Source of the DNA: Cytophagales bacterium | Lineage (GTDB): Bacteria > Bacteroidota > Bacteroidia > Cytophagales > Spirosomataceae | DNA length: 64,000 nt | Assembly (NCBI GenBank): GCA_013298125.1 | Contig: JAAFJP010000010.1 | Span: 62,001-126,000 of the forward strand | Reading direction: 5' to 3' | Shown: piece after piece, positions 1-64,000 of the stretch | Layout: each line of letters begins with the position of its first letter | Numbering within the stretch: position 1 is the stretch's first letter | Made by a program: the position numbers and the translations under genes | Notes under the pieces: model-generated | The model's input: only the letters and a program-made list of their open reading frames with translations | Databases searched by the model: none | Told to the model about the DNA's origin: nothing

Positions 1-296
1 TCTCGAAGTGATTGAAGGATTAAATACGAAACCGAAATAAGCCCAAATAAAGACAGCACATAGCACAAAACTCCTTTCTTGTGAAGTATTTTGGGTATGA
101 GCCAATCACTATTAAGAAAAAAAACAATTGCGTTAAAACCTGTGAGAGAAAGAATTGAACTAAATGAAATGGGATTTTTGGGTAAAACAAAGGTTTTCTG
201 TGGTCCAAAAAATAGGGGAAAAATAATGAGAATACCCCAAAAAAGGATGTGAAAAAGTGCTTTAAAAAGTGTATCAGTTGAAATTTTTTTGGACAT
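1..296 (-). CDS. N-terminal part of a membrane protein, probably LytS-type sensor kinase (cut by window edge)
   Basis: The minus-strand frame from the ATG at 294-296 stays open to the first base of the window, giving 98 residues and no stop. The start MSKKISTDTLFKALFHIL is followed by three hydrophobic segments (about residues 10-30, 45-65 and 75-95) separated by short charged loops. This pattern is common in the membrane part of LytS-type histidine kinases. It lies directly downstream of a LytTR regulator in the same orientation, which is the basis for suggesting a kinase. The catalytic half is outside the window, so the assignment is an inference from context and topology. Confidence 0.55.
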   Translation of the reverse strand, partial: MSKKISTDTLFKALFHILFWGILIIFPLFFGPQKTFVLPKNPISFSSILSLTGFNAIVFFLNSDWLIPKILHKKGVLCYVLSLFGLISVSYLILQSLR

Positions 297-405
297 AATA
301 TTTTGATTGAATAAGTGGTAATACTAAGAATATTTCTCAAAATAACCAATCAAAATAGACTAAAATGCCAATTTGGATGATAGAGAGGCTTATTTTGAAA
401 ATCAT

Positions 406-1170
406 TCAACCATTCGCCAACCAATCCAAAAAAGAAGTAACTTTCAACTTACCCACAATAATTTGTTCATCAAACGGAAGCGTAAGATTAATCACAATTT
501 TGCGATTGAAGTAATGTGAAGCATCTTTTATGGCTTTTCGATTGATAAGAAACTGCCGATTGGCACGGAAGAAAGTAGAGGAAAAAGTGTGTTCTAAAAC
601 ATCTAATTTCTGAGAAAGTAAATGTTTCTTTTGGTCGAAAGTGTAGGCAAAAACTACGTTATCTTCAATATAAAACAGAGCGATTTTGTCACCCTCCAAA
701 GGAATGATTTTATCGCCTTGTTGCATAATGACCGAAGGCGTTTTTGTCGGAAAAAGCTGATTTTTCAAAAGGCTCATTAAGTTCGGCATTACATCTTCTT
801 GGGGAGCTAATTTTTCTTTCAAAGAATGGTATTTATCTAAGGCTTTCTCAACGGTTGATTTTGAAAAAGGCTTCAATAAATAATCAATTCCCACGGTTTT
901 GAAGGCTTGTAAGGCATATTCGTTGAAAGCCGTACAAAAAATAACGGGCGTACGATTATTAACTTTTTCAAAGATTTCAAAACTTAAACCATCACCTAAT
1001 TCTATATCCGAAAAGATTAAATCAAGCTCAGGTTTGGTCTTGAAAAAATCAATGGCTTCTTCAACCGAGTGGAGCAAAGACACGATTTCAATGTCATAAT
1101 CAATGCCTTTTATGGTTTTGGCTAAATCCTTTGCCGTCAGTTTTTCGTCTTCGATGATTATGATTTTCAT
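406..1170 (-). CDS. LytTR-family response regulator
   Basis: This encodes a 254-residue DNA-binding response regulator. The N-terminal receiver domain (about residues 1-120) begins MKIIIIEDEKLTAKDL and carries the phosphoacceptor Asp55 in FSDIELGDG and the conserved Lys in YLLKPF. The C-terminal half (about 150-250) is a LytTR domain with the FFRANRQFLINRKAI motif. The frame extends 34 codons upstream, but that part runs through a 52-bp palindrome and does not resemble a receiver domain, so I start at 1170; an ATG at 1182 is the alternative. It follows the LytS-type kinase gene at 1373-2341 in the same direction and most likely forms a two-component system with it. Confidence 0.9.
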   Translation of the reverse strand: MKIIIIEDEKLTAKDLAKTIKGIDYDIEIVSLLHSVEEAIDFFKTKPELDLIFSDIELGDGLSFEIFEKVNNRTPVIFCTAFNEYALQAFKTVGIDYLLKPFSKSTVEKALDKYHSLKEKLAPQEDVMPNLMSLLKNQLFPTKTPSVIMQQGDKIIPLEGDKIALFYIEDNVVFAYTFDQKKHLLSQKLDVLEHTFSSTFFRANRQFLINRKAIKDASHYFNRKIVINLTLPFDEQIIVGKLKVTSFLDWLANG

Positions 1171-1216
1171 AGTGATTTTCATTTTTTCTGAATTTTCTAC
1201 TATTTGGCAGATTGTA

Positions 1217-1268
1217 CTTTTAATATCCATAGCGAGGGGTTTAAACCCCTCGCTATGGATATTAAAAG
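1217..1268. repeat. Perfect 52-bp palindrome
   Basis: Two 26-bp arms meet without a loop at 1242/1243, around the core GAGGGGTTTAAACCCCTC. Every base pairs. It lies between the LytTR regulator gene and its kinase gene. The U-tract expected of a terminator is missing, and the element resembles the other dispersed palindromes of this window. Confidence 0.95.
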
Positions 1269-1336
1269 GCATATTATCTCAAAATTATATATTCCGACAA
1301 ATAGTAGATAATTTCGTTTTTTTTATTTATTCAAAA

Positions 1337-1351
1337 AGGTGCAGTGCACCT
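1337..1351. repeat. Short palindrome AGGTGCAGTGCACCT
   Basis: A 15-bp palindrome with one central base lies between the kinase stop and the 52-bp palindrome. It may be a worn copy of another dispersed element or an operator. No second copy was seen in the window. Confidence 0.5.
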
Positions 1352-1372
1352 CTAACCATCATCATTCACGAT

Positions 1373-2341
1373 TTAAATCAAGTCAATAAATACCGTAAAA
1401 TTTGCATCAGTTTTCAATACTTCAATCTCTTTATTCGCAATCAATTTATACCGCTGATTTAAGTTCTCTAAACCCGTCCCAGAGGGTATTTGAAGGGTTT
1501 TAGGTAATAAATTATTACGTATTTTTATCCGATTGTCCTCTACTGAAACCTCAATCAGAAGTGGTTTTTTATCAGTAAACGAATTGTGTTTAATGGCATT
1601 TTCTACCAAAGTTTGCAGGGCATAAACGGGTATTTTTTTAGATAAAAATTGCTCAGGAATATTGATTTTACAGGCAAAAGACTCTCCAAACCTCACTTTT
1701 TGTAATTCTAAATAATTATTGGTAAAAGTCAATTCATTTGCCAAACTCACTATTTCATTATTTTTTGCTTGAACAGAATATCGTAAAAAATCAGAAAGTC
1801 GAACAGTATAATCCTCTGCATTCGTAGGGTTTTCACTAATCAAAGATTTGAGCGTACTGAGGGCATTAAACAGAAAATGAGGTTGCAGTTGTTGAATTAG
1901 TATCAATTTTTGTGCCTCTAAATTATTTACCTTCAAACGTTCAATTTCTAACTCTGCACTTTCTTTTTGAAATTGTAAAATGATTGAATTTGAAATGATT
2001 AAAATGAGCGTATTCATCGCAATAGCAGGAATAAAAGGGAAAAATACATTGATTTCATCTGGTTTAAGATGAAGACTAACGGCAACAGAAATAATAATAG
2101 CTTGCACACTTAAAACAGTAGCGTAACTAAATAAATATCGTTTTAAACTATTAGAGTCTTTGATTTTTGAAAGGATAAAAATATTGATATTCCAATATAT
2201 GAAAATGATAAAAGCCAACAAAAACCACATGATAAGGATTTTGGGCATCTGTAATTTTTCAAAAACAACCATCGGAACGCTTGCCGTCAATGACATGAGG
2301 GGAGATGAAATATATGCTGACCTTAATAGTTTTTTCTTCAT
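1373..2341 (-). CDS. LytS-type sensor histidine kinase (His_kinase family)
   Basis: This is a 322-residue membrane kinase. Residues 1-125 hold about four hydrophobic segments. A helical linker (125-150) leads to the His_kinase motif LIQQLQPHFLFNALSTLKSL with the phosphoacceptor His155. The ATPase part has the N-box ENAIKHNS and a glycine-rich GTGLENLNQRY. It lacks PAS, HAMP and extracellular sensor domains, so the membrane segments are probably the sensor. Kinases of this family act with LytTR regulators, and one lies immediately downstream at 406-1170. The palindromic gap of about 200 bp between the two genes may separate their transcripts. Confidence 0.9.
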   Translation of the reverse strand: MKKKLLRSAYISSPLMSLTASVPMVVFEKLQMPKILIMWFLLAFIIFIYWNINIFILSKIKDSNSLKRYLFSYATVLSVQAIIISVAVSLHLKPDEINVFFPFIPAIAMNTLILIISNSIILQFQKESAELEIERLKVNNLEAQKLILIQQLQPHFLFNALSTLKSLISENPTNAEDYTVRLSDFLRYSVQAKNNEIVSLANELTFTNNYLELQKVRFGESFACKINIPEQFLSKKIPVYALQTLVENAIKHNSFTDKKPLLIEVSVEDNRIKIRNNLLPKTLQIPSGTGLENLNQRYKLIANKEIEVLKTDANFTVFIDLI

Positions 2342-2414
2342 GCAACAAATATAGAAGTTTGGTCTTTGAATGTCTATATTTTTGATTTGAAGTGGACAAA
2401 TTGATAATTGAATA

Positions 2415-2558
2415 TCTGAATCTGGATTTGAGGATTCGTGGATTTACAGGATGAGCCTATTAGATGTATTATTAAAAATATCAAAACCACTCTTTTGAAG
2501 GATGATTTTCAAATAAACTCATCCTATTTATCTTATCATCCTAAAATCCTGATTCAGA
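2415..2558. repeat. Inverted repeat with 41-bp imperfect arms
   Basis: The left arm 2415-2455 (TCTGAATCTGGATTTGAGGA and onward) and right arm 2518-2558 are imperfect reverse complements around a 62-bp spacer. The same sequence type recurs at 31197-31293. It fills the gap between the divergent kinase and TonB receptor genes and ends just before the receptor promoter. Confidence 0.8.
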
Positions 2559-2565
2559 AATAAGG

Positions 2566-2573
2566 TATCTTTG
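2566..2573 (+). promoter_or_regulatory. Predicted -7 element TATCTTTG of the TonB receptor gene
   Basis: It matches the Bacteroidota consensus TAnnTTTG and lies 18 bp before the ATG at 2592. It overlaps a possible upstream TTG start at 2571, which argues against that start. No clear TTG at -33 is seen. Confidence 0.6.
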
Positions 2574-2591
2574 TCAATAAAAATCAACAAA

Positions 2592-4628
2592 ATGCACAAA
2601 TTATTCACATTCCTCTTAACCCTAAATTCAGCAATTATTTTTGCTCAAACCGACACAACTACTACCTCAAAAGAACTCGAACCCGTTACGGTTTCTTCAT
2701 CAAGATTTACTGCCAAAGATATTTCAATTCCTCTTTCAATAACCGTCATCGACCAATCAAGGTTACAAGTTGGACAATCCAAAATATCACTTTTCGAGTC
2801 TTTGGGAGCGATTCCAGGCGTTTTTGCGATGAATTCTGAAAACTTTGCTCAGGATTTACGCATTTCCATTCGTGGCTTTGGGGCAAGGGCAGCTTTTGGT
2901 ATTAGAGGCATAAAAATTATCTCGGACGGCATTCCAGAATCTATCCCCGACGGTACGGCAAAAGTTGGAAATTTAGACGTGGGCATGATGGAACGCATGG
3001 AAGTTATCAAAGGACCTTCGTCAGGCTTGTATGGCAATGCTTCGGGAGGAGTGATTAGTCTTTTTTCAGAAAATCCCAAAGAACATTTTGCTGAATTTCA
3101 AGCCAATATCGGGGCTTATGGTTTACAACGTTATCAATTCAAAACGGGTCAAGAAATTGGCAAAGTGATGTATTTTGTCTCAGCCTCACGCCTTCTGAGT
3201 AGGGGCTACCGAGATAATAGTTCAATCGAACGTAATTTTTTGAATGGAAAATTGATTTATAATTTTTCGGATAAAAACAAACTGACTTTTTTAGTAAATT
3301 ACATTGATAGCCCTTTGGCACAAGACCCAGGAGCGTTAATACAATCGGAATTAGATAAAAATCGCCAACAAGTACGTACCCAAAACCTTACTTTCAAGGC
3401 TTCCGAAACTTTCAGCCAGCAACGAATAGCCTTGATTTATGACCATACTTTTAATCAAAAACATCAAATAAATGCCCGTGCATTTTATTTGAATCGTGAT
3501 TTCTCAAATCGTCAAGCATTTCAAGTAAATGGACAAATTGCCTTCAATCGTGATTTTTCGGGAGGAGGATTTAATTATCAATTTACGACTAAAAACTATC
3601 GTCTAAAAACTGGCTTAGATATTGAAAATCAACAAGATAACCGAAAACGTTTTGATAATTTAAGTGGAGAACAAGGCAATTTAAAACTTGACCAAATAGA
3701 AGAATTTAGAAACATTGGCGTATTTTTATTACAAGAGTTTACGATTATTCCGAAGTTAAAATTATCTCTCAACACCCGCTTCGATGATATTCGTTTAGAG
3801 ATTTCGGATAAATTTCTCTCAGATGGTAATCAATCGGCAACCCAATCATTTCAACGATTCAGTCCGATGGCGGGGTTGTCCTTCTCTCCTACCCTTTCGC
3901 AAGCTATTTTTGCCAATATTTCAACTAATTTTGAAACCCCATCTTTGAATGAATTATCCAATAATCCAACGGGCTTAGGCGGTTTCAATCCAGACCTAAC
4001 ACCCCAAAAATCGAGGAATTATGAAGTTGGTTACAAAGGAATTTTGAGTAAAAAATTTAGGGCTGATATTTCAGTATTTTATATTGAAGTGGAAGACGAA
4101 ATTGTGCCTTATCAAATCACTGGTCAGGTTGGTAGAACCTTTTTCAGAAATGCAGGATTATCAGAAAGAAAGGGCTTAGAATTGGGTTTGTCCTACAAAA
4201 TTCGTTCAGGGCTGACGACCTTTTTTAACTACACCTTCTCAGATTTTCAATATAAAAACTACGCCACAACTGCGGGGAAATTTGATGGAAATACTTTGCC
4301 AGGAATCCCCAAACACAATATTTACGGAGAAATTAGGTACTTCCCACGTATAGGCATTTACGCTATCGCACAGGTTAGAAGCATTGGAGAATTATACGCA
4401 GACGATGCTAATTTGACAAAAAATAATTCCTACGCAACGGTCAATTTGAGAGTAGGTTACAGAAAGCAAATCAAGAGCTTAACCTTTGAACCTTTCGTCG
4501 GAATTAATAATTTATTCAATGAAATTTACAATGCCAATGTTCAGATAAATGCAACTGCCAATCGTTATTTTGAACCTGCGGCGGGGAGTTTTGTTTTTGG
4601 GGGAATGACGGTTAGAGTTGGGAAATAG
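2592..4628 (+). CDS. TonB-dependent outer membrane receptor
   Basis: This encodes a 678-residue outer membrane receptor that would import a ligand using TonB energy. A signal peptide (MHKLFTFLLTLNSAIIFAQ) precedes a TonB-box-like stretch (LEPVTVSSSR). A plug domain covers about residues 35-155, with the typical RISIRGFG and EVIKGPSSGLYGN motifs. The rest is a beta-barrel ending in FGGMTVRVGK. There is no N-terminal carboxypeptidase-like domain and no SusD partner, so this is closer to siderophore or metal receptors than to SusC polysaccharide receptors. The ligand cannot be told from sequence. I chose the ATG at 2592 because the frame's upstream TTG lies inside the promoter. Confidence 0.92.
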   Translation: MHKLFTFLLTLNSAIIFAQTDTTTTSKELEPVTVSSSRFTAKDISIPLSITVIDQSRLQVGQSKISLFESLGAIPGVFAMNSENFAQDLRISIRGFGARAAFGIRGIKIISDGIPESIPDGTAKVGNLDVGMMERMEVIKGPSSGLYGNASGGVISLFSENPKEHFAEFQANIGAYGLQRYQFKTGQEIGKVMYFVSASRLLSRGYRDNSSIERNFLNGKLIYNFSDKNKLTFLVNYIDSPLAQDPGALIQSELDKNRQQVRTQNLTFKASETFSQQRIALIYDHTFNQKHQINARAFYLNRDFSNRQAFQVNGQIAFNRDFSGGGFNYQFTTKNYRLKTGLDIENQQDNRKRFDNLSGEQGNLKLDQIEEFRNIGVFLLQEFTIIPKLKLSLNTRFDDIRLEISDKFLSDGNQSATQSFQRFSPMAGLSFSPTLSQAIFANISTNFETPSLNELSNNPTGLGGFNPDLTPQKSRNYEVGYKGILSKKFRADISVFYIEVEDEIVPYQITGQVGRTFFRNAGLSERKGLELGLSYKIRSGLTTFFNYTFSDFQYKNYATTAGKFDGNTLPGIPKHNIYGEIRYFPRIGIYAIAQVRSIGELYADDANLTKNNSYATVNLRVGYRKQIKSLTFEPFVGINNLFNEIYNANVQINATANRYFEPAAGSFVFGGMTVRVGK

Positions 4629-4698
4629 TTTTTTACCGCAAGGACGCTATGACGCAAAGAAAATTAGCGACATAGTTTCTTTACGATAAAATTTTGAC

Positions 4699-6381
4699 CT
4701 ACGGTTTAGAAATTAAGGGTAAAATACCTTTTCGTTTCAAAAACACAAACCCATTTTCTTCTTTGATGAATTCTAAATTGGGATGATTTCGGTAATCATC
4801 ATAACGGTCAAATTTTGTTACAAAAAATACAGGTTTATCTACTTTCCCATTCAAAAGCCAATCTTCGTAGGCATCCCCTTTCTGAGCAGTAATGGACGAA
4901 ACTGGTTTCTGAAAATAGAATAAATGGGCGTAACTTTTAAAACCAAGTGGATGAATATAAACATCCTGTCCTCGCTTGGATTCATAAAAATCAATGGCTG
5001 CTCCTTGGGTATATCGCTCAATTTTAGGGACGACTATTGCCCCAAATAAAAATAAGCAAATGGCTGTGGAGAGAGATAGTGTATAGATGAATGTTTTTTT
5101 GCTCCGTTTGGTCAGAAAAAATATGGCAAAAACAATCACAACGAAATAAATAATCCCAATAAACATTTCGTAAAAGTGCCAATCTACTACCGCTTCGAGG
5201 TTTTTGACGGCAAATGGGTCTTTGATATAAGGAATTATTTTCTGAGCATTCATACCAACGTAAGGCACAGCCGCCAACAAAAACGACAAAATAAATCCGA
5301 TAAGAAGTAGTCCAAAACTTACCCATTTGCTCCACAAAACCTTGTCATTGAGCCAGTCATAGAGAAATTTAGTGGCTAAAAAAGATACTGGGAAATAAGC
5401 CATTGATGAATAGTGTACAATCTTGGTGGTAACGATACTAAACAGAATCATGACGACCCAAAACGTAATTTTCATCCAAACCAAAAAAGTATTTAGCTCC
5501 CTTGAATTACCCTCAGTTTTTGAGTGATTGTAGGTAAAAGCCCGAATCGCAAAAATTGAAATCGGGAAGCATCCAATCAGTACCACCACAAAATGATAGT
5601 AAAAAGGCTGTCCATGTCCCGCATCAGGTGTACTAAAAAGTCGGATTTGGTAAGTGATAAATTCGTTTACAAACCAGAACCCGTTGTTAATCAACTCATT
5701 AGCAAACCAAATGGATGCTACTAACACACAACTAACGCCAAAAACAAGAAGTTCTTTCCAACGTAAAAATTGTTTGAATCGAGAATATCCAAAATAAAAG
5801 AATACTGTTAATGCCCAAATTAATCCTGCAACAGGTCCTTTTGTTAAAATCGCTAATCCAATAAAAACTCCCGCAAGCGTAATATTTAGCAAAGATTTTT
5901 CGGACTGAATTTTTGCCTTGAAATTAAAATAAATACCTAAGAAAATAAAGAGGTTGAAAGTCGGGTCGATAATACCAGATTTGAAATAAAGGTGCGGCGT
6001 AAATGCTCCGAGGTACATCAATGCCCAGATAAAACCGAATCTTTCACCTTGTAGTTTTTTACCAATTAAAAATAACGTTATCAGTGTAAAAACTCCAATT
6101 AAGGCATTCGGGAAACGTGCGGCAAATTCGTTGATACCAAAAAGGTGCATGGCGACGGTTTGCATCCAAAAAAATAGGGGCGGTTTCTCCCAAAAAGGCT
6201 TAAAATCAATTTGAACACGGCTATAATTACCCGTAAGAATCATCTCTCGGGCTGATTCGGCAAAATTGATTTCATCCCAATCAAATAAATGTACACCTCC
6301 CAAAAATGGAAAATAAAAACAACAGCCCAAGACGATAACAAAAAAGAGTTTTGTAGGGATTTGATACATAAAATCGGACAT
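4699..6381 (-). CDS. GT39/ArnT-like membrane glycosyltransferase
   Basis: This is a polytopic membrane protein of about 560 residues in the ArnT/PMT class. These enzymes transfer a sugar from a polyprenyl-phosphate donor on the outer face of the inner membrane. The first periplasmic loop carries the acidic pair Asp36-Glu37 in FDWDEINFAESAREM, which is the catalytic signature. It is followed by KPFWEKPPLFFW and RFPNALIGV, then about a dozen hydrophobic segments and a soluble C-terminal domain. The acceptor (lipid A, protein or polymer) is not evident. The frame's first ATG at 6402 lies inside the predicted -7 element, so I start at 6381; 6369 is also possible. It is transcribed singly. Confidence 0.85.
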   Translation of the reverse strand: MSDFMYQIPTKLFFVIVLGCCFYFPFLGGVHLFDWDEINFAESAREMILTGNYSRVQIDFKPFWEKPPLFFWMQTVAMHLFGINEFAARFPNALIGVFTLITLFLIGKKLQGERFGFIWALMYLGAFTPHLYFKSGIIDPTFNLFIFLGIYFNFKAKIQSEKSLLNITLAGVFIGLAILTKGPVAGLIWALTVFFYFGYSRFKQFLRWKELLVFGVSCVLVASIWFANELINNGFWFVNEFITYQIRLFSTPDAGHGQPFYYHFVVVLIGCFPISIFAIRAFTYNHSKTEGNSRELNTFLVWMKITFWVVMILFSIVTTKIVHYSSMAYFPVSFLATKFLYDWLNDKVLWSKWVSFGLLLIGFILSFLLAAVPYVGMNAQKIIPYIKDPFAVKNLEAVVDWHFYEMFIGIIYFVVIVFAIFFLTKRSKKTFIYTLSLSTAICLFLFGAIVVPKIERYTQGAAIDFYESKRGQDVYIHPLGFKSYAHLFYFQKPVSSITAQKGDAYEDWLLNGKVDKPVFFVTKFDRYDDYRNHPNLEFIKEENGFVFLKRKGILPLISKP

Positions 6382-6399
6382 TAACGAGTATTTGATGAA

Positions 6400-6407
6400 C
6401 AAAGGTA
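6400..6407 (-). promoter_or_regulatory. Predicted -7 element TACCTTTG of the glycosyltransferase gene
   Basis: The minus-strand TACCTTTG matches TAnnTTTG. A TTT stands 19 bp upstream, where the consensus has TTG. It lies 19 bp before the start at 6381. Confidence 0.55.
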
Positions 6408-6482
6408 CTAAATTCCATCAGCCTGTAAATTGTATAACACAAACTGAAAATTATTTTTCTTTACTTTCATTAAAAACTCCAT

Positions 6483-6490
6483 TACCTTTG
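6483..6490 (+). promoter_or_regulatory. Predicted -7 element TACCTTTG of tmRNA
   Basis: TACCTTTG ends 17 bp before the mature 5' end at 6508. That leaves room for a short leader removed by processing. No TTG is seen at -33. Confidence 0.6.
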
Positions 6491-6507
6491 CAATCCGAAT
6501 TACACAT

Positions 6508-6904
6508 GGGGGCGACCGGTATTGACAGCTTGTGCGGTTCGGTAGTAAGCACGTCGGGAGTTGGTCTTGACCTCCCGTAAATAATCAGTCCAAACAAACA
6601 ATCGGCAATACTTCGTATGCCATGGCAGCCTAATTCTTAATTGAATTACGTTTTGGATAGTCCCAATTAGATTGCGACTATTCGCCACCTCCCACTCCGC
6701 TAAACTTTGCCGTGGAGATTTGGGGGGACGCTTCGCAAAGTCGAATGTTGTGATTTCTCTAAGCAAACATTTAGTACAGAGAGGATAAGGATGGAATTTG
6801 GTCTGGCTTGAACCTTGACCGTCTCGAAAAAATAATCAAGACTAAACGTGTAGAAAGTTATCGAGTTCCTTGTCTGGACGAGAGTTCGAATCTCTCCGTC
6901 TCCA
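6508..6904 (+). ncRNA. ssrA: tmRNA (transfer-messenger RNA)
   Basis: This RNA rescues stalled ribosomes with SmpB. The 5' end GGGGGCGACCGGTATTGACA and the 3' end pair as a 7-bp acceptor stem (6508-6514 with 6897-6903, including G-U pairs). The T arm GAGAG-TTCGAAT-CTCTC sits at 6880-6896. The tag frame appears to resume at GGC 6604-6606 and reads GNTSYAMAA before the TAA at 6631-6633. That resembles tags known from Cytophaga relatives. The discriminator base is A6904 and the CCA is not encoded. The length is 397 nt, in one piece without permutation. Confidence 0.95.
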
Positions 6905-6905
6905 C

Positions 6906-6948
6906 AAAAAAGCCTTTAAATCAGTGATTTGAAGGCTTTTTGTTTTTA
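6906..6948 (+). terminator. Intrinsic terminator of tmRNA
   Basis: A stem AAAAGCCTT with AAGGCTTTTT, extended through TAAATCA/GATTTGA, is followed by a T-rich run. The hairpin is symmetric and may also serve the convergent gene ending at 6946. Confidence 0.8.
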
Positions 6949-7344
6949 TTTATTCTGAGGTCGTCCTCCACCACCTTGAACCATTTTCTTCTTATTCTCC
7001 TCATACAATTTCAACTGTTCTTCGGTCAAAATTGGCTTCAATTCCTTGTCTTTTGCCTCCATCATGGGCTTCATTTTTTCACGCATTTCTGGTGAAAATC
7101 CTCCATTGGCTTTGATGGTCGAGTCCATCATCATTGCGTATTTTACATTGATGGCTTCTACTTTGTCAAACTGTTCTTTCGATAAGGTCAGCAACTTTTT
7201 CATTTGCTTAGTTTGATTATAGGCACGGTCTTCGGGAGAGAGTTGTTGATAGCCACCTCCGCCACCTCCTTGCCAGTTTTGTGCATTAGCATTGAATCCA
7301 AAAGCAATGATTGCTACGATTAAAAATGATTTGATTGGTTTCAT
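6946..7344 (-). CDS. Small secreted Spy/CpxP-like helical protein
   Basis: This 132-residue protein has a signal peptide cleaved after about Ala21 (FGFNANA-QNW), a glycine-rich linker (QGGGGGGYQQ), and a charged helical body with LSPEDRAYNQTKQMKKLLTL and PILTEEQLKLYEENKKKM. The helical layout with LT..Q repeats resembles Spy/CpxP-type periplasmic proteins common in Bacteroidota. It ends in another glycine stretch. It lies 19 bp downstream of the subtilase gene and is probably the last gene of the lipoprotein-subtilase operon. A chaperone-like role in the periplasm is an inference from fold class only. Confidence 0.75.
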   Translation of the reverse strand: MKPIKSFLIVAIIAFGFNANAQNWQGGGGGGYQQLSPEDRAYNQTKQMKKLLTLSKEQFDKVEAINVKYAMMMDSTIKANGGFSPEMREKMKPMMEAKDKELKPILTEEQLKLYEENKKKMVQGGGGRPQNK

Positions 7345-7363
7345 GATTATTTTGGGTTTGGCA

Positions 7364-9112
7364 TTACTCTTTTAATAATTTTACAACACTACTTCTTTCA
7401 CTATTCCCAACTCTCAGAAAATATTGCCCTGTCATCAAATTCTTTACTGAAAACGTCTGGACACGGTTTTTGATGTTTTCACTCCAAAGCATTTTTCCAG
7501 AAATATCTACTAAAAGTGCTTCGTAATTTCTTCCTGAAAAGTCATTTATTTCAATGGTAATATCCTCATTTGTTGGGTTTGGATATGCTTTGAAAACATC
7601 ATTAATTTCTCCTTGAACTGCCAAAACTTTAAATAAATTTGGAATACCATAACCCAAATTCTTATCAGGTTTATCCGCTTGACTACCTGCCTTTCTAATA
7701 TTATCCATCACTTGCATTGCTGTTAGAGTTGGATTGGCTTGCCAATATCCTGCCACCATTCCACAAAGAATTGGTGATGAAAAAGATGTTCCAGAAGCTG
7801 TGCCAACACTGCCACTTGGGGCTACAACAGCGGCACTTTGACCCATTGCCGCTACGTCTGGTTTAATCCGCTTATCGGTTGGAATCCCCAAAGAACTAAA
7901 TGAAGCATACGTTTTATTGGCAGTAACCGCCCCAACCGTAAGTACAGAATCAGCATCTGCGGGTGTAGAAATGTATTTCCAAGAGCCATTTCCATCGTTT
8001 CCTGCACTAATTACACAAATAATCCCAACACTTGCCGCCCAGTCTGCCGCACGGGCTGCGATGGTAGTATTACCGTCTAATTGTGCGTAGGTATGGTCTG
8101 TTTTTACATCGTCAAAAGTGGTATAACCCAAAGATGAGTTTATCAAATCAACCCCTACGCTATCGGCATATTCAGCCGCAAAAAGCCAGTTAGCTTCTTC
8201 GATAACATACTCAGTTGGAGCATCTTCTGAACGTAACAATAAAAATGAAGCCTTCGGAGCCGAACCTACCATTTGTCCTTCTGCAAACGCTCCCATACAG
8301 GCAAGCACCTCCGTTCCGTGTGCATCGTCCTCATACACTGAGGTTTCTTTTTTGACAAAATCATACGTTCCTACGATTCTTTTTTCATCAAAAAGTGCTT
8401 TGAAAGCGGGTATTTTATCTGCATTATTAAAACCTGCATCCAAGACTCCAATCATCATACCTTCCCCTTTAAAACCCAAATCGTGCATTCTATCCACGCC
8501 AATCATTTCGTTTTGAGTTTTTGACAATCCATAGTTAAACCCTTGAATATCAGTTGTTTCAAACTTACTTGCCTTTCTCCCTGAGCGAGAAACTGGGCTG
8601 TCAATTGAACCATTTACTTCTAATCCCTTTACGAAAGGTAATTTCAAAATGGTCTGTAAATTAGTCGCAGAGGTTTGTACCAAAGCGGCATTCATCCAAC
8701 GAGAAGTAAACATTACCTTTGCTCCCGTTTTGGTTATTTCAGAAATGTAAGATGGATTAACAGGCAAATCACGAGTTTTGACCGTAATTCCTTGCTTCTG
8801 ACGACGATTTACTGAACGCTGAGAAAGAAACTCCAAAGGCTTTGAAACGGAATAGGGCGAATTCGTTTTGTCCTTGAAAGTGATGAGATACTTTGCTGGC
8901 AATTGAGCGTTACATTGGGCAGTAGGCAGTAGGCAGTAGGCAGTAAGCAATAACCACAATGTATTAGGCAATTTGTACTTTAAAATACGTAATTTTTCTT
9001 TTGCTAATATGAGAGGAGTATGTTTTCTAATACATCCCAAAACAGGAAATACCCAAGATGTTGTATTGCCATACTGCATACTACATACTGCATATTGATA
9101 TCTACTTTTCAT
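7364..9112 (-). CDS. Subtilisin-like serine protease with type IX secretion sorting domain
   Basis: This encodes a 582-residue S8 peptidase. The triad is Asp225 (MIGVLDAGFNN), His265 (DDAHGTEV) and Ser443 (SGTSFSSP), with the oxyanion Asn372 in SAGNDG. An inhibitor-like prodomain precedes it (about 70-165). The last 80 residues form a type IX sorting domain, from AYPNPTNEDITIEI to LKLLKE-like ends (VVKLLKE), so the enzyme is probably secreted or surface-attached. The start overlaps the stop of the lipoprotein gene as ATGA. The first 66 residues are odd: they are encoded by an inverted repeat, and the only hydrophobic core before NAQLP is TLWLLLTAYCLLPTAQC, which comes from 7-nt repeats. Confidence 0.9.
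   Translation of the reverse strand: MKSRYQYAVCSMQYGNTTSWVFPVLGCIRKHTPLILAKEKLRILKYKLPNTLWLLLTAYCLLPTAQCNAQLPAKYLITFKDKTNSPYSVSKPLEFLSQRSVNRRQKQGITVKTRDLPVNPSYISEITKTGAKVMFTSRWMNAALVQTSATNLQTILKLPFVKGLEVNGSIDSPVSRSGRKASKFETTDIQGFNYGLSKTQNEMIGVDRMHDLGFKGEGMMIGVLDAGFNNADKIPAFKALFDEKRIVGTYDFVKKETSVYEDDAHGTEVLACMGAFAEGQMVGSAPKASFLLLRSEDAPTEYVIEEANWLFAAEYADSVGVDLINSSLGYTTFDDVKTDHTYAQLDGNTTIAARAADWAASVGIICVISAGNDGNGSWKYISTPADADSVLTVGAVTANKTYASFSSLGIPTDKRIKPDVAAMGQSAAVVAPSGSVGTASGTSFSSPILCGMVAGYWQANPTLTAMQVMDNIRKAGSQADKPDKNLGYGIPNLFKVLAVQGEINDVFKAYPNPTNEDITIEINDFSGRNYEALLVDISGKMLWSENIKNRVQTFSVKNLMTGQYFLRVGNSERSSVVKLLKE
8917..9097. repeat. Inverted repeat of CAGTAGG-type heptamers inside the subtilase gene
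   Basis: The arm 8917-8951 holds four GGCAGTA-type units in tandem. The arm 9065-9097 holds the related units CATACTGCATACTACATACTG in opposite orientation. Together they span codons 6-66 of the subtilase. Related heptamers occur at 20000-20161 and 57869-57991. Confidence 0.85.
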
Positions 9113-9819
9113 ATTTTCTTAATTTTTAAAATCCGTTTAGTGCCAAAATCTATTTTCCCTTTTCCCAGACAATCGCCTGTATTACAATAAGATACATTTG
9201 TTTTTTCTTGATATATCATGCCTACACCTTCTGCGTAAACTTCTATTCTTTTTTTCAAATCTACCAAAGTCGAATCATTCTGTTGAACTACGGTCATGGT
9301 ATTTGGATAATCTAAAAACGGCTTACGTACATTTTTCATTTCGTAAGTGTCAGTCATTAAATTATTAAATAGATTTCCATCCCACTTTACACCATCTTTT
9401 ACGGGGAAAATCATTTTTACGTAAGTTACATTATTTTCTGTTTTGAGGGCTTTATCAATGTCTTTTTTTGCTGTAAAAACAGAGTCAATCGCCCAATTTT
9501 GGGAGTCATTCTCACGACGATAACGTTCTATTCGGAGGGTTTGCTTTCCGTCAGTATCTTGAAAAAACGAAGCGGCTAATTCTTTAAGTTGATAGGTTTT
9601 TATGATGGGGGTAGTCGTAAGGGTATATTGTGTTTCGGTTACTTCATAAACGTTTGATTTGCCGATAGATGGATAAAAAAACTCAGCACCAGTTTGTGGA
9701 GGTGCTACACATCCACAGTCGAGATTAGGAGTACACCCGATCAATAGCGTTAAAACCAAACAGGTAAAAGCCGTGAGGACTTTTACCTGTTTGGTGATGA
9801 TATATTGAAATATTTTCAT
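9109..9819 (-). CDS. Predicted outer-membrane or periplasmic lipoprotein, unknown function
   Basis: The 236-residue product has a basic N-terminus, a hydrophobic stretch and a lipobox LLIGC with the acylated Cys29. A cysteine-rich start (CTPNLDCGC) follows. The body is rich in strands (TYQLKELAASFF, TYEMKNVRKPF, KKRIEVYAEGVGMIYQE) and the EVYAEGVGMIYQE motif is common in Bacteroidota lipoproteins of unknown role. It ends KRILKIKKI. Its stop overlaps the subtilase start by 4 bp, so the two are probably translationally coupled. Confidence 0.8.
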   Translation of the reverse strand: MKIFQYIITKQVKVLTAFTCLVLTLLIGCTPNLDCGCVAPPQTGAEFFYPSIGKSNVYEVTETQYTLTTTPIIKTYQLKELAASFFQDTDGKQTLRIERYRRENDSQNWAIDSVFTAKKDIDKALKTENNVTYVKMIFPVKDGVKWDGNLFNNLMTDTYEMKNVRKPFLDYPNTMTVVQQNDSTLVDLKKRIEVYAEGVGMIYQEKTNVSYCNTGDCLGKGKIDFGTKRILKIKKI

Positions 9820-9830
9820 ACGATTGGTAT

Positions 9831-9890
9831 GTAGGGGCGTATCGCATACGCCCGTTTATTCATCCGAGGGCGTATGCGATACTCCCCTAC
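9831..9890. repeat. Palindromic element with 23-bp arms
   Basis: GTAGGGGCGTATCGCATACG-type arms at 9831-9853 and 9868-9890 pair at 22 of 23 positions around a 14-base loop. It sits between the M61 peptidase stop and the lipoprotein start, so it would be transcribed if they share an mRNA. Confidence 0.9.
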
Positions 9891-9903
9891 TGCATTTTTT
9901 CAC

Positions 9904-11775
9904 CTAATTCCCAGAAGGCACTAACCATGCTTGTTGCAACTTCATTTGCTCTTCACTTGGGCTTTGCATAGGCGTAAGAATATTTTTTTCCTCTACTTCT
10001 GGAATAAATAATTTTCCTGAAAGTTTTGTTTCAACTTTCTTATCGCCATCTTTTCTTTGGACTACAAAATTCACTTCGTCACCCTCTTTGGCACTCATCA
10101 TAAATTCGCTACGAGTTGTTCTGAAAGTTTCTAAGCCCAATTTTTGACTATTCAAAGATACTAATTCATCGCCCGCTTTGAAGCCTATTTTTTTGCCAAA
10201 TTCATCAATTCCATCTTCGTCGATAATAAAAATCGCTTTTGATTCTGGATTGATTCCTAAGTTATAAACAGAAAATCCCAACGTTTTTTCTTTCTTTTTA
10301 CGACTTTTCAAATAATCAATTCCAACACTTTTCAAGGTTTCTTGGATAGGCAAAGGCTCTTTTCCTTCAACATATTTGGCAAAAAACTGACGGATTTCAG
10401 GTTGTTTAGAAACCTCCGTGATTTTGTCAAATAATTCATTATCGTTGAAAGATTTTTCTTTACCATAATACTTCGACAAATCACGCATCAGGTTTTGCGT
10501 ACCATACTTTCCACCTGATAATTGACGCAATCTAATATCTAAACACAAGCCAATCAATGCTCCTTTTTCATAAACATTTTGATACTGCTCTTTATGTTTC
10601 TCTAAAACATCAATCGACATTTCTGTAAAAGGAAGATTGTCCTTGTATCGGTCATTCATATTGCTGATTTTTGATTTCAACATATTCAAATACATGGGCA
10701 AATCAATCAGATTATGCTTCATTTGCATATGTCCCGCTGCGTATTCGGTCATTCCTTCGTACATCCAAAGGTGCTTTGACATTTTTGGATTGTTGAAATC
10801 AAACTCGCCAATCTCGGTTGAGTGGATGCTCAAAGGCGTAACGATATGGAAAAACTCATGCGAACAAACGTCCTTCACAGTCTGAGAAAGTTCTTCGGCT
10901 GATGATTCTGGTAAATAATAAAACGAAGAATAAGAATGCTCCAAAGCCCCAAAACTTCCTCCTTTCAAATTATCAGAAAGCACAATCACAAAAGCATATT
11001 TTTTGATGGGTAATGTTCCGCCCAAATACTCTTTTTGAGCTTCTAAAAGCGTTTTTACATTATCACCAATTTCTTTTGCGGTTGCTTTTTTATTAGGAGA
11101 ATACACCGAAATCAAAATATCTGCCCCACCTACTTTCAAAATCGTAGTATCTGGTTGGCAATACATGATTGGAGCATCTACTAAATCATTATAGTTGGCA
11201 GTAACAAAAGTATCATTCTGAGAATTTGACTTCGTAGCCACCAAAGAAGTAGCTCCATAAAATCCTTTCGGTTTTGTGAAAGTTACTTCGTAGGTCTGAC
11301 GTTTCATATCATCAAAATAACCAATGAATCCGTGTGTATTGATGGCAAATAATTTATTTTCTTCAATATCCGTTCCCGCAGGTTCAAATATGTACTCACC
11401 CGCAATCTCAGGCGAATCCCACGTATCATCTACTAAATAAGTAATTTTATTTAAAGATTTTGCACCTTTTATTTTGTAACTATTTTTATCTAATTTATCT
11501 ATTACAAGAGCTTTCCCAGAAGCATCAAACGCTTTAAAATCAGACACATAACGTCCGAAATCATAATTGGCATACGTGCCTGGGACGATTTTAGGTAAAT
11601 TATAAACGACCTCATCTTTCAAAATTTTAGGCGTAATTAACGACACCTCCAATTTATCATTTTGGACTTTGGTTAAATCAATAAAGAATTGATAATTAGT
11701 GGTTTGTGAGACTTTCTGAGCGAAAGTATTTAGGCATAAAAACAGAGCCGCAAGCGTTAAAAATGGGTATTTCAT
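9904..11775 (-). CDS. M61 family metallopeptidase with PDZ domain
   Basis: The 623-residue protein begins with a signal peptide (MKYPFLTLAALFLCLNTFAQ). The zinc site is HEFFH at 306-310, with the third ligand Glu340 in HLWMYEGMTEY. These are hallmarks of glycyl aminopeptidase-like M61 enzymes. An N-terminal beta domain covers about 22-210, and a PDZ domain lies at about 490-585 (GFKAGDELVSLNSQ). It probably acts in the periplasm or outside the cell. It is the first gene of the minus-strand group running to 6946. The intergenic region to the divergent gene at 11925 should hold both promoters. Confidence 0.9.
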   Translation of the reverse strand: MKYPFLTLAALFLCLNTFAQKVSQTTNYQFFIDLTKVQNDKLEVSLITPKILKDEVVYNLPKIVPGTYANYDFGRYVSDFKAFDASGKALVIDKLDKNSYKIKGAKSLNKITYLVDDTWDSPEIAGEYIFEPAGTDIEENKLFAINTHGFIGYFDDMKRQTYEVTFTKPKGFYGATSLVATKSNSQNDTFVTANYNDLVDAPIMYCQPDTTILKVGGADILISVYSPNKKATAKEIGDNVKTLLEAQKEYLGGTLPIKKYAFVIVLSDNLKGGSFGALEHSYSSFYYLPESSAEELSQTVKDVCSHEFFHIVTPLSIHSTEIGEFDFNNPKMSKHLWMYEGMTEYAAGHMQMKHNLIDLPMYLNMLKSKISNMNDRYKDNLPFTEMSIDVLEKHKEQYQNVYEKGALIGLCLDIRLRQLSGGKYGTQNLMRDLSKYYGKEKSFNDNELFDKITEVSKQPEIRQFFAKYVEGKEPLPIQETLKSVGIDYLKSRKKKEKTLGFSVYNLGINPESKAIFIIDEDGIDEFGKKIGFKAGDELVSLNSQKLGLETFRTTRSEFMMSAKEGDEVNFVVQRKDGDKKVETKLSGKLFIPEVEEKNILTPMQSPSEEQMKLQQAWLVPSGN

Positions 11776-11924
11776 TCGAGAATAAAGTTTGTTTTAAAAT
11801 AATTTTGCAAGTTAATAATCTTTGATGGGATATTAACGAAGAGGGCGGGAAGAAAGTGTTTAAATGTAGGATTAGAAACAACCATTTTAATATTATCTTC
11901 GTCTCAGTTATAAAACGATTTAAC

Positions 11925-12458
11925 ATGAAAGCAATAATTACACTTTTGATTATTATGAGCCATTTATTTCAAATTGAGGCTCAGACTCTGAAATACAATC
12001 CTTTCAAAGTAGATGTTACCACGGGCATAGGAGCATCACGCTCTGCCGTTGGGTTAGCGATTGCTGTTGAACCAAAGTATAAATTCAGTAATAGTTTTAG
12101 TGCTGGGTTGAGATGGGAAAATGCACAAGCGTATAGTTTGAATGAATACAGAGGACTTCCTATTAGTCCTTATGGTCCAGATGGTTGGATAAATTCTTTC
12201 GTTTTTACGGGGGAGTTTTCTACATGGGAAAATTTAGTAAAAATGTTTATCGGTGGAGGAACGGGTTTATATTTTGCAAATTTTGATGTCAGTAAAAATC
12301 AAAATTCTTATGCAAAGCCAGGTTTTGTTTTAAGAGGAGGATTCCAAATTGGACATTTACGATTAGTAGCTGAAAATAATTTTATTCCTGATGAAAATTA
12401 CAATCTCAATTATTTTAATTTTAAAATTGGAGCAACTTTGGGTGGAGGAAAAAAATAA
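11925..12458 (+). CDS. Small secreted beta-barrel-like protein
   Basis: A 177-residue protein starts MKAIITLLIIMSHLFQIEAQ, a good signal peptide. The mature part has alternating hydrophobic strands with glycine turns (TTGIGASRSAVGLAIAVEPK, FIGGGTGLYFANFDV, GFVLRGGFQIGHLRLVAENN) and ends NFKIGATLGGGKK. It looks like a small outer-membrane barrel. The frame extends 23 codons upstream without a signal-like sequence, so I take the ATG at 11925. No specific family was recognised. Confidence 0.75.
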   Translation: MKAIITLLIIMSHLFQIEAQTLKYNPFKVDVTTGIGASRSAVGLAIAVEPKYKFSNSFSAGLRWENAQAYSLNEYRGLPISPYGPDGWINSFVFTGEFSTWENLVKMFIGGGTGLYFANFDVSKNQNSYAKPGFVLRGGFQIGHLRLVAENNFIPDENYNLNYFNFKIGATLGGGKK

Positions 12459-12477
12459 TAGATTTTATCAAGAATAA

Positions 12478-12512
12478 AATGCTTCTGGGGTGATTCAGAA
12501 GTATTTTCTATT
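12478..12512 (+). terminator. Probable terminator after the barrel protein gene
   Basis: ATGCTTCTG and CAGAAGTAT form a stem at 12479-12504 with a T-rich run after it. The convergent phosphoesterase gene ends close by. Confidence 0.55.
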
Positions 12513-12534
12513 TAATCTAATCTTAATCCCCCAA

Positions 12535-13035
12535 TCACCTTCCTTTCTCCATCTCCACGACCTCCACATCAAAAACCCGTTTCCCATCAATTTTCAAGCG
12601 AACTGCCGTTTGGATATTATGAAAACCGTGCGTTCCAGCCGCTCCTGGGTTGATGTAGAGCATTCTATCACGATTTAAATCTCGTTTTACTTGAAGAATG
12701 TGCGAATGTCCACAAACGAAAATGTCAGGTTCTTGGATAGCAAAACACTCCAAAGCATCGGGTTTATACTTGGACGGCGTTCCTGCGATGTGCGTCATAC
12801 CCACGATGAGGTCTTCGCATTGAAAATGAAGAATCTTAGGGTAAATCAGTCTCACGGTGGCATCATCAATATTTCCATAAACACCTTCGATAGGTTTGTA
12901 AGATTCGAGGGTATCCGAAAGCGAAACATTGCCCCAATCGCCAGCGTGCCAAATTTGGTCGCACCAATCTACGTGTTCCATGAGCCGTTCGTCTAAGTAA
13001 CTATGGGTGTCGGAGATGATTAATATTTTTTGCAT
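12535..13035 (-). CDS. YfcE/MJ0936-type metallophosphoesterase
   Basis: The 166-residue protein has the full set of calcineurin-like metal ligands of this small family: Asp9 and His11 in ISDTHSYL, Asp33 in HAGDWGN, the Asn of GVYGNIDD, the His of GMTHIAG and the GHSH motif. The length fits single-domain YfcE-like phosphodiesterases. Family members hydrolyse phosphodiesters in vitro and the natural substrate is generally unclear. It is transcribed alone. Confidence 0.9.
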   Translation of the reverse strand: MQKILIISDTHSYLDERLMEHVDWCDQIWHAGDWGNVSLSDTLESYKPIEGVYGNIDDATVRLIYPKILHFQCEDLIVGMTHIAGTPSKYKPDALECFAIQEPDIFVCGHSHILQVKRDLNRDRMLYINPGAAGTHGFHNIQTAVRLKIDGKRVFDVEVVEMEKGR

Positions 13036-13155
13036 TTATAGGAAATTATCAATTGCTCTAAGGAAAAACGGTGCATGGCTAATAAAGTATTGAAAAAAAT
13101 ATCATAGGAATTTGTATTCCCCAAAAGTGACAACTCAATTTACTGACTATTTTTC

Positions 13156-13193
13156 ATAAAAAAAACCCTGAAAAGTCGAAGACAAATCAGGGT
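13156..13193 (-). terminator. Intrinsic terminator on the minus strand without an obvious gene
   Basis: ACCCTGA (13165-13171) pairs with TCAGGGT (13187-13193). On the minus strand the stem is followed by eight T residues (13158-13165). The nearest minus-strand gene upstream is alkA, 720 bp away. Confidence 0.6.
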
Positions 13194-13283
13194 CGTATTA
13201 TGGGTTGAGTTAAAAACTTTATATAAGTAAGGATTAAAATTTTAAGGTCTGAGTACAAAGGGTGGGTGGAGTTTCGATTTCAG

Positions 13284-13460
13284 AACGTCCGCCAACATTC
13301 TTCATCAAATTTGCTCCACCTCCTTTGTGGTAATACGGTTCTGGAATTGATAGCTTTGCTCATCCGTTTTGCGTCCGCCAACACATTGCAGCGTGCAAAA
13401 CTTTCCACCCCCGTAAGGTCTTTCCCGAAGATTGCCCTCTAAAAACGTCCGCCAACATCT
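13284..13460. repeat. Three direct copies of CGTCCGCCAACA
   Basis: Copies lie at about 13286, 13372 and 13446, spaced 86 and 74 bp. The flanking sequence is not conserved beyond two to four bases. They lie in a gene-free stretch (13036-13915) where I see no convincing ORF; the frames there give no known family. A further TGTCCGCCAAC occurs at 28207. Confidence 0.6.
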
Positions 13461-13620
13461 TTAAATTGTTGCTTTCTTCGGGGAAAATTTTGTCAATTAG
13501 TAAACGGTCATAAATAGAAAATATACAACAGAATACGAATTGTTTGTTGAAACTTAAAACTGTGAAAATTGTGGAAATTTGGCAGAAGAAAATCTGCAAG
13601 AAAGGAAGTTCAATAAGAAT

Positions 13621-13740
13621 TCCGCCACATTATTTTTCAAAGATTTGGTTCAGCTATATCAAGGCTTTTGGTTTGAATTCTCATGAAAAATCAGGAGAAT
13701 TCAAACTCCTTAGCTTTACCCAAAAACTTCTCGTGGCGGC
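13621..13740. repeat. Imperfect inverted repeat with perfect 12-bp core
   Basis: GTTTGAATTCTC (13671-13682) and GAGAATTCAAAC (13695-13706) pair perfectly. Outer segments beginning CCGCCAC and ending GTGGCGG also pair, with gaps. It is the second recognisable structure in the gene-free stretch upstream of alkA's stop. Confidence 0.6.
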
Positions 13741-13915
13741 AAAAAGATTGGATTTTTGTCAATTACTAATAGAAATCTACGTTAAGATTTCCAATTTGTT
13801 TATTTCAATTACCGTGCCAAAAATTAATCTAAACACAATAATTATTTTTAACTACCCTTGCTATTTGGCGGAATTGCTTGGTTAATTAGAGTGTCACAAA
13901 AGCCGTGCCAAAGTT

Positions 13916-14803
13916 TTATTCCAACTTCTTCACTGCCAAACTCCGCCACAAATAAAAAACCGTGTAAGCCTCCCAATTTTTGAAATTCCTAAAGAATGAA
14001 TCTAACGTTTCCCGACTTGGGCGTTTGTCAAATCCTTTCAAATTATGAAGAGCATTATAAAGTCCAACATCTCCGTAAGTTACACATTCCAAACGTTTTA
14101 GCGATTTCATCAAAGCATAATTTGCCGTCCACTCACCGATTCCTCGTACGCTTACGAGCAAGCGGATTGCCTCTGCGGTTGTGTGGGTGGATAAAATTTC
14201 TTTGGAGATATTTCCTGATACAAATTGTTTCGCAATTTCAATCAAATATTCAGCCTTACGATTCGAGAATTGTAAGGGTAATAAATCTTCTACCTTAATA
14301 TTTGCTACTATCTCAGGCTTTGGAAACAAATAATAATCTGCACCTTCGTAGCTCAGTTTTGTTCCATAAACCTCTGTAAATCTGCGTTTTAGCTTATAAG
14401 CGAAGGTTAGATTTATTTGCTGCCCGATGATTGACCAACAAAGAGCTTCAAACAAATCTGGAATAGCCAACAGGCGTAAACCATTGTATTCGGATGCCAT
14501 ATATTTTAGTTCAAAATCCCTTTCTAATAATTTATAAAAAGGACTCAAATCACGGTCATAATCAAACCAATCTTTTACGAAATCTATAATCTTTTTTTCT
14601 GAATCATTGCCATGTAAAACCTTGATTTTCAAACAATTATCACTTTCTGTGATTTCAATTAAAGTAGGTTTTCCATCAATAAAAATAGCTTTCCTGACCG
14701 CATCGGGGCGTACTTCATGTAGGCAATCATCATAATTACGGTCTAAAAACCAGAGGCATTCTTGGAAAGAAAAATTTTTGAGGATTGGGATTTTGTATGA
14801 CAT
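13916..14803 (-). CDS. alkA: DNA-3-methyladenine glycosylase II (AlkA type)
   Basis: This 295-residue base-excision enzyme removes alkylated bases. A helix-hairpin-helix (SVRGIGEWTANYAL, about 218-231) is followed by the catalytic Asp245 in VTYGDVGLYN. The preceding DLFEALCWSIIGQQINLTFA is the conserved start of the HhH-GPD core. There is no Ada domain. It is divergent from an alkylguanine methyltransferase gene at 15008, so two alkylation-repair activities share one intergenic region. Confidence 0.9.
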   Translation of the reverse strand: MSYKIPILKNFSFQECLWFLDRNYDDCLHEVRPDAVRKAIFIDGKPTLIEITESDNCLKIKVLHGNDSEKKIIDFVKDWFDYDRDLSPFYKLLERDFELKYMASEYNGLRLLAIPDLFEALCWSIIGQQINLTFAYKLKRRFTEVYGTKLSYEGADYYLFPKPEIVANIKVEDLLPLQFSNRKAEYLIEIAKQFVSGNISKEILSTHTTAEAIRLLVSVRGIGEWTANYALMKSLKRLECVTYGDVGLYNALHNLKGFDKRPSRETLDSFFRNFKNWEAYTVFYLWRSLAVKKLE

Positions 14804-14843
14804 TTTTTCAATAAATTAACGTGGTTACCTGATAACTTTTGTT

Positions 14844-14932
14844 GTCACAGAGTACCGCAGAGTTTTTCACAGGGTTACACGAATAAAATACTCCTTTAAC
14901 TCTGTGAGTGAACTTTGTGCGACTTTGTGTCC
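14844..14932. repeat. Imperfect inverted repeat of CACAGAGT-type units
   Basis: The left arm 14844-14880 (GTCACAGAGTACCGCAGAGT onward) and right arm 14899-14932 are imperfect reverse complements built of CACAGAGT/CACAAAGT units. It occupies most of the alkA-ogt divergent promoter region. Confidence 0.7.
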
Positions 14933-15007
14933 ATAAAAAAATTAGACAACCATTAATTTTCGCAAGATACGGAATAGAAATTTGTTAAAAAATCTGCAAA
15001 TTGCGTT

Positions 15008-15520
15008 ATGGAATTAACAATTTACACAAAATATATTAACTCACCTTTGGGAGAATTAGAAATCTCAGCAACTGACGAGTATTTGACATCCGTTTTATTT
15101 GTGGATGCTCAGAAAAAACCGAGTCCACGGAAAATAGAAACCGATTTTGAGCCTGAGATTATCCGTCAATACATCCAACAAATTACCGAATATTTTGATG
15201 GAAATCGTAAAGATTTTGACCTTAAAATTCAACATCAAGGTACTGATTTTCAGAAACTTGTCTGGAAAGAATTAGAGAATATTCCTTTCGGAAAAACGAT
15301 TTCTTACCTCGAACTTTCCAAGAGAATTGGCAACGAAAAAGCCATCAGGGCAGTAGGAACGACGAATGGGAATAATAAATTTAACATCATCGTTCCTTGT
15401 CACCGAGTGATTGGCTCAAATGGTTCTTTGGTGGGATATGGTGGAGATTTATGGCGTAAAAAATGGCTTTTAGAGCATGAAGCAAAGGTCAATGGAAATT
15501 ATCAAGTTAGCCTTTTTTGA
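15008..15520 (+). CDS. ogt: Methylated-DNA-protein cysteine methyltransferase
   Basis: A 170-residue suicide repair protein that removes alkyl groups from O6-alkylguanine. The acceptor Cys131 lies in the diagnostic IVPCHRVIG. The DNA-binding wing has LSKRIGNEKAIRAVGTTNGNN. The C-terminal part (LVGYGGDLWRKKWLLEHE) is typical. The length fits stand-alone Ogt/MGMT enzymes. Its 3' end overlaps the convergent HopJ-like gene by 14 bp. Confidence 0.93.
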   Translation: MELTIYTKYINSPLGELEISATDEYLTSVLFVDAQKKPSPRKIETDFEPEIIRQYIQQITEYFDGNRKDFDLKIQHQGTDFQKLVWKELENIPFGKTISYLELSKRIGNEKAIRAVGTTNGNNKFNIIVPCHRVIGSNGSLVGYGGDLWRKKWLLEHEAKVNGNYQVSLF

Positions 15521-15857
15521 CCGTAAGTGCCTCTCCTTCAAAAGTTATCCCGCCCCAACCAAACTTGATGAAATTACGGATATTTTGGTGGTCTGTTCCT
15601 TGTGGATTTTCTAAAACATCTATCCTGTAATATGCTCCAAAACAAGCCAAAGTTTGCTCTGCACTCAGATTTTGAAGTTTTGCGAATGAAAATAATTTAC
15701 ACGACCCCGAATTTTTACCCGCTTCATTGACCGTTTCGCCATTGCTAAAAGTAGCGGGTGTGAAGTCATAATTTTCATCTATCGTAGCAATCACTTCGCT
15801 AAATTCGATACTCTCAGGTGTCTGATTGATTTTTTCTAATAAATTATGGATTGTCAT
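15507..15857 (-). CDS. HopJ type III effector-like protein
   Basis: This 116-residue protein matches the HopJ (HopPmaJ) family by its spaced motifs: an N-terminal TPESIEFSEVIATIDENYDF, then NEAGKNSGSCKLFSFAKL, TLACFGAYYR and IRNFIKFGWGGITFEGEAL. Despite its name the family is widespread in free-living bacteria without type III secretion, and its role is unknown. It has no signal peptide. It converges with ogt. Confidence 0.85.
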   Translation of the reverse strand: MTIHNLLEKINQTPESIEFSEVIATIDENYDFTPATFSNGETVNEAGKNSGSCKLFSFAKLQNLSAEQTLACFGAYYRIDVLENPQGTDHQNIRNFIKFGWGGITFEGEALTVKKG

Positions 15858-15906
15858 TTTTGTATGATTTTTAAATTGTAAATAATGATTTGTAAACTCC
15901 TAAAAC

Positions 15907-17022
15907 CTACCCTCCGATTTTATATTTTTTACCAACCAAAGACCTTATATGTCCCTGAAATTCAAGGTTTAAGAGCAATGAAGATAATTTTGCTACATGA
16001 ATCTGTGACTGCCAAGCCATTTCATCAATGTGCATTTCTTGATTCTTGTGGAGCAATGCTAACACCGTACTTTCCTCTTCTGTAAAATTTGAAAAATTTA
16101 TTTGTGCAGTTCGATTTTGGTTTTTCTCATGCCCTTCCATATCCCAATTCAAGGCTTCAACTACATCTTTGATACTTGTGAAAATCTGAGCTTTATTCTC
16201 TTTTATAATTTTATTACAGCCCTCCGAAAAGGACTTTCCTATTTGCCCAGGTACAGCAAAAACGTCTCTGTGGTAGTTATTGGCGTATTCTGCGGTGATT
16301 AATGCTCCACCTTTCACGGCTGCCTCTACTACAATCGTCACGTCCGACATCCCCGCAATAATTCTATTTCGTTGTGGAAAAAAACGTGGGTCTGGTTCAG
16401 TTCCAAAAGTTTGTTCGGTCAAAATTCCCCCAATCTCTTGCATTTGAATTGAGGTATTTTTGTGTTGATATGGATAAATTAAGTCGATACCACTCGCCAT
16501 AACACCGATGGTTGGGACGTTATTTTTCAGGCAAGCCTTATGAGCAACTATATCGATTCCATAAGCTAAACCACTAACAATCAGAGGATTAAAAGTCGAT
16601 AATTCAGCGATAATTTGTTCGGTTACATTTTTTCCATATTCAGTAGATTGACGTGTGCCTACGATGGCTACCGTTTTTTGAACATTCAAGTCTGCCTTAC
16701 CTTTGTAGTACATCAAAACAGGTGAATCATACAATTGCTTCATTCTATTCGGATAATTTTTATCCATATAAAACAATAATTCAACGCCTTGTTTGTCAGC
16801 CTCTTGAATAATTTTCCAAGCACTTTCAAGCACAGATTTATCCTGTAAATTTTGGGCAATAGTTTTACCAATATTTGGAATTTTGAGAAGTTTTGGAATG
16901 GGAGTATTGAAAGCCTCTTCTGCCGAACCACAATAGCTAATCAATTGACGAACAAGTACATCGCCGATTTTTGGAATTAAAGTTAGAGCAATTTGATAGA
17001 GTTTATCTTGGGTATTGGGCAT
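15907..17022 (-). CDS. dprA: DNA-processing protein DprA
   Basis: DprA loads RecA on incoming single-stranded DNA during transformation. The product of about 371 residues has an N-terminal HhH-like region (LIPKIGDVLVRQLI, PNIGKTIAQNL), a Rossmann-fold core with AIVGTRQSTEYGK, VSGLAYGIDIVAH, PTIGVMASGID and FPQRNRIIAGMSD, and a C-terminal winged-helix (about 310-371). The frame's first ATG (17046) lies within a predicted -7 element, so I start at MPNTQDKLYQ. The presence of dprA fits natural competence or general recombination but does not prove it. Confidence 0.93.
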   Translation of the reverse strand: MPNTQDKLYQIALTLIPKIGDVLVRQLISYCGSAEEAFNTPIPKLLKIPNIGKTIAQNLQDKSVLESAWKIIQEADKQGVELLFYMDKNYPNRMKQLYDSPVLMYYKGKADLNVQKTVAIVGTRQSTEYGKNVTEQIIAELSTFNPLIVSGLAYGIDIVAHKACLKNNVPTIGVMASGIDLIYPYQHKNTSIQMQEIGGILTEQTFGTEPDPRFFPQRNRIIAGMSDVTIVVEAAVKGGALITAEYANNYHRDVFAVPGQIGKSFSEGCNKIIKENKAQIFTSIKDVVEALNWDMEGHEKNQNRTAQINFSNFTEEESTVLALLHKNQEMHIDEMAWQSQIHVAKLSSLLLNLEFQGHIRSLVGKKYKIGG

Positions 17023-17043
17023 TGATTTGTGGTTATTTTTTGC

Positions 17044-17051
17044 CAAAAATA
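17044..17051 (-). promoter_or_regulatory. Predicted -7 element TATTTTTG of dprA
   Basis: The minus-strand TATTTTTG matches TAnnTTTG and lies 21 bp before the chosen ATG. A divergent -7 element lies 38 bp away on the other strand. Confidence 0.45.
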
Positions 17052-17089
17052 AGACTTCAAATCAAACAATCAAAATCCCCCAAAATCAT

Positions 17090-17097
17090 TATCTTTG
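17090..17097 (+). promoter_or_regulatory. Predicted -7 element TATCTTTG before a 40-residue ORF
   Basis: An exact TAnnTTTG match, 20 bp before the ATG at 17118. No clear TTG at -33. Confidence 0.45.
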
Positions 17098-17117
17098 TTT
17101 TTTGATTAAATTACAGA

Positions 17118-17240
17118 ATGATACATCTATATCCACTTGTCACACATAGTTTTGAAGAATTAATATGTATTGGGATTGGCGTTAATTTCTCCGAGAAAGA
17201 GAAAAAGGTTAAAGAGTTTTTGAAAGAAGAGCTTTTATGA
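17118..17240 (+). CDS. Possible 40-residue protein
   Basis: A short frame (MIHLYPLVTHSFEELICIGI and onward) follows a good -7 element and ends LKEELL. The C-terminal half (NFSEKEKKVKEFLKEELL) is a charged amphipathic helix. It lies between divergent dprA and a convergent gene, and 67 bp after it there is no clear terminator. No family was recognised. The promoter, not the coding pattern, is the main support. Confidence 0.4.
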   Translation: MIHLYPLVTHSFEELICIGIGVNFSEKEKKVKEFLKEELL

Positions 17241-17312
17241 TTAATTCACTAAGAACCTATCATTCAAAATACTTTTAAACTTACGAAGGATCGCAATAAT
17301 TTGTAGTAATTC

Positions 17313-17900
17313 TTATCGATTTGTACAGACATAAATACTTGAAATACAGTACTGTTTACGCTCCATTGTCACAAAACACCATTGCTTTCCGATTATCTCA
17401 CAACCGTATAGAGGTATCTCAATTCCACTCTGACTATTTTGTTCCTGAGCAATCAAAAAAGCCTCAATTAATTGAGCCATTGGTTCGCCAGAGGGATTGA
17501 TTTGAGGTTTGTATTCTTGAAAATGAAAATAAGGAGTTTGATAAATATTCATAAAACCCTTAGCTAACATAAAATCAGATTTCACAGAAAGGGAAATGCC
17601 TTCAACGACTCCTTTTAATTGTTTGTCGAAAAAGGTAACAATATTTTTATCATCCGTCAAATCACCTAATTCCAAAACAAAGGAAATAAACTTCATTTTA
17701 AGGTCTTCTTCACTCCAACCTCCAATTTTATCAACCGCTTTTTGGTATATTTTTTCAAAAATCTCAGATTCCGAATTAGTAAACTTTGGGTGTTCAACCA
17801 TGAGCCATTCTGTCATCAAAGGCGTTTGATGCGTAGCAATTCTCTCTAAATGAAATGTTTGGATTAATTCAGCTTCTTTCCAATCTTTTTTCTTTGCCAT
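17313..17900 (-). CDS. Conserved-looking hypothetical protein, 195 residues
   Basis: The protein starts MAKKKDWKEAELIQTFHLER and contains TPLMTEWLMVEHPKF, ISFVLELGDLTDDKN and a C-terminal part AQLIEAFLIAQEQN ... IGKQWCFVTMERKQYCIS. The last region, with alternating hydrophobic strands after a helix, recalls small proteins of cyanobacteria and Bacteroidota with a nuclease-like fold, but I cannot place catalytic residues. It has no signal peptide. It is 9 bp downstream of the MerR-type regulator gene and probably cotranscribed. Confidence 0.7.
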   Translation of the reverse strand: MAKKKDWKEAELIQTFHLERIATHQTPLMTEWLMVEHPKFTNSESEIFEKIYQKAVDKIGGWSEEDLKMKFISFVLELGDLTDDKNIVTFFDKQLKGVVEGISLSVKSDFMLAKGFMNIYQTPYFHFQEYKPQINPSGEPMAQLIEAFLIAQEQNSQSGIEIPLYGCEIIGKQWCFVTMERKQYCISSIYVCTNR

Positions 17901-17909
17901 GGTTTTTGT

Positions 17910-18272
17910 TTATTCTTCATCAATATTTTCTTCCTCTTCCTCATCACTTCTTTCCAAAGAATCACGCAAATATACCATAAAACTCTTCACCTCCACTAAT
18001 TTATCAATCACCGATTGATTGACGTTTTTTTTCTTTTTCTTAGATTCTAACGCCTTCTTAGCCCCATCAATCGTATAGCCTTGATTATCAACTAATTCTA
18101 CAATTTCTTTGAGATGATTGATGTCGTCGGGAGTATATTTTCGGTCACCAGAGCGGTCACGTTTGGGCGTGAGAGTTGGGAATTGTTCTTCCCAAAAACG
18201 GAGTTTGGAAATGTTCATTTCAAACATTCCTGCAACTTCTGAAATTGAATAATAGCGTTTGGTAAGTTCCAT
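17910..18272 (-). CDS. MerR-family transcriptional regulator
   Basis: The 120-residue protein begins with a MerR-type winged helix: RYYSISEVAGMFEMNISKLR (helix-turn-helix) then FWEEQFPTLTPKRDRSGDRKYTPDD. A lysine-rich stretch (ESKKKKKN) and an acidic tail (SDEEEEENIDEE) follow. It is shorter than classic MerR and lacks metal-binding cysteines, so its effector is unknown. Similar small MerR proteins are common in Bacteroidota. Confidence 0.85.
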   Translation of the reverse strand: MELTKRYYSISEVAGMFEMNISKLRFWEEQFPTLTPKRDRSGDRKYTPDDINHLKEIVELVDNQGYTIDGAKKALESKKKKKNVNQSVIDKLVEVKSFMVYLRDSLERSDEEEEENIDEE

Positions 18273-18277
18273 TAGGG

Positions 18278-18467
18278 TAATTTGAAAATTGGTTAATTTG
18301 AAAATTTGAAAATGGTTTACTCCACCAATTTATGTAAATTTGCAAATTGAAAAATGAATAGCGGTGTATTATGTCATTTAATTTGAAAATGATATTGTAA
18401 TCAAATTTAAGAAATTACCTGCAAAACTAACATTTTCAAATCTTCAAATTCAATAATTTTCAAATTA
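18278..18467. repeat. Inverted repeat of TTTGAAAAT units flanking the alaS leader
   Basis: Arms 18278-18314 and 18431-18467 pair at about 33 of 37 positions, 116 bp apart. The right arm ends just before the alaS start. The spacer holds a TAAATTTG (18335-18342) that fits the -7 consensus. Confidence 0.8.
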
Positions 18468-18472
18468 GTAAT

Positions 18473-21139
18473 ATGACTTCCAGACAAATACGTCAGCAAT
18501 TTTTAGATTTTTTCGCTTCAAAAGGACACCTGATTGTACCTTCTGCACCTCTTGTCGCAAAAAACGACCCAACTTTGATGTTCAACAATTCGGGGATGGC
18601 ACAGTTCAAAGATTTTTTCTTGGGTAACGGTACGCCTCCTTCAAAACGAATTACTGATACGCAAAAATGTTTAAGAGTTTCTGGAAAACATAACGACCTG
18701 GAAGACGTAGGATTTGATACCTACCACCACACCATGTTCGAGATGTTGGGCAACTGGTCATTTGGCGATTATTTTAAAAAAGAGGCTCTGGCGTGGTCGT
18801 GGGAGCTTTTGACGGAAGTTTATAAGTTACCGAAGGATAGAATCTATGTCTCTGTTTTTGAAGGAGACGAAAAAGACGGCGTGCCTTTCGACCAAGAAGC
18901 GTGGGATATTTGGAAGGAAATGGTTGGTGAAGACCGTATCATTCTCGGAAATAAAAAAGATAATTTCTGGGAAATGGGTGATACTGGACCGTGCGGACCA
19001 TGTTCAGAAATTCATATAGATCTAAGAAATGCAGATGAAGTGGCAAAGACTTCTGGAAAGGAATTAGTCAATGCTGACCATCCGCAAGTGGTTGAAATTT
19101 GGAATAATGTTTTTATGCAATTTGAGCGTATGGCAGACGGTTCGCTTGTGCCTTTGCCCTCAAAACACGTAGATACGGGTATGGGTTTTGAGCGACTGTG
19201 TATGGCGATTCAAGGTAAACAGTCTAATTATGATACCGATGTTTTCTCAAATACTATCAAATTTATTGGTGATAAAGCGGGTAAAGTTTATGGGCAGGAA
19301 AAATGGGCTGACATTGCCCTCAGAGTAATTTCTGACCATATTCGTGCGATTGCTTTTGCCATTGCCGATGGACAATTACCGTCAAATAACAAAGCTGGTT
19401 ACGTAATTAGACGGATTCTTCGCCGTGCGGTTCGTTATGGTTATACATACTTGGGCTTCCGTGAACCGTTTATGAATACGATTATTCCGATGTTGGCTGA
19501 CCAATTTGATGGTGTTTTTCCAGAATTAAAAGTACAACAAGATTTTGTTCAAAAGGTGATTTTGGAAGAAGAAAATTCGTTTTTGAGAACTTTGGAAACG
19601 GGTCTGAAACGTTTGGATGATATTATTAAACAGACAGCTAAAAACGGAGTAATAAACGGAGAAGTTGTTTTTGAATTATCAGATACATTCGGGTTTCCAT
19701 CAGATTTAACGGCTTTAATTGCTCGTGAAAATGGATTGTCGATTGATGAAGAAGGTTTCAAAAAGGCTCTACAAGCTCAAAAAGATCGTTCTCGTAAGGA
19801 TTCAGCCAAAGAAGCTACTGACTGGGTAATTGTGTCGGATGAAGATTTTGATTTTGAATTTGTGGGTTATGACGAAACCGAAACACAATCGAAAATTATT
19901 AAATATCGTAAAGTAAAAACTAAAACGGGAGAAGAATATCACATCGTTTTAGACAAAACGCCTTTCTATGCAGAGATGGGTGGACAAGTAGGAGACAGTG
20001 GGCAGTTGGCAGTCGGCAGTCAGCAATCGGCTTTGACGATAGCAATTTCTGATACCAAAAAAGAAAATGATTTGTTTATCCATATTTCATCAGATAAAAG
20101 TTTTGGTAAATTTATTGAGGAGTATCAAAAGCCGACAGCCGATAGCCGACAGCTAACCGCCAAAATTGATACAGAAAGAAGACAAAGAATCACTCAAAAT
20201 CATACCGCAACGCACTTGATGTTGTCGGCGATGCGTCAGGTTTTGGGTTCTCATATTTCTCAGAAAGGTTCTTATCAAAATGAGGAAGTTACTCGTTTTG
20301 ACTTTGCTCATTTCTCGAAAGTTACGGATGAAGAATTGGCACAAATTGAAACGATTGTCAATCAGAAAATTCGTGAGAATATTAAATTAGACGAAAAACG
20401 AAATGTGCCTATTCAAGAGGCAGTAGCATCAGGAGCAACGGCAACTTTTGGAGAAAAATATGGGGATTTTGTGAGAGTAATTACTTTCGACCCAACGTTT
20501 TCAGTAGAGCTTTGTGGTGGTACACACGTACCCGCAACGGGCGAAATCGGAATGTTTAAATTTGTGGCTGAAAGTTCAGTTTCTGCGGGTGTACGTCGTG
20601 TAGAGGCATATACGGGCGAGAAAGCAATGTCAGAAATCAATAAACAATTAGCGATTATTGAGGAATTAAAAGAGCTTTTCAAAGGACAATCAGACATCGT
20701 AAAAGCCGTGAAAGCCTTGCAAGAAGAGCGTAATGCTTTATCGAAAAAGATTGAAGTTTTAGAAAACGAAAAACTCCAAGAAGTCAAAGAAAGATTGTAC
20801 GCCAAAATCATTTCAGTTGGAGACATCAACATGATTGCGGAGGTCGTAGAAGTACCTTCAGCCGATGCTTTGAAGCAATTAGCATACGAATTAAAAGCCA
20901 AAATTGGCGATTTATATTGCGTTTTGGGTGCAGAAGTAAACGGCAAGCCACAATTAGCCGTAATGATTGCCGAGAATTTAATTGCCTCAAAAAACCTGAA
21001 TGCAGGGCAAATCATCAAAGAAATTGCCAAAGAAATCAAAGGCGGTGGAGGCGGTCAGCCATTCTTTGCAACGGCAGGTGGAAATGACATTTCTGGATTG
21101 AAAAATGCCGTTGAGAAGGGGAAAAGTTTTGTTTCGTAA
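18473..21139 (+). CDS. alaS: Alanyl-tRNA synthetase
   Basis: The 888-residue enzyme charges tRNA-Ala. The class II catalytic domain opens with FFASKGHLIVPSAPLV, and the TYHHTMFEMLGNWSFGDYF region is conserved. The editing domain has the zinc motif His577-x3-His581 (NHTATHLM) and the later CGGTH. The C-Ala domain holds the GGGGGQP stretch. Between AEMGGQVGDSG and the editing HxxxH, two extra segments (about residues 510-521 and 552-563) are encoded by the arms of an inverted repeat. They flank native sequence containing ISDTKKENDLFIHIS and do not hit a catalytic residue. Confidence 0.96.
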   Translation: MTSRQIRQQFLDFFASKGHLIVPSAPLVAKNDPTLMFNNSGMAQFKDFFLGNGTPPSKRITDTQKCLRVSGKHNDLEDVGFDTYHHTMFEMLGNWSFGDYFKKEALAWSWELLTEVYKLPKDRIYVSVFEGDEKDGVPFDQEAWDIWKEMVGEDRIILGNKKDNFWEMGDTGPCGPCSEIHIDLRNADEVAKTSGKELVNADHPQVVEIWNNVFMQFERMADGSLVPLPSKHVDTGMGFERLCMAIQGKQSNYDTDVFSNTIKFIGDKAGKVYGQEKWADIALRVISDHIRAIAFAIADGQLPSNNKAGYVIRRILRRAVRYGYTYLGFREPFMNTIIPMLADQFDGVFPELKVQQDFVQKVILEEENSFLRTLETGLKRLDDIIKQTAKNGVINGEVVFELSDTFGFPSDLTALIARENGLSIDEEGFKKALQAQKDRSRKDSAKEATDWVIVSDEDFDFEFVGYDETETQSKIIKYRKVKTKTGEEYHIVLDKTPFYAEMGGQVGDSGQLAVGSQQSALTIAISDTKKENDLFIHISSDKSFGKFIEEYQKPTADSRQLTAKIDTERRQRITQNHTATHLMLSAMRQVLGSHISQKGSYQNEEVTRFDFAHFSKVTDEELAQIETIVNQKIRENIKLDEKRNVPIQEAVASGATATFGEKYGDFVRVITFDPTFSVELCGGTHVPATGEIGMFKFVAESSVSAGVRRVEAYTGEKAMSEINKQLAIIEELKELFKGQSDIVKAVKALQEERNALSKKIEVLENEKLQEVKERLYAKIISVGDINMIAEVVEVPSADALKQLAYELKAKIGDLYCVLGAEVNGKPQLAVMIAENLIASKNLNAGQIIKEIAKEIKGGGGGQPFFATAGGNDISGLKNAVEKGKSFVS
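20000..20161. repeat. Inverted repeat arms inside alaS
   Basis: GGCAGTTGGCAGTCGGCAGT-type units at 20000-20034 and their imperfect reverse complement at 20127-20161 match at 26 of 35 positions. The units are 7 bp, as in the subtilase element. Both arms are in frame. Confidence 0.75.
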
Positions 21140-21196
21140 ATTTGTTATTGCGAAGAAAAAATATACAGAATCATAAACTTTATGTCGCAAAGTCCA

Positions 21197-21317
21197 CACA
21201 ACCTCACCCGAAGCGTCGGTCGCCCCGACCCCTCTCCGAAAGAGAGGGGAGTATTCACCCCCGACCCCTCTCTTTCGGAGAGGGGTCGGGGCGACCGACG
21301 CTTCGGGTGAGGTTGTG
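21197..21317. repeat. 121-bp palindrome with perfect 53-bp arms
   Basis: The arms 21197-21249 and 21265-21317 pair at all 53 positions around a 15-base loop. Each arm contains its own small hairpin (CCCCTCTC/GAGAGGGG). GTCGC and GCGAC continue the symmetry just outside. A half copy lies in the methyltransferase gene at 36125-36177. Confidence 0.97.
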
Positions 21318-21356
21318 CGACTTAATCTTTATAATTCCGAAAATATATAAATGTAT

Positions 21357-21455
21357 GTCATTGCGAACGCAGTGAGGCAATCTGTTGGATTGATGGAGGG
21401 GTATTAAAACTTCATTTCTCGTTCTGAGAGATTGCTTCACTTCGTTCGCAATGAC
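21357..21455. repeat. Inverted repeat of the GTCATTGCGAAC type
   Basis: Arms 21357-21383 and 21429-21455 pair at 25 of 27 positions. GTCATTGCGAnCGnAGnGAnGCAATCT repeats are widespread in many bacterial genomes. The 397-bp gap between alaS and the cytochrome gene holds only this element, the larger palindrome and a terminator. Confidence 0.85.
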
Positions 21456-21473
21456 AGAACTCATAATTTTCTT

Positions 21474-21510
21474 AAAAAGCCCTAAAAAACGAAACTTTTT
21501 AGGGCTTTTT
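21474..21510. terminator. Strong intrinsic terminator, A/T flanks on both sides
   Basis: AAAAAGCCCTAAAAA (21474-21488) pairs with TTTTTAGGGCTTTTT (21496-21510). It ends 26 bp before the cytochrome gene, so it isolates that gene from alaS. Confidence 0.85.
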
Positions 21511-21536
21511 ACTTGTTGAAAAAGTAAACTGTTCTT

Positions 21537-21995
21537 ATGAATCCTCAATTTATCTCCCGCATTGTTTCGGCAATTCAATTGTCAATTATTCTTCTGATTT
21601 TGTGTATGGGTACGATGGTGTACGTTTATGCCAATCAAAATTTTGGAAATTCCAACGCCAATCAAACGAATGTCAATCTTGCTAATTCAGTAGCCCCTGC
21701 GGTAGCTTTGACTGATGAACAAAAGCATGGACAAGAGCTTTTTAACAATAATTGTGCTTCGTGCCATGCAGTTACTGATGAGGCTGTTGTTGGTCCAGGA
21801 TTGAAAGGCGTAACAAATCGCCGTCCTATTGATTGGATTTTGACTTGGGTAAAAAATCCTCAGAAAGTCATTGCGGGTGGCGATAAATATGCCGTAGATT
21901 TGTACAATAAATACAACAAAGCCCAAATGACTGCATTTCCAAATTTTAAGGAAGAGGATATAAAGTCAATTTTGGCTTACATTGATGCAAAATAA
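21537..21995 (+). CDS. Membrane-anchored monohaem cytochrome c
   Basis: The 152-residue protein has one N-terminal hydrophobic segment (about 13-33), a linker rich in Asn, and a class I cytochrome c domain. Haem is attached at CASCH (73-77). The likely axial Met is Met131 in KAQMTAFPNF. The anchor lacks a clear cleavage site, so it is probably tethered to the periplasmic face of the inner membrane. It would pass electrons to a terminal oxidase. No oxidase genes are nearby. It is followed directly by pabB. Confidence 0.9.
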   Translation: MNPQFISRIVSAIQLSIILLILCMGTMVYVYANQNFGNSNANQTNVNLANSVAPAVALTDEQKHGQELFNNNCASCHAVTDEAVVGPGLKGVTNRRPIDWILTWVKNPQKVIAGGDKYAVDLYNKYNKAQMTAFPNFKEEDIKSILAYIDAK

Positions 21996-22049
21996 TTGAC
22001 AAAAACCTCCCAAATACTTCCAGAATCCACTCAGCAAGCTATCCAAAAA

Positions 22050-22997
22050 ATGAACGATTTGGGTAGTCGGGGCAAGCCATTTCTTTTCGTGATTGATTAT
22101 GAAATGAAACAGCCTGTTGTCTTGACTTTGGAGGAGGTTGAGCAGGAAACTATATTTTATAAAATTAACGATAAAACGAATTTCTCTTTTGGTAAATCAC
22201 CTTTTGAAAAAACGCTTTATTTAGAAAAATATCCTATCAGTTTTCTGGAATACAAACTATCTTTTGATATTGTAAAACAGGCAATGTTACGAGGAGACAG
22301 CTTTTTGACGAATCTGACAAAGCCAACGCCCATCAAAGTTAATTTGTCTTTGCAAGAGATTTTCCAGAGAAGTCGGGCGAAATATCAATTGTATTTTAAG
22401 GATAAATTTGTGCTTTTTTCACCCGAAATATTTGTCAAAATTCAAGACGGAATTATCTCTTCCCATCCCATGAAAGGCACTATCTCGGCAGATATACCTG
22501 ATGCTGAATCGGTGATTTTAAACGATAAAAAAGAGTTTGCTGAACATACTACCATCGTTGATTTAATCCGTAATGATATTAGTATGATTTCAGAAAAAGT
22601 TTGGGTTGAAAAATTTAGGTATATCAGTAGGATTCATACCCACGAAGGAGATTTATTACAGGTAAGTTCTGAAATTTGTGGTAAATTGCCAGCGGATTAT
22701 CAAGCTCAAATCGGAACACTTCTATTTAAATTGTTACCCGCAGGTTCAATCTGTGGAGCCCCTAAGCCACAAACTTTATCAATCATCAAAGAGGCTGAAA
22801 ACTATGACAGAGGCTATTATACGGGTGTTTTTGGAATTTTTGACGGAAAAAACTTAGACAGTTCCGTAATGATTCGTTTCATCGAAAAACAAGAAGATGG
22901 AAGCCTGATTTTCAAAAGTGGCGGAGGGATAACTGTTTTTTCAGATGCTCAATCAGAATATCAAGAAATGATTGATAAAGTATATTTACCGATTTAA
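22050..22997 (+). CDS. pabB: Aminodeoxychorismate synthase component I
   Basis: This chorismate-binding enzyme of about 315 residues starts p-aminobenzoate synthesis for folate. Conserved parts are VDLIRNDISMI, HTHEGDLLQVSSEI, the GSICGAPKPQTLSIIKEAE loop, YDRGYYTGVFG and SGGGITVFSDAQSEYQEM. The short length, without the N-terminal domain of long PabB/TrpE, is usual in Bacteroidota. The frame runs up to the cytochrome stop with a TTG at 21996, but the usual family start aligns with MNDLGSRGKPFLF at 22050. The amidotransferase and lyase partners are not in this window. Confidence 0.85.
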   Translation: MNDLGSRGKPFLFVIDYEMKQPVVLTLEEVEQETIFYKINDKTNFSFGKSPFEKTLYLEKYPISFLEYKLSFDIVKQAMLRGDSFLTNLTKPTPIKVNLSLQEIFQRSRAKYQLYFKDKFVLFSPEIFVKIQDGIISSHPMKGTISADIPDAESVILNDKKEFAEHTTIVDLIRNDISMISEKVWVEKFRYISRIHTHEGDLLQVSSEICGKLPADYQAQIGTLLFKLLPAGSICGAPKPQTLSIIKEAENYDRGYYTGVFGIFDGKNLDSSVMIRFIEKQEDGSLIFKSGGGITVFSDAQSEYQEMIDKVYLPI

Positions 22998-23001
22998 CTT
23001 C

Positions 23002-23051
23002 GTATCACAGGTTTTAACCTGTATTTAGTAACAGGTTAAAGCCTGTGGTAC
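23002..23051. repeat. Palindromic element GTACCACAG family, copy 1
   Basis: Arms 23002-23022 and 23031-23051 pair at 19 of 21 positions around an 8-base loop. It lies between the pabB stop and the next start, and resembles the element at 37819-37880. Confidence 0.88.
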
Positions 23052-23056
23052 TCAAA

Positions 23057-23911
23057 ATGTGGAAAAAAGAAATACATAAGTTCTTAGAAAACAATCAATT
23101 AGCTTTTGAAACTATCCAGAATCAATCAGTCTTTGAATTGATTTTTATTCCAGAACATCAACTTTATTTACATCTTATTGACATACACATTTTTCAAGAG
23201 TATTCTCTTCCAAATACTTATTTCCAAATACTTTCAGATTCGTATAATGCTCAAAATCAAAGAATTATTCATCTTTGGGAAGATGTCTATATTTTGAAAA
23301 AAGACCTTGTTCATGCCCGTATATTAACCATGATAGGTACATTTACACGCTTACACGCAAGACATTGTATCATCAAGAGAATTGACAAGCCAACCGCAGA
23401 TAATTTCTTAGAAATTAATCATTTACAAGGAACAGTGAATGCAAAATTGAGGTATGGATTGTTTTTAAAACCGCAGTATGTTGAAAGGTTTATGGGAGTA
23501 GTTGGTCAACTTCAACCTTTATTAATTGCTGTTGCAACATTTAGCGGAGGTAGAATGATGAAAGAAGGCGAACGGGCAGGTACTCGCTCGTATGAGCTAA
23601 TCAGATTTGCGTCTCTGAAAGGTCATGTTGTTGTGGGAGGAATGGATAAATTATTGAAAAAATTTACAGAAGAACACCCTGTAAATGATGTAATGTCATA
23701 CGCTGACCGTGATTGGTCGGATGGAAGAAGTTATGATAAATTAGGTTTTACGAAAATAGAGACCTCAGAACCACAGATTTTTTATATCAATCTTAAAACC
23801 TTGGAACGCTTATCATTGAATTGGCTAACGGATGACGAACACCTTGAAATCTACAATGCAGGAAGTATCAAATACATCAAGTTCTTAGAAAACAAAAAAG
23901 CTCTCAACTGA
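23057..23911 (+). CDS. Protein with Hef-like/GNAT-like C-terminal domain
   Basis: The product of 284 residues has an N-terminal half without a recognised domain (MWKKEIHKFLENNQLAFETI onward). Its second half shows the pattern seen in phage Hef-like proteins: FLEINHLQGTVNAKLRYGLF, ATFSGGR, SYELIRFASLKGHVVVGGMD and SYADRDWSDGRSYDKLGF. The last part looks like a GNAT-type fold. No GIY-YIG or HNH nuclease motif is present, so nuclease activity should not be assumed. The frame's first four codons come from the palindrome, so I start at 23057. Function unknown. Confidence 0.75.
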   Translation: MWKKEIHKFLENNQLAFETIQNQSVFELIFIPEHQLYLHLIDIHIFQEYSLPNTYFQILSDSYNAQNQRIIHLWEDVYILKKDLVHARILTMIGTFTRLHARHCIIKRIDKPTADNFLEINHLQGTVNAKLRYGLFLKPQYVERFMGVVGQLQPLLIAVATFSGGRMMKEGERAGTRSYELIRFASLKGHVVVGGMDKLLKKFTEEHPVNDVMSYADRDWSDGRSYDKLGFTKIETSEPQIFYINLKTLERLSLNWLTDDEHLEIYNAGSIKYIKFLENKKALN

Positions 23912-23930
23912 ACCAGTAGAGAACTTTTGT
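23896..23930 (+). terminator. Probable terminator after the Hef-like gene
   Basis: AAAAG.TCTC and GAGA.CTTTT pair around the stop codon region and a T-rich run follows. The stem is short. Confidence 0.5.
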
Positions 23931-24055
23931 TTTGCCATTTTAAAAAAATGGTTAGACCATTAATTTGCATTTGGGGTGGGGCGTAATTCTTAAAGTTTAA
24001 ATGTAAGACGAAAAATTATGATTTTGTAGAGGTTTTCAGATAAGTATAGAACTTT

Positions 24056-24099
24056 AAAATTAATCAGCCTATGACCAAACCACGAAGCTGATTAATTTT
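24056..24099. repeat. Inverted repeat AAAATTAATCAGC / GCTGATTAATTTT
   Basis: Perfect 13-bp arms around an 18-base loop in the 306-bp gap between two convergent genes. The rest of this gap shows only the two terminators. Confidence 0.7.
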
Positions 24100-24151
24100 G
24101 GTAGATGTAGATTAATTACTTGTTTCAAAATTAGTTTTTTCAAATCATAAT

Positions 24152-24187
24152 AAAAAAAAGAAACCTGTATGTGGTAGCATACAGGTT
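24152..24187 (-). terminator. Intrinsic terminator of the LytTR regulator gene
   Basis: AACCTGTATG (24162-24171) pairs with CATACAGGTT (24178-24187). On the minus strand a run of eight T residues follows (24152-24159). Confidence 0.85.
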
Positions 24188-24217
24188 GTATATGGTAATT
24201 CTAAATCCGTATTTGGT

Positions 24218-24970
24218 TTAGTTATTATTTTTAATCCATTCCAAAAAATCACTTTTCCTTCTACGGGCAATCGGGAGTTTGAGTTCATTACTCATCACGA
24301 CTACGCCACCGTCCTCATTCAGAACTTTCAAAACGTGATAATGTGAGATAAGATGCGAGTCGTGAATTCTAAAAAAATCATAATCTTCCAACAACTCCTG
24401 ATAGGTTTTCAAATCTCTTGACGAAAGCAAAGGTTTGTTTTCTTTTAGGTGAATAATGGTGTATCCATTGGCGGCTTCGCACCTTACAATCTCCTGAATT
24501 TCAACCATTTCCAAGCCTTGTTGGGTCGGAACTGCTAATTTGTTTTTTCTATTTTTGGGATTCTGCAAAGTCGATAGCAAGTTTTTTAAATCACCAAATC
24601 CATCGGGCGTTGATAACTGCTGTGCCGCTTTTTCTACGGCTTCTTTCAACTCTTTGACGCTTACAGGTTTAAGCAAATAATCTAAAGCCGAAAACTTGAT
24701 GGCATTCAGAGCATATTGGTCGAAACCTGTTACGAAAATGACCTTAAAATTGGGTTTGGGGAAACGAGTAAGCAAGTCGAAACCAGTGCCATTGGGCATT
24801 TCAACATCCAAGAATAGTATGTCAGGATTAAGTTTTATGATTTTTTCATAAGCATCATCCGCCGAGGATGCTGTACCAAGAATCTGAATATTAGGATAAT
24901 TGATAGCAAGCATTTTTGACAAAGACTCACGAGCGTGAGCTTCATCATCAATAATTAAAGTTTTAAACAT
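24218..24970 (-). CDS. LytTR-family response regulator
   Basis: A 250-residue regulator with a receiver domain (phosphoacceptor Asp55 in ILFLDVEMPNG, conserved Lys in LDYLLKPVS) and a C-terminal LytTR DNA-binding domain (about 145-245, with DYDFFRIHDSHLISHYHVLK). It lies 40 bp downstream of the large sensor kinase gene and is the obvious partner. The target genes are not evident. Confidence 0.93.
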   Translation of the reverse strand: MFKTLIIDDEAHARESLSKMLAINYPNIQILGTASSADDAYEKIIKLNPDILFLDVEMPNGTGFDLLTRFPKPNFKVIFVTGFDQYALNAIKFSALDYLLKPVSVKELKEAVEKAAQQLSTPDGFGDLKNLLSTLQNPKNRKNKLAVPTQQGLEMVEIQEIVRCEAANGYTIIHLKENKPLLSSRDLKTYQELLEDYDFFRIHDSHLISHYHVLKVLNEDGGVVVMSNELKLPIARRRKSDFLEWIKNNN

Positions 24971-25010
24971 TACAAGAAATCAGTGTGTGGTTTGGTCATA
25001 AATTTAGATT

Positions 25011-28000
25011 TCAAAGATACATCACAATTACTATTTTTGTACCTATTGCCATTTGATTTTCATCTTTTTTATCAATAATGCTAATTTCAATTTTGGTATT
25101 TTCAATCAATTCTAATGACCGCAAACGTTCTTCGGTAATTTCAGTTCCTCTTGATTTATAAGATTTTAGTGATTTACTTTTGATTTCTCCTGCTTTTTCT
25201 CTCCCAATTCCGTTATCATCAATCGTACAAATTAGTGAATCAGTTTCTCGTTTGAAATTGATACTCAAATAGCCATCTTCATTATCCTTGTAAACTAATC
25301 CGTGATTTATCGAATTTTCGACAAAAGGTTGCAATAACATCGAGGGTATTTCAGTATCTAAACTCACGCCATCTTCCAAAGTAATTTGATACGTAAATTT
25401 ATCTTTAAAACGTAGTTGTTCTAATTGTATATAGTATTCCAAAAGGATTTTTTCATCACTTAACGAGATATATTTATTTCTGGAAGATTCTAAAAACAAT
25501 CTCATCAATCTCGAAAATCTACTCAAATAATCGGTTGCTTCTTCGGCATCGTTGTTTAAGATAAAGTTTTGAATCGCACTCAGAGCATTAAACACAAAGT
25601 GGGGATTCATTTGAGCTTGAAGGGCTTGCAATTCGAGTTCGGCGAATTTTTTATTGATAACTGTTTTTTGTTCTTCTTCTTTTTTGATTTTACGAGTTCT
25701 CAAATAGAAATATAAAATAACTCCTCCGATAATTAACGAAATTACAAGGATAGAAAACCAAATTGTACTCCAAAAAGGGGGATTTATGATAAAAATAATA
25801 GGTTTTACAGTTTGGGTAGGGTTTCCATCAATGTCAAAAGCTCTCAGAGAAAACTCATATTTACCAGGAGATAGTAGCGAAAATTCTTTGTGTAAATCTT
25901 GTACAGGATGCCAAATGGTATCTGAATTATCACTGACCATTTTATAGTCGTACTTGATATTTTTATCACTTTTATACGACAAAGCCACAAACTCAATATC
26001 AAGGTTGTTTTGACGATAAGTAAGATTATAAAGATTTGAGACAGTAGTATCTTGGCGATTTATTTTGATATTTTTGATGATTAGTGGTACAGATTTTTTT
26101 TCATTTTCAGTATCAATAATACTTTGGATGGGGAGCATTGCCAAGCCTTTGCTTGTACCTACAAAGAGTTCATTATCACGCACAACCATACAATTGACTT
26201 CAAGCGTTGGAAGCCCCTGTGCTAAGGATATTTTTTGAATAGTATAAGTTAACTGAGGCGTTTTGAGATTCAATTTTAATAGAAAAATACCTTCATTAGT
26301 TGCTACCCAAAGACGATTGTTTTCTTTTTCTGAATAGAGGTTATTAATAATAATACCCTTCATTTCTGAAATTTCTAAGGCTCTATTTTGATGAAAACGA
26401 TAAACGCCGTAGCCGTCCGTACCCACCCATATTGCAGATTTTATATCAGATTCAAAGCATGAGATTGGTTTCGTAAGGATTGGGTATTTTTGTTTAATTG
26501 ATTGTAAATTATCAATTTTATCATTTTTATCAATTTTTAAAATTCCATTATTTGTGCCAGAGAATAAATCTCTTCCAATTACAACAGAAGCAAGATGTTT
26601 AATGTAGCTTCCTTTTTTCTCTATTCGATATTTTTTTTCATTCATTGAGAAATCAATCAAAGCACCAGAAGATGCCAGAATAACATGATTATTGGAGGTA
26701 TTAGTCAAATTTTTAACGACGTAACCCACAAACATTTTCAAAGACTTTTCTTTAATTTTTTCTTGAATGTTTCCTGTTCCTGTTTCTAATGATAAATTCT
26801 CTAAAGTTAGGGGTTTGTTTTTCCCGAGTACAGTTAAAGGCAAACTCGTAAACATGGTACTATTCCAAGCAATTACCAAAGATTCATTATTCGCTACAAT
26901 TTTTTTGATGGGGATATTTGATTCAGGTAAGATGATTTGTTGCTTCAAAACATTTTTTTCATCCAAGGAGAATATTTTTCCTGTATTAGTGCCTAACCAG
27001 AGACGATTAAATTTATCTTTTGAAAGTGTACTCACAGACTGAGCCCCAATCGAAGAGAATATATTTGAGGAAAGAGATTTTTTTGATAATAAGAATATTC
27101 CTTGATTTTGGGTACAGAGCCACATATTTTCTTCTTTGTCAAAAAAAACTGTGTTTATATTGAAGTTTTTAATAAAATCGAATCTTTTTTCTCGGTTTAA
27201 ATTTTCGTCAATAATAAAAATGTCTCGTTCGGTAACTATCAATTTTTTCTTGGGTGTACCCGTCGAAAGTATCAGGTTTAGTACATCATTTTTGTTATTG
27301 GTAAGTGCGTTTAATTTTTTTGTATAAAACTGATGATTTCTATAAAAACTAATGCTATCATTTGTTCCATAAATGGTTTTATCGTCATCAAATTCTATGG
27401 ATATAACGTTGTACCAAAATTCATTATTGAACACATTGATATTAGGCAATATATGAGGTTTATGTAATAAATTATGCTCAAAACTTTCTGATAAAGCTCT
27501 AATGAACCATTCACGATTTCCTTTCAAAGGTTTATGAACAATTGTAGTAGGCATATAAACCTCACCTGTTTGAATAGGATATATATTTATCCCTTTTCGT
27601 GAAATATTATACAAACTTACATGGACTTTGTTGGTCATGTCTATGGTTAGACTTTTTCCTACATTGTTCAGTATAACCCTTAATTTGTTCTTGCCTTCTT
27701 GCACATAGCACGCCACATGTGCATCGTGATATTCCTTATACGGATTCTCAATCACATGGAATTTATCGTCCTTCAAATCAAAATAAAAGAAGGCGTTGGC
27801 ATAGGATAAAAACCAAATTCTTTGCTCGGAGTCTTCTGCACAGTGCCAAATATCGTTATTAGGAAGTCCATTCTTAGTAGTGAATTTTTCAAATTTATAA
27901 CCATCAAAACGGGTAATTCCTTTATCTGTACAAAACCAAATAAAGCCCTTACTGTCTTGAAAAGCCCTATATACGTGTGAACTGGGTATGCCATCATCAA

Positions 28001-28088
28001 CGGAATAATTACGAAAATGGGGTGTTTGGGCAAGAAGATTTTGCCCAGCAAAGAGGAGTGTGAAAATGATGGTTAGTAGCGTTTTCAT
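25011..28088 (-). CDS. Two-component regulator propeller sensor histidine kinase
   Basis: The 1025-residue kinase begins with a signal peptide (MKTLLTIIFTLLFAGQNLLAQ). A periplasmic beta-propeller of regulator-propeller repeats follows (for example DSKGFIWFCTDKGITRFDGY, KEENMWLCTQNQGIFLLSKK, KSAIWVGTDGYGVYRF). A Y_Y_Y domain comes next (about 680-765, with SLLSPGKYEFSLRAFDIDG). A single membrane helix lies at about 772-797. The cytoplasmic part is a LytS-type kinase with His830 in NPHFVFNALSAIQNF, the N-box ENSINHGL and a glycine box DDNGIGR. Receptors of this build sense extracellular ligands, but here no polysaccharide utilisation genes are near. Confidence 0.93.
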   Translation of the reverse strand: MKTLLTIIFTLLFAGQNLLAQTPHFRNYSVDDGIPSSHVYRAFQDSKGFIWFCTDKGITRFDGYKFEKFTTKNGLPNNDIWHCAEDSEQRIWFLSYANAFFYFDLKDDKFHVIENPYKEYHDAHVACYVQEGKNKLRVILNNVGKSLTIDMTNKVHVSLYNISRKGINIYPIQTGEVYMPTTIVHKPLKGNREWFIRALSESFEHNLLHKPHILPNINVFNNEFWYNVISIEFDDDKTIYGTNDSISFYRNHQFYTKKLNALTNNKNDVLNLILSTGTPKKKLIVTERDIFIIDENLNREKRFDFIKNFNINTVFFDKEENMWLCTQNQGIFLLSKKSLSSNIFSSIGAQSVSTLSKDKFNRLWLGTNTGKIFSLDEKNVLKQQIILPESNIPIKKIVANNESLVIAWNSTMFTSLPLTVLGKNKPLTLENLSLETGTGNIQEKIKEKSLKMFVGYVVKNLTNTSNNHVILASSGALIDFSMNEKKYRIEKKGSYIKHLASVVIGRDLFSGTNNGILKIDKNDKIDNLQSIKQKYPILTKPISCFESDIKSAIWVGTDGYGVYRFHQNRALEISEMKGIIINNLYSEKENNRLWVATNEGIFLLKLNLKTPQLTYTIQKISLAQGLPTLEVNCMVVRDNELFVGTSKGLAMLPIQSIIDTENEKKSVPLIIKNIKINRQDTTVSNLYNLTYRQNNLDIEFVALSYKSDKNIKYDYKMVSDNSDTIWHPVQDLHKEFSLLSPGKYEFSLRAFDIDGNPTQTVKPIIFIINPPFWSTIWFSILVISLIIGGVILYFYLRTRKIKKEEEQKTVINKKFAELELQALQAQMNPHFVFNALSAIQNFILNNDAEEATDYLSRFSRLMRLFLESSRNKYISLSDEKILLEYYIQLEQLRFKDKFTYQITLEDGVSLDTEIPSMLLQPFVENSINHGLVYKDNEDGYLSINFKRETDSLICTIDDNGIGREKAGEIKSKSLKSYKSRGTEITEERLRSLELIENTKIEISIIDKKDENQMAIGTKIVIVMYL

Positions 28089-28169
28089 ATTCCAAAAATA
28101 CGAGTTAGTGATGAGTTATGAGCAATTGGTATTGAGATTTTTGGGAATAATGTTCTAATTTTGTCTTTC

Positions 28170-28242
28170 AGTGATTGGTGATTAGTGGTTAGTGATTGGT
28201 TTGATATGTCCGCCAACCACCAATCACTAATCACCAATCACT
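28170..28242. repeat. Inverted repeat of AGTGATTGGTGATTAGT units
   Basis: The left arm 28170-28197 and right arm 28215-28242 are near reverse complements, separated by a short spacer with TGTCCGCCAAC. A solitary copy lies at 32027-32044. It fills the gap between the divergent sensor and leuS genes and sits only 17 bp before leuS. Confidence 0.8.
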
Positions 28243-28258
28243 AATACCTTAAAAAAAA

Positions 28259-31189
28259 ATGGACTATAATTACAGAGAAGTAGAACAAAAATGGAGAGCG
28301 TTTTGGGAAGAAAATGAGACTTTCAAAACAGAGATAAATCCCTCAAAACCAAAATATTACGTATTAGATATGTTTCCGTATCCATCGGGTGCGGGGCTAC
28401 ACGTGGGACATCCGCTTGGGTATATTGCCTCTGATATTATTGCTCGCTACAAGCGTTTGAAGGGCTTTAATGTGCTTCATCCTATGGGCTTCGATTCCTT
28501 CGGTTTGCCCGCCGAACAATACGCTATTCAAACGGGGGAACATCCTGCCATCACTACCGAAGAAAACATAAAGACTTATATCCGTCAGCTAAAACAAATT
28601 GGTTTTAGCTATGATTGGAGCAAAGAAGTACGTACTTCCGATGCTAAATATTACAAATGGACTCAGTGGATTTTTATGCAATTATTCAATCACTATTACG
28701 ATAAAAATGCGAATAAAGCCTTGAAAATCAGTGATTTAATTGTGCGTTTTTCAGAATCTGGCAATAAGTCTGTCAATGCCGTTTGTGATGAAGATACGCC
28801 TAATTTCACTTCGGAAGAGTGGAATGGAATGACCGAATACGAACAGCAATCTATGTTGTTAAAATACCGTTTGACTTACCCTGACGAATCTGTCGTAAAC
28901 TGGTGTCCAGGATTGGGAACTGTTTTGGCAAATGATGAAGTAAAAGACGGTGTTTCAGAACGTGGTGGATTTCCTGTTGAGCAAAAGAAAATGAAGCAAT
29001 GGGCAATGCGAATCACTGCCTACGCTGACCGTTTGATTGATGGCTTGAATGAAGTAGATTGGTCAGATTCGTTAAAAGACCAACAACGTAATTGGATTGG
29101 CAGAAGTACAGGAGCAAGTGTTCGGTTTCAAATAGCCCCCCCCGCCCCCAGAGGGGGAGCTACTGAGACGAAATCGGATGAGAAAACTCCCCCTCTGGGG
29201 GCGGGGGGGGCTATCGAAGTATTCACCACCAGAGTCGATACCATCTACGGTGTTTCGTTCATGGTAATTGCCCCTGAGCATGAATATGTACCGTTTTTAA
29301 CAACTTCCGAACAAAAAGAAGCCGTTGATGAATATGTAAAATGGGTAGCTTCTCGAAGTGAATTAGACCGTATGTCGGAGGTAAAAAAAGTATCGGGTGT
29401 TTTCACAGGGAGTTACGTTATCAATCCATTCAACAACGAAAAAGTGCCGATTTATTTGGCTGATTACGTTTTGGCTGGTTACGGAACGGGTGCGGTCATG
29501 GGTGTACCTTCGGGCGACCAACGTGACTGGAATTTTGCAACCCATTTCAACTTGCCAATCGTGCCAATTTTGGATGCTCAGAAAGATATTGACACTCAGG
29601 CAGACAACACCAAAGAAGGAAAGTATATCAATTCAGGCATTATTAATGGCTTGGAATATAAGGAAGCAACCAAAGTTTTGACGGATTTCTTAGAAGAAAA
29701 AGGAATCGGAAAAGGTAAGATTCAATACCGTTTGCGAAATGCTGTTTTCAGTCGCCAACGTTATTGGGGCGAGCCTGTACCAGCGTATTTTAAGGATGGT
29801 TTGCCGTACTTAATAGAAGAATCAGGATTGCCTTTGACCTTGCCAGTAATTGATAAATACCTTCCGACTGAAACAGGCGAACCACCTTTGGGACGTGCGG
29901 AGGGTTGGGCATATCACCCCTCTCATAATGGAGAGGGGCAGGGGGTGAGGTATCCTTATGAACTTTCAACAATGCCAGGTTGGGCGGGTTCGTCTTGGTA
30001 TTGGTATCGTTATATGGATGCCCACAACGAGACAGAATTTGCTTCGCAGGAATCAATAAATTACTGGAAAGCCGTTGATTTGTACATTGGAGGTTCGGAA
30101 CACGCCACAGGACATTTATTGTACAGTCGTTTTTGGAATAAATTTTTGAAAGATTTAGGACTTGTTCCAGAAGAAGAATTTGCCAAGAAATTGATTAATC
30201 AAGGAATGATTCAAGGGCGTTCTAATTTTGTGTATCGAGTAAAAAACAGCCCCCTAACCCCCAGAGGGGGAATATTGGACTCAAATATTGAAAGCGAAAG
30301 TTCCCCCTCTGGGGGCGGAGGGGGCTTGTTTGTCTCCGCTGGCTTACGTCATGACTATGAAACTACTCCAATTCACGTGGATGTAAATATTGTGAGTAAC
30401 GATGTGCTTGATATTGAGGCATTTAAGGCTTGGAGAGAAGATTTTTCTAATGCTGAATTTATTTTAGAAGATGGAAAATACGTTTGTGGAGTGGAGGTTG
30501 AAAAGATGTCAAAATCTAAGTACAACGTTGTTAATCCAGATATTTTAGTTGATAAAGTCGGTGCGGACACTTTACGTTTGTATGAAATGTTCTTAGGACC
30601 TTTGGAACAAGCCAAGCCGTGGAATACCAACGGAATCGACGGTTCATTTAGATTTATCAAAAAAGTTTGGCGTTTGTTTTATGATGATGCTGATAATTTG
30701 AAAGTAAAAGATGAGGTCCCCAATCCAGCTGAATTGAAGGTTTTGCATACAGCCATTAAGAAAGTTGAGGAGGATTTGGAACGTTATTCTTTCAATACCG
30801 TAGTTTCAACTTTGATGATTTGTGTCAATGATTTAGGTACGTTGAAATGCTCTAAAAAGGCTATTTTGCAAGAATTAGTTATTTTGATGTCGCCATATAC
30901 CCCTCATATTGCCGAGGAACTTTGGACGATTTTGGGCAATGAAGCGGGTACTATTTCTTACACAAATTTCCCAACGTTCAATCCAGCTTATTTAGTAGAA
31001 GCTAATTTTGAATATCCAATTTCTATCAATGGAAAGGTGAGAGCTAATCTTTCGTTCCCTACTGATGCTTTACCTGCTGATATTGAGGCAGTTGTACGTG
31101 AAAATGAAATTGTAATGAAATGGTTGGAAGGCAAAGAAATTAAGAAGGTTATCGTTGTACCAAAGCGTATTGTGAATGTGGTGATGTAG
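28259..31189 (+). CDS. leuS: Leucyl-tRNA synthetase with three palindrome-derived insertions
   Basis: The 976-residue class I synthetase has the HIGH-type HVGH at 48-51 and KMSKS at 749-753. The editing domain includes VFTTRVDTIYGVSF. Three segments look foreign: about 292-319 (APPAPRGGA to PPLGAGGA), 553-564 (HPSHNGEGQGVR) and 663-689 (NSPLTPRGG to SPSGGGGG). Each is encoded by a GC-rich palindromic element in an otherwise AT-rich gene, and each falls between well-conserved motifs. The reading frame is kept throughout. The gene is expected to be essential, so the insertions must be tolerated unless another leuS copy exists. Confidence 0.96.
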   Translation: MDYNYREVEQKWRAFWEENETFKTEINPSKPKYYVLDMFPYPSGAGLHVGHPLGYIASDIIARYKRLKGFNVLHPMGFDSFGLPAEQYAIQTGEHPAITTEENIKTYIRQLKQIGFSYDWSKEVRTSDAKYYKWTQWIFMQLFNHYYDKNANKALKISDLIVRFSESGNKSVNAVCDEDTPNFTSEEWNGMTEYEQQSMLLKYRLTYPDESVVNWCPGLGTVLANDEVKDGVSERGGFPVEQKKMKQWAMRITAYADRLIDGLNEVDWSDSLKDQQRNWIGRSTGASVRFQIAPPAPRGGATETKSDEKTPPLGAGGAIEVFTTRVDTIYGVSFMVIAPEHEYVPFLTTSEQKEAVDEYVKWVASRSELDRMSEVKKVSGVFTGSYVINPFNNEKVPIYLADYVLAGYGTGAVMGVPSGDQRDWNFATHFNLPIVPILDAQKDIDTQADNTKEGKYINSGIINGLEYKEATKVLTDFLEEKGIGKGKIQYRLRNAVFSRQRYWGEPVPAYFKDGLPYLIEESGLPLTLPVIDKYLPTETGEPPLGRAEGWAYHPSHNGEGQGVRYPYELSTMPGWAGSSWYWYRYMDAHNETEFASQESINYWKAVDLYIGGSEHATGHLLYSRFWNKFLKDLGLVPEEEFAKKLINQGMIQGRSNFVYRVKNSPLTPRGGILDSNIESESSPSGGGGGLFVSAGLRHDYETTPIHVDVNIVSNDVLDIEAFKAWREDFSNAEFILEDGKYVCGVEVEKMSKSKYNVVNPDILVDKVGADTLRLYEMFLGPLEQAKPWNTNGIDGSFRFIKKVWRLFYDDADNLKVKDEVPNPAELKVLHTAIKKVEEDLERYSFNTVVSTLMICVNDLGTLKCSKKAILQELVILMSPYTPHIAEELWTILGNEAGTISYTNFPTFNPAYLVEANFEYPISINGKVRANLSFPTDALPADIEAVVRENEIVMKWLEGKEIKKVIVVPKRIVNVVM
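29132..29214. repeat. Palindromic element 1 in leuS, perfect 28-bp arms
   Basis: Arms 29132-29159 and 29187-29214 pair at all 28 positions. They begin ATAGC and end GCTAT and consist mostly of C and G runs. The 27-base loop is AT-balanced. The whole unit is translated. Confidence 0.95.
29915..29950. repeat. Half element 2 in leuS
   Basis: CACCCCTCTC and GGAGAGGGG with a trailing CAGGGGGTGAGG form the reverse complement of half of the element at 41448-41532, differing mainly in the small loop. It encodes the insert HPSHNGEGQGVR. Confidence 0.85.
30247..30327. repeat. Palindromic element 3 in leuS
   Basis: Arms 30247-30272 and 30301-30327 pair with one small indel. The sequence is close to element 1 (AGCCCCC...CCCCCAGAGGGGG). 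It is translated in frame. Confidence 0.9.
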
Positions 31190-31196
31190 CTTTCCC

Positions 31197-31293
31197 GTCT
31201 GAATTCGGATTCGCCAGATTAGCGGATTTATTGGATTAAGTTATGTGCTAAAAATCCTAAAAATCCACTAATCTGTCGAATCCAAATTCAGAC
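31197..31293. repeat. Inverted repeat with 34-bp arms
   Basis: GTCTGAATTCGGATTCGCCA onward at 31197-31230 pairs with 31260-31293 at about 30 of 34 positions. It is the second member of the family seen at 2415-2558. It fills the gap between the leuS stop and the next start. Confidence 0.88.
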
Positions 31294-31306
31294 AATTTTG
31301 TAGAAT

Positions 31307-31957
31307 ATGAATATACCCATCCTCCACGAAGACTCCGAAATTCTCGTTGTGAACAAACCCAACGGAATTCCTACGCAACCCGATAAAAAAGGTTCGGAAT
31401 CTTTATTGGAAATCCTTTCAGAAAATCGTCCCAATCTGTATCTTATCCATCGTCTTGACCAACGAGTGTCAGGCATCGTTATTTTTGCCAAAACAGAACA
31501 ATCAGCCGCACGACTCAGCAAAGATTTTCAAGCCAGAAATATCACTAAAAAATACAGAGCCATCGTAGCCAATAAACCTTCTGAATCAGAAGCAAGATTG
31601 ACTCATTGGTTATTGAAAGATGCTAAGAAAAATATTTCAAAAGCCTTTGAAAATGAAGTGAAAAATAGTCAAAGAGCTGAATTGATTTACAAAGTTATAC
31701 AATCCTCTGAACGTTACCATTTACTTGAAATTGAACTACTTACAGGTCGTTTTCATCAGATTCGCTCACAATTATCTACCATTGGCTCTCCAATTTTGGG
31801 AGATTTGAAATATAGCTATAAAAGAAGTTCGCCAGACGGGAGTATTTTTTTGCAATCCTATCATCTTTCTTTAAATCATCCGACAACAAAACAGGCACTC
31901 CAATTTGAAATTGAAATGCCTGAGTTATGGGGAAAATATGGGTTTGAATTTTTATAA
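31307..31957 (+). CDS. RluA-family RNA pseudouridine synthase
   Basis: The 216-residue enzyme has the catalytic Asp51 in the HRLDQRVSG motif and the family pattern VVNKPNGIPTQPD and TGRFHQIRSQLSTIGSPILGDLKY. It lacks an N-terminal S4 domain. The target uridine (rRNA or tRNA) cannot be inferred from sequence. It lies 117 bp after leuS in the same direction, with a palindromic element between them. Confidence 0.92.
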   Translation: MNIPILHEDSEILVVNKPNGIPTQPDKKGSESLLEILSENRPNLYLIHRLDQRVSGIVIFAKTEQSAARLSKDFQARNITKKYRAIVANKPSESEARLTHWLLKDAKKNISKAFENEVKNSQRAELIYKVIQSSERYHLLEIELLTGRFHQIRSQLSTIGSPILGDLKYSYKRSSPDGSIFLQSYHLSLNHPTTKQALQFEIEMPELWGKYGFEFL

Positions 31958-32026
31958 ATTAAGGGATAAATACAGTTTCAACGTCATTTCCATTTTTTAC
32001 AAATACGAAAATTTAGGTGGTTGAAA

Positions 32027-32044
32027 CACTAATCACCAATCACT
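32027..32044. repeat. Solitary CACTAATCACCAATCACT unit
   Basis: It matches the arms of the element at 28170-28242 in an intergenic position just before the dGTPase stop. Confidence 0.7.
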
Positions 32045-32046
32045 AT

Positions 32047-33408
32047 TTAATGAATCGTAATTCCCGTTATCCGTCTATACAAATCCACGGCATACAAATC
32101 AGACATACCCGCTACGAAGTCCACGACAATTTGGATATTGTTGTACAATTCGCCTTGTTGAATATTGTTTTGTTTTGGGATGAGTTGTAATAATTTCCCT
32201 GATTTTGAGCGTGTTGGATGCAAAACTGCCGTCACGAATTCGTCTAATAATGCCCCTATGACGTTGTAACCCGCAATTTCTATCTCAACCACAGATTTAT
32301 GATTGTAAATATCTCGTACCGAAATGTCATCTACTTTTTTCAGACAAGCCAAGGTATGAACGTCCAACATATCAATCAATGACTTGTTTAATTGTCCTGA
32401 CAAAATTTGGTCTTCATGCTGCATAAACGCCTCCGTGCATTGTTGCGAAAGCAAGTTTATGAGCATCGCCCGAAGGAAGGCTAACTTTTCGTTATTGTCC
32501 GTAATGCGAGGTAACTTGCTTTCTGTCAGGTATTTATAAGTCGTTTCGTCGTTTTCCCAGAAAGGTAAAAGTAAATCTGTAACCTGTTGGACGGTCAAAA
32601 TTCTGAGACGGTGTGCATCTTCTAAGTCTATGATTCTGTAACAAATATCGTCGGCGGCTTCCATCAAAAACACGAAAGGATGTCGAGCGAAAGTATTGTG
32701 TTCATCGTCCAAAACTTTGATATTCAACTCATTGGCAACTTTACGATAAACCTCAATTTCTGAATCAAAAAATCCTGATTTTTTTGTGCCAATCAAACCC
32801 GTTTTTTTATTGAAGCCATTGGTCGAATCTGTCGGATATTTCACGATGGTCGCAATGGCGGTATAGGTCAATTTATGCCCGTTTTGGTCGTTGGTCAAAA
32901 TACGAAACGCATTAGCATTTCCTTCAAACTTTCGGAAGTCATTGATTTGATTTTCAGAGAGTTCTGCCTCCAAAGTATCCTTAGTTTCACCCGTCAGGTT
33001 CTCAAAATAATTCCGAATTGCCGACTCTCCCGAATGCCCAAAAGGAGGATTGCCAATGTCGTGTGCCAAGCAAGCCGTAGCAATTACAGTTGGCAAATCA
33101 TACCGATAAAACTCATGAAAATCTGGATTTTCATTTGGATATTTTTGGGATAATTTCACGCCAACCGCTTTCCCCAATGACCGCCCAACGGAGGCAACTT
33201 CTAAACTATGGGTCAAACGATTATGTACAAAAATAGGACCTGGAACTGGAAAAACTTGGGTCTTGTTTTGCATTCTTCGGAAGGGCGAAGAGAAGATAAG
33301 TCGGTCATAATCACGCAAATAGGCATTACGGATAAGGTCAGCTTTTTCAGTTTCGTAACGATTTTCCGCTCCAAGGCGTTTGCTGGTATAAAGTGTTTTC
33401 CAGTTCAT
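32047..33408 (-). CDS. dgt: Deoxyguanosinetriphosphate triphosphohydrolase-like protein
   Basis: The 453-residue HD-domain protein hydrolyses dGTP or other dNTPs. The metal ligands are His67 (NRLTHSLEV), His116-Asp117 in CLAHDIGNPPFGHSGE, and a later Asp in FLMEAADDICYRIIDLEDA. The N-terminal RRMQNKTQVFPVPGP is typical. It is of the non-enterobacterial long type. Substrate preference within the family varies, so the symbol is by homology only. It is transcribed alone. Confidence 0.9.
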   Translation of the reverse strand: MNWKTLYTSKRLGAENRYETEKADLIRNAYLRDYDRLIFSSPFRRMQNKTQVFPVPGPIFVHNRLTHSLEVASVGRSLGKAVGVKLSQKYPNENPDFHEFYRYDLPTVIATACLAHDIGNPPFGHSGESAIRNYFENLTGETKDTLEAELSENQINDFRKFEGNANAFRILTNDQNGHKLTYTAIATIVKYPTDSTNGFNKKTGLIGTKKSGFFDSEIEVYRKVANELNIKVLDDEHNTFARHPFVFLMEAADDICYRIIDLEDAHRLRILTVQQVTDLLLPFWENDETTYKYLTESKLPRITDNNEKLAFLRAMLINLLSQQCTEAFMQHEDQILSGQLNKSLIDMLDVHTLACLKKVDDISVRDIYNHKSVVEIEIAGYNVIGALLDEFVTAVLHPTRSKSGKLLQLIPKQNNIQQGELYNNIQIVVDFVAGMSDLYAVDLYRRITGITIH

Positions 33409-33482
33409 GGTTGATAATTTATTTACGTCAAATTTATGATTTATGACGGCTAATTTCTAATTTACAGTAGAGAATTTTGAAA

Positions 33483-33543
33483 ATAATGATTGTTTTACGG
33501 AAGCCTTCGGTCAAACCGAAGGCTTCCGTAAAACAATCATTAT
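33483..33543. repeat. Perfect palindrome with 29-bp arms
   Basis: Arms 33483-33511 and 33515-33543 pair at every position around a 3-base loop. The core is AGCCTTCGGT / ACCGAAGGCT. It lies in the leader region of the permease gene. Confidence 0.95.
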
Positions 33544-33575
33544 CAACTCAGAACAAAGAACCCAGAACTAAAAAC

Positions 33576-34913
33576 ATGAACCACAAAAATAAACTCAACC
33601 TTTTCGATACCGTCATGCTCGTTGTGAGCTTAATTATTGGCATGGGGATTTTTAGAAACCCTGTTGAAGTCGCTAAAACCGCTCAAATCCCTTCAATTTT
33701 CTTTTTAGCGTGGATTTTGGGAGGAATTATCAGCTACCTGGGCGGACTAACCTATGCAGAAATTGGCTCTCGTTATGCCGTGAAGGGTGGTTTTTACAAA
33801 ATTTTCTCTTACTGTTATCACCCCGCTTTTGCCTTTATGGTCAATTGGATGATTGTGATTTCCAATGCGGGGGCAGTGTCGATTGTGGCAATGGTTGGTG
33901 CTGAATACATCAACCCAATCTTGATGCCCGAGTCGTTACAAAATCCTTTGGGAATCAAGATAACATCCATTGCCACAATTGTGGTTTTGTACGGCATCAA
34001 TTTTTTGGGAATCAGGCTTTCTGCCAAAACGCAAAACGTACTTTCGATGATAAAAATCGTTTTGATGGGATTATTGATTTTAACGATTTTTGGAAATCAC
34101 GAAACGCCTAAACCTTCAACAAATTTAGTTGTACAAACTTGGGAAACCTCCGATTATTTTAAAGCCTTGGCACTCAGTTTTATCCCAATCTTTTTTACGT
34201 ATGGCGGGTATCAACAAACAATAAATTTTGGGACAGATATTGAAAATCCTTCTAAAAATACGCCCAAGGGCATTTTTATTGGTTGTGGGATTGTGATGTT
34301 TTTGTATTTGGCAATCAATTATGCTTATTACAACGTCTTGGGAATTGATGGAATTGCTAATTCAACGTCCTTGATTTCAGATTTGGCGAAGGTGTTTTTT
34401 GGAGAAACAGGCTCGAAAGTTACGTCTGTTTTATTGTTCATTTCGGTTTTGACTTTCGTAAACTCTTCCATGCTCACGAACCCACGAGTGTATTATGCGA
34501 TGGCGGAGGATGGCGTTTTACCTAAATTTTTCAGTAAACAAAATGACAAAACACAAGTTCAAGAAATTGCCTTGACGGTCTATGCAAGTTTCTTGATTTT
34601 GATACTTTTCTTTGCAGATTCCTTCAAAGAATTACTAAATTATGTCATGTTTTGCGACTCAATCGGGATGATTACTTCGGCTTTTACGATTTTTATTTTA
34701 CGAAAAAAAATCCGTGAAAATGTTGAAAATCTCTATACGATTGGCTTTGGGAAAGTGCTTTTTCCAGCTATTTTTATTGTTACTTATACCTTGGTTGCGG
34801 TAGCTTCTTTGTACAATAATGTAGATAATTTACCTACGGCAATTGGCTTGTTTTTGGGTGGATTACCATTGTATTATCTTATCAAAAAAATCATGCCTCA
34901 ACATGAAAAATAG
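33576..34913 (+). CDS. APC-superfamily amino acid permease
   Basis: The 445-residue protein has about twelve membrane segments and a start typical of the LAT/APC type: NLFDTVMLVVSLIIGMGIFR, with GMGIF as the unwound first helix. ALSFIPIFFTYGGYQQTINF is the conserved substrate-site region of helix 6. The frame extends upstream through the palindrome, but that stretch (KPSVKPKASVK) is repeat-derived, so I start at MNHKNKLNLF. The substrate is unknown. The next gene overlaps its end by 11 bp. Confidence 0.88.
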   Translation: MNHKNKLNLFDTVMLVVSLIIGMGIFRNPVEVAKTAQIPSIFFLAWILGGIISYLGGLTYAEIGSRYAVKGGFYKIFSYCYHPAFAFMVNWMIVISNAGAVSIVAMVGAEYINPILMPESLQNPLGIKITSIATIVVLYGINFLGIRLSAKTQNVLSMIKIVLMGLLILTIFGNHETPKPSTNLVVQTWETSDYFKALALSFIPIFFTYGGYQQTINFGTDIENPSKNTPKGIFIGCGIVMFLYLAINYAYYNVLGIDGIANSTSLISDLAKVFFGETGSKVTSVLLFISVLTFVNSSMLTNPRVYYAMAEDGVLPKFFSKQNDKTQVQEIALTVYASFLILILFFADSFKELLNYVMFCDSIGMITSAFTIFILRKKIRENVENLYTIGFGKVLFPAIFIVTYTLVAVASLYNNVDNLPTAIGLFLGGLPLYYLIKKIMPQHEK

Positions 34914-35283
34914 GCTTAAATTCATTCTGTTCGCATTTTTATTGATTCCGATAGGCTTGGCAACTCGCTCTTATGGCAATGAATTTATGAAACTTTATGT
35001 GGGTGATTTGTTGTGGGCGATGATGATTTATTTTGGGTTTAGATTTCTGTTTCCAAGTCAATCTTTAAAGGCATTTGGATTTGCTTTGGCGTTTTGTTAT
35101 TTGATAGAAATATCTCAACTTTATCATGCTGATTGGATTGATTCTATCCGTCAAAATCGTTTGGGAGGATTAATTTTAGGCTTTGGTTTTCTGTGGAGTG
35201 ATTTAGTGGCTTATTCTGTTGGTATTTTGGGTGGGTTTTGGTTGGAAAAAAGCATAACAGGTTTCCAATCCAAGGTCTTGTAG
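34903..35283 (+). CDS. DUF2809 membrane protein
   Basis: A 126-residue protein with four hydrophobic segments matches DUF2809 by GLATRSYGNEFMKLYVGDLLWAM-type spacing, an FCYLIEISQLYHADW motif and the LGGLILGFGFLWSDLVAYSVG end. The function is unknown. Its start overlaps the permease stop (ATGAAAAATAG), which suggests translational coupling and a shared job at the membrane. A longer upstream start in the frame would run inside the permease gene and is less likely. Confidence 0.8.
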   Translation: MKNRLKFILFAFLLIPIGLATRSYGNEFMKLYVGDLLWAMMIYFGFRFLFPSQSLKAFGFALAFCYLIEISQLYHADWIDSIRQNRLGGLILGFGFLWSDLVAYSVGILGGFWLEKSITGFQSKVL

Positions 35284-35294
35284 TTAAGCTGATT

Positions 35295-35329
35295 AACTTC
35301 CCGAAAGTAGAAAGAACTTTCGGGAAGTT
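35295..35329. repeat. Hairpin element AACTTCCCGAAAGT, copy 1
   Basis: Perfect 14-bp arms with the loop AGAAAGA. Two further copies lie in tandem at 62259-62337. It sits between convergent gene ends; there is no clear T-run. Confidence 0.85.
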
Positions 35330-35347
35330 TGTCCGAAAACTCTAAAA

Positions 35348-36628
35348 TCATACTTTAACACAAACAACAATAATCTTCTGATTCTGAGCATCTGTTGTAG
35401 CAAAAAGATATTCATTCCCACCATCCGATAGTTTCAATTTATCTCTTATTTGTTGCACTGTCAAAGGGAAATTTCTGATGGTGATATTTGCTTTTTTATC
35501 CGTTAAATATTTAGCTATTTCTTTTTTATCCAATTTACAAACTGCCACAATTTTAAAAATTCTTCCTTGAAAATTCTCAACTAATTCTTCGGAAGTATAA
35601 AGGTGGCTATGTGGTGCAATCTTCTGTAAATTAAAGTGTTGTGCAATAAATCTAAACCCACCTGACTTCATTATGGCAGCATTTGGTTCATATAAATATT
35701 GTTGTGGCGAGCCTAATTTTATGCTTGTATTTTTCTCTTCTGATTTAGTGAAGGATAAGGTTGTGGAATGATTTTTTGTGAGATTAATTGCGTTTAAAAT
35801 TACTTCATTTGTAGTAGTCAGACGGTAGTCGGACGTTTCTGTTTGAGTGGTCTGATTATCGTCTGACCTTGGTCTTCTAATATGGAATAACACCTCTTTT
35901 ACCTCATTTTCAACCGCTACTACATACACCTGTAAAACATTCCCTAAATCCAAAATTGCCAAATCAATATCTAACATCGGGGAAGCTTTTAGAAGAATAT
36001 TGTCTGCATATTCAAACAATAAATCTTTGATTTCCAAAATGTTAGGCTCGCAGTCTTGTAGTCTTACTACTTTACTGCCAGTATTATCTCGACGGTGTGG
36101 GTCGAGGTAAAACCAAGAACAAAGAACCTCACCCGAAGCGTCGGTCGCCCCAACCCCTCTCCAAAAGAGAGGGGAGTTTCCTCCTATTAAGTCCACAGAA
36201 TTCCCCTCCAAAAATTCCACATTCTCAATCCCCAATTGCTTAAAATTATATTTCGTAACATTCAGTAAATCAGTATTTTGTTCAAAATAAAAGGATTTTT
36301 TGAAGTTTTTACTCATGTACGCAATGTCCACGCCCATACCGCCTGTGAGGTCAATGAGCGTATCACCTGATACTAAACTTGCCTTAAATTTTGCCGTAAT
36401 TTCAGAAGAACATTGCTCCACAGAAAGCATTTTTGGAAAGATAATCTCCTCATTTTCAAACCATTCTGGAAGTTTTGTTTTCGCTTTCTGACGGGCTTTA
36501 ATCTGTAAAACTAAATCTGGAATATTGAGATTGGGATATTTTTTTGCCTGTAAAAGTAGGTTTGTCACATCATCGTTTTGATGAGATTTGATGAAGGATT
36601 TTTCGGCTTTAGAGAGGGGATAGCTCAT
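35348..36628 (-). CDS. Class I SAM-dependent methyltransferase with THUMP-like C-terminus, two repeat insertions
   Basis: The 426-residue protein has SAM motif I LIDLTGGMGVDIA (about 91-103) and a catalytic-region signature FYLDPHRRDNTGSKV, where D-P-H-R-R resembles the NPPY/DPPR type of RNA methyltransferases. The C-terminus (YEPNAAIMKSGGFR, NITIRNFPLTVQQIR) is THUMP-like. Residues 151-168 (NSPLFWRGVGATDASGEV) and about 254-271 are encoded by palindromic elements and split conserved regions without frameshift. The start overlaps the stop of the upstream gene by 4 bp. The RNA or protein target is unknown. Confidence 0.85.
   Translation of the reverse strand: MSYPLSKAEKSFIKSHQNDDVTNLLLQAKKYPNLNIPDLVLQIKARQKAKTKLPEWFENEEIIFPKMLSVEQCSSEITAKFKASLVSGDTLIDLTGGMGVDIAYMSKNFKKSFYFEQNTDLLNVTKYNFKQLGIENVEFLEGNSVDLIGGNSPLFWRGVGATDASGEVLCSWFYLDPHRRDNTGSKVVRLQDCEPNILEIKDLLFEYADNILLKASPMLDIDLAILDLGNVLQVYVVAVENEVKEVLFHIRRPRSDDNQTTQTETSDYRLTTTNEVILNAINLTKNHSTTLSFTKSEEKNTSIKLGSPQQYLYEPNAAIMKSGGFRFIAQHFNLQKIAPHSHLYTSEELVENFQGRIFKIVAVCKLDKKEIAKYLTDKKANITIRNFPLTVQQIRDKLKLSDGGNEYLFATTDAQNQKIIVVCVKV
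35816..35869. repeat. Small palindromic element in the methyltransferase gene
   Basis: AGTCAGACGGTAGTCGGAC (35816-35834) and GTCTGATTATCGTCTGACC (about 35850-35868) pair at 16 of 19 positions, in frame within a weakly conserved stretch. Confidence 0.75.
36125..36177. repeat. Half copy of the 21197 element inside the methyltransferase gene
   Basis: The 53 bp match 21200-21252 at 51 positions (differences at 36152 and 36163), including the small inner hairpin. This is direct evidence that the element is mobile or copied. Confidence 0.95.
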
Positions 36629-37134
36629 TTATTTTCAGTTAAATCATAAGCCAATTTATCAAATTCCACCATAATAGTTCCCTTATTTGGATTATCCAAA
36701 CGCATAATTAATGATGTAAATATTGTTGTCCCTTTGGCTTCGGGAATAGGTAAATCCAATTTCATGAAATTCATTCCTTTGAATTGATGAAACCATGTAT
36801 TGAATTTTCTAAAACGAATTGCCTGTTTATTGTCGGAAGAATCACAAATATATACGACTAAATTTCTTTTATCTGTGAAGAAATCTTTAAAAATAAGTGC
36901 AATCGTATCTGGAAGTTTTTTATCTAATGGAGGATTTTTTCCTGTATTATTTTCAAGAATAGCAATGATAAATTCATAGGTATTATCTTTGAAAAATGGA
37001 GTCGATGGTTCCCAAATATAACCAGATGGAACAAATTTTATTTCGTAAGTAATATCGAAATCAGTATCGAAAACATAGGTATTATTTTGTCCACCTAAAA
37101 ATTGAAATGTGTAACTATCACCCGTTATAACCAT
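36625..37134 (-). CDS. DUF6169-like protein
   Basis: The 169-residue protein starts MVITGDSYTFQFLGGQNNTY and has alternating strand patterns (YVFDTDFDITYEIKFVPSGY, IALIFKDFFTDKRNLVVYIC) and KFNTWFHQF, which fit DUF6169 proteins of Bacteroidota. No catalytic motif is seen. It overlaps the methyltransferase gene by 4 bp and lies 2 bp after the small coiled-coil gene, so it is part of one operon. DUF6169 genes are often paired with a small upstream ORF; a toxin-antitoxin-like role is possible but unproven. Confidence 0.75.
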   Translation of the reverse strand: MVITGDSYTFQFLGGQNNTYVFDTDFDITYEIKFVPSGYIWEPSTPFFKDNTYEFIIAILENNTGKNPPLDKKLPDTIALIFKDFFTDKRNLVVYICDSSDNKQAIRFRKFNTWFHQFKGMNFMKLDLPIPEAKGTTIFTSLIMRLDNPNKGTIMVEFDKLAYDLTENK

Positions 37135-37136
37135 TA

Positions 37137-37364
37137 TTACTTTTGATTTTTTAGTTCTCTTTGACGTTTATTTTCTGCACGAAGTTGTCTTACAATTTCC
37201 TGTAATTCTGGATTATTTTTATAATCTTCAACAGCCTGTGCTTGAATTAACTTCTTATTATCCAGCATTTTACGGAACAATGCCGCACCTCTTAACCTTG
37301 GTTCTGTTTGTGTTTCCATGATTTCTAAATGTTTTTTCTGTAACAAATTTAACGCTTCTTTCAT
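37137..37364 (-). CDS. Small charged helical protein
   Basis: 75 residues, mostly helix-forming and strongly charged (MKEALNLLQKKHLEIMETQ, RQLRAENKRQRELKNQK). It overlaps the membrane protein gene by 4 bp. It precedes the DUF6169 gene. The size and charge fit an antitoxin or adapter partner, but no family was recognised. The ATG at 37319 is an alternative start. Confidence 0.65.
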   Translation of the reverse strand: MKEALNLLQKKHLEIMETQTEPRLRGAALFRKMLDNKKLIQAQAVEDYKNNPELQEIVRQLRAENKRQRELKNQK

Positions 37365-37762
37365 TCCCCCGCAAAAGTCCCATCTCTTTTTACTGACTTC
37401 AACATACTGAAAATATTGGCAAGGTCAATGACCATAATTACGCCTACGCCCAAGAAAATATACCACGATAATTTGGTCGTGATGCCTCCGTAGGTTTTGC
37501 CGTACCACCATATTCCAACGGCTGCCCCAACCATAAAAAAGGAGATGGTAGTATAAACCACTTTCAAAAACATAACTCTGATAGACGAATAGCCCGATTT
37601 GAGGTTTTCGAGAACTGCCGCTGGAATAATCAAGACTAAGGCAAGCCAATTCCAATTGTCACCCGCCCACTCAGGCGAGAAGATAGCTAACGAAATAATG
37701 ATGGTGATTGCTGCCAAACTCCAAGGTAATAACAAGAAAGTTGAAGGTTGTGATTGTGCCAT
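37361..37762 (-). CDS. Small integral membrane protein, four segments
   Basis: The 133-residue protein has four hydrophobic stretches (about 8-28, 37-57, 62-85 and 96-118) with a Trp-rich first loop (PEWAGDNWNW). No signal or known domain. It is the first gene of a four-gene operon with overlaps or 2-bp gaps. Membrane proteins of this type are common and of unknown role in Bacteroidota. Confidence 0.75.
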   Translation of the reverse strand: MAQSQPSTFLLLPWSLAAITIIISLAIFSPEWAGDNWNWLALVLIIPAAVLENLKSGYSSIRVMFLKVVYTTISFFMVGAAVGIWWYGKTYGGITTKLSWYIFLGVGVIMVIDLANIFSMLKSVKRDGTFAGE

Positions 37763-37818
37763 TTGTAAGTGGATTAATGAATGATTTTTACAAATGTATT
37801 GATTTTTAAGGATTTACA

Positions 37819-37880
37819 AAACAGTACCACAGATTTTAGTCTGTTCATTGGAGGACAGACAAAAGTCTGTGGTACTGTTT
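37819..37880. repeat. Palindromic element GTACCACAG family, copy 2
   Basis: Arms 37819-37844 and 37855-37880 pair at 24 of 26 positions. Its right arm overlaps the stop codon of the tolC-type gene at 37879-37881. The family copy at 23002-23051 has the same GTACCACAG core. Confidence 0.92.
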
Positions 37881-39264
37881 AAAACTCCGTCAAACCCGCC
37901 ATGTATGCCAAATTCGCCAAAGCCTTTTCGTATTTGCTTTTCAGTGATTCTACTTTGGTTCGCATTTCGATTAGTTTACTTTCACGGGTATTTATCAAGA
38001 AAAGTGTACTCTCGCCCACGTCAAATTTACGTTGTTCGGCTTTGACCAAAATCTCCTGGTTGCGAGTGGCATCTTCTTGAATTTTTAATTGTTTTTCAAA
38101 ATTACGAACTTCATTGTAGGCGGCGTAAACATCATTCATAATCTCCCGACGAGCCAGATTTAATTCAAAACCAGTAGTTTGTTGTTTGATGCGAACCTGT
38201 TGAAGTTTACCACGCTCTTTTCTGAAAAATAATGGCATCGCAAATTCAAAGCCTAACTTGTGATTATTAATCGAAAACGAATTTTCAAATTTATAAATCG
38301 ACTTATTCACAAAGCCGTCGGCAAGGAAATTAAAATTAGCGTTTAATGTCGGTTTCAACATTTCTTTTCTGAAACGTTCTTCTATTTGCAATTGGTCGAT
38401 TTTTACATTAAGTTTCTGTATTTCAGGATGTTGTAATCTCGCTTGATTGATTAAAGATTGTAAAGTAGTTTCATCAACCTTGCGAATTAGTGCCAATGGC
38501 GGACGAGCATCTTCGGGTAATTCCAAGGGCGTTTCGTTGGCAGACCAAAGATAATTGGACAATGCCAAACGGTTATTTTGAAGCTCAATAATTGCCTGTT
38601 CAACTTGTACTTGGCGGTCTTGAAGCGTGATTTTTGCCTCGACTGAATCGATGGTCGCTTGTTCACCAATTCTTGCACGCTCACGAGTACCAATAAACCG
38701 CTTGTCTGCCAAGTCATAACCCTCACGAACTAACTGTAATTGTTGATACGAAAACCACCATTCCCAATAACTTTTGGTGGCGTAATAAATCGTTGAGTTA
38801 ATCAACTTTTGGCGTTCCGCTTCGGCGTAATTTTTGGCTAACTTAGCCTGTTTCAGAGTATTACGTCTGGCATCAATTATGAGTCCTTGCCCGATGGGAA
38901 CGCTCAAACCTGCCACTAATAAATGGCTGGATTCTTCACTTTGTAAATACTTACCAGCATTTCTTTCATAGCCCACTTTAAAATCCACACCCGACCACGT
39001 GGGGACTTTGAGCGTATTATCCCAACGATTGTAATAATCATCGCCTTTGAAATTTTTACGGTCAAAAGTAGAAGCAAATTTTGGGTCAAACGCTCCTTTG
39101 GCTTGCAAGATTTCCGTCTCTGCATCCAGTGGATAAAGATTCGCTTGCTTGACGGTTGGATGATTTTTAAGGACTAAATTCTTAAAATCCTCGTAGCCGA
39201 AAGTGGTTTGGGCTTTTGATTGGAAGGAAAATAAGAGTATTAATATTATTGTTAGTTTGTTCAT
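37879..39264 (-). CDS. TolC-family outer membrane efflux protein
   Basis: The product of about 461 residues has a signal peptide (MNKLTIILILLFSFQSKAQ) and a long coiled-coil body with the two repeats typical of the OEP family (for example AYNEVRNFEKQLKIQEDATR and ESKLIEMRTKVESLKSKYEKA). It forms the outer-membrane channel for export. It belongs with the HlyD-type adaptor and ABC gene upstream, in the same direction. The start is chosen at the signal peptide; the frame extends 11 codons further. Confidence 0.9.
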   Translation of the reverse strand: MNKLTIILILLFSFQSKAQTTFGYEDFKNLVLKNHPTVKQANLYPLDAETEILQAKGAFDPKFASTFDRKNFKGDDYYNRWDNTLKVPTWSGVDFKVGYERNAGKYLQSEESSHLLVAGLSVPIGQGLIIDARRNTLKQAKLAKNYAEAERQKLINSTIYYATKSYWEWWFSYQQLQLVREGYDLADKRFIGTRERARIGEQATIDSVEAKITLQDRQVQVEQAIIELQNNRLALSNYLWSANETPLELPEDARPPLALIRKVDETTLQSLINQARLQHPEIQKLNVKIDQLQIEERFRKEMLKPTLNANFNFLADGFVNKSIYKFENSFSINNHKLGFEFAMPLFFRKERGKLQQVRIKQQTTGFELNLARREIMNDVYAAYNEVRNFEKQLKIQEDATRNQEILVKAEQRKFDVGESTLFLINTRESKLIEMRTKVESLKSKYEKALANLAYMAGLTEF

Positions 39265-39321
39265 TTTCAAATATTTGTAAAATACTCTTTCTACCAACAG
39301 GTTAGGTAATTATTGAGTAAT

Positions 39322-39867
39322 TTAATTACTTGCAATAAAATCATTCATTGCTTTTTTGTCTTGTAACCAACTAAGACACCTATTAAGATAGCTATATTCT
39401 TGGTTAGTTTCATTTACTAATTTCAACGTTTTTTGAATCAAACGAATTGATACATTTATGTCTTTTTTTGATATGTACCCATTATAGCTTTTCAACACCA
39501 AGATTATCATTTCAAGAGCTTCAAAATTATCGTTCTTAGTGTTTAGGTTACATAAAATTTCAATAATATCTTTTACATATTCTCTTATATTTTTTTCATC
39601 CAAAGAATATATGAGAGAACCAATATCCCAACCATCAAGATACTTTTTAATTTCGTCAATAATTAAAGGAACAAAATCATCATTGCTAATTTTTGAAAGT
39701 AAAAGAGCGGTTTTGTTCTTTATTAGACCAGGTTTTAATTCTACAAATGATTGAGATAGAATTGCATAATAATTATCAATTTCATTTTTTACTTGTTCAA
39801 GTAATTTAAAAGACTTTTCTTCTTCTGTACTTAACAAGATACTTTTAATATTTTCTTGCTTTTTCAT
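39322..39867 (-). CDS. Hypothetical protein embedded in the export operon
   Basis: The 181-residue soluble protein is helix-rich and charged (KSILLSTEEEKSFKLLEQVK, LDEKNIREYVKDIIEILCNL), with low GC even for this window. No domain was recognised. It sits between the TolC-type and HlyD-type genes, where such operons normally have no insert. It could be an accessory or immunity-like protein, or simply an acquired gene; the sequence does not decide. Confidence 0.65.
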   Translation of the reverse strand: MKKQENIKSILLSTEEEKSFKLLEQVKNEIDNYYAILSQSFVELKPGLIKNKTALLLSKISNDDFVPLIIDEIKKYLDGWDIGSLIYSLDEKNIREYVKDIIEILCNLNTKNDNFEALEMIILVLKSYNGYISKKDINVSIRLIQKTLKLVNETNQEYSYLNRCLSWLQDKKAMNDFIASN

Positions 39868-39892
39868 GTTACCTCATTTAATTCATCTTTCT

Positions 39893-39993
39893 CTGTCATT
39901 CTGAAAGAACCTATCTGATAGCTTAGAAATGTCATTTTGTAGGTTAAAATCAAACATCAATAACTTAGAAAATATATTCTTCCAGAATGACAG
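39893..39993. repeat. Inverted repeat CTGTCATTCTG family
   Basis: CTGTCATTCTGAAAGAA (39893-39909) pairs with 39977-39993 at 16 of 17 positions. It lies in the gap between the 181-residue gene and the adaptor gene. Confidence 0.75.
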
Positions 39994-40070
39994 GATAAGG
40001 AAATACCATGAGAAAATAGATCTATCAAATCCCTTTCTTCATTCCTCCATCTTCCCTTTCTCCCAAAACC

Positions 40071-41429
40071 CTACTTCTCCTTCAAAGCCGCCTTCGGCTC
40101 TTTCTTCAAAGTCGGTGGGAAGGCATTGAGTTGTCGCCAGATTTCGTACCATACGGGTACGTCTTCGAGCATAACCCAGCCTATCACACCCGAACCCATG
40201 CGTAATTGCTTGGGCCATTCTTGGTCTCCCTTTTTTACTTTGGGCGTTATCAAAAGTCGGTATTCGCCTTTGCCATTGTCTATTTTATCAATCACTTTTA
40301 CCGTACCGCCAAATGTACCAACGGTTGCAGAGGGCCAACCCGAAAATACCAATGAAGGCCAACCCTCAAACTGTATTCTGACTTCTCGCCCAGGTTCAAT
40401 CAGAGGCACGTCCATTGCCCTCACGTACATCTCAACCGCCATTTCGGGCGATGAGGGTTGTAGCGTACAGATAGATTCTCCTTCTTTGATAGTCTCGCCA
40501 ATACCCGCTTTCAAGGATTTTACTACATAACCTTCTTGTGGTGCTTTTACAAAATATTGCCCTCTGCGAATATCCACATTGGTAATTTTATTCTGTAATT
40601 GAGACATCTCATATTCCCCCGCAGCCAAAGATGAAAAGGCTGAACTACGGTCTGATTGTGCTTTGGCTATCTTCTCAGCATACTCAGCATTAATCGAACT
40701 TAATTCGATGCGAGCATTGATAAGTTCTTGTCGTGAAATGGCTAATTTGTTCTGATTTGAAACCAATTTTGCCCGTACTTCTTGATATTTCAAACGTCTT
40801 GATTCTACTTCACTCAACGATACTAAACCACCATTATTCAATTGTTCTTCTCCTCGGTCAAGACGAGTTTTGGCAATACTTACTTGCACTTGTTCCGCCA
40901 ACACGTCTGTACTATCTGCGGTAACTTTTGCATAGCCCTGACGAACTTTATTGCGTGCTTTTTGGAGGCTAAATTTATTATTTTCTCTTAAAGCAATAAT
41001 CTGATTATCAAGCGATTGAATCTTTAAACGGTAGCTTTTAATGGCATCCCCTTTTGCGACTAATTGCTCTTGTAATCGTTGCGGATAGCGTGGGTCAAAA
41101 TAGTCATCTTTCATCTCCGAAATCACCAAAAGGGTATCACCTTTTTTGACTAAATCACCTTCTCTGACTAACCATTTTTCGATTCTTCCAGAAATGATAT
41201 TTTGGATATTTTGAGGTCTATCTTTGGGTGTAAGGGCAGACACATCACCCTTTCCGTCAATATTTTGTTGCCACGGAAGGAATAATGTCCCCAATAAAAC
41301 AACCACAATCACCAACATCCAACGCCTCAGAATCACCGCCGAACGTGGGGTATGTAAAGTTTCGAGAGAATGTAATTGATAGTTTTCTCTCACTTGTTTA
41401 TCTACGCTTTGTTTTGATATGTTTAACAT
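40071..41429 (-). CDS. HlyD-family membrane fusion protein
   Basis: The 452-residue adaptor has one N-terminal membrane segment (about 31-49, LRRWMLVIVVVLLGTLFLPW-like), lipoyl-type halves (ISGRIEKWLVREGDLVKKGDTLL and KAPQEGYVVKSL), and a long coiled-coil between them (about 120-270). It bridges an inner-membrane ABC exporter and TolC. It lies 112 bp downstream of the ABC gene with a palindrome between. The substrate is unknown. Confidence 0.9.
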   Translation of the reverse strand: MLNISKQSVDKQVRENYQLHSLETLHTPRSAVILRRWMLVIVVVLLGTLFLPWQQNIDGKGDVSALTPKDRPQNIQNIISGRIEKWLVREGDLVKKGDTLLVISEMKDDYFDPRYPQRLQEQLVAKGDAIKSYRLKIQSLDNQIIALRENNKFSLQKARNKVRQGYAKVTADSTDVLAEQVQVSIAKTRLDRGEEQLNNGGLVSLSEVESRRLKYQEVRAKLVSNQNKLAISRQELINARIELSSINAEYAEKIAKAQSDRSSAFSSLAAGEYEMSQLQNKITNVDIRRGQYFVKAPQEGYVVKSLKAGIGETIKEGESICTLQPSSPEMAVEMYVRAMDVPLIEPGREVRIQFEGWPSLVFSGWPSATVGTFGGTVKVIDKIDNGKGEYRLLITPKVKKGDQEWPKQLRMGSGVIGWVMLEDVPVWYEIWRQLNAFPPTLKKEPKAALKEK

Positions 41430-41447
41430 CTTTTTAGTTCTAAATAA

Positions 41448-41532
41448 AACCTCACCCCCAGCCCCTCTCCTGCTGAGAGGGGAGTTTTGTGTGCGCCCCC
41501 CTCTCAGCAGGAGAGGGGCTGGGGGTGAGGTT
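41448..41532. repeat. Palindrome with perfect 35-bp arms
   Basis: Arms 41448-41482 and 41498-41532 pair fully around a 15-base loop. Outer sequence AACCTCACCCCCAGCCCCTC and inner hairpin show the same plan as the 21197 element, and the half element in leuS (29915) is its close relative. Confidence 0.97.
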
Positions 41533-41540
41533 CAAATTTT

Positions 41541-43715
41541 CTAATCCACAACCTCCTGAAAAACAGGATTTTGTATTAAATCTTTATAATGTCCATCAAG
41601 TACTATTTCGCCCTCATCCATCACAATCACACGGTCACAGGCAGCCATTACCATTGGGTCACTTGATATAGTTATGAGCGTCCATGGGTTTGATTTATCT
41701 GTCAAAAAACCAACTGCACTCATGCGTTCGGGCTTGTGTAAACCTCTGTAAATATCTGTAACTAACAACAATTTAGGCTTTTCGACGACACAACGAGCCA
41801 CGGAAATTTTAGCAATAAAACTATCCGAAAAGCGTTTGCCCCCCGCAATCATCTGCGTATTCAGCCCTTCCTTCAACTCGTTGATATTCTCATTCATTTT
41901 CAAATTCTCCAATGCCCACTGTACATCCGTGAGCGTAATACCCATACGTCCCAAAACGATATTATCTAAGAGCGTTCCGTCAAAAATAAGGTCAGTCGCT
42001 AAGTTTCTTTCAATAGCATCTCGGATAGAATTTAACTGTACTTCCTTGATTGACAGACCATTATACGAAACACCCCCTTCAAACTCAGTAAAAATGGCAG
42101 AAAGGATTTTCAATAAAGTCTCCTTTCCCGAACCATTCGTACCCGTGATACAAATACTTTCATTGGGTTGAATATCGAGATTTAGATTCTTCAAAACGTA
42201 CTTTTTACCATCTGGATATTTGTAACTCAAATCTTTCAAATTGATAGCAATTCCATGATTTTGTTCGTGAAAATTAACCTGAATTCCTCGCTGACGTTCG
42301 AGAGGTAAATCGGTTACATGACCCATTTTTTCGATGGCAGTCAATAAATCGAAAATGGTTTCAGTACCTGAGATGAGTTTTTCTACCGAGGTTACTACCA
42401 AAACGATGATGATTTCAGAAGCCACAAATTGCCCCAAAGAAATCTGGCGGTCAATAACTAATGATGTTCCCAGAATCAATAAAAGTCCTGTGATAAATGC
42501 TTTGAAAAAGACCGCATTACCGTAAAGATTCAATAGTACTTTATAGTGTTTCTTCCTGTATTTCAAGTAGTTATTTACCAAATAGTCCATTCGTTGCATG
42601 GGCATATTAGTCGAACCTGCCGACTTGAAGGCATACAAAGTTCGAGCAATATCCTCCAACCATTGAGCCACTTTGTACTTATATTTAGACTCTGACAAAC
42701 TGGTTTCCATTCCTTTCGGAGCATTGTAATATACTACGGTAACCACAATGAAAATCGTTATCAAACCGAAAGCGATAAAATATGGATGATAAAGCGAAAG
42801 AAGAATAATGCCAAAAATAATCTGAATCACAGCCGCCGTAATGTCTATCAGAACTTTTGGAAGAGCTTTTTGAACGTTAATTACATCGAAAAAACGATTC
42901 ATCAATTCGGGTGCATACGAACCCAAAAGGGACTCCGATTTTACACGTGGAATCCTATACGTAAACTCAAAAGCCGCCTTCGTGAAAACTCGTCTCTGCA
43001 GGATTTCAACGAGCGTTAATTGATAAATCTGCATGATACCAGAAATAACAACCCCAAAAATAACTATGGCTATTAAAACATAAACCGAACTGAACGCCAA
43101 ACCGCCCGATACCAAACCAATAATTGCCTGAATACCAAGGGGTAAGGACAAACTAATAATACCTACAACGATGGCGTAAATGTAAATATTAATAATGTCT
43201 TTACGCTCAGTTCTAAGCATTCCGAAAAGGCGTTTCAGAGGCGTAAGATGCTCTATTTTCTCAGAATCACTAATTTCTTCGTGGGGATAAACTACTAAAA
43301 AGCGAACTTTCCCGTTTTTATATGAGTCGGCGGAGTTTTCAACTGTTTTGGGGTTGAAGCGTTGGGTATCAGAAATTTCTTTAAAATCTTGATTATCAGC
43401 AATTTCGTAAGTAAATGGCTTCTTATTTTTGAGTAAACGACCTGTGATAACGGTTCTGTCTTCTTCAAAATAGATAATCGGATGTTGATTTTTTTGTAAA
43501 AGTTCTTGAAAATCATCTTTTGCTAAATAATTTTCAATTACCAAAAAATGTTGTTTTCGGGCAGCTTCGATGAGGTCAATTACAAACAAGTCTAAATCTT
43601 CAGAACGATAAGTTTTTTGTTCTGAAAAAGGAGAATTGTACGTAAAATTGTCGAAGTCGGTACCATAAAACTCGGTTAGTTTCTTGATAATAAGGCTTAA
43701 CTGAGTGGATTGCAT
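41541..43715 (-). CDS. ABC exporter with degenerate ATPase domain
   Basis: The 724-residue protein has an N-terminal soluble domain (1-165, no peptidase catalytic motif seen), a six-segment ABC membrane domain (about 172-460) and a nucleotide-binding domain (490-724). The ATPase site departs from consensus. Walker A is GTNGSGKET (525-533) with Glu where Ser/Thr binds magnesium. The LSGGQ signature is FSDSF (629-633). The Walker B region is LLLVTDIYRG, without the usual D-E pair. The switch His is replaced by Ser (ITISSD). It heads the operon with HlyD- and TolC-type genes. Activity as a homodimeric ATPase is doubtful. Confidence 0.9.
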   Translation of the reverse strand: MQSTQLSLIIKKLTEFYGTDFDNFTYNSPFSEQKTYRSEDLDLFVIDLIEAARKQHFLVIENYLAKDDFQELLQKNQHPIIYFEEDRTVITGRLLKNKKPFTYEIADNQDFKEISDTQRFNPKTVENSADSYKNGKVRFLVVYPHEEISDSEKIEHLTPLKRLFGMLRTERKDIINIYIYAIVVGIISLSLPLGIQAIIGLVSGGLAFSSVYVLIAIVIFGVVISGIMQIYQLTLVEILQRRVFTKAAFEFTYRIPRVKSESLLGSYAPELMNRFFDVINVQKALPKVLIDITAAVIQIIFGIILLSLYHPYFIAFGLITIFIVVTVVYYNAPKGMETSLSESKYKYKVAQWLEDIARTLYAFKSAGSTNMPMQRMDYLVNNYLKYRKKHYKVLLNLYGNAVFFKAFITGLLLILGTSLVIDRQISLGQFVASEIIIVLVVTSVEKLISGTETIFDLLTAIEKMGHVTDLPLERQRGIQVNFHEQNHGIAINLKDLSYKYPDGKKYVLKNLNLDIQPNESICITGTNGSGKETLLKILSAIFTEFEGGVSYNGLSIKEVQLNSIRDAIERNLATDLIFDGTLLDNIVLGRMGITLTDVQWALENLKMNENINELKEGLNTQMIAGGKRFSDSFIAKISVARCVVEKPKLLLVTDIYRGLHKPERMSAVGFLTDKSNPWTLITISSDPMVMAACDRVIVMDEGEIVLDGHYKDLIQNPVFQEVVD

Positions 43716-43964
43716 ATTTAAAAGGATAAAATTTAAGTTTAGTTTTCTGTGCTATTTGAGTAACAAAGAAACGTATTGTATAGTTTATCTTACGACCTTA
43801 GAAAGTGATTAGATTGTTATAATTTTATAATTAATCACATATTTCAAAATAACCGCTTGATAAAATTAGTATTTTCAAAATAATAGTGTCAAAGATTGTT
43901 CGTAATTTTATAATCTTGTACTTACCTCCCCAAAATCTTCAATTGAACAGAAACAAACTCAAAA

Positions 43965-46385
43965 ATGCTTTATAAAAATTTATTGAAATTCACATTCTCA
44001 TTATTTTTGTTCTATTCCTTTGATTATCAGGCTTATAGTATGGAGATTAATGATTCTACACTGGTAAAAAGCATTATCCAAAAAGCCATTGAGGCAGCTC
44101 CCACACACGACAAATCTTACGCAAATTATTCGGCAGAAACCTTTATCCAGAATTCTGGCAAATGGAATCGTATTCCCAATGTTTGGAAATCGCTTTTAGT
44201 CAATGAAGGTGTGGAAGAGGGCTTACCTTATCAATCCGAATCTTATGCCAAGTTTTCTGTGAATGATTCTAATAATTATTTATTTAATTATCAGGCAATT
44301 AGAAATAATTATAAAACCCAAGAACGTCCAGATAAGTTAGTAAATCCCAATTTTTATAAGGCTATTTTGGGAACTGGTGCAATTTCTCCACTTTGTCCAA
44401 AAGCATTTCATTTTTACGATTTTGAGTTAGTCAATACAACTGAAATTGAGGGTATTAAGATTTATAAAATTAAAGTAATTCCTACACGTAACAACGATGA
44501 AAAGGTTTTTAGTGGTACAATTTCTATTACTGACAAAGGTTTTGCTATTCAAAATATTGATTTAAAAGTCAGGAATTATGCCATTAATTATCATTTCAAA
44601 ATCGAATATACGCAACTTTTAAATCAGTGGTTGCCAGTCAAATTTAGCATTCATGCTTCGGGTAGTTTGATGGGTTTTGAGGGGGAATATCAGTATTTGG
44701 CTAAGATTTGGAATTACCAAGTTTTGAGTCCCGAAGAAGGAGCAAAACTCAACCGACCAAGTGAAAGTGAGTTTCACGAAATCGTAAACGTACAAGAACG
44801 AAATTTTGAGATTCAACAACTCAAACAAGTAATGACAAATTTAGGTACAACCCTCCGTCGTCAATGGAGTGATGCCAATATTGCCTCGGGTTTAAAGCGT
44901 TACGACAAAATCGAAATTTCGAAAGAAGCCAATGAGCGAGTGATAAATTATTGGAATGAATTAAAACAACAGACTGATTTTCAAATATTTACACCTGATT
45001 TACCCATATCAGGAAAAAACAAAAACACCTTACCTTCTCAGCCAGATGAGTTTTCAAATTATCGCCAAGCCAATAATAAATTTGGGATAGGAAGTGTCTT
45101 ATTCAGTCGCTCGTTTTTTATGGGAAGTACCGAAAGAGGTTATTATCCCTACGAAATTTACTACAAAGCTCCCCTTCTTGATTTCAACTTTAATACCGTA
45201 GAAGGCTTTGTGATGAACACAGGGACGATTTTGAGATACCGTAAAAATCGTTATGACTGGTGGGAAATAGACCCAACTTGGCGATATTCTTTCAATCAAA
45301 AACGTTCGATGGGCATGGTGAAAATTCGTTGGAAAACCCAACGAGAAGATTTTAGTATTTCGGGTGGGAAATTCATGTCGCAATACAACGTAGATACACC
45401 CATTGCCTTCGATTTGAACTCACTTTCGACCTTAGTTTTTAATAAGAATTTTGTCAAAATATATGAAAAAGATTTTTTTAATATCAATTACAATGACCGT
45501 TTTTCAAATACTATTGGTATAAAAACTTCCTTGGAATGGTCGAGAAGATATCCACTCCAAAATACGACAGACTACAAATGGTTCAATTTAAATGACTACA
45601 TTCCAAATTTTCCAAAAAATCAAGAAATTGGAGCAACAGAGTTTAAACCTAATGAGGCTTTCACGGCAAGTTTTCAAGTTAATTATCGTCCGTTCTTGAA
45701 AAAACAATATCGAAATAGTATCAGAAACGTTGATTTTTCCTCATCACCTCTGATAACCTTCAAATATCGTGGAGCAATTCCAAAAGTATTTAATTCTCAG
45801 GTGGATTTTCATACGATTGAGTTTGGTGTAACGCATAACTTCCCTTTGAGCATCAATACCAGTTTCAATTACATTGCACAGGCGGGAACGTTCATTAGTA
45901 CAAACAACATGACTTTTGCTGATTTCAAGCATTTCAACGGAAATAATAATATGATTTCGATTGGTGATGCCCTTACCACGCATCGTTTAGTGGGTTTTTA
46001 TGACAATTATGTTTGGGGTGCGAGCAAGAAATTAATTGACCAATATTATTATTCAACCAACGGCTCATACATTGACATTATGACGATGGTGGGTTTACGA
46101 AAATTTGCTTTGACTCAATTGCCAGTAGTAAAACGTTTAGTTAGACGCTGGGCATTAAGAGAAGAGCTTTTTGCTAATTATTTATACACTGCCAACAACA
46201 AAGTACATAACGTAGAATTTGGTTACGGAATAGACGGAATCGCTCGATTGTTTAGATTAGAAGCCGTTATTAATTATAATAGTCTTGGAATACCACAACC
46301 CAACAATGAATCTAAGAATGTAGTTTTTGGTTTTCGTTTTGGACTCAACTCACGGGTGCGAGGAGGAGTTACGCCTGAGTGGTAG
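43965..46385 (+). CDS. DUF5686-family outer membrane protein
   Basis: The 806-residue protein begins with a signal peptide (LKFTFSLFLFYSFDYQAYS). The N-terminal half carries the DUF5686 pattern (NYSAETFIQNSGKWNRIP, SGTISITDKGFAIQNIDLKV, RYDKIEISKEANERVINYWN). The C-terminal half is strand-rich with a barrel-like ending (NNVVFGFRFGLNSR). The usual N-terminal carboxypeptidase-like domain of many relatives is absent. It is probably an outer-membrane protein. The role of the family is unknown. It is followed by a short repeat unit. Confidence 0.85.
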   Translation: MLYKNLLKFTFSLFLFYSFDYQAYSMEINDSTLVKSIIQKAIEAAPTHDKSYANYSAETFIQNSGKWNRIPNVWKSLLVNEGVEEGLPYQSESYAKFSVNDSNNYLFNYQAIRNNYKTQERPDKLVNPNFYKAILGTGAISPLCPKAFHFYDFELVNTTEIEGIKIYKIKVIPTRNNDEKVFSGTISITDKGFAIQNIDLKVRNYAINYHFKIEYTQLLNQWLPVKFSIHASGSLMGFEGEYQYLAKIWNYQVLSPEEGAKLNRPSESEFHEIVNVQERNFEIQQLKQVMTNLGTTLRRQWSDANIASGLKRYDKIEISKEANERVINYWNELKQQTDFQIFTPDLPISGKNKNTLPSQPDEFSNYRQANNKFGIGSVLFSRSFFMGSTERGYYPYEIYYKAPLLDFNFNTVEGFVMNTGTILRYRKNRYDWWEIDPTWRYSFNQKRSMGMVKIRWKTQREDFSISGGKFMSQYNVDTPIAFDLNSLSTLVFNKNFVKIYEKDFFNINYNDRFSNTIGIKTSLEWSRRYPLQNTTDYKWFNLNDYIPNFPKNQEIGATEFKPNEAFTASFQVNYRPFLKKQYRNSIRNVDFSSSPLITFKYRGAIPKVFNSQVDFHTIEFGVTHNFPLSINTSFNYIAQAGTFISTNNMTFADFKHFNGNNNMISIGDALTTHRLVGFYDNYVWGASKKLIDQYYYSTNGSYIDIMTMVGLRKFALTQLPVVKRLVRRWALREELFANYLYTANNKVHNVEFGYGIDGIARLFRLEAVINYNSLGIPQPNNESKNVVFGFRFGLNSRVRGGVTPEW

Positions 46386-46390
46386 ATGGT

Positions 46391-46411
46391 TAATTGTTGA
46401 AGTTTGAACGG
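46391..46411. repeat. Direct repeat TAATTGTTGAAGTTTGAACGG, copy 1
   Basis: The 21 bp recur exactly at 54321-54341, both right after a stop codon. The following 35 bp also align loosely. A related inverted copy follows at 46441-46461. Confidence 0.8.
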
Positions 46412-46554
46412 GCGGCGTTCCGCTTGTAGAATTGTTGGAAACAACTCAAAATTCAATAATTATTTATTTGAACAAACCAGAATATTTTATACTTTTATAA
46501 AACAAATCAACTGACTGATAAACAAACGATTAGAAATAAAAAACTGACAATACC

Positions 46555-47043
46555 ATGGCAAAATATAATCTTACCGTAAACGGAAAAAAATACAATGTAG
46601 AAGCTGACTCAGACACGCCACTTTTGTGGGTAATTCGTGACTACGTAGGCTTGAAGGGCACAAAATTTGGTTGTGGTATGGCTCTCTGTGGAGCTTGTAC
46701 AGTACATCTCGACGGACAACCAATTCGTTCATGTTCAACGCCTATTTCGACTTTGAAATCTTCTAATAAAATCACAACCATCGAAGGAATTTCTGTAAAT
46801 ACTGACCATGCCGTTCAGAAGGCTTGGATAGAGGCACAAGTTCCTCAATGTGGATATTGTCAGTCAGGTCAAATCATGTCAGCGGTGGCATTATTAAAAG
46901 AAAAATCAAATCCAACCGATGAAGATATTGATTTAGCAATGTCAGGAAATATTTGTCGTTGTGGTACATATCCACGCATTCGTCAAGCCATTCACCGTGC
47001 TTCGGAGATGATGAAGGAAGGAGGGAATTCTACTGGGAAGTAA
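46555..47043 (+). CDS. iorA: (2Fe-2S) subunit of isoquinoline 1-oxidoreductase-like enzyme
   Basis: The 162-residue electron-transfer subunit has the plant-type ferredoxin cluster ligands Cys40, Cys45, Cys48 and Cys60 and the second, helical domain cluster ligands Cys99, Cys102, Cys134 and Cys136 ([16 protein letters not shown]). This is the small subunit of the xanthine oxidase family. It passes electrons from the molybdopterin subunit. The large subunit lies at 47742, separated by a toxin-antitoxin pair. The substrate is unknown; the symbol is by similarity only. Confidence 0.85.
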
Positions 47044-47063
47044 AATTTTAAATAGAAAAAATT

Positions 47064-47267
47064 ATGAAAACAATAGAAAAGCATAAAGAGCAAGTATTTT
47101 TTAAAAAATTTAAAACATATTCAGCTTCGGAGGTCATAGCCGCTGGTGGGACGACTGCATTTGCTCGTTTGAAGGGGCATGATCCTAAGCGACTGTACAA
47201 GTTAAAAGGAGAGCATCTATCAGAAGAAGACCTTTATAATGCTTTAAAAGACCTTGAACGTAAATGA
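47064..47267 (+). CDS. Putative antitoxin of a PIN-domain pair
   Basis: The 67-residue protein (MKTIEKHKEQVFFKKFKTYS, then a VIAAGGTTAFARLKG segment and an acidic end) overlaps the PIN gene start by 4 bp, the usual arrangement of VapBC modules. It is not an obvious AbrB or ribbon-helix-helix protein. Assignment rests on size, overlap and partner. Antitoxins of this type repress their own promoter, but no operator was identified. Confidence 0.7.
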   Translation: MKTIEKHKEQVFFKKFKTYSASEVIAAGGTTAFARLKGHDPKRLYKLKGEHLSEEDLYNALKDLERK

Positions 47268-47731
47268 ATCTCCTTTTTGACACTAATATTTTAATTTATA
47301 TTTCAAGAGACAAGTCTGAACATAAAGTGCTTGATTTCGTAAATCCCAAATTGAGAGATGTTTATGTTTCTTATGCAACTATTGCAGAGATTGAATCAAT
47401 ATCTTTTCAAAGTAATTGGAGTCGTAGAAAAATAAAGAGGCTTGAATCTTTCTTGGAGGAAGTTCAAATAATTGAAATTGATGAAACTTTGTTGAAAACG
47501 TATGTAAACATAGATGCTTTCAGTCAAAGGAAACACAAAAATTTCATAGAATATTCTTTTCAAACTCCTCGGAATATGGGTAAAAATGACCTATGGATTG
47601 CCTCCACAGCATCTTTATTAAATCTTACATTAATTACTACTGATGGAGATTTTGACCATTTAGACTCTCACTTCATTACTTTGAATAAAATACTTCCTGA
47701 ACAATTGCAATCAATAATGACATTAAAATAA
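47264..47731 (+). CDS. vapC: PIN-domain toxin (VapC type)
   Basis: The 155-residue ribonuclease-like protein has the acidic PIN residues Asp6 (LLFDTNILIY), Glu42/Glu44 (TIAEIES), Asp109 (KNDLWIAS) and Asp127/Asp129 (TTDGDFDHL). VapC toxins cleave tRNA or rRNA when free of antitoxin. It is coupled to the 67-residue gene by a 4-bp overlap and ends 10 bp before the IorB-type gene. It therefore sits inside the molybdenum hydroxylase operon. Confidence 0.85.
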   Translation: MNLLFDTNILIYISRDKSEHKVLDFVNPKLRDVYVSYATIAEIESISFQSNWSRRKIKRLESFLEEVQIIEIDETLLKTYVNIDAFSQRKHKNFIEYSFQTPRNMGKNDLWIASTASLLNLTLITTDGDFDHLDSHFITLNKILPEQLQSIMTLK

Positions 47732-47741
47732 TTATGATGCT

Positions 47742-49910
47742 ATGAAAAATAATTCCTCCCGCAGAGACTTCATAAAAGCCACCTCACTCTTGGCTATCGG
47801 TTTTTCATTACCTTCATTCGGTAATTCCAAAACGGTTGTGCATAAAATTGATACTTTAAATACCAACGCTTTGGGGCTTGAATTGAACCCGTATATTATG
47901 ATAAATGATGCGGGAAAAATTACGCTTTTCAATGCTCGTCCAGACATGGGACAAGGCACGCACCAAGCCCTACCAATGCTTTTGGCGGAGGAATTGGAAG
48001 TTAGCCTCGACCAAGTAGAAATCCGAAATACAAACGGTTTGGAGAAGTACGGAAATCAACTTTCAGGAGGTTCGTCTTCGGTCAATTCTCGTTGGACTCC
48101 CATGCGTACTGCGGGGGCAGCCGTGCGAGAAATGTTGATTTCGGCAGCGGCTACCAAATGGCAAGTGCCTGTAAGTGAGTGCTTTGCGGAGAATGCGAAG
48201 GTAATTCATAAACCTACTAATAAATCTTTTACTTATGGAGAATTGGTGGCAGAGGCTTCAAAATTAGAAGTTCCAAAAGCTCCCAAACTGAAAGACTCTA
48301 AGGATTTTAAACTCTTAGGAAAATCTATCCCACGTCCCGAGATTCCTTCCAAAGTGAACGGAACGGCGGTTTTTGGGATTGATGGAGATGTCCCAGGAAT
48401 GTTATATGCCAGTATCGAACGTTCGCCAAGTATTCATGGAAAAGTCCTGAGTTTTGATGGTTCGGAAGCTATGAAAATTAAGGGCGTAAAATTTGTCGTA
48501 AAAACTGAACGCAAAATGCCTCACAAAACCGTTGAGGCTGTGGCAGTAGTAGCGGATAATTATTGGGCAGCTTTGAAAGGACGTAAAGCCTTGAAAATCA
48601 AGTGGGAGAAGGAGGATTTGAGTAAAATGTCCACATACTCGTACTATGATGAGTTACAAAAATTAGCCAAAACCAAAGGTGAAGCCTATAAAGAGCATAC
48701 CAAGGGTGATTTTAGTAAAAACTTTTCGGGAGCAACCCAGAAATTAGAAGCCTATTATCAAACACCTTTTGCCGCTCACGCACCCCTCGAACCGCAAAAT
48801 GCTACCGTTTGGGTACAGGGCGATAAAGTAGAATTGTGGGCACCGAATCAAGGACCTGACGGCTTGCTTGGTGAAGTGGCTGAATACCTAAAAATCAAAC
48901 CTGAAAATATCAAAATCAACGTGCCGTTTATGGGTGGCTCATTCGGGCGACGTGCTTATTATGACTACGTGATGGAGGCTTTGCATATCTCAAAACAAGT
49001 AAATGCACCCATAAAAGTTATCTGGACACGGGAGGATGATACTACCCAAGGACCTTTCCGCCCTGGGATGGTGTCGGCGATGGAAGGCGGTCTGGATGCT
49101 AATGGGGCGGTTGTAGCCCATAATCACAAGATTGTGGGAGCTTCGATTGAGCATCAAGTGTTTAAAAGTCCGTTGAAAGATGCCCCTGATTCTTGGGCGG
49201 CTGAAACGGCTACTTTGGACGATAGCCCTTACGATTTTGGAAATCGTACGATGAGTTTTCATTTGGCAGAAACTGATATTCCCATCGTTTGGTGGCGTTC
49301 GGTTTATTCTTCGACTACGGCATTCGGGCAAGAGAGTTTTATTGATGAAATGGCACACGCTGCCAAGACTGATCCATTAGCTTTCAGATTGGATATGTTA
49401 GTGGATTCTCCGAGATTTAGTAGAGTGTTACAGACCTTAGCCAAAAAAGCCAACTATCATCATAAACTTCCTGAAAATCAAGCGATTGGTATTGCTGTGA
49501 CTCGTTCGTTTGGGTCGATTGTGGCTCATGCCGTAACGGTTTCTAAGCAAGGGAAAGGCATAAAAATTGAAAAAGTAGTCTCAGTAATTGACTGTGGGAT
49601 GACTGTAAATCCTAACAACGTCATTGCCCAAACCGAAGGAAATATTGTGATGGGATTAACTGCCGCCATCAAAAGTGGCATAACCTTTAAAGATGGATTG
49701 GCAGAACAAAGTAATTTTCATCAATATAACCTAATGAGAATCAACGAGATGCCAAAAACCGAAGTACATATCATCCAAAACCAAGAAGCCCCAAGTGGCG
49801 TTGGCGAACCAGGACTTCCACCCATTGCCCCAGCACTTTGTAATGCGATTTTTAATTTGACTGGGAAGCGGATTAGGACTTTGCCTTTTGAGATTGGTGA
49901 TATTGGATAA
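47742..49910 (+). CDS. iorB: Molybdopterin-binding subunit of isoquinoline 1-oxidoreductase-like enzyme
   Basis: The 722-residue large subunit begins with a Tat-type signal (SRRDFIKATSLLAIGFSLPS), so it is exported folded. The body shows the aldehyde oxidase/xanthine dehydrogenase pattern in the single-polypeptide IorB order: FNARPDMGQGTHQALPMLLAEE-like start, PFAAHAPLEPQNATVWV, VPFMGGSFGRRAYYDYVME, and the end GVGEPGLPPIAPALCNAIF with the catalytic Glu in GVGEPGLPP. It lacks FAD. It is expected to need a cytochrome acceptor. Substrate unknown. Confidence 0.9.
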   Translation: MKNNSSRRDFIKATSLLAIGFSLPSFGNSKTVVHKIDTLNTNALGLELNPYIMINDAGKITLFNARPDMGQGTHQALPMLLAEELEVSLDQVEIRNTNGLEKYGNQLSGGSSSVNSRWTPMRTAGAAVREMLISAAATKWQVPVSECFAENAKVIHKPTNKSFTYGELVAEASKLEVPKAPKLKDSKDFKLLGKSIPRPEIPSKVNGTAVFGIDGDVPGMLYASIERSPSIHGKVLSFDGSEAMKIKGVKFVVKTERKMPHKTVEAVAVVADNYWAALKGRKALKIKWEKEDLSKMSTYSYYDELQKLAKTKGEAYKEHTKGDFSKNFSGATQKLEAYYQTPFAAHAPLEPQNATVWVQGDKVELWAPNQGPDGLLGEVAEYLKIKPENIKINVPFMGGSFGRRAYYDYVMEALHISKQVNAPIKVIWTREDDTTQGPFRPGMVSAMEGGLDANGAVVAHNHKIVGASIEHQVFKSPLKDAPDSWAAETATLDDSPYDFGNRTMSFHLAETDIPIVWWRSVYSSTTAFGQESFIDEMAHAAKTDPLAFRLDMLVDSPRFSRVLQTLAKKANYHHKLPENQAIGIAVTRSFGSIVAHAVTVSKQGKGIKIEKVVSVIDCGMTVNPNNVIAQTEGNIVMGLTAAIKSGITFKDGLAEQSNFHQYNLMRINEMPKTEVHIIQNQEAPSGVGEPGLPPIAPALCNAIFNLTGKRIRTLPFEIGDIG

Positions 49911-49959
49911 ACAAAAAAGCCCTTGGTTCACACAAAATCAAGGGCTTTTTTGTTTATCC
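49905..49959. terminator. Bidirectional terminator, perfect 21-bp stem
   Basis: The arms 49905-49925 and 49939-49959 pair fully around a 13-base loop and include the iorB stop codon. A-runs and T-runs flank the GCCCTTG core, so it serves both convergent genes. Confidence 0.9.
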
Positions 49960-49968
49960 AATATTTGA

Positions 49969-50820
49969 TTAATTCTCTAAATTTAATTGTTTCTGAACAC
50001 TCAAAACAAAATCTATGTCAAGCCCTAAATCCTCAGCAATTTCGAGAGGGGTTAGTTTACCTCTTCTTAGCATTTTCTCTACCATCGTTTTATTCTTTTG
50101 TCTATCGGCATTTACAACTTCTGCGTTTGCCGCCAGTGCGTACTCATAAGCAAATCTTTCTTCAATACTCATTTGTCGAGTGTCCAAATCTCCAATAGCT
50201 TGCTTTAACCAATCTTCGTTAATAAAAGTAGGCAAGGCAGTAGGCTGAGTTTTATGTAAGTTTTTCATAATCCAGAGTAATTTATCTAAATCTGTTTCAA
50301 TGTTTTTTTCTTCTTTTTTGAACTTATCCAGCTCTGCAACTACAAAAGTTGTTTGATTATCAATAAGTTCCCCTTTTTCATTTCTCAAATTGATGATTGA
50401 GTGATAATCAGCGTACGGTAAAATATTTTTTTCCAATAAACCGACACAGTATATTTTAGGAATGTTTACATAGTTAAACTCCCCCTTTTTGACCAACACA
50501 TTTAATTTATGTAGGGCATAAAATTTCATTCTTTGAACAAAATTTGGAGAGTGTCCCATTTGCATTTCCACTATAAAATGATTGTCATTTTCATCAGTAC
50601 AAGCAACATCATAAATTCCACTTCGGCTATCAATTGTTAATCCTTCAAAAGCATTTTTTACGTAATTTATATGTTTTATGGGTGTTTTTGATTTGATTAG
50701 AGCCTGTAATGCCTTTTTCAAGAATAGTGGATGTGATTCATTACCAAAGGTAGCTTTAAAACCATAATCTGACGTTACGGGAACAAATATTTTATTATCA
50801 ATGATTAAAGGGTCTTCCAT
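49969..50820 (-). CDS. Rpn/PD-(D/E)XK nuclease-family transposase-like protein
   Basis: The 283-residue protein has the start of this family (FVPVTSDYGFKATFGNESHP) and the nuclease core SRSGIYDVACTDENDNHFIVEMQM, with Asp and E-x-Q in the expected positions. NFVQRMKFYALHKLN follows. Rpn proteins promote RecA-independent recombination in E. coli. The C-terminal part ends in a helical LTPLEIAEDLGLDIDFVLSVQ. It stands alone. Such genes are common and usually not part of insertion sequences. Confidence 0.85.
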   Translation of the reverse strand: MEDPLIIDNKIFVPVTSDYGFKATFGNESHPLFLKKALQALIKSKTPIKHINYVKNAFEGLTIDSRSGIYDVACTDENDNHFIVEMQMGHSPNFVQRMKFYALHKLNVLVKKGEFNYVNIPKIYCVGLLEKNILPYADYHSIINLRNEKGELIDNQTTFVVAELDKFKKEEKNIETDLDKLLWIMKNLHKTQPTALPTFINEDWLKQAIGDLDTRQMSIEERFAYEYALAANAEVVNADRQKNKTMVEKMLRRGKLTPLEIAEDLGLDIDFVLSVQKQLNLEN

Positions 50821-51086
50821 AAATGTGAAGTTGTGGTTTTATCTTAAACTAAATAGAAAACAAAATTAACGGATTAATCTATCTAAAATTATTTTCACAC
50901 TATTAAAAGTTGATTCTGAGTACATTATTTTCTAAATTCTCACAATTACTGGTAGTGTATTAAATGTGTATTTATTTAGCAAAAAACACCACTTACTCAT
51001 TTCCTCAAAAATCATCCAAAAAAATTACTTCTGTCGTTTTTTATTTTAGTAAATTGGGTATCTATTCATAAACCCTTCATTGCTAC

Positions 51087-54000
51087 ATGAAACATTACCT
51101 CACTTTTCAAGACGATACTTCTGATAAATTCTGGCAAATTGAAACCTCCGAAAAATCTTTTACGGTCACATACGGACGGACGGGTACATCTGGACAAAGC
51201 CAAACCAAAACCTTTGATTCTGAGGCACTTTGCCTAAAAGAAGCCGAAAAAATCTTGGCTGAAAAACGTAAAAAAGGATATGTTGAAGACGGTGTTGAGT
51301 CTGTCGTGGTAGCTGCAAAACCGAGAGCAAAATCTGACAAACCAGAGAAAGTGGATAACCTTGCGGAGGTATTGGCGGAATACGATAAATTGATTGTAGA
51401 AAATGCCATTGATGGACTATTACCATTCCTGCAATCTGTCGAAAAACGGCATTATGAGGCTTTTAAAAAACATATTCGTAAAGCAAGAAAATACTGGATG
51501 GAAAGTGTGGAACTCGTCCCGAAAGACCCAAAAAAGGAATACGATTGGGGAACTTGGGGAACGAGAGGTAATGATATTCAAAGAAAAATCATCGTGCTGA
51601 GTGCGATGGCTATTTTTGATAAAACCGAAATTAATTCTTGGGATGAACCATTCAATTATTTCAATAATGTTGATAATGAACGGATAATACTTAATAAAGA
51701 AAACGTTGCAGAAGAACTCGCTAAACGTTTAGGAACTCCGTTATTAAATCAGGAAAAAAACACCCAAGTATTTGAAGTTCAATTCATTAAAGATATTTTA
51801 ATGTGGAGTAAGCCGACATGGGCAGAAAGTTATTTATTAGATAAAGTCTTGAAAAACGAGTGGTATCGGATGAGTTATCTCAAATTAAGAGTCTTGGAAA
51901 ATTTGGAACTAATCACTTTTAATCCGCAACTTTATGCCAAGGCAATTACGTTTTTCACTGGATATGATTACCAGAACAGAATAGATTATGATGTTCAACA
52001 ATTTCAAGATTTTATTTGTGAAAATACTCTTGCCATTGAACGTGATGTGCCAATTGTTTTTGATTACGAAACGAATATTCAAAATTGTAATTACTCCGTT
52101 GAAATCAATAAACAATGGGTTACAATTCAGGTTTGGGAGAAGGTTTTTGAACGTCTTTTAACGGAAAATAAAATAGACCGCAAATGGTTTTTGGAAAGTT
52201 GTCTTCAAACTCAAACGAAAGAGTGGAATAATGGTACACGTTCATTTTTTAGAAAACGTTTTGATGACGCACAACCTTCTAAGAATGAGTTAGTTACAGT
52301 ACAACAATCACTTTTCCCATTGCTCCATGCCTCCTTGAATCAAGTGGTTAATTATGCTGTTGGTTATGTCAAAGAAATTTATGAAGAAAATGACTTTGAC
52401 ATGGACACTTTCTTAGATTGGATTCAGCCCGTGATGATGCGTGACGATTGCAAAGGTTCTATCAAAACACTCTTGACGATGTTTGAAAAAACCTGTAAAA
52501 ATCAACCACAATTTCAAAGCAAAATCTTGGATTTATTGGCTGATACTTTTGCGATAAATGACTTAACAATTCAAGAAAAATCGGCTAAAATTCTTCAAAA
52601 ATATACCACAAATGATAACGATGAAATCAAAGAAAAACTCACGATGTACGCCCCGCAAATGTTGGGAAATGTAAAAACGTTGGTAGCTGATTTATTAACA
52701 GAAGATGTTGATAATGAGGAGGTTGATTTAGATATTGAGTATAAATTTGCTTTAAAACCCACACTTCGACTGTACGATAAAAGTAGAGTGGAATTACCCA
52801 AAGATTGGAACGAATTATTATTTCAAATCGGTAATTTTATTGGTTCTGGTAATGTGATTGATTCTGAGATTTTGTTAAATTCTTTGATATTGCTAAAAGA
52901 CCAAATTCCAGCCGATTATCAAACACAATGTGAGGCGTATCAAAATAAACTATATGGTACTTATTACGAATCAAGTTTTAAGAATCATACAAAAATGTTC
53001 ATCTTGCATTGGATGGATAATTCAGAAAAAAAGTTCGATAAAATTCAACATTATGGCTATAATTCAAAGGTATTGGATTTGCAGTATAATCGCTTGGTTC
53101 ATTTGAACAATAAAATGAAGGAAAAATCGACTCTTCCATTATTGAGTTTCCCTACGCATAAACCTTATTGGATTGAACCTAAAACATTGATAGAGAGACT
53201 GATAGCCTATCAAAAAGCGGATGAAAAAATTGATATGACCGACCTCGCTATTGCCATCTCTCGTATGCCCCGTGAGCGTGTGGATGAGGCATTGCCTTTG
53301 TGTGAGCAATTGGACGTAAATCTCTCAAAATTGATGAAGTTTTGTTTGGGGGCAAGCGATAAAATTGAGTTAGATTCAGAAGGTAATTTCTTTACAAAAT
53401 TCCTTCTCGGCAATGGTCAAACCACCAAAGAAAGTGTCCATAATTCGCTTTGGGCATTGGCAGCACGTACGTATTATCCAGATAAAGTTTTCCCAGAATT
53501 TGAAAAAACATTTTTAGCCGATGTACCCAATGTTATAGCCCCATTTGCTCCTGAGCCTTATTTTAAGGAAGATTGGCACGAATGGACAAACTACCAAACC
53601 AAAGAAAAAGAGCGTTCAAAATCGTGGTTTTATCTCAATTTAGACTTTCCTCCGCACAAGACACTCCCGCCTACAATGCTGTATAGTTTAGAGTTTTTTG
53701 ATAAAGGAAAACAGAACAATTATTACTACTACGGACTTACCACAAACGACGTTTACTATTACTACGGATTTACGCCTCAAAATCTTGATGCTCTGTACGT
53801 TTTACTCTTGCAAACTGCCAGTAGAATGGCAGATGAAAACTCGAATAATTGGGAGGGTGTTTGCAAAATAATGCTTCGTTCCAATACCGTTTTCAATCGA
53901 AATTCTTTATTGGTTTTGGCGAGTGCTTTCTTCCAACAAAAACGAGAAGCTCGTGGCTTTGCGGCGGAGGTTTTGATGCACCATTTCCAAGAACAAACCA

Positions 54001-54323
54001 TCGAACCAGAAAAATTGGGAGAGCAAATTGGTTTTTTGGTCAATAACAAATACAGTCCAATCCAGCGTTTTGTAGATGTCATTGCCTTAGTAAAAGATGC
54101 CTCAATGCTTCATAATCAAGGGCTTTTATTAATGCTTAATGCCTTGATAATCAGCATAAAAGACATTGCAGAATTCCCGACTAATACCAAAAAATTATTA
54201 GAAATTTATTTCGATTTATTCACCAAAACCAAAAAGAAACCATCGCCCGAAATCATTGAAATAATGACCAAATGGCAAAGTAACGCTTCTTTAAAAAGTA
54301 TTTGTAAACAGATAAATGGGTAA
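51087..54323 (+). CDS. WGR-domain protein with DUF6493-like body
   Basis: The 1078-residue protein opens with a WGR domain (residues 1-80, with [22 protein letters not shown]). A lysine-rich linker leads to a large helical body ([36 protein letters not shown]) that resembles DUF6493 proteins. In Bacteroidota these often lie with SWIM-domain, MoxR and VWA genes in chaperone-like clusters of unknown purpose. Here a SWIM gene lies 1.3 kb downstream, but no MoxR or VWA gene is within view. Confidence 0.8.
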
Positions 54324-54341
54324 TTGTTGAAGTTTGAACGG
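54321..54341. repeat. Direct repeat TAATTGTTGAAGTTTGAACGG, copy 2
   Basis: It is identical to 46391-46411. It begins at the stop codon of the WGR gene. Confidence 0.8.
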
Positions 54342-54406
54342 CTCGACGATTCGATTGTTGAATTGTTGAAAAATAAAGAACTATTATTCTCATTAATGTT
54401 GTGGAC

Positions 54407-54526
54407 GTGCCACGGTTTGCGGGGGAATGAGCGTGAGACCGTGGCACGTCTTGGGAGGGTAATTATTTTCATCAATCCAAGCGTGCCACGGTCTCGCACA
54501 CGTACCCCTCGCAAACCGTGGCACGC
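54407..54526. repeat. Nested palindromic element with GTGCCACGGT ends
   Basis: 54407-54447 runs from GTGCCACGGT to ACCGTGGCAC and is itself an inverted repeat. A second arm at 54481-54526 is a near reverse complement of the first. The unit fills much of the 281-bp gap after the WGR gene. Confidence 0.85.
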
Positions 54527-54604
54527 TGACACTGTTTAATTTGGCGTGGATGTCTGTTAAGACATAGACAATGGCTGGTGGAAGAACCAAAAAATATAAA
54601 TTAA

Positions 54605-55546
54605 ATGAATAAACTAATTGAAATAACAAATTTAGACCCTGATTCAAAGTTAATAACTCTAAAAAAAGAATATAAAGGTCATGTATTTAGATGGCTTATT
54701 AATGGTCGATGTACAAACTTCCAATATGTTGTTAAACCTTGTTCAGATATATCATCATTTATCGTATATGTTGATGGTACTATTATGGATGATACATCAT
54801 ATTCTGGTTACAGTAAACATATCCGAAACGATATAGAAAATGCAGTTAATTACTTGGTTAACACATTTAGGCAAGAAAATATTAATATTATAGGAGTTGA
54901 ACTTTTTATTCATGATTTTATTGTTCATGAAGTTGATTATGGTTCTCACCACTTTTTGTCAAGCTTCGTTGGTGAGTTTAGAAATTTATTTTATCAGAAA
55001 GGGTTAAAAATTCTAAATAAGAATCAATATCAGATATCTGAACAAAAATATGAACCTGATGTAAAGCCTACTAATTATGTTGAGGAAGACTTAGGCAAGT
55101 TCTTTGAAACTATTCATCCTCAAATTTCATTTAAAAATGGAGGTTTAAGGCTTCAAACTAATATTGTTGAATCAATCGACTTTTGTAATTACAACAATTA
55201 TTCGGATTATATTAAATATTGCTTGACTTTTAGAATCAGTCCTAAGCCAATCAGTTACTCTGGAGGAGGTCCTTACAAAAACTCTATTTCTGTAAAATGT
55301 AAATTTGAGCGAAAATATATAGAGATTAATTCGTGTATAAATGATGCTTTTAAAAAATTCATGGCTGAATTAGAGGAAGATAATATTTATTTAGGAGGAT
55401 TTTCTATGGAGTTTGATTTTGAGATAACTCCTCCAAAATCAGAAACATCTCAATTTTACGTGATTCAAAATTCAGAAGAATATACTTCAATAATTCATTG
55501 GAAATTCAAAGAGATTTTCATGAAATATGGAACTATTTATGAATAA
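54605..55546 (+). CDS. Hypothetical protein, 313 residues, low GC
   Basis: The protein starts MNKLIEITNLDPDSKLITLK and is soluble and rich in Asn, Lys and Tyr. Features are strand-rich segments (IIGVELFIHDFIVHEVDYG, YCLTFRISPKPISYSGGG) and no signal peptide. Base composition is more AT-rich than its neighbours. It lies between the WGR and SWIM genes after a repeat element, in the same direction. No family was recognised. It may be an acquired gene. Confidence 0.65.
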   Translation: MNKLIEITNLDPDSKLITLKKEYKGHVFRWLINGRCTNFQYVVKPCSDISSFIVYVDGTIMDDTSYSGYSKHIRNDIENAVNYLVNTFRQENINIIGVELFIHDFIVHEVDYGSHHFLSSFVGEFRNLFYQKGLKILNKNQYQISEQKYEPDVKPTNYVEEDLGKFFETIHPQISFKNGGLRLQTNIVESIDFCNYNNYSDYIKYCLTFRISPKPISYSGGGPYKNSISVKCKFERKYIEINSCINDAFKKFMAELEEDNIYLGGFSMEFDFEITPPKSETSQFYVIQNSEEYTSIIHWKFKEIFMKYGTIYE

Positions 55547-55615
55547 ATTAAGAAGTAAAAAACAAAACTCCCGCACTTGTCTGTGTCTTCACAGACAACC
55601 ATGTTAATCTGAAAA

Positions 55616-56953
55616 ATGGAAACAACAGCCGATTATACCTTCGCCAGTACATCAACCATCAGTAAAGTTGATAATCAAAATAGCCTTTTTCTTTCGCACC
55701 AGACCGAATTAGAAGAAGTCAATAACATTCCCTGTTTCTTTTGGGGACGAATGCGAGACCCTTATTTGACGGCAAAATGCCTTTCGACAGTTGCCAAAAC
55801 AGTCCGTTCACGTTTCGCACTCACCGCCCAAGAACTCGCAGCCATGCGTGACCCCATCGTGACGGCTGGGGCGGAGCAAATTCGCTTTGAAGGTTTTTCG
55901 TCTTGCAATGGCGTTTATGCCCGCTTGGATATACTCTCGGAAGGACTTGATGGCGAGTTTTTGGCAAGTGGAACAACCAACGTCGATTTCAACGAACCGA
56001 TGCTCAATGCCTTGAATTTAGTGCAAAAGAATGAGGAAGTAATTTTGAGTGTAGGCTTCGATAATGTAACCGTTTCGACTTCCCGAACCAAAGCCGTAGA
56101 AAAGAAAGTTTCCTTGCCCAATCGCTGGATTAAGGGATTAACGAGCGTTCAACATTATTTGGCAGAGATGGACGAAAAGTTTGAATTGAACAAATTACAG
56201 GTCATTCAATTGTTCCAAAGTCTTCCAAAATCAACCATAAAAGGCGATATGTTTATCGTGCAGAGAGCGGGTAAATCTCTATTTTCTCCACTACAAAGTG
56301 GTAAAAATGTGAAGGTCGGAAGTCCGCACCGTCTCAGGGTGATGGAAGGGATTTTGCCATTTATTACTTCTTTAAAAATCTATGAATCAGAAGACGGACA
56401 AGCCTCTTGTTTTGTGGCTTTGATGGGGCATTTACAAATGGTTTTTGCCTTTTCAGCCGATGCCTACCGAGGTTTTTCTGGTGAAGGAAAGGCTTTGGAA
56501 CATCTCATCGAAGAAATCCCGATGGAGTGGGTTTTTGGTATCAATAATCTCTTCAAGGGCAACGAAATCTTCAACATGACCAATCTTTCCATCGAAAACG
56601 ACATTGCTTTTTCGACCATGGACAGCTTGACAGCGAACTTAGCAAGTATCGGATTATTGGGTTTTGACGTACTCAATAACCAACATTTTTACAGACGATT
56701 ACCCTTCAAAACACAACGAATTTTGAGTTTGAATCCAAGATTAAAAAATGCCAAGAAATTAGTAGCTGAAAATGATATTGAGTTCGTAAAGAAAACCGAT
56801 AATTATGTAGAAGCCAACGTAAAAGGCAGTGGCGTAACGCATAAAATCATCATCGAAAACGAAGAAGCCAAATGTACTTGTGACTGGTACACCAACCACC
56901 GAGGCAAACGAGGATTTTGCAAGCACGTGTTGGCAGTGAAAATGCTGTTGTAA
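55616..56953 (+). CDS. SWIM zinc-finger domain protein
   Basis: The 445-residue protein ends in a SWIM motif: CTCDWYTNHRGKRGFCKH (C-x-C ... C-x-H). The rest holds ARLDILSEGLDGEFLASGTT and PNRWIKGLTSVQHYLAEMDE, found in Bacteroidota SWIM proteins near WGR and MoxR genes. SWIM domains bind DNA or proteins. The link to the WGR gene upstream is by neighbourhood and known pairing; no enzymatic activity is apparent. Confidence 0.85.
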   Translation: METTADYTFASTSTISKVDNQNSLFLSHQTELEEVNNIPCFFWGRMRDPYLTAKCLSTVAKTVRSRFALTAQELAAMRDPIVTAGAEQIRFEGFSSCNGVYARLDILSEGLDGEFLASGTTNVDFNEPMLNALNLVQKNEEVILSVGFDNVTVSTSRTKAVEKKVSLPNRWIKGLTSVQHYLAEMDEKFELNKLQVIQLFQSLPKSTIKGDMFIVQRAGKSLFSPLQSGKNVKVGSPHRLRVMEGILPFITSLKIYESEDGQASCFVALMGHLQMVFAFSADAYRGFSGEGKALEHLIEEIPMEWVFGINNLFKGNEIFNMTNLSIENDIAFSTMDSLTANLASIGLLGFDVLNNQHFYRRLPFKTQRILSLNPRLKNAKKLVAENDIEFVKKTDNYVEANVKGSGVTHKIIIENEEAKCTCDWYTNHRGKRGFCKHVLAVKMLL

Positions 56954-56954
56954 A

Positions 56955-57116
56955 TCAATCCAATTGAGATTTGATAAGCACTTTCACGTAGTGGCGATTG
57001 CGTCTGTTTCTCTTAGCATCCGCTCTTTTAGCATTCCGTTTATCAATCACGATACGGTCTAAATCGTTCAAATCATCCATTCTCTGAACGTCATTTATGG
57101 AAGTACGTTTGGGCAT
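56955..57116 (-). CDS. Small basic protein, 53 residues
   Basis: A minus-strand frame from the ATG at 57116 to the TGA at 56955 gives MPKRTSINDVQRMDDLNDLD, then a run very rich in Arg, Lys and Asn (KRADAKRNRRNRH), ending KVLIKSQLD. The mixed acid-then-basic pattern is not typical of random sequence. It converges on the SWIM gene with a 1-bp gap. No -7 element is clear. It may bind nucleic acid; no family recognised. Confidence 0.55.
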   Translation of the reverse strand: MPKRTSINDVQRMDDLNDLDRIVIDKRNAKRADAKRNRRNRHYVKVLIKSQLD

Positions 57117-57277
57117 AATAGGTAAAATCAATTATGAACGGATTTGTTTTGGGAAGTGATTAAAACGTAGTAATCAGTCGTTTTTATCACCTATTTCGTA
57201 TTCAAAATCACCAAAATCAATTATATTTACAGAAATACCACTTCATTGTATTGAATCTAAAACTAACCTCCTCCAAA

Positions 57278-57865
57278 ATGGACTTTTTTAGTCGTGGTAA
57301 CTTATCTGATGAAGCAATAATTAAGGGCATCCTAAGTGACGGTATTCTCCAACGAACTACCGAAAATCGCCTTTATGAGCAATACTTTTATTTTATCAAA
57401 GATGCGACCTACAAGCATCAACTATTTGAGGATGAGGCGGCAAGCATTTATACCGATACCATTTTAGCTTTCATCGACAACGTCCGTAATCACAAATTTG
57501 AAGGGAAATCAGCCATCAAAACCTACCTTTTTCAAATCTTTTCAAACAAATGTGTTGACTTTATTCGTAGAACTTCGACTAACAAGATGAGCGTCCATGA
57601 AACCCAGCCTATGGAAGATTTCATGTTCGGAATGCCCGATGAATCTAAAAATGTCTTGCAAAAACTTATTTCTGAAAATGATTTTGAGAAACTCAATGAG
57701 AAAATCAGACTTTTGGGAGACAAATGCCAACAAATGCTAATGGCATGGGGAGAAGGTTTTTCGGACAATAAAATTGCCGAAGATTTGGGTTATCAAAGTG
57801 CCAATGTCGCCAAAGTCAGTCGATTACGTTGTTTAGAAAAATTGAAAGAATTGTATAGAGAATAG
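57278..57865 (+). CDS. ECF-type RNA polymerase sigma factor
   Basis: The 195-residue protein has sigma-70 region 2 (EDEAASIYTDTILAFIDNVR, FEGKSAIKTYLFQIFSNKCVDFIRR) and region 4 (KIAEDLGYQSANVAKVSRLRCLEKL). It lacks region 1 and 3 and so belongs to group 4. The frame's earlier TTG at 57251 has no support. A membrane protein gene lies 151 bp downstream and may encode its regulator. Confidence 0.88.
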   Translation: MDFFSRGNLSDEAIIKGILSDGILQRTTENRLYEQYFYFIKDATYKHQLFEDEAASIYTDTILAFIDNVRNHKFEGKSAIKTYLFQIFSNKCVDFIRRTSTNKMSVHETQPMEDFMFGMPDESKNVLQKLISENDFEKLNEKIRLLGDKCQQMLMAWGEGFSDNKIAEDLGYQSANVAKVSRLRCLEKLKELYRE

Positions 57866-57868
57866 TAA

Positions 57869-57991
57869 AAGTAGTATTCAGTTTACAGTAGGCAGTAATT
57901 GATAGTACTCTTTAATCTGTTTATAATGAAATAAATATTTGTAGGTTGATAATTGTGAACCGCCTACTGCAAACTTAATACTGCCTACTTT
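57869..57991. repeat. Inverted repeat of CAGTAGGCAGT type
   Basis: GTAGTATTCAGTTTACAGTA with GGCAGTA near 57871-57900 pairs with 57960-57990 with a small indel. The CAGTAGG unit is shared with the subtilase element. Confidence 0.8.
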
Positions 57992-58016
57992 CCATTTACC
58001 AACCACATTAATAGAA

Positions 58017-58745
58017 ATGATTATGTTAGAGCAAATTGAAAAATATTTCGATAACAAACTAAGCCTTGCTGAAAGACAAGTTTTTGAAAACCAAATGCTT
58101 ACGAATGATGCTTTCGCAAAAGAAGTCGCATTTTATGTACAGGCACGTGCAGCCTCAAAAGACTTAGCAAACGATAAGAGGAGGCAAGAATTTGAAGCAT
58201 TGAGAACTCAACTCCACCGACCTAAATCTCAAAATATAAAACCCATCATCTGGCTTTCGGGTTTGGCAGCTTCTCTGATTATTGGCTTCGGACTTTGGAG
58301 TTTTATTGGTTCAAATACTAAATCGTCAGAGACTTTGGCGGATGTGTATATTCAACAACATTTTGAAAATTTACCAATAAAAATGGACGGGAAAACCGAC
58401 AGTTTACAATTAGGTTTACGGCTTTTTAATGAACAAAAATTAAAAGATGCTCAGTTGATTTTTGAAGATATTTACAAAAAAGAAAATACTAATAGCGAAG
58501 CCATTAAATTCTCTGGAATAACAGCTTTACGCTTGAAAGAATACGATAAAGCTGTTGATTTTTTTAATTTACTTTCACATCAAAAAGGTCTATACACTAA
58601 TCCAGGTTTGTTTTATGAAGCAATTGCATTATTAAAACAAACTCCTTTATTCAAAGACAGGACGATTGCTCTGTTGAAAGAGGTAGTTGCAAAAGATATG
58701 GAAGGGAAGAATGAAGCCATAGAAATATTAGAAGAATTAGAATAA
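58017..58745 (+). CDS. Membrane protein with TPR-like C-terminus, possible anti-sigma factor
   Basis: The 242-residue protein has an N-terminal cytoplasmic helical part (LEQIEKYFDNKLSLAERQVF), one membrane helix (about 82-101, PIIWLSGLAASLIIGFGLWS) and a periplasmic TPR-like region (QLGLRLFNEQKLKDAQLIFE, LKEYDKAVDFFNLL). The layout with an upstream ECF sigma gene is typical for Cytophagales anti-sigma-like proteins. The N-terminal part lacks a zinc anti-sigma motif. The second ATG at 58023 is an equal start. Confidence 0.75.
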   Translation: MIMLEQIEKYFDNKLSLAERQVFENQMLTNDAFAKEVAFYVQARAASKDLANDKRRQEFEALRTQLHRPKSQNIKPIIWLSGLAASLIIGFGLWSFIGSNTKSSETLADVYIQQHFENLPIKMDGKTDSLQLGLRLFNEQKLKDAQLIFEDIYKKENTNSEAIKFSGITALRLKEYDKAVDFFNLLSHQKGLYTNPGLFYEAIALLKQTPLFKDRTIALLKEVVAKDMEGKNEAIEILEELE

Positions 58746-58782
58746 AAAAAGGGATAGAATTTTCAGATTCTATCCCTTCTAA
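58744..58782. terminator. Bidirectional intrinsic terminator
   Basis: AAGGGATAGAAT and ATTCTATCCCTT pair with loop TTTCAG. An A-run precedes and a T-rich run follows, between two convergent genes. Confidence 0.85.
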
Positions 58783-58784
58783 TT

Positions 58785-59717
58785 TTATGAAATGTCCGAC
58801 CAGCGATAGGCTTCAATCAACTTCATTTCACCCTCTTTCCCTTTCATTGAATTTCCGTGTTCCATTCCGAGGACAAACTCCCCTCTATTCGTTGCTTTGG
58901 CTTTTTCAGCAATGTGTTTGAATAAAAATTTATAATTCACTTCACCAGAGGTTGGTTCATTGCGTCCAGGCTCATCCCCAATCTGAAAATAGGCGATTTC
59001 GTCCCAAGTCCAGTCCATATGTTGAGTCATACGCCCTTCGTTGCGTTGCATATGCCACATATCAAACAAGATTTTACAGGCGGGACTATTGACAGCCTTA
59101 CAAATCATATAAGTTTGGTCTGAATGACGAAGAAATAAATCAGGATTATCAGAAAGTGGTTCAAGAACCATCGTCAAATTATGTGGTTCAAAAATGGCAG
59201 CCGCTTGTCGTAAAGATTCAATCACGTGCGATGTCTGGATGCCCATGGGTAAATCTCTCTGAAAATTCCCAGGTACTACGGTCATCCACTTAGCATTACA
59301 ACGTTTTGCTACTTCAACGGCTTCTCGACAAGTTTTCAAGAATTTTTCACGCCAAGTTTTATCACCCGATGCTAAGGTACTTTTGGGAGGCCAGCCGTCA
59401 AAACTCACGACAAAAACGCCCATAGTCATCCCTAATTTTGCCATTGTTTCACCAATTTTAGCCTGCAATTCGGGCGATTTTCCCATCATTCCATTATCTT
59501 CCAAAGCCCGAAAGCCCACCTCGTGCATAAACTTCAATTGGTCTATTTCATCTTTGCCCGCTGAGTTTTCAAACATTCCAAAATGAGGAGCATATTTGAG
59601 TTTAAATGGCGTTTGCGGAGCGATAAGAGTTTGATTTTCAGTGGCTTTTATCAAAGAAGGCACGGACACTAATCCTGCACTGGCAATCAAGTTTTTAGTA
59701 AAATCTCTTCTTTCCAT
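58785..59717 (-). CDS. Sugar isomerase/epimerase-like TIM-barrel protein (hydroxypyruvate isomerase family)
   Basis: The 310-residue protein begins with a Tat-type signal (MERRDFTKNLIASAGLVS) and matches the AP-endonuclease-2-type TIM barrel: YAPHFGMFENSAG, LEPLSDNPDLFLRHSDQTY, ILFDMWHMQRNEG, GDEPGRNEPTSGEVNYKFLF and a final VLGMEHGNSMKG. Metal ligands (Glu, Asp, His, Glu) fall in these segments. It lies near a Gfo/Idh/MocA oxidoreductase and an MFS gene in the same direction, suggesting sugar or sugar-acid metabolism. Substrate unknown. Confidence 0.85.
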   Translation of the reverse strand: MERRDFTKNLIASAGLVSVPSLIKATENQTLIAPQTPFKLKYAPHFGMFENSAGKDEIDQLKFMHEVGFRALEDNGMMGKSPELQAKIGETMAKLGMTMGVFVVSFDGWPPKSTLASGDKTWREKFLKTCREAVEVAKRCNAKWMTVVPGNFQRDLPMGIQTSHVIESLRQAAAIFEPHNLTMVLEPLSDNPDLFLRHSDQTYMICKAVNSPACKILFDMWHMQRNEGRMTQHMDWTWDEIAYFQIGDEPGRNEPTSGEVNYKFLFKHIAEKAKATNRGEFVLGMEHGNSMKGKEGEMKLIEAYRWSDIS

Positions 59718-59767
59718 GGGTTGTTTGTTATTTTTTGGAATTTTTAAATTCACTATAAAAGTAAAAA

Positions 59768-59819
59768 AGGATAATATTCTTTGTTAGAAACGAATTACAT
59801 TCTACAAAGATATTATCCT
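59768..59819 (-). terminator. Terminator of the XRE regulator gene
   Basis: AGGATAATATTCTTTGT and ACAAAGATATTATCCT pair around an 18-base loop, with one mismatch. On the minus strand a T-run follows the stem. Confidence 0.8.
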
Positions 59820-59877
59820 CTTTTGATTTATGATATTTAAAGGAGAAAATATAATTTATCTCCTTTCTATGATAATT

Positions 59878-60198
59878 TTATTTTTTCTCCAACAACTTCC
59901 CTTGCAATTCAATAATTTGTTTTTGCATATCAATCACATCATCAGCTTTGATGGCTACATATCCAGTTCTTGGTTCTTCAACCACCGACATATTTTTGAT
60001 ACTCGTTTCGCCTGTGAGGTAAGCTACATTTACCTCTAAGGTTTCTGCCATTCTACGAAGTTGTGAGTATTTAGCATCATTTCTATTTAAAATGGCGTGC
60101 AAAGTAGCCTCGGTTATTTTTGAGCGAGCAGCTAACTGTAATAAGGTAATCCCTTTCTCGGCTACTAAAACTCTGATTTTATCTTCAATTCGGTTCAT
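59878..60198 (-). CDS. XRE-family helix-turn-helix regulator
   Basis: The 106-residue protein has an N-terminal XRE HTH (residues 5-60: LVAEKGITLLQLAARSKITE and ATLHAILNRNDAKYSQLRRM). The C-terminal part is helical (DDVIDMQKQIIELQGKLLEK) and may dimerise. It is divergent from the 88-residue gene at 60486. The divergent layout resembles a repressor with its controlled gene. No phage genes are near. Confidence 0.85.
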   Translation of the reverse strand: MNRIEDKIRVLVAEKGITLLQLAARSKITEATLHAILNRNDAKYSQLRRMAETLEVNVAYLTGETSIKNMSVVEEPRTGYVAIKADDVIDMQKQIIELQGKLLEKK

Positions 60199-60287
60199 GG
60201 TATTTGAATGTGCTAAGAAAATCTATCTCGAAAAGCATTAAAATAAAGTTTTTCTAAATAAATTTTAATTATTTATTGAAATTTATT

Positions 60288-60317
60288 TTGAGTTATACTC
60301 ATAAAAATATAGTTTTG
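60288..60317 (+). promoter_or_regulatory. Predicted promoter TTG-N19-TAGTTTTG
   Basis: TTG (60288-60290) and TAGTTTTG (60310-60317) match the Bacteroidota -33/-7 consensus with the ideal 19-bp spacing. It points at the 88-residue gene 168 bp away. Confidence 0.65.
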
Positions 60318-60485
60318 TATAATTTTATGAGTATTTCTTTATGTAACTATATAAAATATAAGAAAATACAGGTTTGATTAGAACGTTGAGACGTAACAAG
60401 TAGTTTCTAAAATAATCTTCAACCCAAACTTAAAAAATGTGTATAACACAATTTGTTAGGCACAAATATAATTAATTATCAGGAT

Positions 60486-60752
60486 ATGCCGCCAAAAGAT
60501 TTGAAAAAAACGTCTGAAATCCTAAAAAACAGGATAAAAGCGTGCAAACAAAACCTTCCAAACAATTGGAGACAGCAAATAATTTCACTCGCTCCCGAAT
60601 ATGATAGCCTCAGGGGAGCGAGGCTAATGGATAATGTCTTTAAATTGCGTTCGTCTGATTTGAGGTTAACAGAACTAATTGAAAAAATAGCAGATGAATC
60701 GGAAGGAGTGGTTGTGGATGATGCTAATGAAGATGTAGATGATACTGAATAA
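60486..60752 (+). CDS. Small acidic-tailed protein, 88 residues
   Basis: The protein starts MPPKDLKKTSEILKNRIKAC, has a helical centre (NNWRQQIISLAPEYDSLRGA, LIEKIADESEG) and an acidic end (DDANEDVDDTE). A longer frame begins with a TTG at 60453, but the ATG at 60486 is preferred. It is divergent from the XRE regulator and may be under its control. Similar small proteins occur in Cytophagales; no known domain. Confidence 0.65.
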   Translation: MPPKDLKKTSEILKNRIKACKQNLPNNWRQQIISLAPEYDSLRGARLMDNVFKLRSSDLRLTELIEKIADESEGVVVDDANEDVDDTE

Positions 60753-60764
60753 ATTTTAAATACG

Positions 60765-60858
60765 TTAGTAGGTAAGTCCTGTGTGTGGTGATTAAATTTA
60801 ATCAAGTGGCGGCTTTATTAGTTTTTCGCCCGCACAGGACATTCAAAATAAATACTAA
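60765..60858 (+). ncRNA. Candidate structured RNA
   Basis: Nested pairings suggest a structured transcript. TTAGTA (60765-60770) pairs with TACTAA (60853-60858). GTCCTGTGTG (60776-60785) pairs with CGCACAGGAC (60831-60840). Inside are two hairpins, GATTA/TAATC (60790-60803) and GGCG/CGCC (60808-60811 with 60827-60830). A terminator hairpin follows. It could be a 3' UTR of the 88-residue gene or an independent RNA. No known RNA family was recognised. Confidence 0.45.
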
Positions 60859-60862
60859 TTGG

Positions 60863-60897
60863 AAAGCCATGCAATTTAGTCATTGCATGGCTTTTAT
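60863..60897 (+). terminator. Intrinsic terminator after the candidate RNA
   Basis: AAAGCCATGCAAT (60863-60875) pairs with ATTGCATGGCTTT (60882-60894) around a 6-base loop. A short T-rich tail follows. Confidence 0.75.
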
Positions 60898-60930
60898 TCG
60901 TAAAAGAGCCTTATAAGATTATAATCGAGC

Positions 60931-62136
60931 CTACTTGATATTCAATTTTTCAATCTCAATAATTTCTCCCGTTTCTTTCTTCTTCAAAATTAACTTAATG
61001 TCACCATTTGGTAATAATTCGTCTTTGATGAACCAATGTTCTGCATCATATTCTTGATAAACAGAAGGTTTTGAAAGCCCTTCTTGTCCACGCCAAACGG
61101 GTAGATTTACAGGTTCCCACAATTTTGTTTTGGCAGATTTATAAGCTGCATCAATGATAGCATTGACTACGTAACCATCATAAAAAGATTCTTGTGGTAA
61201 ACGTCCTTCTTCGATGGCGTTGAACATATCCGTAAACATATGCGTATAACCTAACTCGTGGGCTTCGTCACCTACTGGAAACAACCAACCCGTAGCGGAT
61301 TCGGCTTTTTCTGCCACATATCCGCCTTCGCCTTTGCCCGTTGTAAACATCTCAAAACCAGTCCGTAAGAATGAATTTACCCAGATTGTTCCTTCTGTTC
61401 CCATTACTTCGTCACGTAAATCCATACCCCCACGAAATGTCCAAGAAACCTCAAATTGACCAATTGCTCCGTTTTCGTATTTCACCAAACCGATGGCATG
61501 GTCTTCGGCATCAATGGGTTTTACTTGGGTATCTGCCCAACACATTACCTCAACGGGGCGAACATCCTTACCGATAAAATTTCTGGCAATTTCGATACAG
61601 TGACAACCCAAATCGAGGATTGCTCCGCCACCCGCCATTTCGATATTCCAAAACCAGTCGGAGTGTGGACCAGGATGTGTCTCACGAGATTTTGCCCAAA
61701 GCACTCTACCGATTGCTCCTTCTTTTACACTTTGTACAGACTTTAAGAACTTAGGCGTATAACAAAGGTCTTCTAAGTAGCCTCCAAAAACACCCGCCTC
61801 TTCGCAAGCCTTCGTCATGCGGAGAGCTTCTTCGGCATTTCTGCCCAATGGTTTTGTACATAAAACCGCCTTCTTGTGCTTTACGCAAAGCATAACCGCC
61901 TCTTCATGGATGTGATTAGGAAGAGCAATTACCACGACCTCCGTCTCAGCATGAGCAATGGCATCTTCCATTGAAGTCGTGAAATGTGGAATAGAATAAT
62001 CTGTTGCGAAACGTTTTGCGGTTTCTTCCTTGCGTGCGTAAACAACCTGCACACGGTCACGACCACGTTGTCCGTGCAATGAATCTGCGTAAAAACGCCC
62101 AATGAAACCTCCTCCGAGAATACAAACTTTTGCCAT
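60931..62136 (-). CDS. Gfo/Idh/MocA-family oxidoreductase
   Basis: The 401-residue NAD(P)-dependent protein starts with a Rossmann motif ([15 protein letters not shown]). The catalytic lysine region is [15 protein letters not shown], and the typical histidine appears in [37 protein letters not shown]-like sequence ([11 protein letters not shown] type) is in the second domain. It oxidises or reduces a sugar or inositol-like substrate; which one is not decidable. It lies 263 bp downstream of the MFS gene in the same direction. Confidence 0.9.
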
Positions 62137-62150
62137 TTTTAAATTAGATT

Positions 62151-62416
62151 TGAGCTTTGAGATGTGAGCTATGAGCCTGAAATCTGCAAGCTATTTATTG
62201 ATGATAAAATTAACTTAGGGAATTTGTAAATTTAAACGTACCATGTTTGACTTAGAGGAACTTCCCGAAAGTAGAAATAACTTTCGGGAAGTCGCTGGGA
62301 GATTTACTTCCCGAAAGTTTTTTTACTTTCGGGAAGTTCTACGATAGGAAACAGGTACTTTTAAATTTACAATTTCCCTTATTATAGAAAACTCATTGCT
62401 CAAAGCTCACGACTCA
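62151..62416. repeat. Inverted TGAGCTTTGAG-type units
   Basis: TGAGCTTTGAGATGTGAGCT onward (62151-62175) and its imperfect reverse complement at 62392-62416. The right unit overlaps the MFS stop codon and its last codons. Confidence 0.6.
62259..62337. repeat. Two tandem hairpins AACTTCCCGAAAGT, copies 2 and 3
   Basis: Hairpins at 62259-62292 and 62306-62337 are built of the same 13-14 bp arms as the element at 35295-35329. The first has the same 7-base loop start (AGAAA). Confidence 0.85.
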
Positions 62417-63611
62417 CCGCTTTTTTATCATTAAAGAAAATAATAAACAAAACTAAAACCACCGCCGCAATACCCGCTGGAATCATCCAAACGCCATTCC
62501 AATTGTGAGAAACCACTCCTGCCGCATCCGTAAGCGTATATTTGTCCAAAACAATTCCTGATAATTTTGAACCAATCCCCATACCGATTCCGTAGGTTGC
62601 CAATGTAATAAGTCCTTGGGCAGAGTTTTTGATTTTCTCGCCCGCTTTTTCATCAGTATAAATTTGTCCTGTTACAAAGAAGAAATCGTAACAAACTCCA
62701 TGCAGAATAATGGCAAGATACAAAATCCATTCTGATGAAATACCATCGCCATTTCCGAAGCAAATAAAACGAACTATCCAAGCAATTAAGCCCACGATAA
62801 GCATTTTTTTAATGCCAAATTTCTGCAAAGCAAAGGGAATCAAAAGCATAAAAAGCACCTCAGAAGCCTGTCCAAGCGACATTTTGTTTTCAACGTTTGT
62901 CATATTTGATTCTGTCAAAGACAAATTGGCATGAGCATAATAGAATGCCAACGGAATACAAACCAAAACCGATGAGATGAAGAAAATCAAGAAAGAACGG
63001 TCTTTGAAAAGCACAAAGGCATCCGTACCCAAAATTTGAGAAGCCGTAGCTTTTCCAGTTGCTTTTGGAGGCGTGTCTGGCAAAGTAAACGAGAAAATTC
63101 CCCAAACTATTGAAGTAAACATGGCGATTTGATAGATAGCTACTTTATCTCCTAATCCATAAAATCCAATGATATTTGTTACGACAATCCACGCAATCGT
63201 ACCCAAAACTCGAATTGCTGGAAATTCTTTGCCTGGGTCTTGCATTTGATTCATGGCAATTGAACTCGACAAAGCCAAATTTGGAGCAAAGGTCAAAGTG
63301 TAAGCCAAAATATACCAAAAGAAAGCATCTGGATCTTGATTTTGGATTAATAAATACAAAATACCCGCTCCCAATAAATTAAGTACGCCCATTACTTTTT
63401 GGGCAGAAAAAAAGCGGTCAGCAATCATTCCGACAAAGAAAGGAGCAATGATTGAGGCAATCGAAAAAGTAGCATAAGCACTCCCGATTTGGTCGCCCGA
63501 GGCTTTGAGAGAAGTAAAAAGGTACTTGCCCATTTGCCCGTACCAAGCCCCCCACGTAAAAAACATGAGGAACATCATAAGCATTAGCTGAATGCGTGTG
63601 GTTAATTTCAT
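62400..63611 (-). CDS. MFS transporter of the nucleoside permease (NupG) type
   Basis: The 403-residue protein has about twelve membrane segments. It begins TTRIQLMLMMFLMFFTWGAW and contains APFFVGMIADRFFSAQKVM and ILHGVCYDFFFVTGQIYTDE, which fit the nucleoside:H+ symporter branch of the major facilitator superfamily. The substrate may be a nucleoside or sugar. It is the likely first gene of the group with the Gfo/Idh/MocA gene. Its last codons (SREL) are encoded by a repeat unit. Confidence 0.85.
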   Translation of the reverse strand: MKLTTRIQLMLMMFLMFFTWGAWYGQMGKYLFTSLKASGDQIGSAYATFSIASIIAPFFVGMIADRFFSAQKVMGVLNLLGAGILYLLIQNQDPDAFFWYILAYTLTFAPNLALSSSIAMNQMQDPGKEFPAIRVLGTIAWIVVTNIIGFYGLGDKVAIYQIAMFTSIVWGIFSFTLPDTPPKATGKATASQILGTDAFVLFKDRSFLIFFISSVLVCIPLAFYYAHANLSLTESNMTNVENKMSLGQASEVLFMLLIPFALQKFGIKKMLIVGLIAWIVRFICFGNGDGISSEWILYLAIILHGVCYDFFFVTGQIYTDEKAGEKIKNSAQGLITLATYGIGMGIGSKLSGIVLDKYTLTDAAGVVSHNWNGVWMIPAGIAAVVLVLFIIFFNDKKAVSREL

Positions 63612-64000
63612 TTGAAATGATGGATTAGTTTTCAGAATTATTGAGGCAAGATAATATTTCTTTTTTTATAATTTATCATGGATTATTTTTAAAATATACT
63701 TTTGATAGATAAGTCCTTGAATTTAAAGATTTTAGTAAATTTTGGTAGTTTTTTACTTAAAATTGAAGAAAACAGTAATTTATTACTTAAAAATGAAAAA
63801 AATAATAATATTTACTTGTATTAATGCGATAAAAGTATAATTTTTACGAAGAAATATGCAGATGTATGCTGTAAACGTTCCTTACTTTTTGAATTTAGTG
63901 ATGTATTTTTATATACCATCGAAAGATTTTGTCAGTGATTGTGTTTGTATTATTCTGTTACACACGGGGTTTAGTTCAACAATATCAAAATTCCAAAATT
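63612..64000. other. AT-rich region without a recognised gene
   Basis: Very AT-rich, with two loose copies of TTACTTAAAA near 63754 and 63783. One plus-strand frame from the ATG at about 63857 stays open to the window end, but its composition is not protein-like. The region probably holds the MFS promoter and the leader of a gene beyond the window. Confidence 0.5.

Follow-up and report, generated by a model that had tools for sequence, protein, structure and literature searches.

Sites in leuS1 and its relatives

The analysed window, a 64,000-nucleotide stretch of an Arcicella sp. genome, contains the leucyl-tRNA synthetase gene leuS1 (28259-31189, forward strand, 976 amino acids). Its product matches the LeuRS structure 1h3n from PDB (E 1.2e-161), and the flanks of the gene are syntenic with those of leuS of A. 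aurantiaca. A single open frame runs through three palindromes, at the positions given in an earlier note on this DNA, and all three coincide with variable loops of LeuRS. Site 1 (29132-29214, forward strand) encodes QIAPPAPRGGATETKSDEKTPPLGAGGA at the tip of a beta-hairpin before the editing domain. It is a full palindrome: as the note had it, the 28-nt left arm (29132-29159) is perfectly complementary to the right arm (29187-29214). Site 3 (30247-30327, forward strand), which encodes NSPLTPRGGILDSNIESESSPSGGGGGL, lies ahead of the KMSKS region, between two strands. It is another copy of the same element: compared with the halves of site 1, its own show 86% and 83% similarity, but its arms are imperfect. 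Sites 1 and 3 represent one dispersed family, A, with the arm AGCCCCCnnnCCCCCAGAGGGGGA. Site 2 (29915-29950, forward strand, encoding HPSHNGEGQGVR) had been taken for half of the site 1 unit; instead, it is a short palindrome, CACCCCTCTC..GGAGAGGGGCAGGGGGTGAGG, of a second family, B, and is shared with leuS of A. aurantiaca.

The predicted RNA fold of site 1 has an energy of -76.1 kcal/mol against -36.3 for shuffled sequences (z -10.8), and that of site 3 has -56.7 kcal/mol (z -7.5). For site 2 the energy is just -20.4 kcal/mol (z -1.2), and 23 of 200 shuffles fold equally well. The structure model places sites 1 and 3 in hairpin tips of low confidence, though other regions of the model score low as well.

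A second full-length leuS, which the note had named as something that could count against its reading, does exist: leuS2 (G000:C3:130997-133924, 976 amino acids, protein 96% identical) lies in the same genome, with flanks that show no synteny to those of A. aurantiaca leuS. It is itself element-bearing, and thus the assembly contains no element-free LeuRS. In leuS2 the site 1 element is absent, site 2 is occupied by a full family A element, and the site 3 element differs from that of leuS1 by one base. Six of the seven other genomes of the genus yielded one leuS each, and none was found in the seventh (G004). None of these six genes has the elements of sites 1 and 3; the short site 2 element is present in one of them, that of A. 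aurantiaca, at the same place. An ordinary conserved protein segment is therefore ruled out, as the relatives have plain loops.

A dispersed family at recurrent sites

With at most one mismatch allowed, the 13-nt core CCCCCAGAGGGGG has 49+50 matches in the genome and 0+0 for the reversed control, and thus the recurrence of the element is not due to chance. The search of the whole genome, suggested in the note, yielded 55 dispersed copies, 44 of them with two inverted cores, and 38-43 of the 55 lie inside long frames. Many are in frame in enzymes; the hosts include ValRS, PheT, UvrA and MurD. NCBIfam scans covered 30 of the 39 element-bearing frames. In 19 of the 30 the element lies within one stretch matched by a single family (for one protein, rhamnulokinase-like, this stretch does not pass by itself), and in two more the element is flanked by two stretches of one family. 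The left core has a strongly preferred codon phase (29/5/2, n=36, p 1e-8), which reads as a Pro/Gly/Ala-rich peptide. Stop triplets number 104 in genic spacers, compared to 147.6 (sd 9.0) after shuffling, and 57 in intergenic spacers, compared to 70.0 (sd 5.6). Avoidance of stops in all six frames as a design feature is only weakly supported by these counts, since coding alone accounts for part of the effect. The flanks of the elements (n=88) have A at position -1 and T or A at position -2 in 81 cases each, and G at position -3 in just 24. No target-site duplication is visible: a common 3-mer is present in 13 of 44 pairs and a longer common word in none, and 37 of 300 shuffles reach the observed mean.

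The loops in question are plain in relatives without elements and are replaced in the bearers, at the three LeuRS sites and in ValRS of three genera; native loop residues are lost where several of the loops have been hit again in other genera. Eight genes carry elements in two genera, and in seven of these at least one site is common (orthologues at least 60% identical, matches above 120 bits). Contexts in other genomes were taken from the exact-core places among the matches listed, in seven bearers and in G556, leaving aside G002, G017, G149, G151, G180, G181, G183, G186 and one place in G185. The element-bearing loops of LeuRS are the most length-variable, and the ValRS site is also among the most variable in relatives (the ValRS fragments of G149 and G003 being omitted). 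In other Bacteroidota, LeuRS sites 1 and 2 are occupied by unrelated palindromes, and 13 of 34 long loops there reach the gene control for palindromes at 0.05. The valS flanks contain no visible co-conversion. Horizontal transfer of the entire valS neighbourhood is ruled out, since the flank identity is close to the gene mean. Carriage by phages was set aside; the 24-nt arm pattern occurs in one IMG/VR contig (L215).

Nuclease-bearing forms

In MetH (methionine synthase) of G013, G014, G536, G606 and G556 the family A arms enclose an in-frame DUF559 domain; in G013 the inverted repeat is 17 nt long. In LeuRS of G288, G337 and G528 a DUF559 domain occupies exactly the loop of site 1, with inverted repeats of just 7-8 nt at all three loci. 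The one IleRS found in the Arcicella genome also contains DUF559, with 24-nt arms of the site 2 type (the second family); neither of the two DUF559 copies found in this genome has family A arms. Further DUF559 inserts are present in MnmE and HsdR. The embedded domain matches PF04480 (1.6e-35) and the PDB entry 3hrl (3e-21), and of the 23 embedded copies 20 retain a D..ExDG motif, the three that deviate all being in HsdR. The Pfam matches of the nuclease forms (E up to 1e-6 / 1e-8) include no splicing (Hint) domain, and no transposase domain was found with Pfam.

Inverted repeats of at least 11 nt flank ten of the first 13 DUF559 loci (in 1000 random segments the mean is 8.2 and the 99th percentile 11); at the other three, which are L338 and two stand-alone genes, L330 and L339, they do not exceed chance. 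Among 30 further loci, 11 have repeats of at least 11 nt and 19 have shorter ones. DUF559 tracks the elements only moderately. Of the 16 bearers, 12 were searched, and DUF559 was found in nine of these and in three of 14 non-bearers (p 0.016). With strong matches alone the numbers are seven of 12 and three of 14 (p 0.11), and in the phylum sample six of eight and 156 of 387 (p 0.07); the DUF559 matches listed number at least 150. The bearers G135, G002 and G017 yielded no DUF559.

The nucleases form clades by host gene: the main MetH site, LeuRS, HsdR and a PDDEXK_1 protein. Within MetH, LeuRS, IleRS and the PDDEXK_1 protein the insertion site is the same. MetH (seven loci) and LeuRS (three loci) each have one site and one nuclease clade; HsdR has inserts at two different positions, yet one clade; the two IleRS nucleases, at one site, pair with a support of just 0.12; the PDDEXK_1 hosts are close relatives of each other. 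In MetH the identity of the nucleases does not parallel that of the hosts: it is 69% between G013 and G014, whose host proteins are 87% identical, and 72% between G014 and G556, whose hosts are 61% identical. The G014 copy joins those of G536, G606 and G556 with branch support 0.78. Such clustering by host gene across species may be analogous to that of homing endonucleases. Gene-specific clades could also result from old vertical inheritance and loss.

Possible origin of the elements

Dispersed coding palindromes have counterparts elsewhere, and the comparison with Rickettsia made in the note holds as a likeness in the manner of working. In the titles of cited work, counterparts of the Rickettsia palindromic elements (RPE) are named for Wolbachia and Methanocaldococcus. 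As far as described in the sources consulted (PMC10969869, PMC2229807), RPE are dispersed palindromes, many of them in frame in conserved genes, and one fusion protein has been shown to be translated. The present family, set beside RPE by these descriptions, is likewise dispersed, palindromic and in frame in many unrelated enzymes. However, it occurs in different organisms, several of its loops are reused across genera, and the same arms elsewhere enclose a nuclease. Homing endonuclease genes, whether free-standing or part of introns or inteins, also place nucleases at recurrent sites in conserved genes, with lineages by host gene, but the forms described here are read in frame as host protein and have palindromic arms and miniatures; unlike inteins, they have no Hint domain among the Pfam matches. 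As with MITEs, short non-autonomous forms have the same terminal inverted repeats as a longer form that encodes a protein, but here this protein is a nuclease with no transposase domain found, and there is no target-site duplication.

We consider it reasonably probable (about 0.6) that the palindromes of leuS1 are miniatures derived from a homing-like nuclease element that is translated but not spliced. The miniature palindromes, non-autonomous, would insert into genes and be translated together with the host protein. The full-length form would consist of the same arms around the PD-(D/E)XK-like DUF559 nuclease, in frame and with no splicing domain. Most likely in a homing-like manner, the nuclease would cut the site in an empty allele, and repair would then copy the element in, with loss of the native loop residues. 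Selection would retain only in-frame copies in loops, and once the nuclease is lost, arm-to-arm miniatures would remain, as at sites 1 and 3 of leuS. The elements in leuS would be tolerated because they are located in flexible loops. Translation, cutting and copying, as well as the origin of the miniatures from the nuclease form or their movement by it, are steps that we infer. The miniatures, at some 50 sites, far outnumber the nuclease forms, and thus their spread to so many places is not explained by a nuclease of strict site specificity.

Another source of mobility could be RAYT, the Y1 tyrosine transposase of REP/REPIN elements, with DUF559 an occasional passenger between two copies and the in-frame loop positions due to purifying selection alone. 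The two inverted hairpin-bearing arms indeed resemble REPIN, target-site duplications are lacking, some REPs are reported to be intragenic, including in tRNA synthetases (PMC3733652), and of 26 genomes examined 24 have Y1_Tnp matches. However, the GTAG tag is not conserved, neither full RAYT gene of the Arcicella genome is flanked by the element, and the copies lie mostly in long frames, unlike extragenic REPs. Each of these two full Y1_Tnp genes has different palindromes of its own at its flanks, which rules them out as mobilisers; the best matches in G147 (12+12 cores) and G014 score just 33-34 bits, which still exceeds the curated 23, and in G151 there is no match at all. This makes the RAYT explanation unlikely.

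The elements could also be palindromes of the Rickettsia type with a mobiliser other than DUF559, returning to the same sites since few loops tolerate inserts. The length variability of the LeuRS and ValRS loops and the unrelated palindromes at LeuRS sites 1 and 2 agree with this, but the family A arms on both sides of the MetH nuclease are left unexplained, as is the finding that the nuclease clades follow host gene and site, and we regard such an origin as quite improbable. Ancient insertion followed by vertical inheritance and loss in most lineages would account for the gene-specific clades and for the site 3 element common to leuS1 and leuS2. It is nevertheless very improbable: the plain loop, present in nearly all relatives, looks ancestral, the elements of the Arcicella genome, G013 and G135 in one and the same valS loop differ in length and spacer, and G127 lacks the valS element of G135, a member of the same genus.

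More tentatively, and with odds slightly below even, the elements may represent a class of selfish elements, translated unspliced loop insertions, in which DUF559 between palindromic arms homes across Bacteroidota into recurrent sites, such as the LeuRS editing-domain hairpin, MetH and IleRS, and leaves arm-only miniatures, which spread to dozens of other genes. Coding palindromes as such are known from Rickettsia; the new observation is that the same arms enclose DUF559 read in frame in MetH. In searches of the open-licence literature neither this family nor its nuclease form turned up, in agreement with the note, which knew of no description in Cytophagales; the word DUF559 is absent from the papers among the matches listed.

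We know of no account of how the in-frame palindromes of Rickettsia enter essential genes and spread. The larger nuclease-bearing relatives suggest a possible route of spread for protein-inserting elements, and if the proposed mechanism is true, coding palindromes gain a candidate mobiliser. As related arms occur with and without the nuclease, several of them at the same sites, the spread can be tested in these species. The domain DUF559, named a protein of unknown function in Pfam, thereby receives a testable function, and the positions of the elements provide a natural map of enzyme loops permissive to foreign peptides.

The leuS genes and their palindromes

The window (G000:C2:62001-126000) belongs to a genome of 5.85 Mb in 72 contigs, and the nearest named LeuRS is that of Arcicella aurantiaca DSM 22214. 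The earlier note placed the palindromes in one open leuS frame, and this is borne out: leuS1 (28259-31189) is open over its whole length. The three were described there as units of one kind. This holds for site 1 (29132-29214), which has perfect arms of 28 nt, and for site 3 (30247-30327), which copies that design with some divergence, but not for site 2 (29915-29950), a shorter palindrome that belongs to a different family. Folded as RNA, sites 1 and 3 are far more stable than shuffled sequences; site 2 is not. In the AlphaFold2 model of LeuRS (mean pLDDT 75), residues 298-315, between strands 282-292 and 318-323, and residues 664-687, between strands 652-661 and 690-692, have pLDDT below 50, as do other stretches.

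Other repeats surround the gene. Directly upstream (28160-28259), short repeated units (AGTGATTGGTGATTAGTGG..) make up an AT-rich palindrome with arms 80-90% complementary; a related copy is at 32024-32045. An inverted repeat of 41 nt, 88% complementary (31197-31293), separates leuS1 from the downstream gene, which we take to be pseudouridine-synthase-like.

A second intact leuS, named in the earlier note as a possible objection, was found on contig C3, yet it bears elements itself. The protein of this full-length gene, leuS2, is 96% identical to that of leuS1. Site 1 of leuS2 is a plain loop, site 2 contains a full family-A element, and site 3 the leuS1 element with one base changed. The surroundings of site 3 are 98% identical in the two genes versus 91% overall, which is consistent with gene conversion. 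The copies are sisters in the tree (support 1.0), and their homology ends near the gene borders. The sequence on either side of leuS1 matches the surroundings of leuS in A. aurantiaca; that of leuS2 does not. The 932 codons compared are 91% identical, with 175 synonymous and 38 non-synonymous differences, which suggests that both copies are constrained. Assembly contamination may be the source of the second leuS; the stated contamination of the genome is 0.99%.

Family A in the genome and its relatives

The family-A core CCCCCAGAGGGGG, with at most one mismatch, occurs 49+50 times in the genome and 0+0 times in the control. The whole-genome search proposed in the earlier note gave 55 elements once its matches were grouped; 44 of them have two cores and the other 11 a single one. 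In the consensus, (T/A)AGCCCCCnnnCCCCCAGAGGGGGA is followed by a spacer of 13-127 nt and then by the reverse complement; no target-site duplication was seen at these elements. Thirty-eight are genic, in the sense that a stop-to-stop frame of at least 180 residues extends at least 40 residues ahead of the element and at least 25 beyond it; five lie at frame edges and 12 are intergenic. Since about 86% of the window is within frames of at least 100 aa, family A does not avoid genes.

On the coding strand the left core reads PRGG in 29 of 36 cases (PPEG 5, PQRG 2; p 1e-8), and the right core PPLG in 22 of 34 (PSGG 11, PLWG 1; p 6e-5), a bias due in part to stops in some arm variants. Arms with TAA/TTA linkers are rarer in genic copies (15/64) than in intergenic ones (15/20, p 8e-5), so genic copies are a partly distinct subfamily.

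The scan covered 30 of the 39 element-bearing frames, all but leuS1, leuS2 and seven more. A single NCBIfam stretch runs through the element in 19; several of these score under the curated cut-off, and in the rhamnulokinase-like one the stretch by itself does not pass. These hosts include ValRS, PheT, UvrA, MurD, methylmalonyl-CoA mutase, ArgC, PBP1C, Lnt, an MsbA-like transporter, a BioF-like protein and a RhaD-type aldolase. In a Ddl-like protein and NirB, one family gives a stretch on each side of the element; in nine frames no stretch spans it and no such pair flanks it. Compared with solved structures, PheT, UvrA and the mutase have a longer loop and lack some native residues, while the MurD and ArgC alignments are too loose to judge.

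At L057 (G000:C4:48960-49055) a single frame has a glycosyltransferase match on each side of the element, which may join two formerly separate proteins. A very long frame (L087, contig C45, 3546 aa) contains two family-A elements, and a 45% identical one (L088, 2023 aa within the stretch fetched) contains one. The two full Y1_Tnp genes (L095, G000:C6:24000-31500; L096, G000:C4:106000-113500) are each flanked by a palindrome family of their own, the GCCCCATCGGGGC type with GGTAG and the CGAGGGGTTTAAACCCCTCG type.

The exact core was found in 16 of 222 genomes of the bacterial family and in 9 of 36 genera. The source genome is the richest (33+33); of seven others of its genus, G004 has 10+15, G002 a single core and five none. 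In the phylum sample, the 24-nt arm with at most one mismatch occurs in 8 of 395 genomes, and outside the source genome its core is nearly always CAAAG. Genic and intergenic counts, among the matches listed and with frame edges as the remainder, are 6/5 in G004, 13/2 in G013, 8/1 in G014, 3/8 in G147, 11/3 in G185, 6/6 in G127, 5/3 in G135 and 0/4 in G556.

Recurrently occupied loops

One ValRS loop bears an element in G000, G013 and G135, with different lengths and spacers and with the native residues gone; 15 other aligned ValRS rows have no element there. LeuRS of G013 has element peptides at sites 1, 2 and 3. Among the matches listed, seven of the eight genes with elements in two genera (at least 60% identity) have at least one common site: LeuRS, ValRS, AlaRS, MetH, ApbE, a protein presumably of FG-GAP type and the L060 gene. 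ClpB (L054/L284) has none, and some sites in MetH and AlaRS are not shared.

These loops are variable in length. Among 31 relatives, LeuRS sites 1 and 2 rank 1 and 2 of 16 and the site-3 region 3 to 5; the ValRS loop ranks 2 among 13 non-bearers. Unrelated palindromes occupy LeuRS sites 1 or 2 in Mucilaginibacter, Dyadobacter, Larkinella and Fibrisoma. Inverted repeats exceed the gene control at 0.05 in 13 of 34 long LeuRS loops, and nine of the 34 have arms of at least 9 nt.

Site 1 of leuS in G147 (L207) and G002 (L024) contains low-complexity segments of the DVRDSMFDVSDSMFEVRNSEN.. and SNRQSAVG.. kinds, as does ValRS of the source genome (residues 231-258). These segments occupy the element loops or further variable ones and seem to be coding repeats of another class.

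The nuclease form and its lineages

The source genome's IleRS frame is 1324 aa long and includes an insert with matches to DUF559 (1.6e-35) and to the endonuclease-like structure 3hrl (3e-21); the insert lies between inverted repeats of 24 nt that are of site-2 type. The MetH of G013 has the family-A core on both sides of DUF559, with an exact inverted repeat of 17 nt, and family-A-type arms flank the domain in MetH of G014, G536, G606 and G556. In LeuRS of G288, G337 and G528 DUF559 is inserted at site 1, in the loop that the first leuS1 element occupies.

A search of 26 genomes gave 17 DUF559 matches, 11 in frames of at least 600 aa. Pfam and NCBIfam place the domain inside IleRS, MetH, MnmE, HsdR, LeuRS, a GATase_5-domain protein, a PDDEXK_1 protein and restriction-modification enzymes. 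It is present in 162 of 395 Bacteroidota genomes; of 150 matches listed, 39 are in frames of at least 600 aa, 12 in frames of 250-600 aa and 99 in shorter ones. In some long frames, such as the antiphage-type protein L340, it may be a normal domain. Flanking inverted repeats of at least 11 nt, reached by random segments in 2.5% of 1000 trials, were found at 10 of the first 13 loci and 11 of 30 further ones; thus the arms are common but not universal. A stand-alone DUF559 gene (L334, G003:C16) has a similar architecture, with a perfect flanking inverted repeat of 31 nt. Site 3 of leuS in G028, from another bacterial family (L047), contains a divergent DUF559-like insert (1.1e-10).

In a tree of 43 DUF559 domains, the grouping follows the host gene, with seven copies from the main MetH site (support 0.98), three from LeuRS (0.95), three from HsdR (1.0) and three from the PDDEXK_1 host (0.96). 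The IleRS pair has support of only 0.12, and a second MetH insert of G014, at a different site, falls with the PDDEXK_1 group. Insertion is always at one place in LeuRS, in IleRS, in the PDDEXK_1 host and, for the main site, in MetH; HsdR inserts occupy two positions. Such lineages could reflect ancient vertical inheritance with loss. In MetH pairs the nucleases are 57-72% identical while the hosts are 57-87% identical. The pattern agrees with lineages passing between species at constant positions, in the manner of homing endonucleases.

In-frame palindromes are described in papers on Rickettsia (PMC10969869, PMC2229807) and on some REP families (PMC3733652); the latter paper also reports tRNA synthetases that contain REPs and, for Xanthomonas recB, one same-site case. 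A search of open-licence papers gave no account of family A, the nuclease form or DUF559 in such a role. The weakest point of relating the miniatures to the nuclease form is their reach to some 50 sites, and confidence is slightly lowered by the two HsdR positions and by the two-thirds of further DUF559 loci without a clear flanking repeat. The best reading of the leuS elements is that they are miniatures related to a nuclease element inserted in frame, which would cut, copy and then miniaturise.
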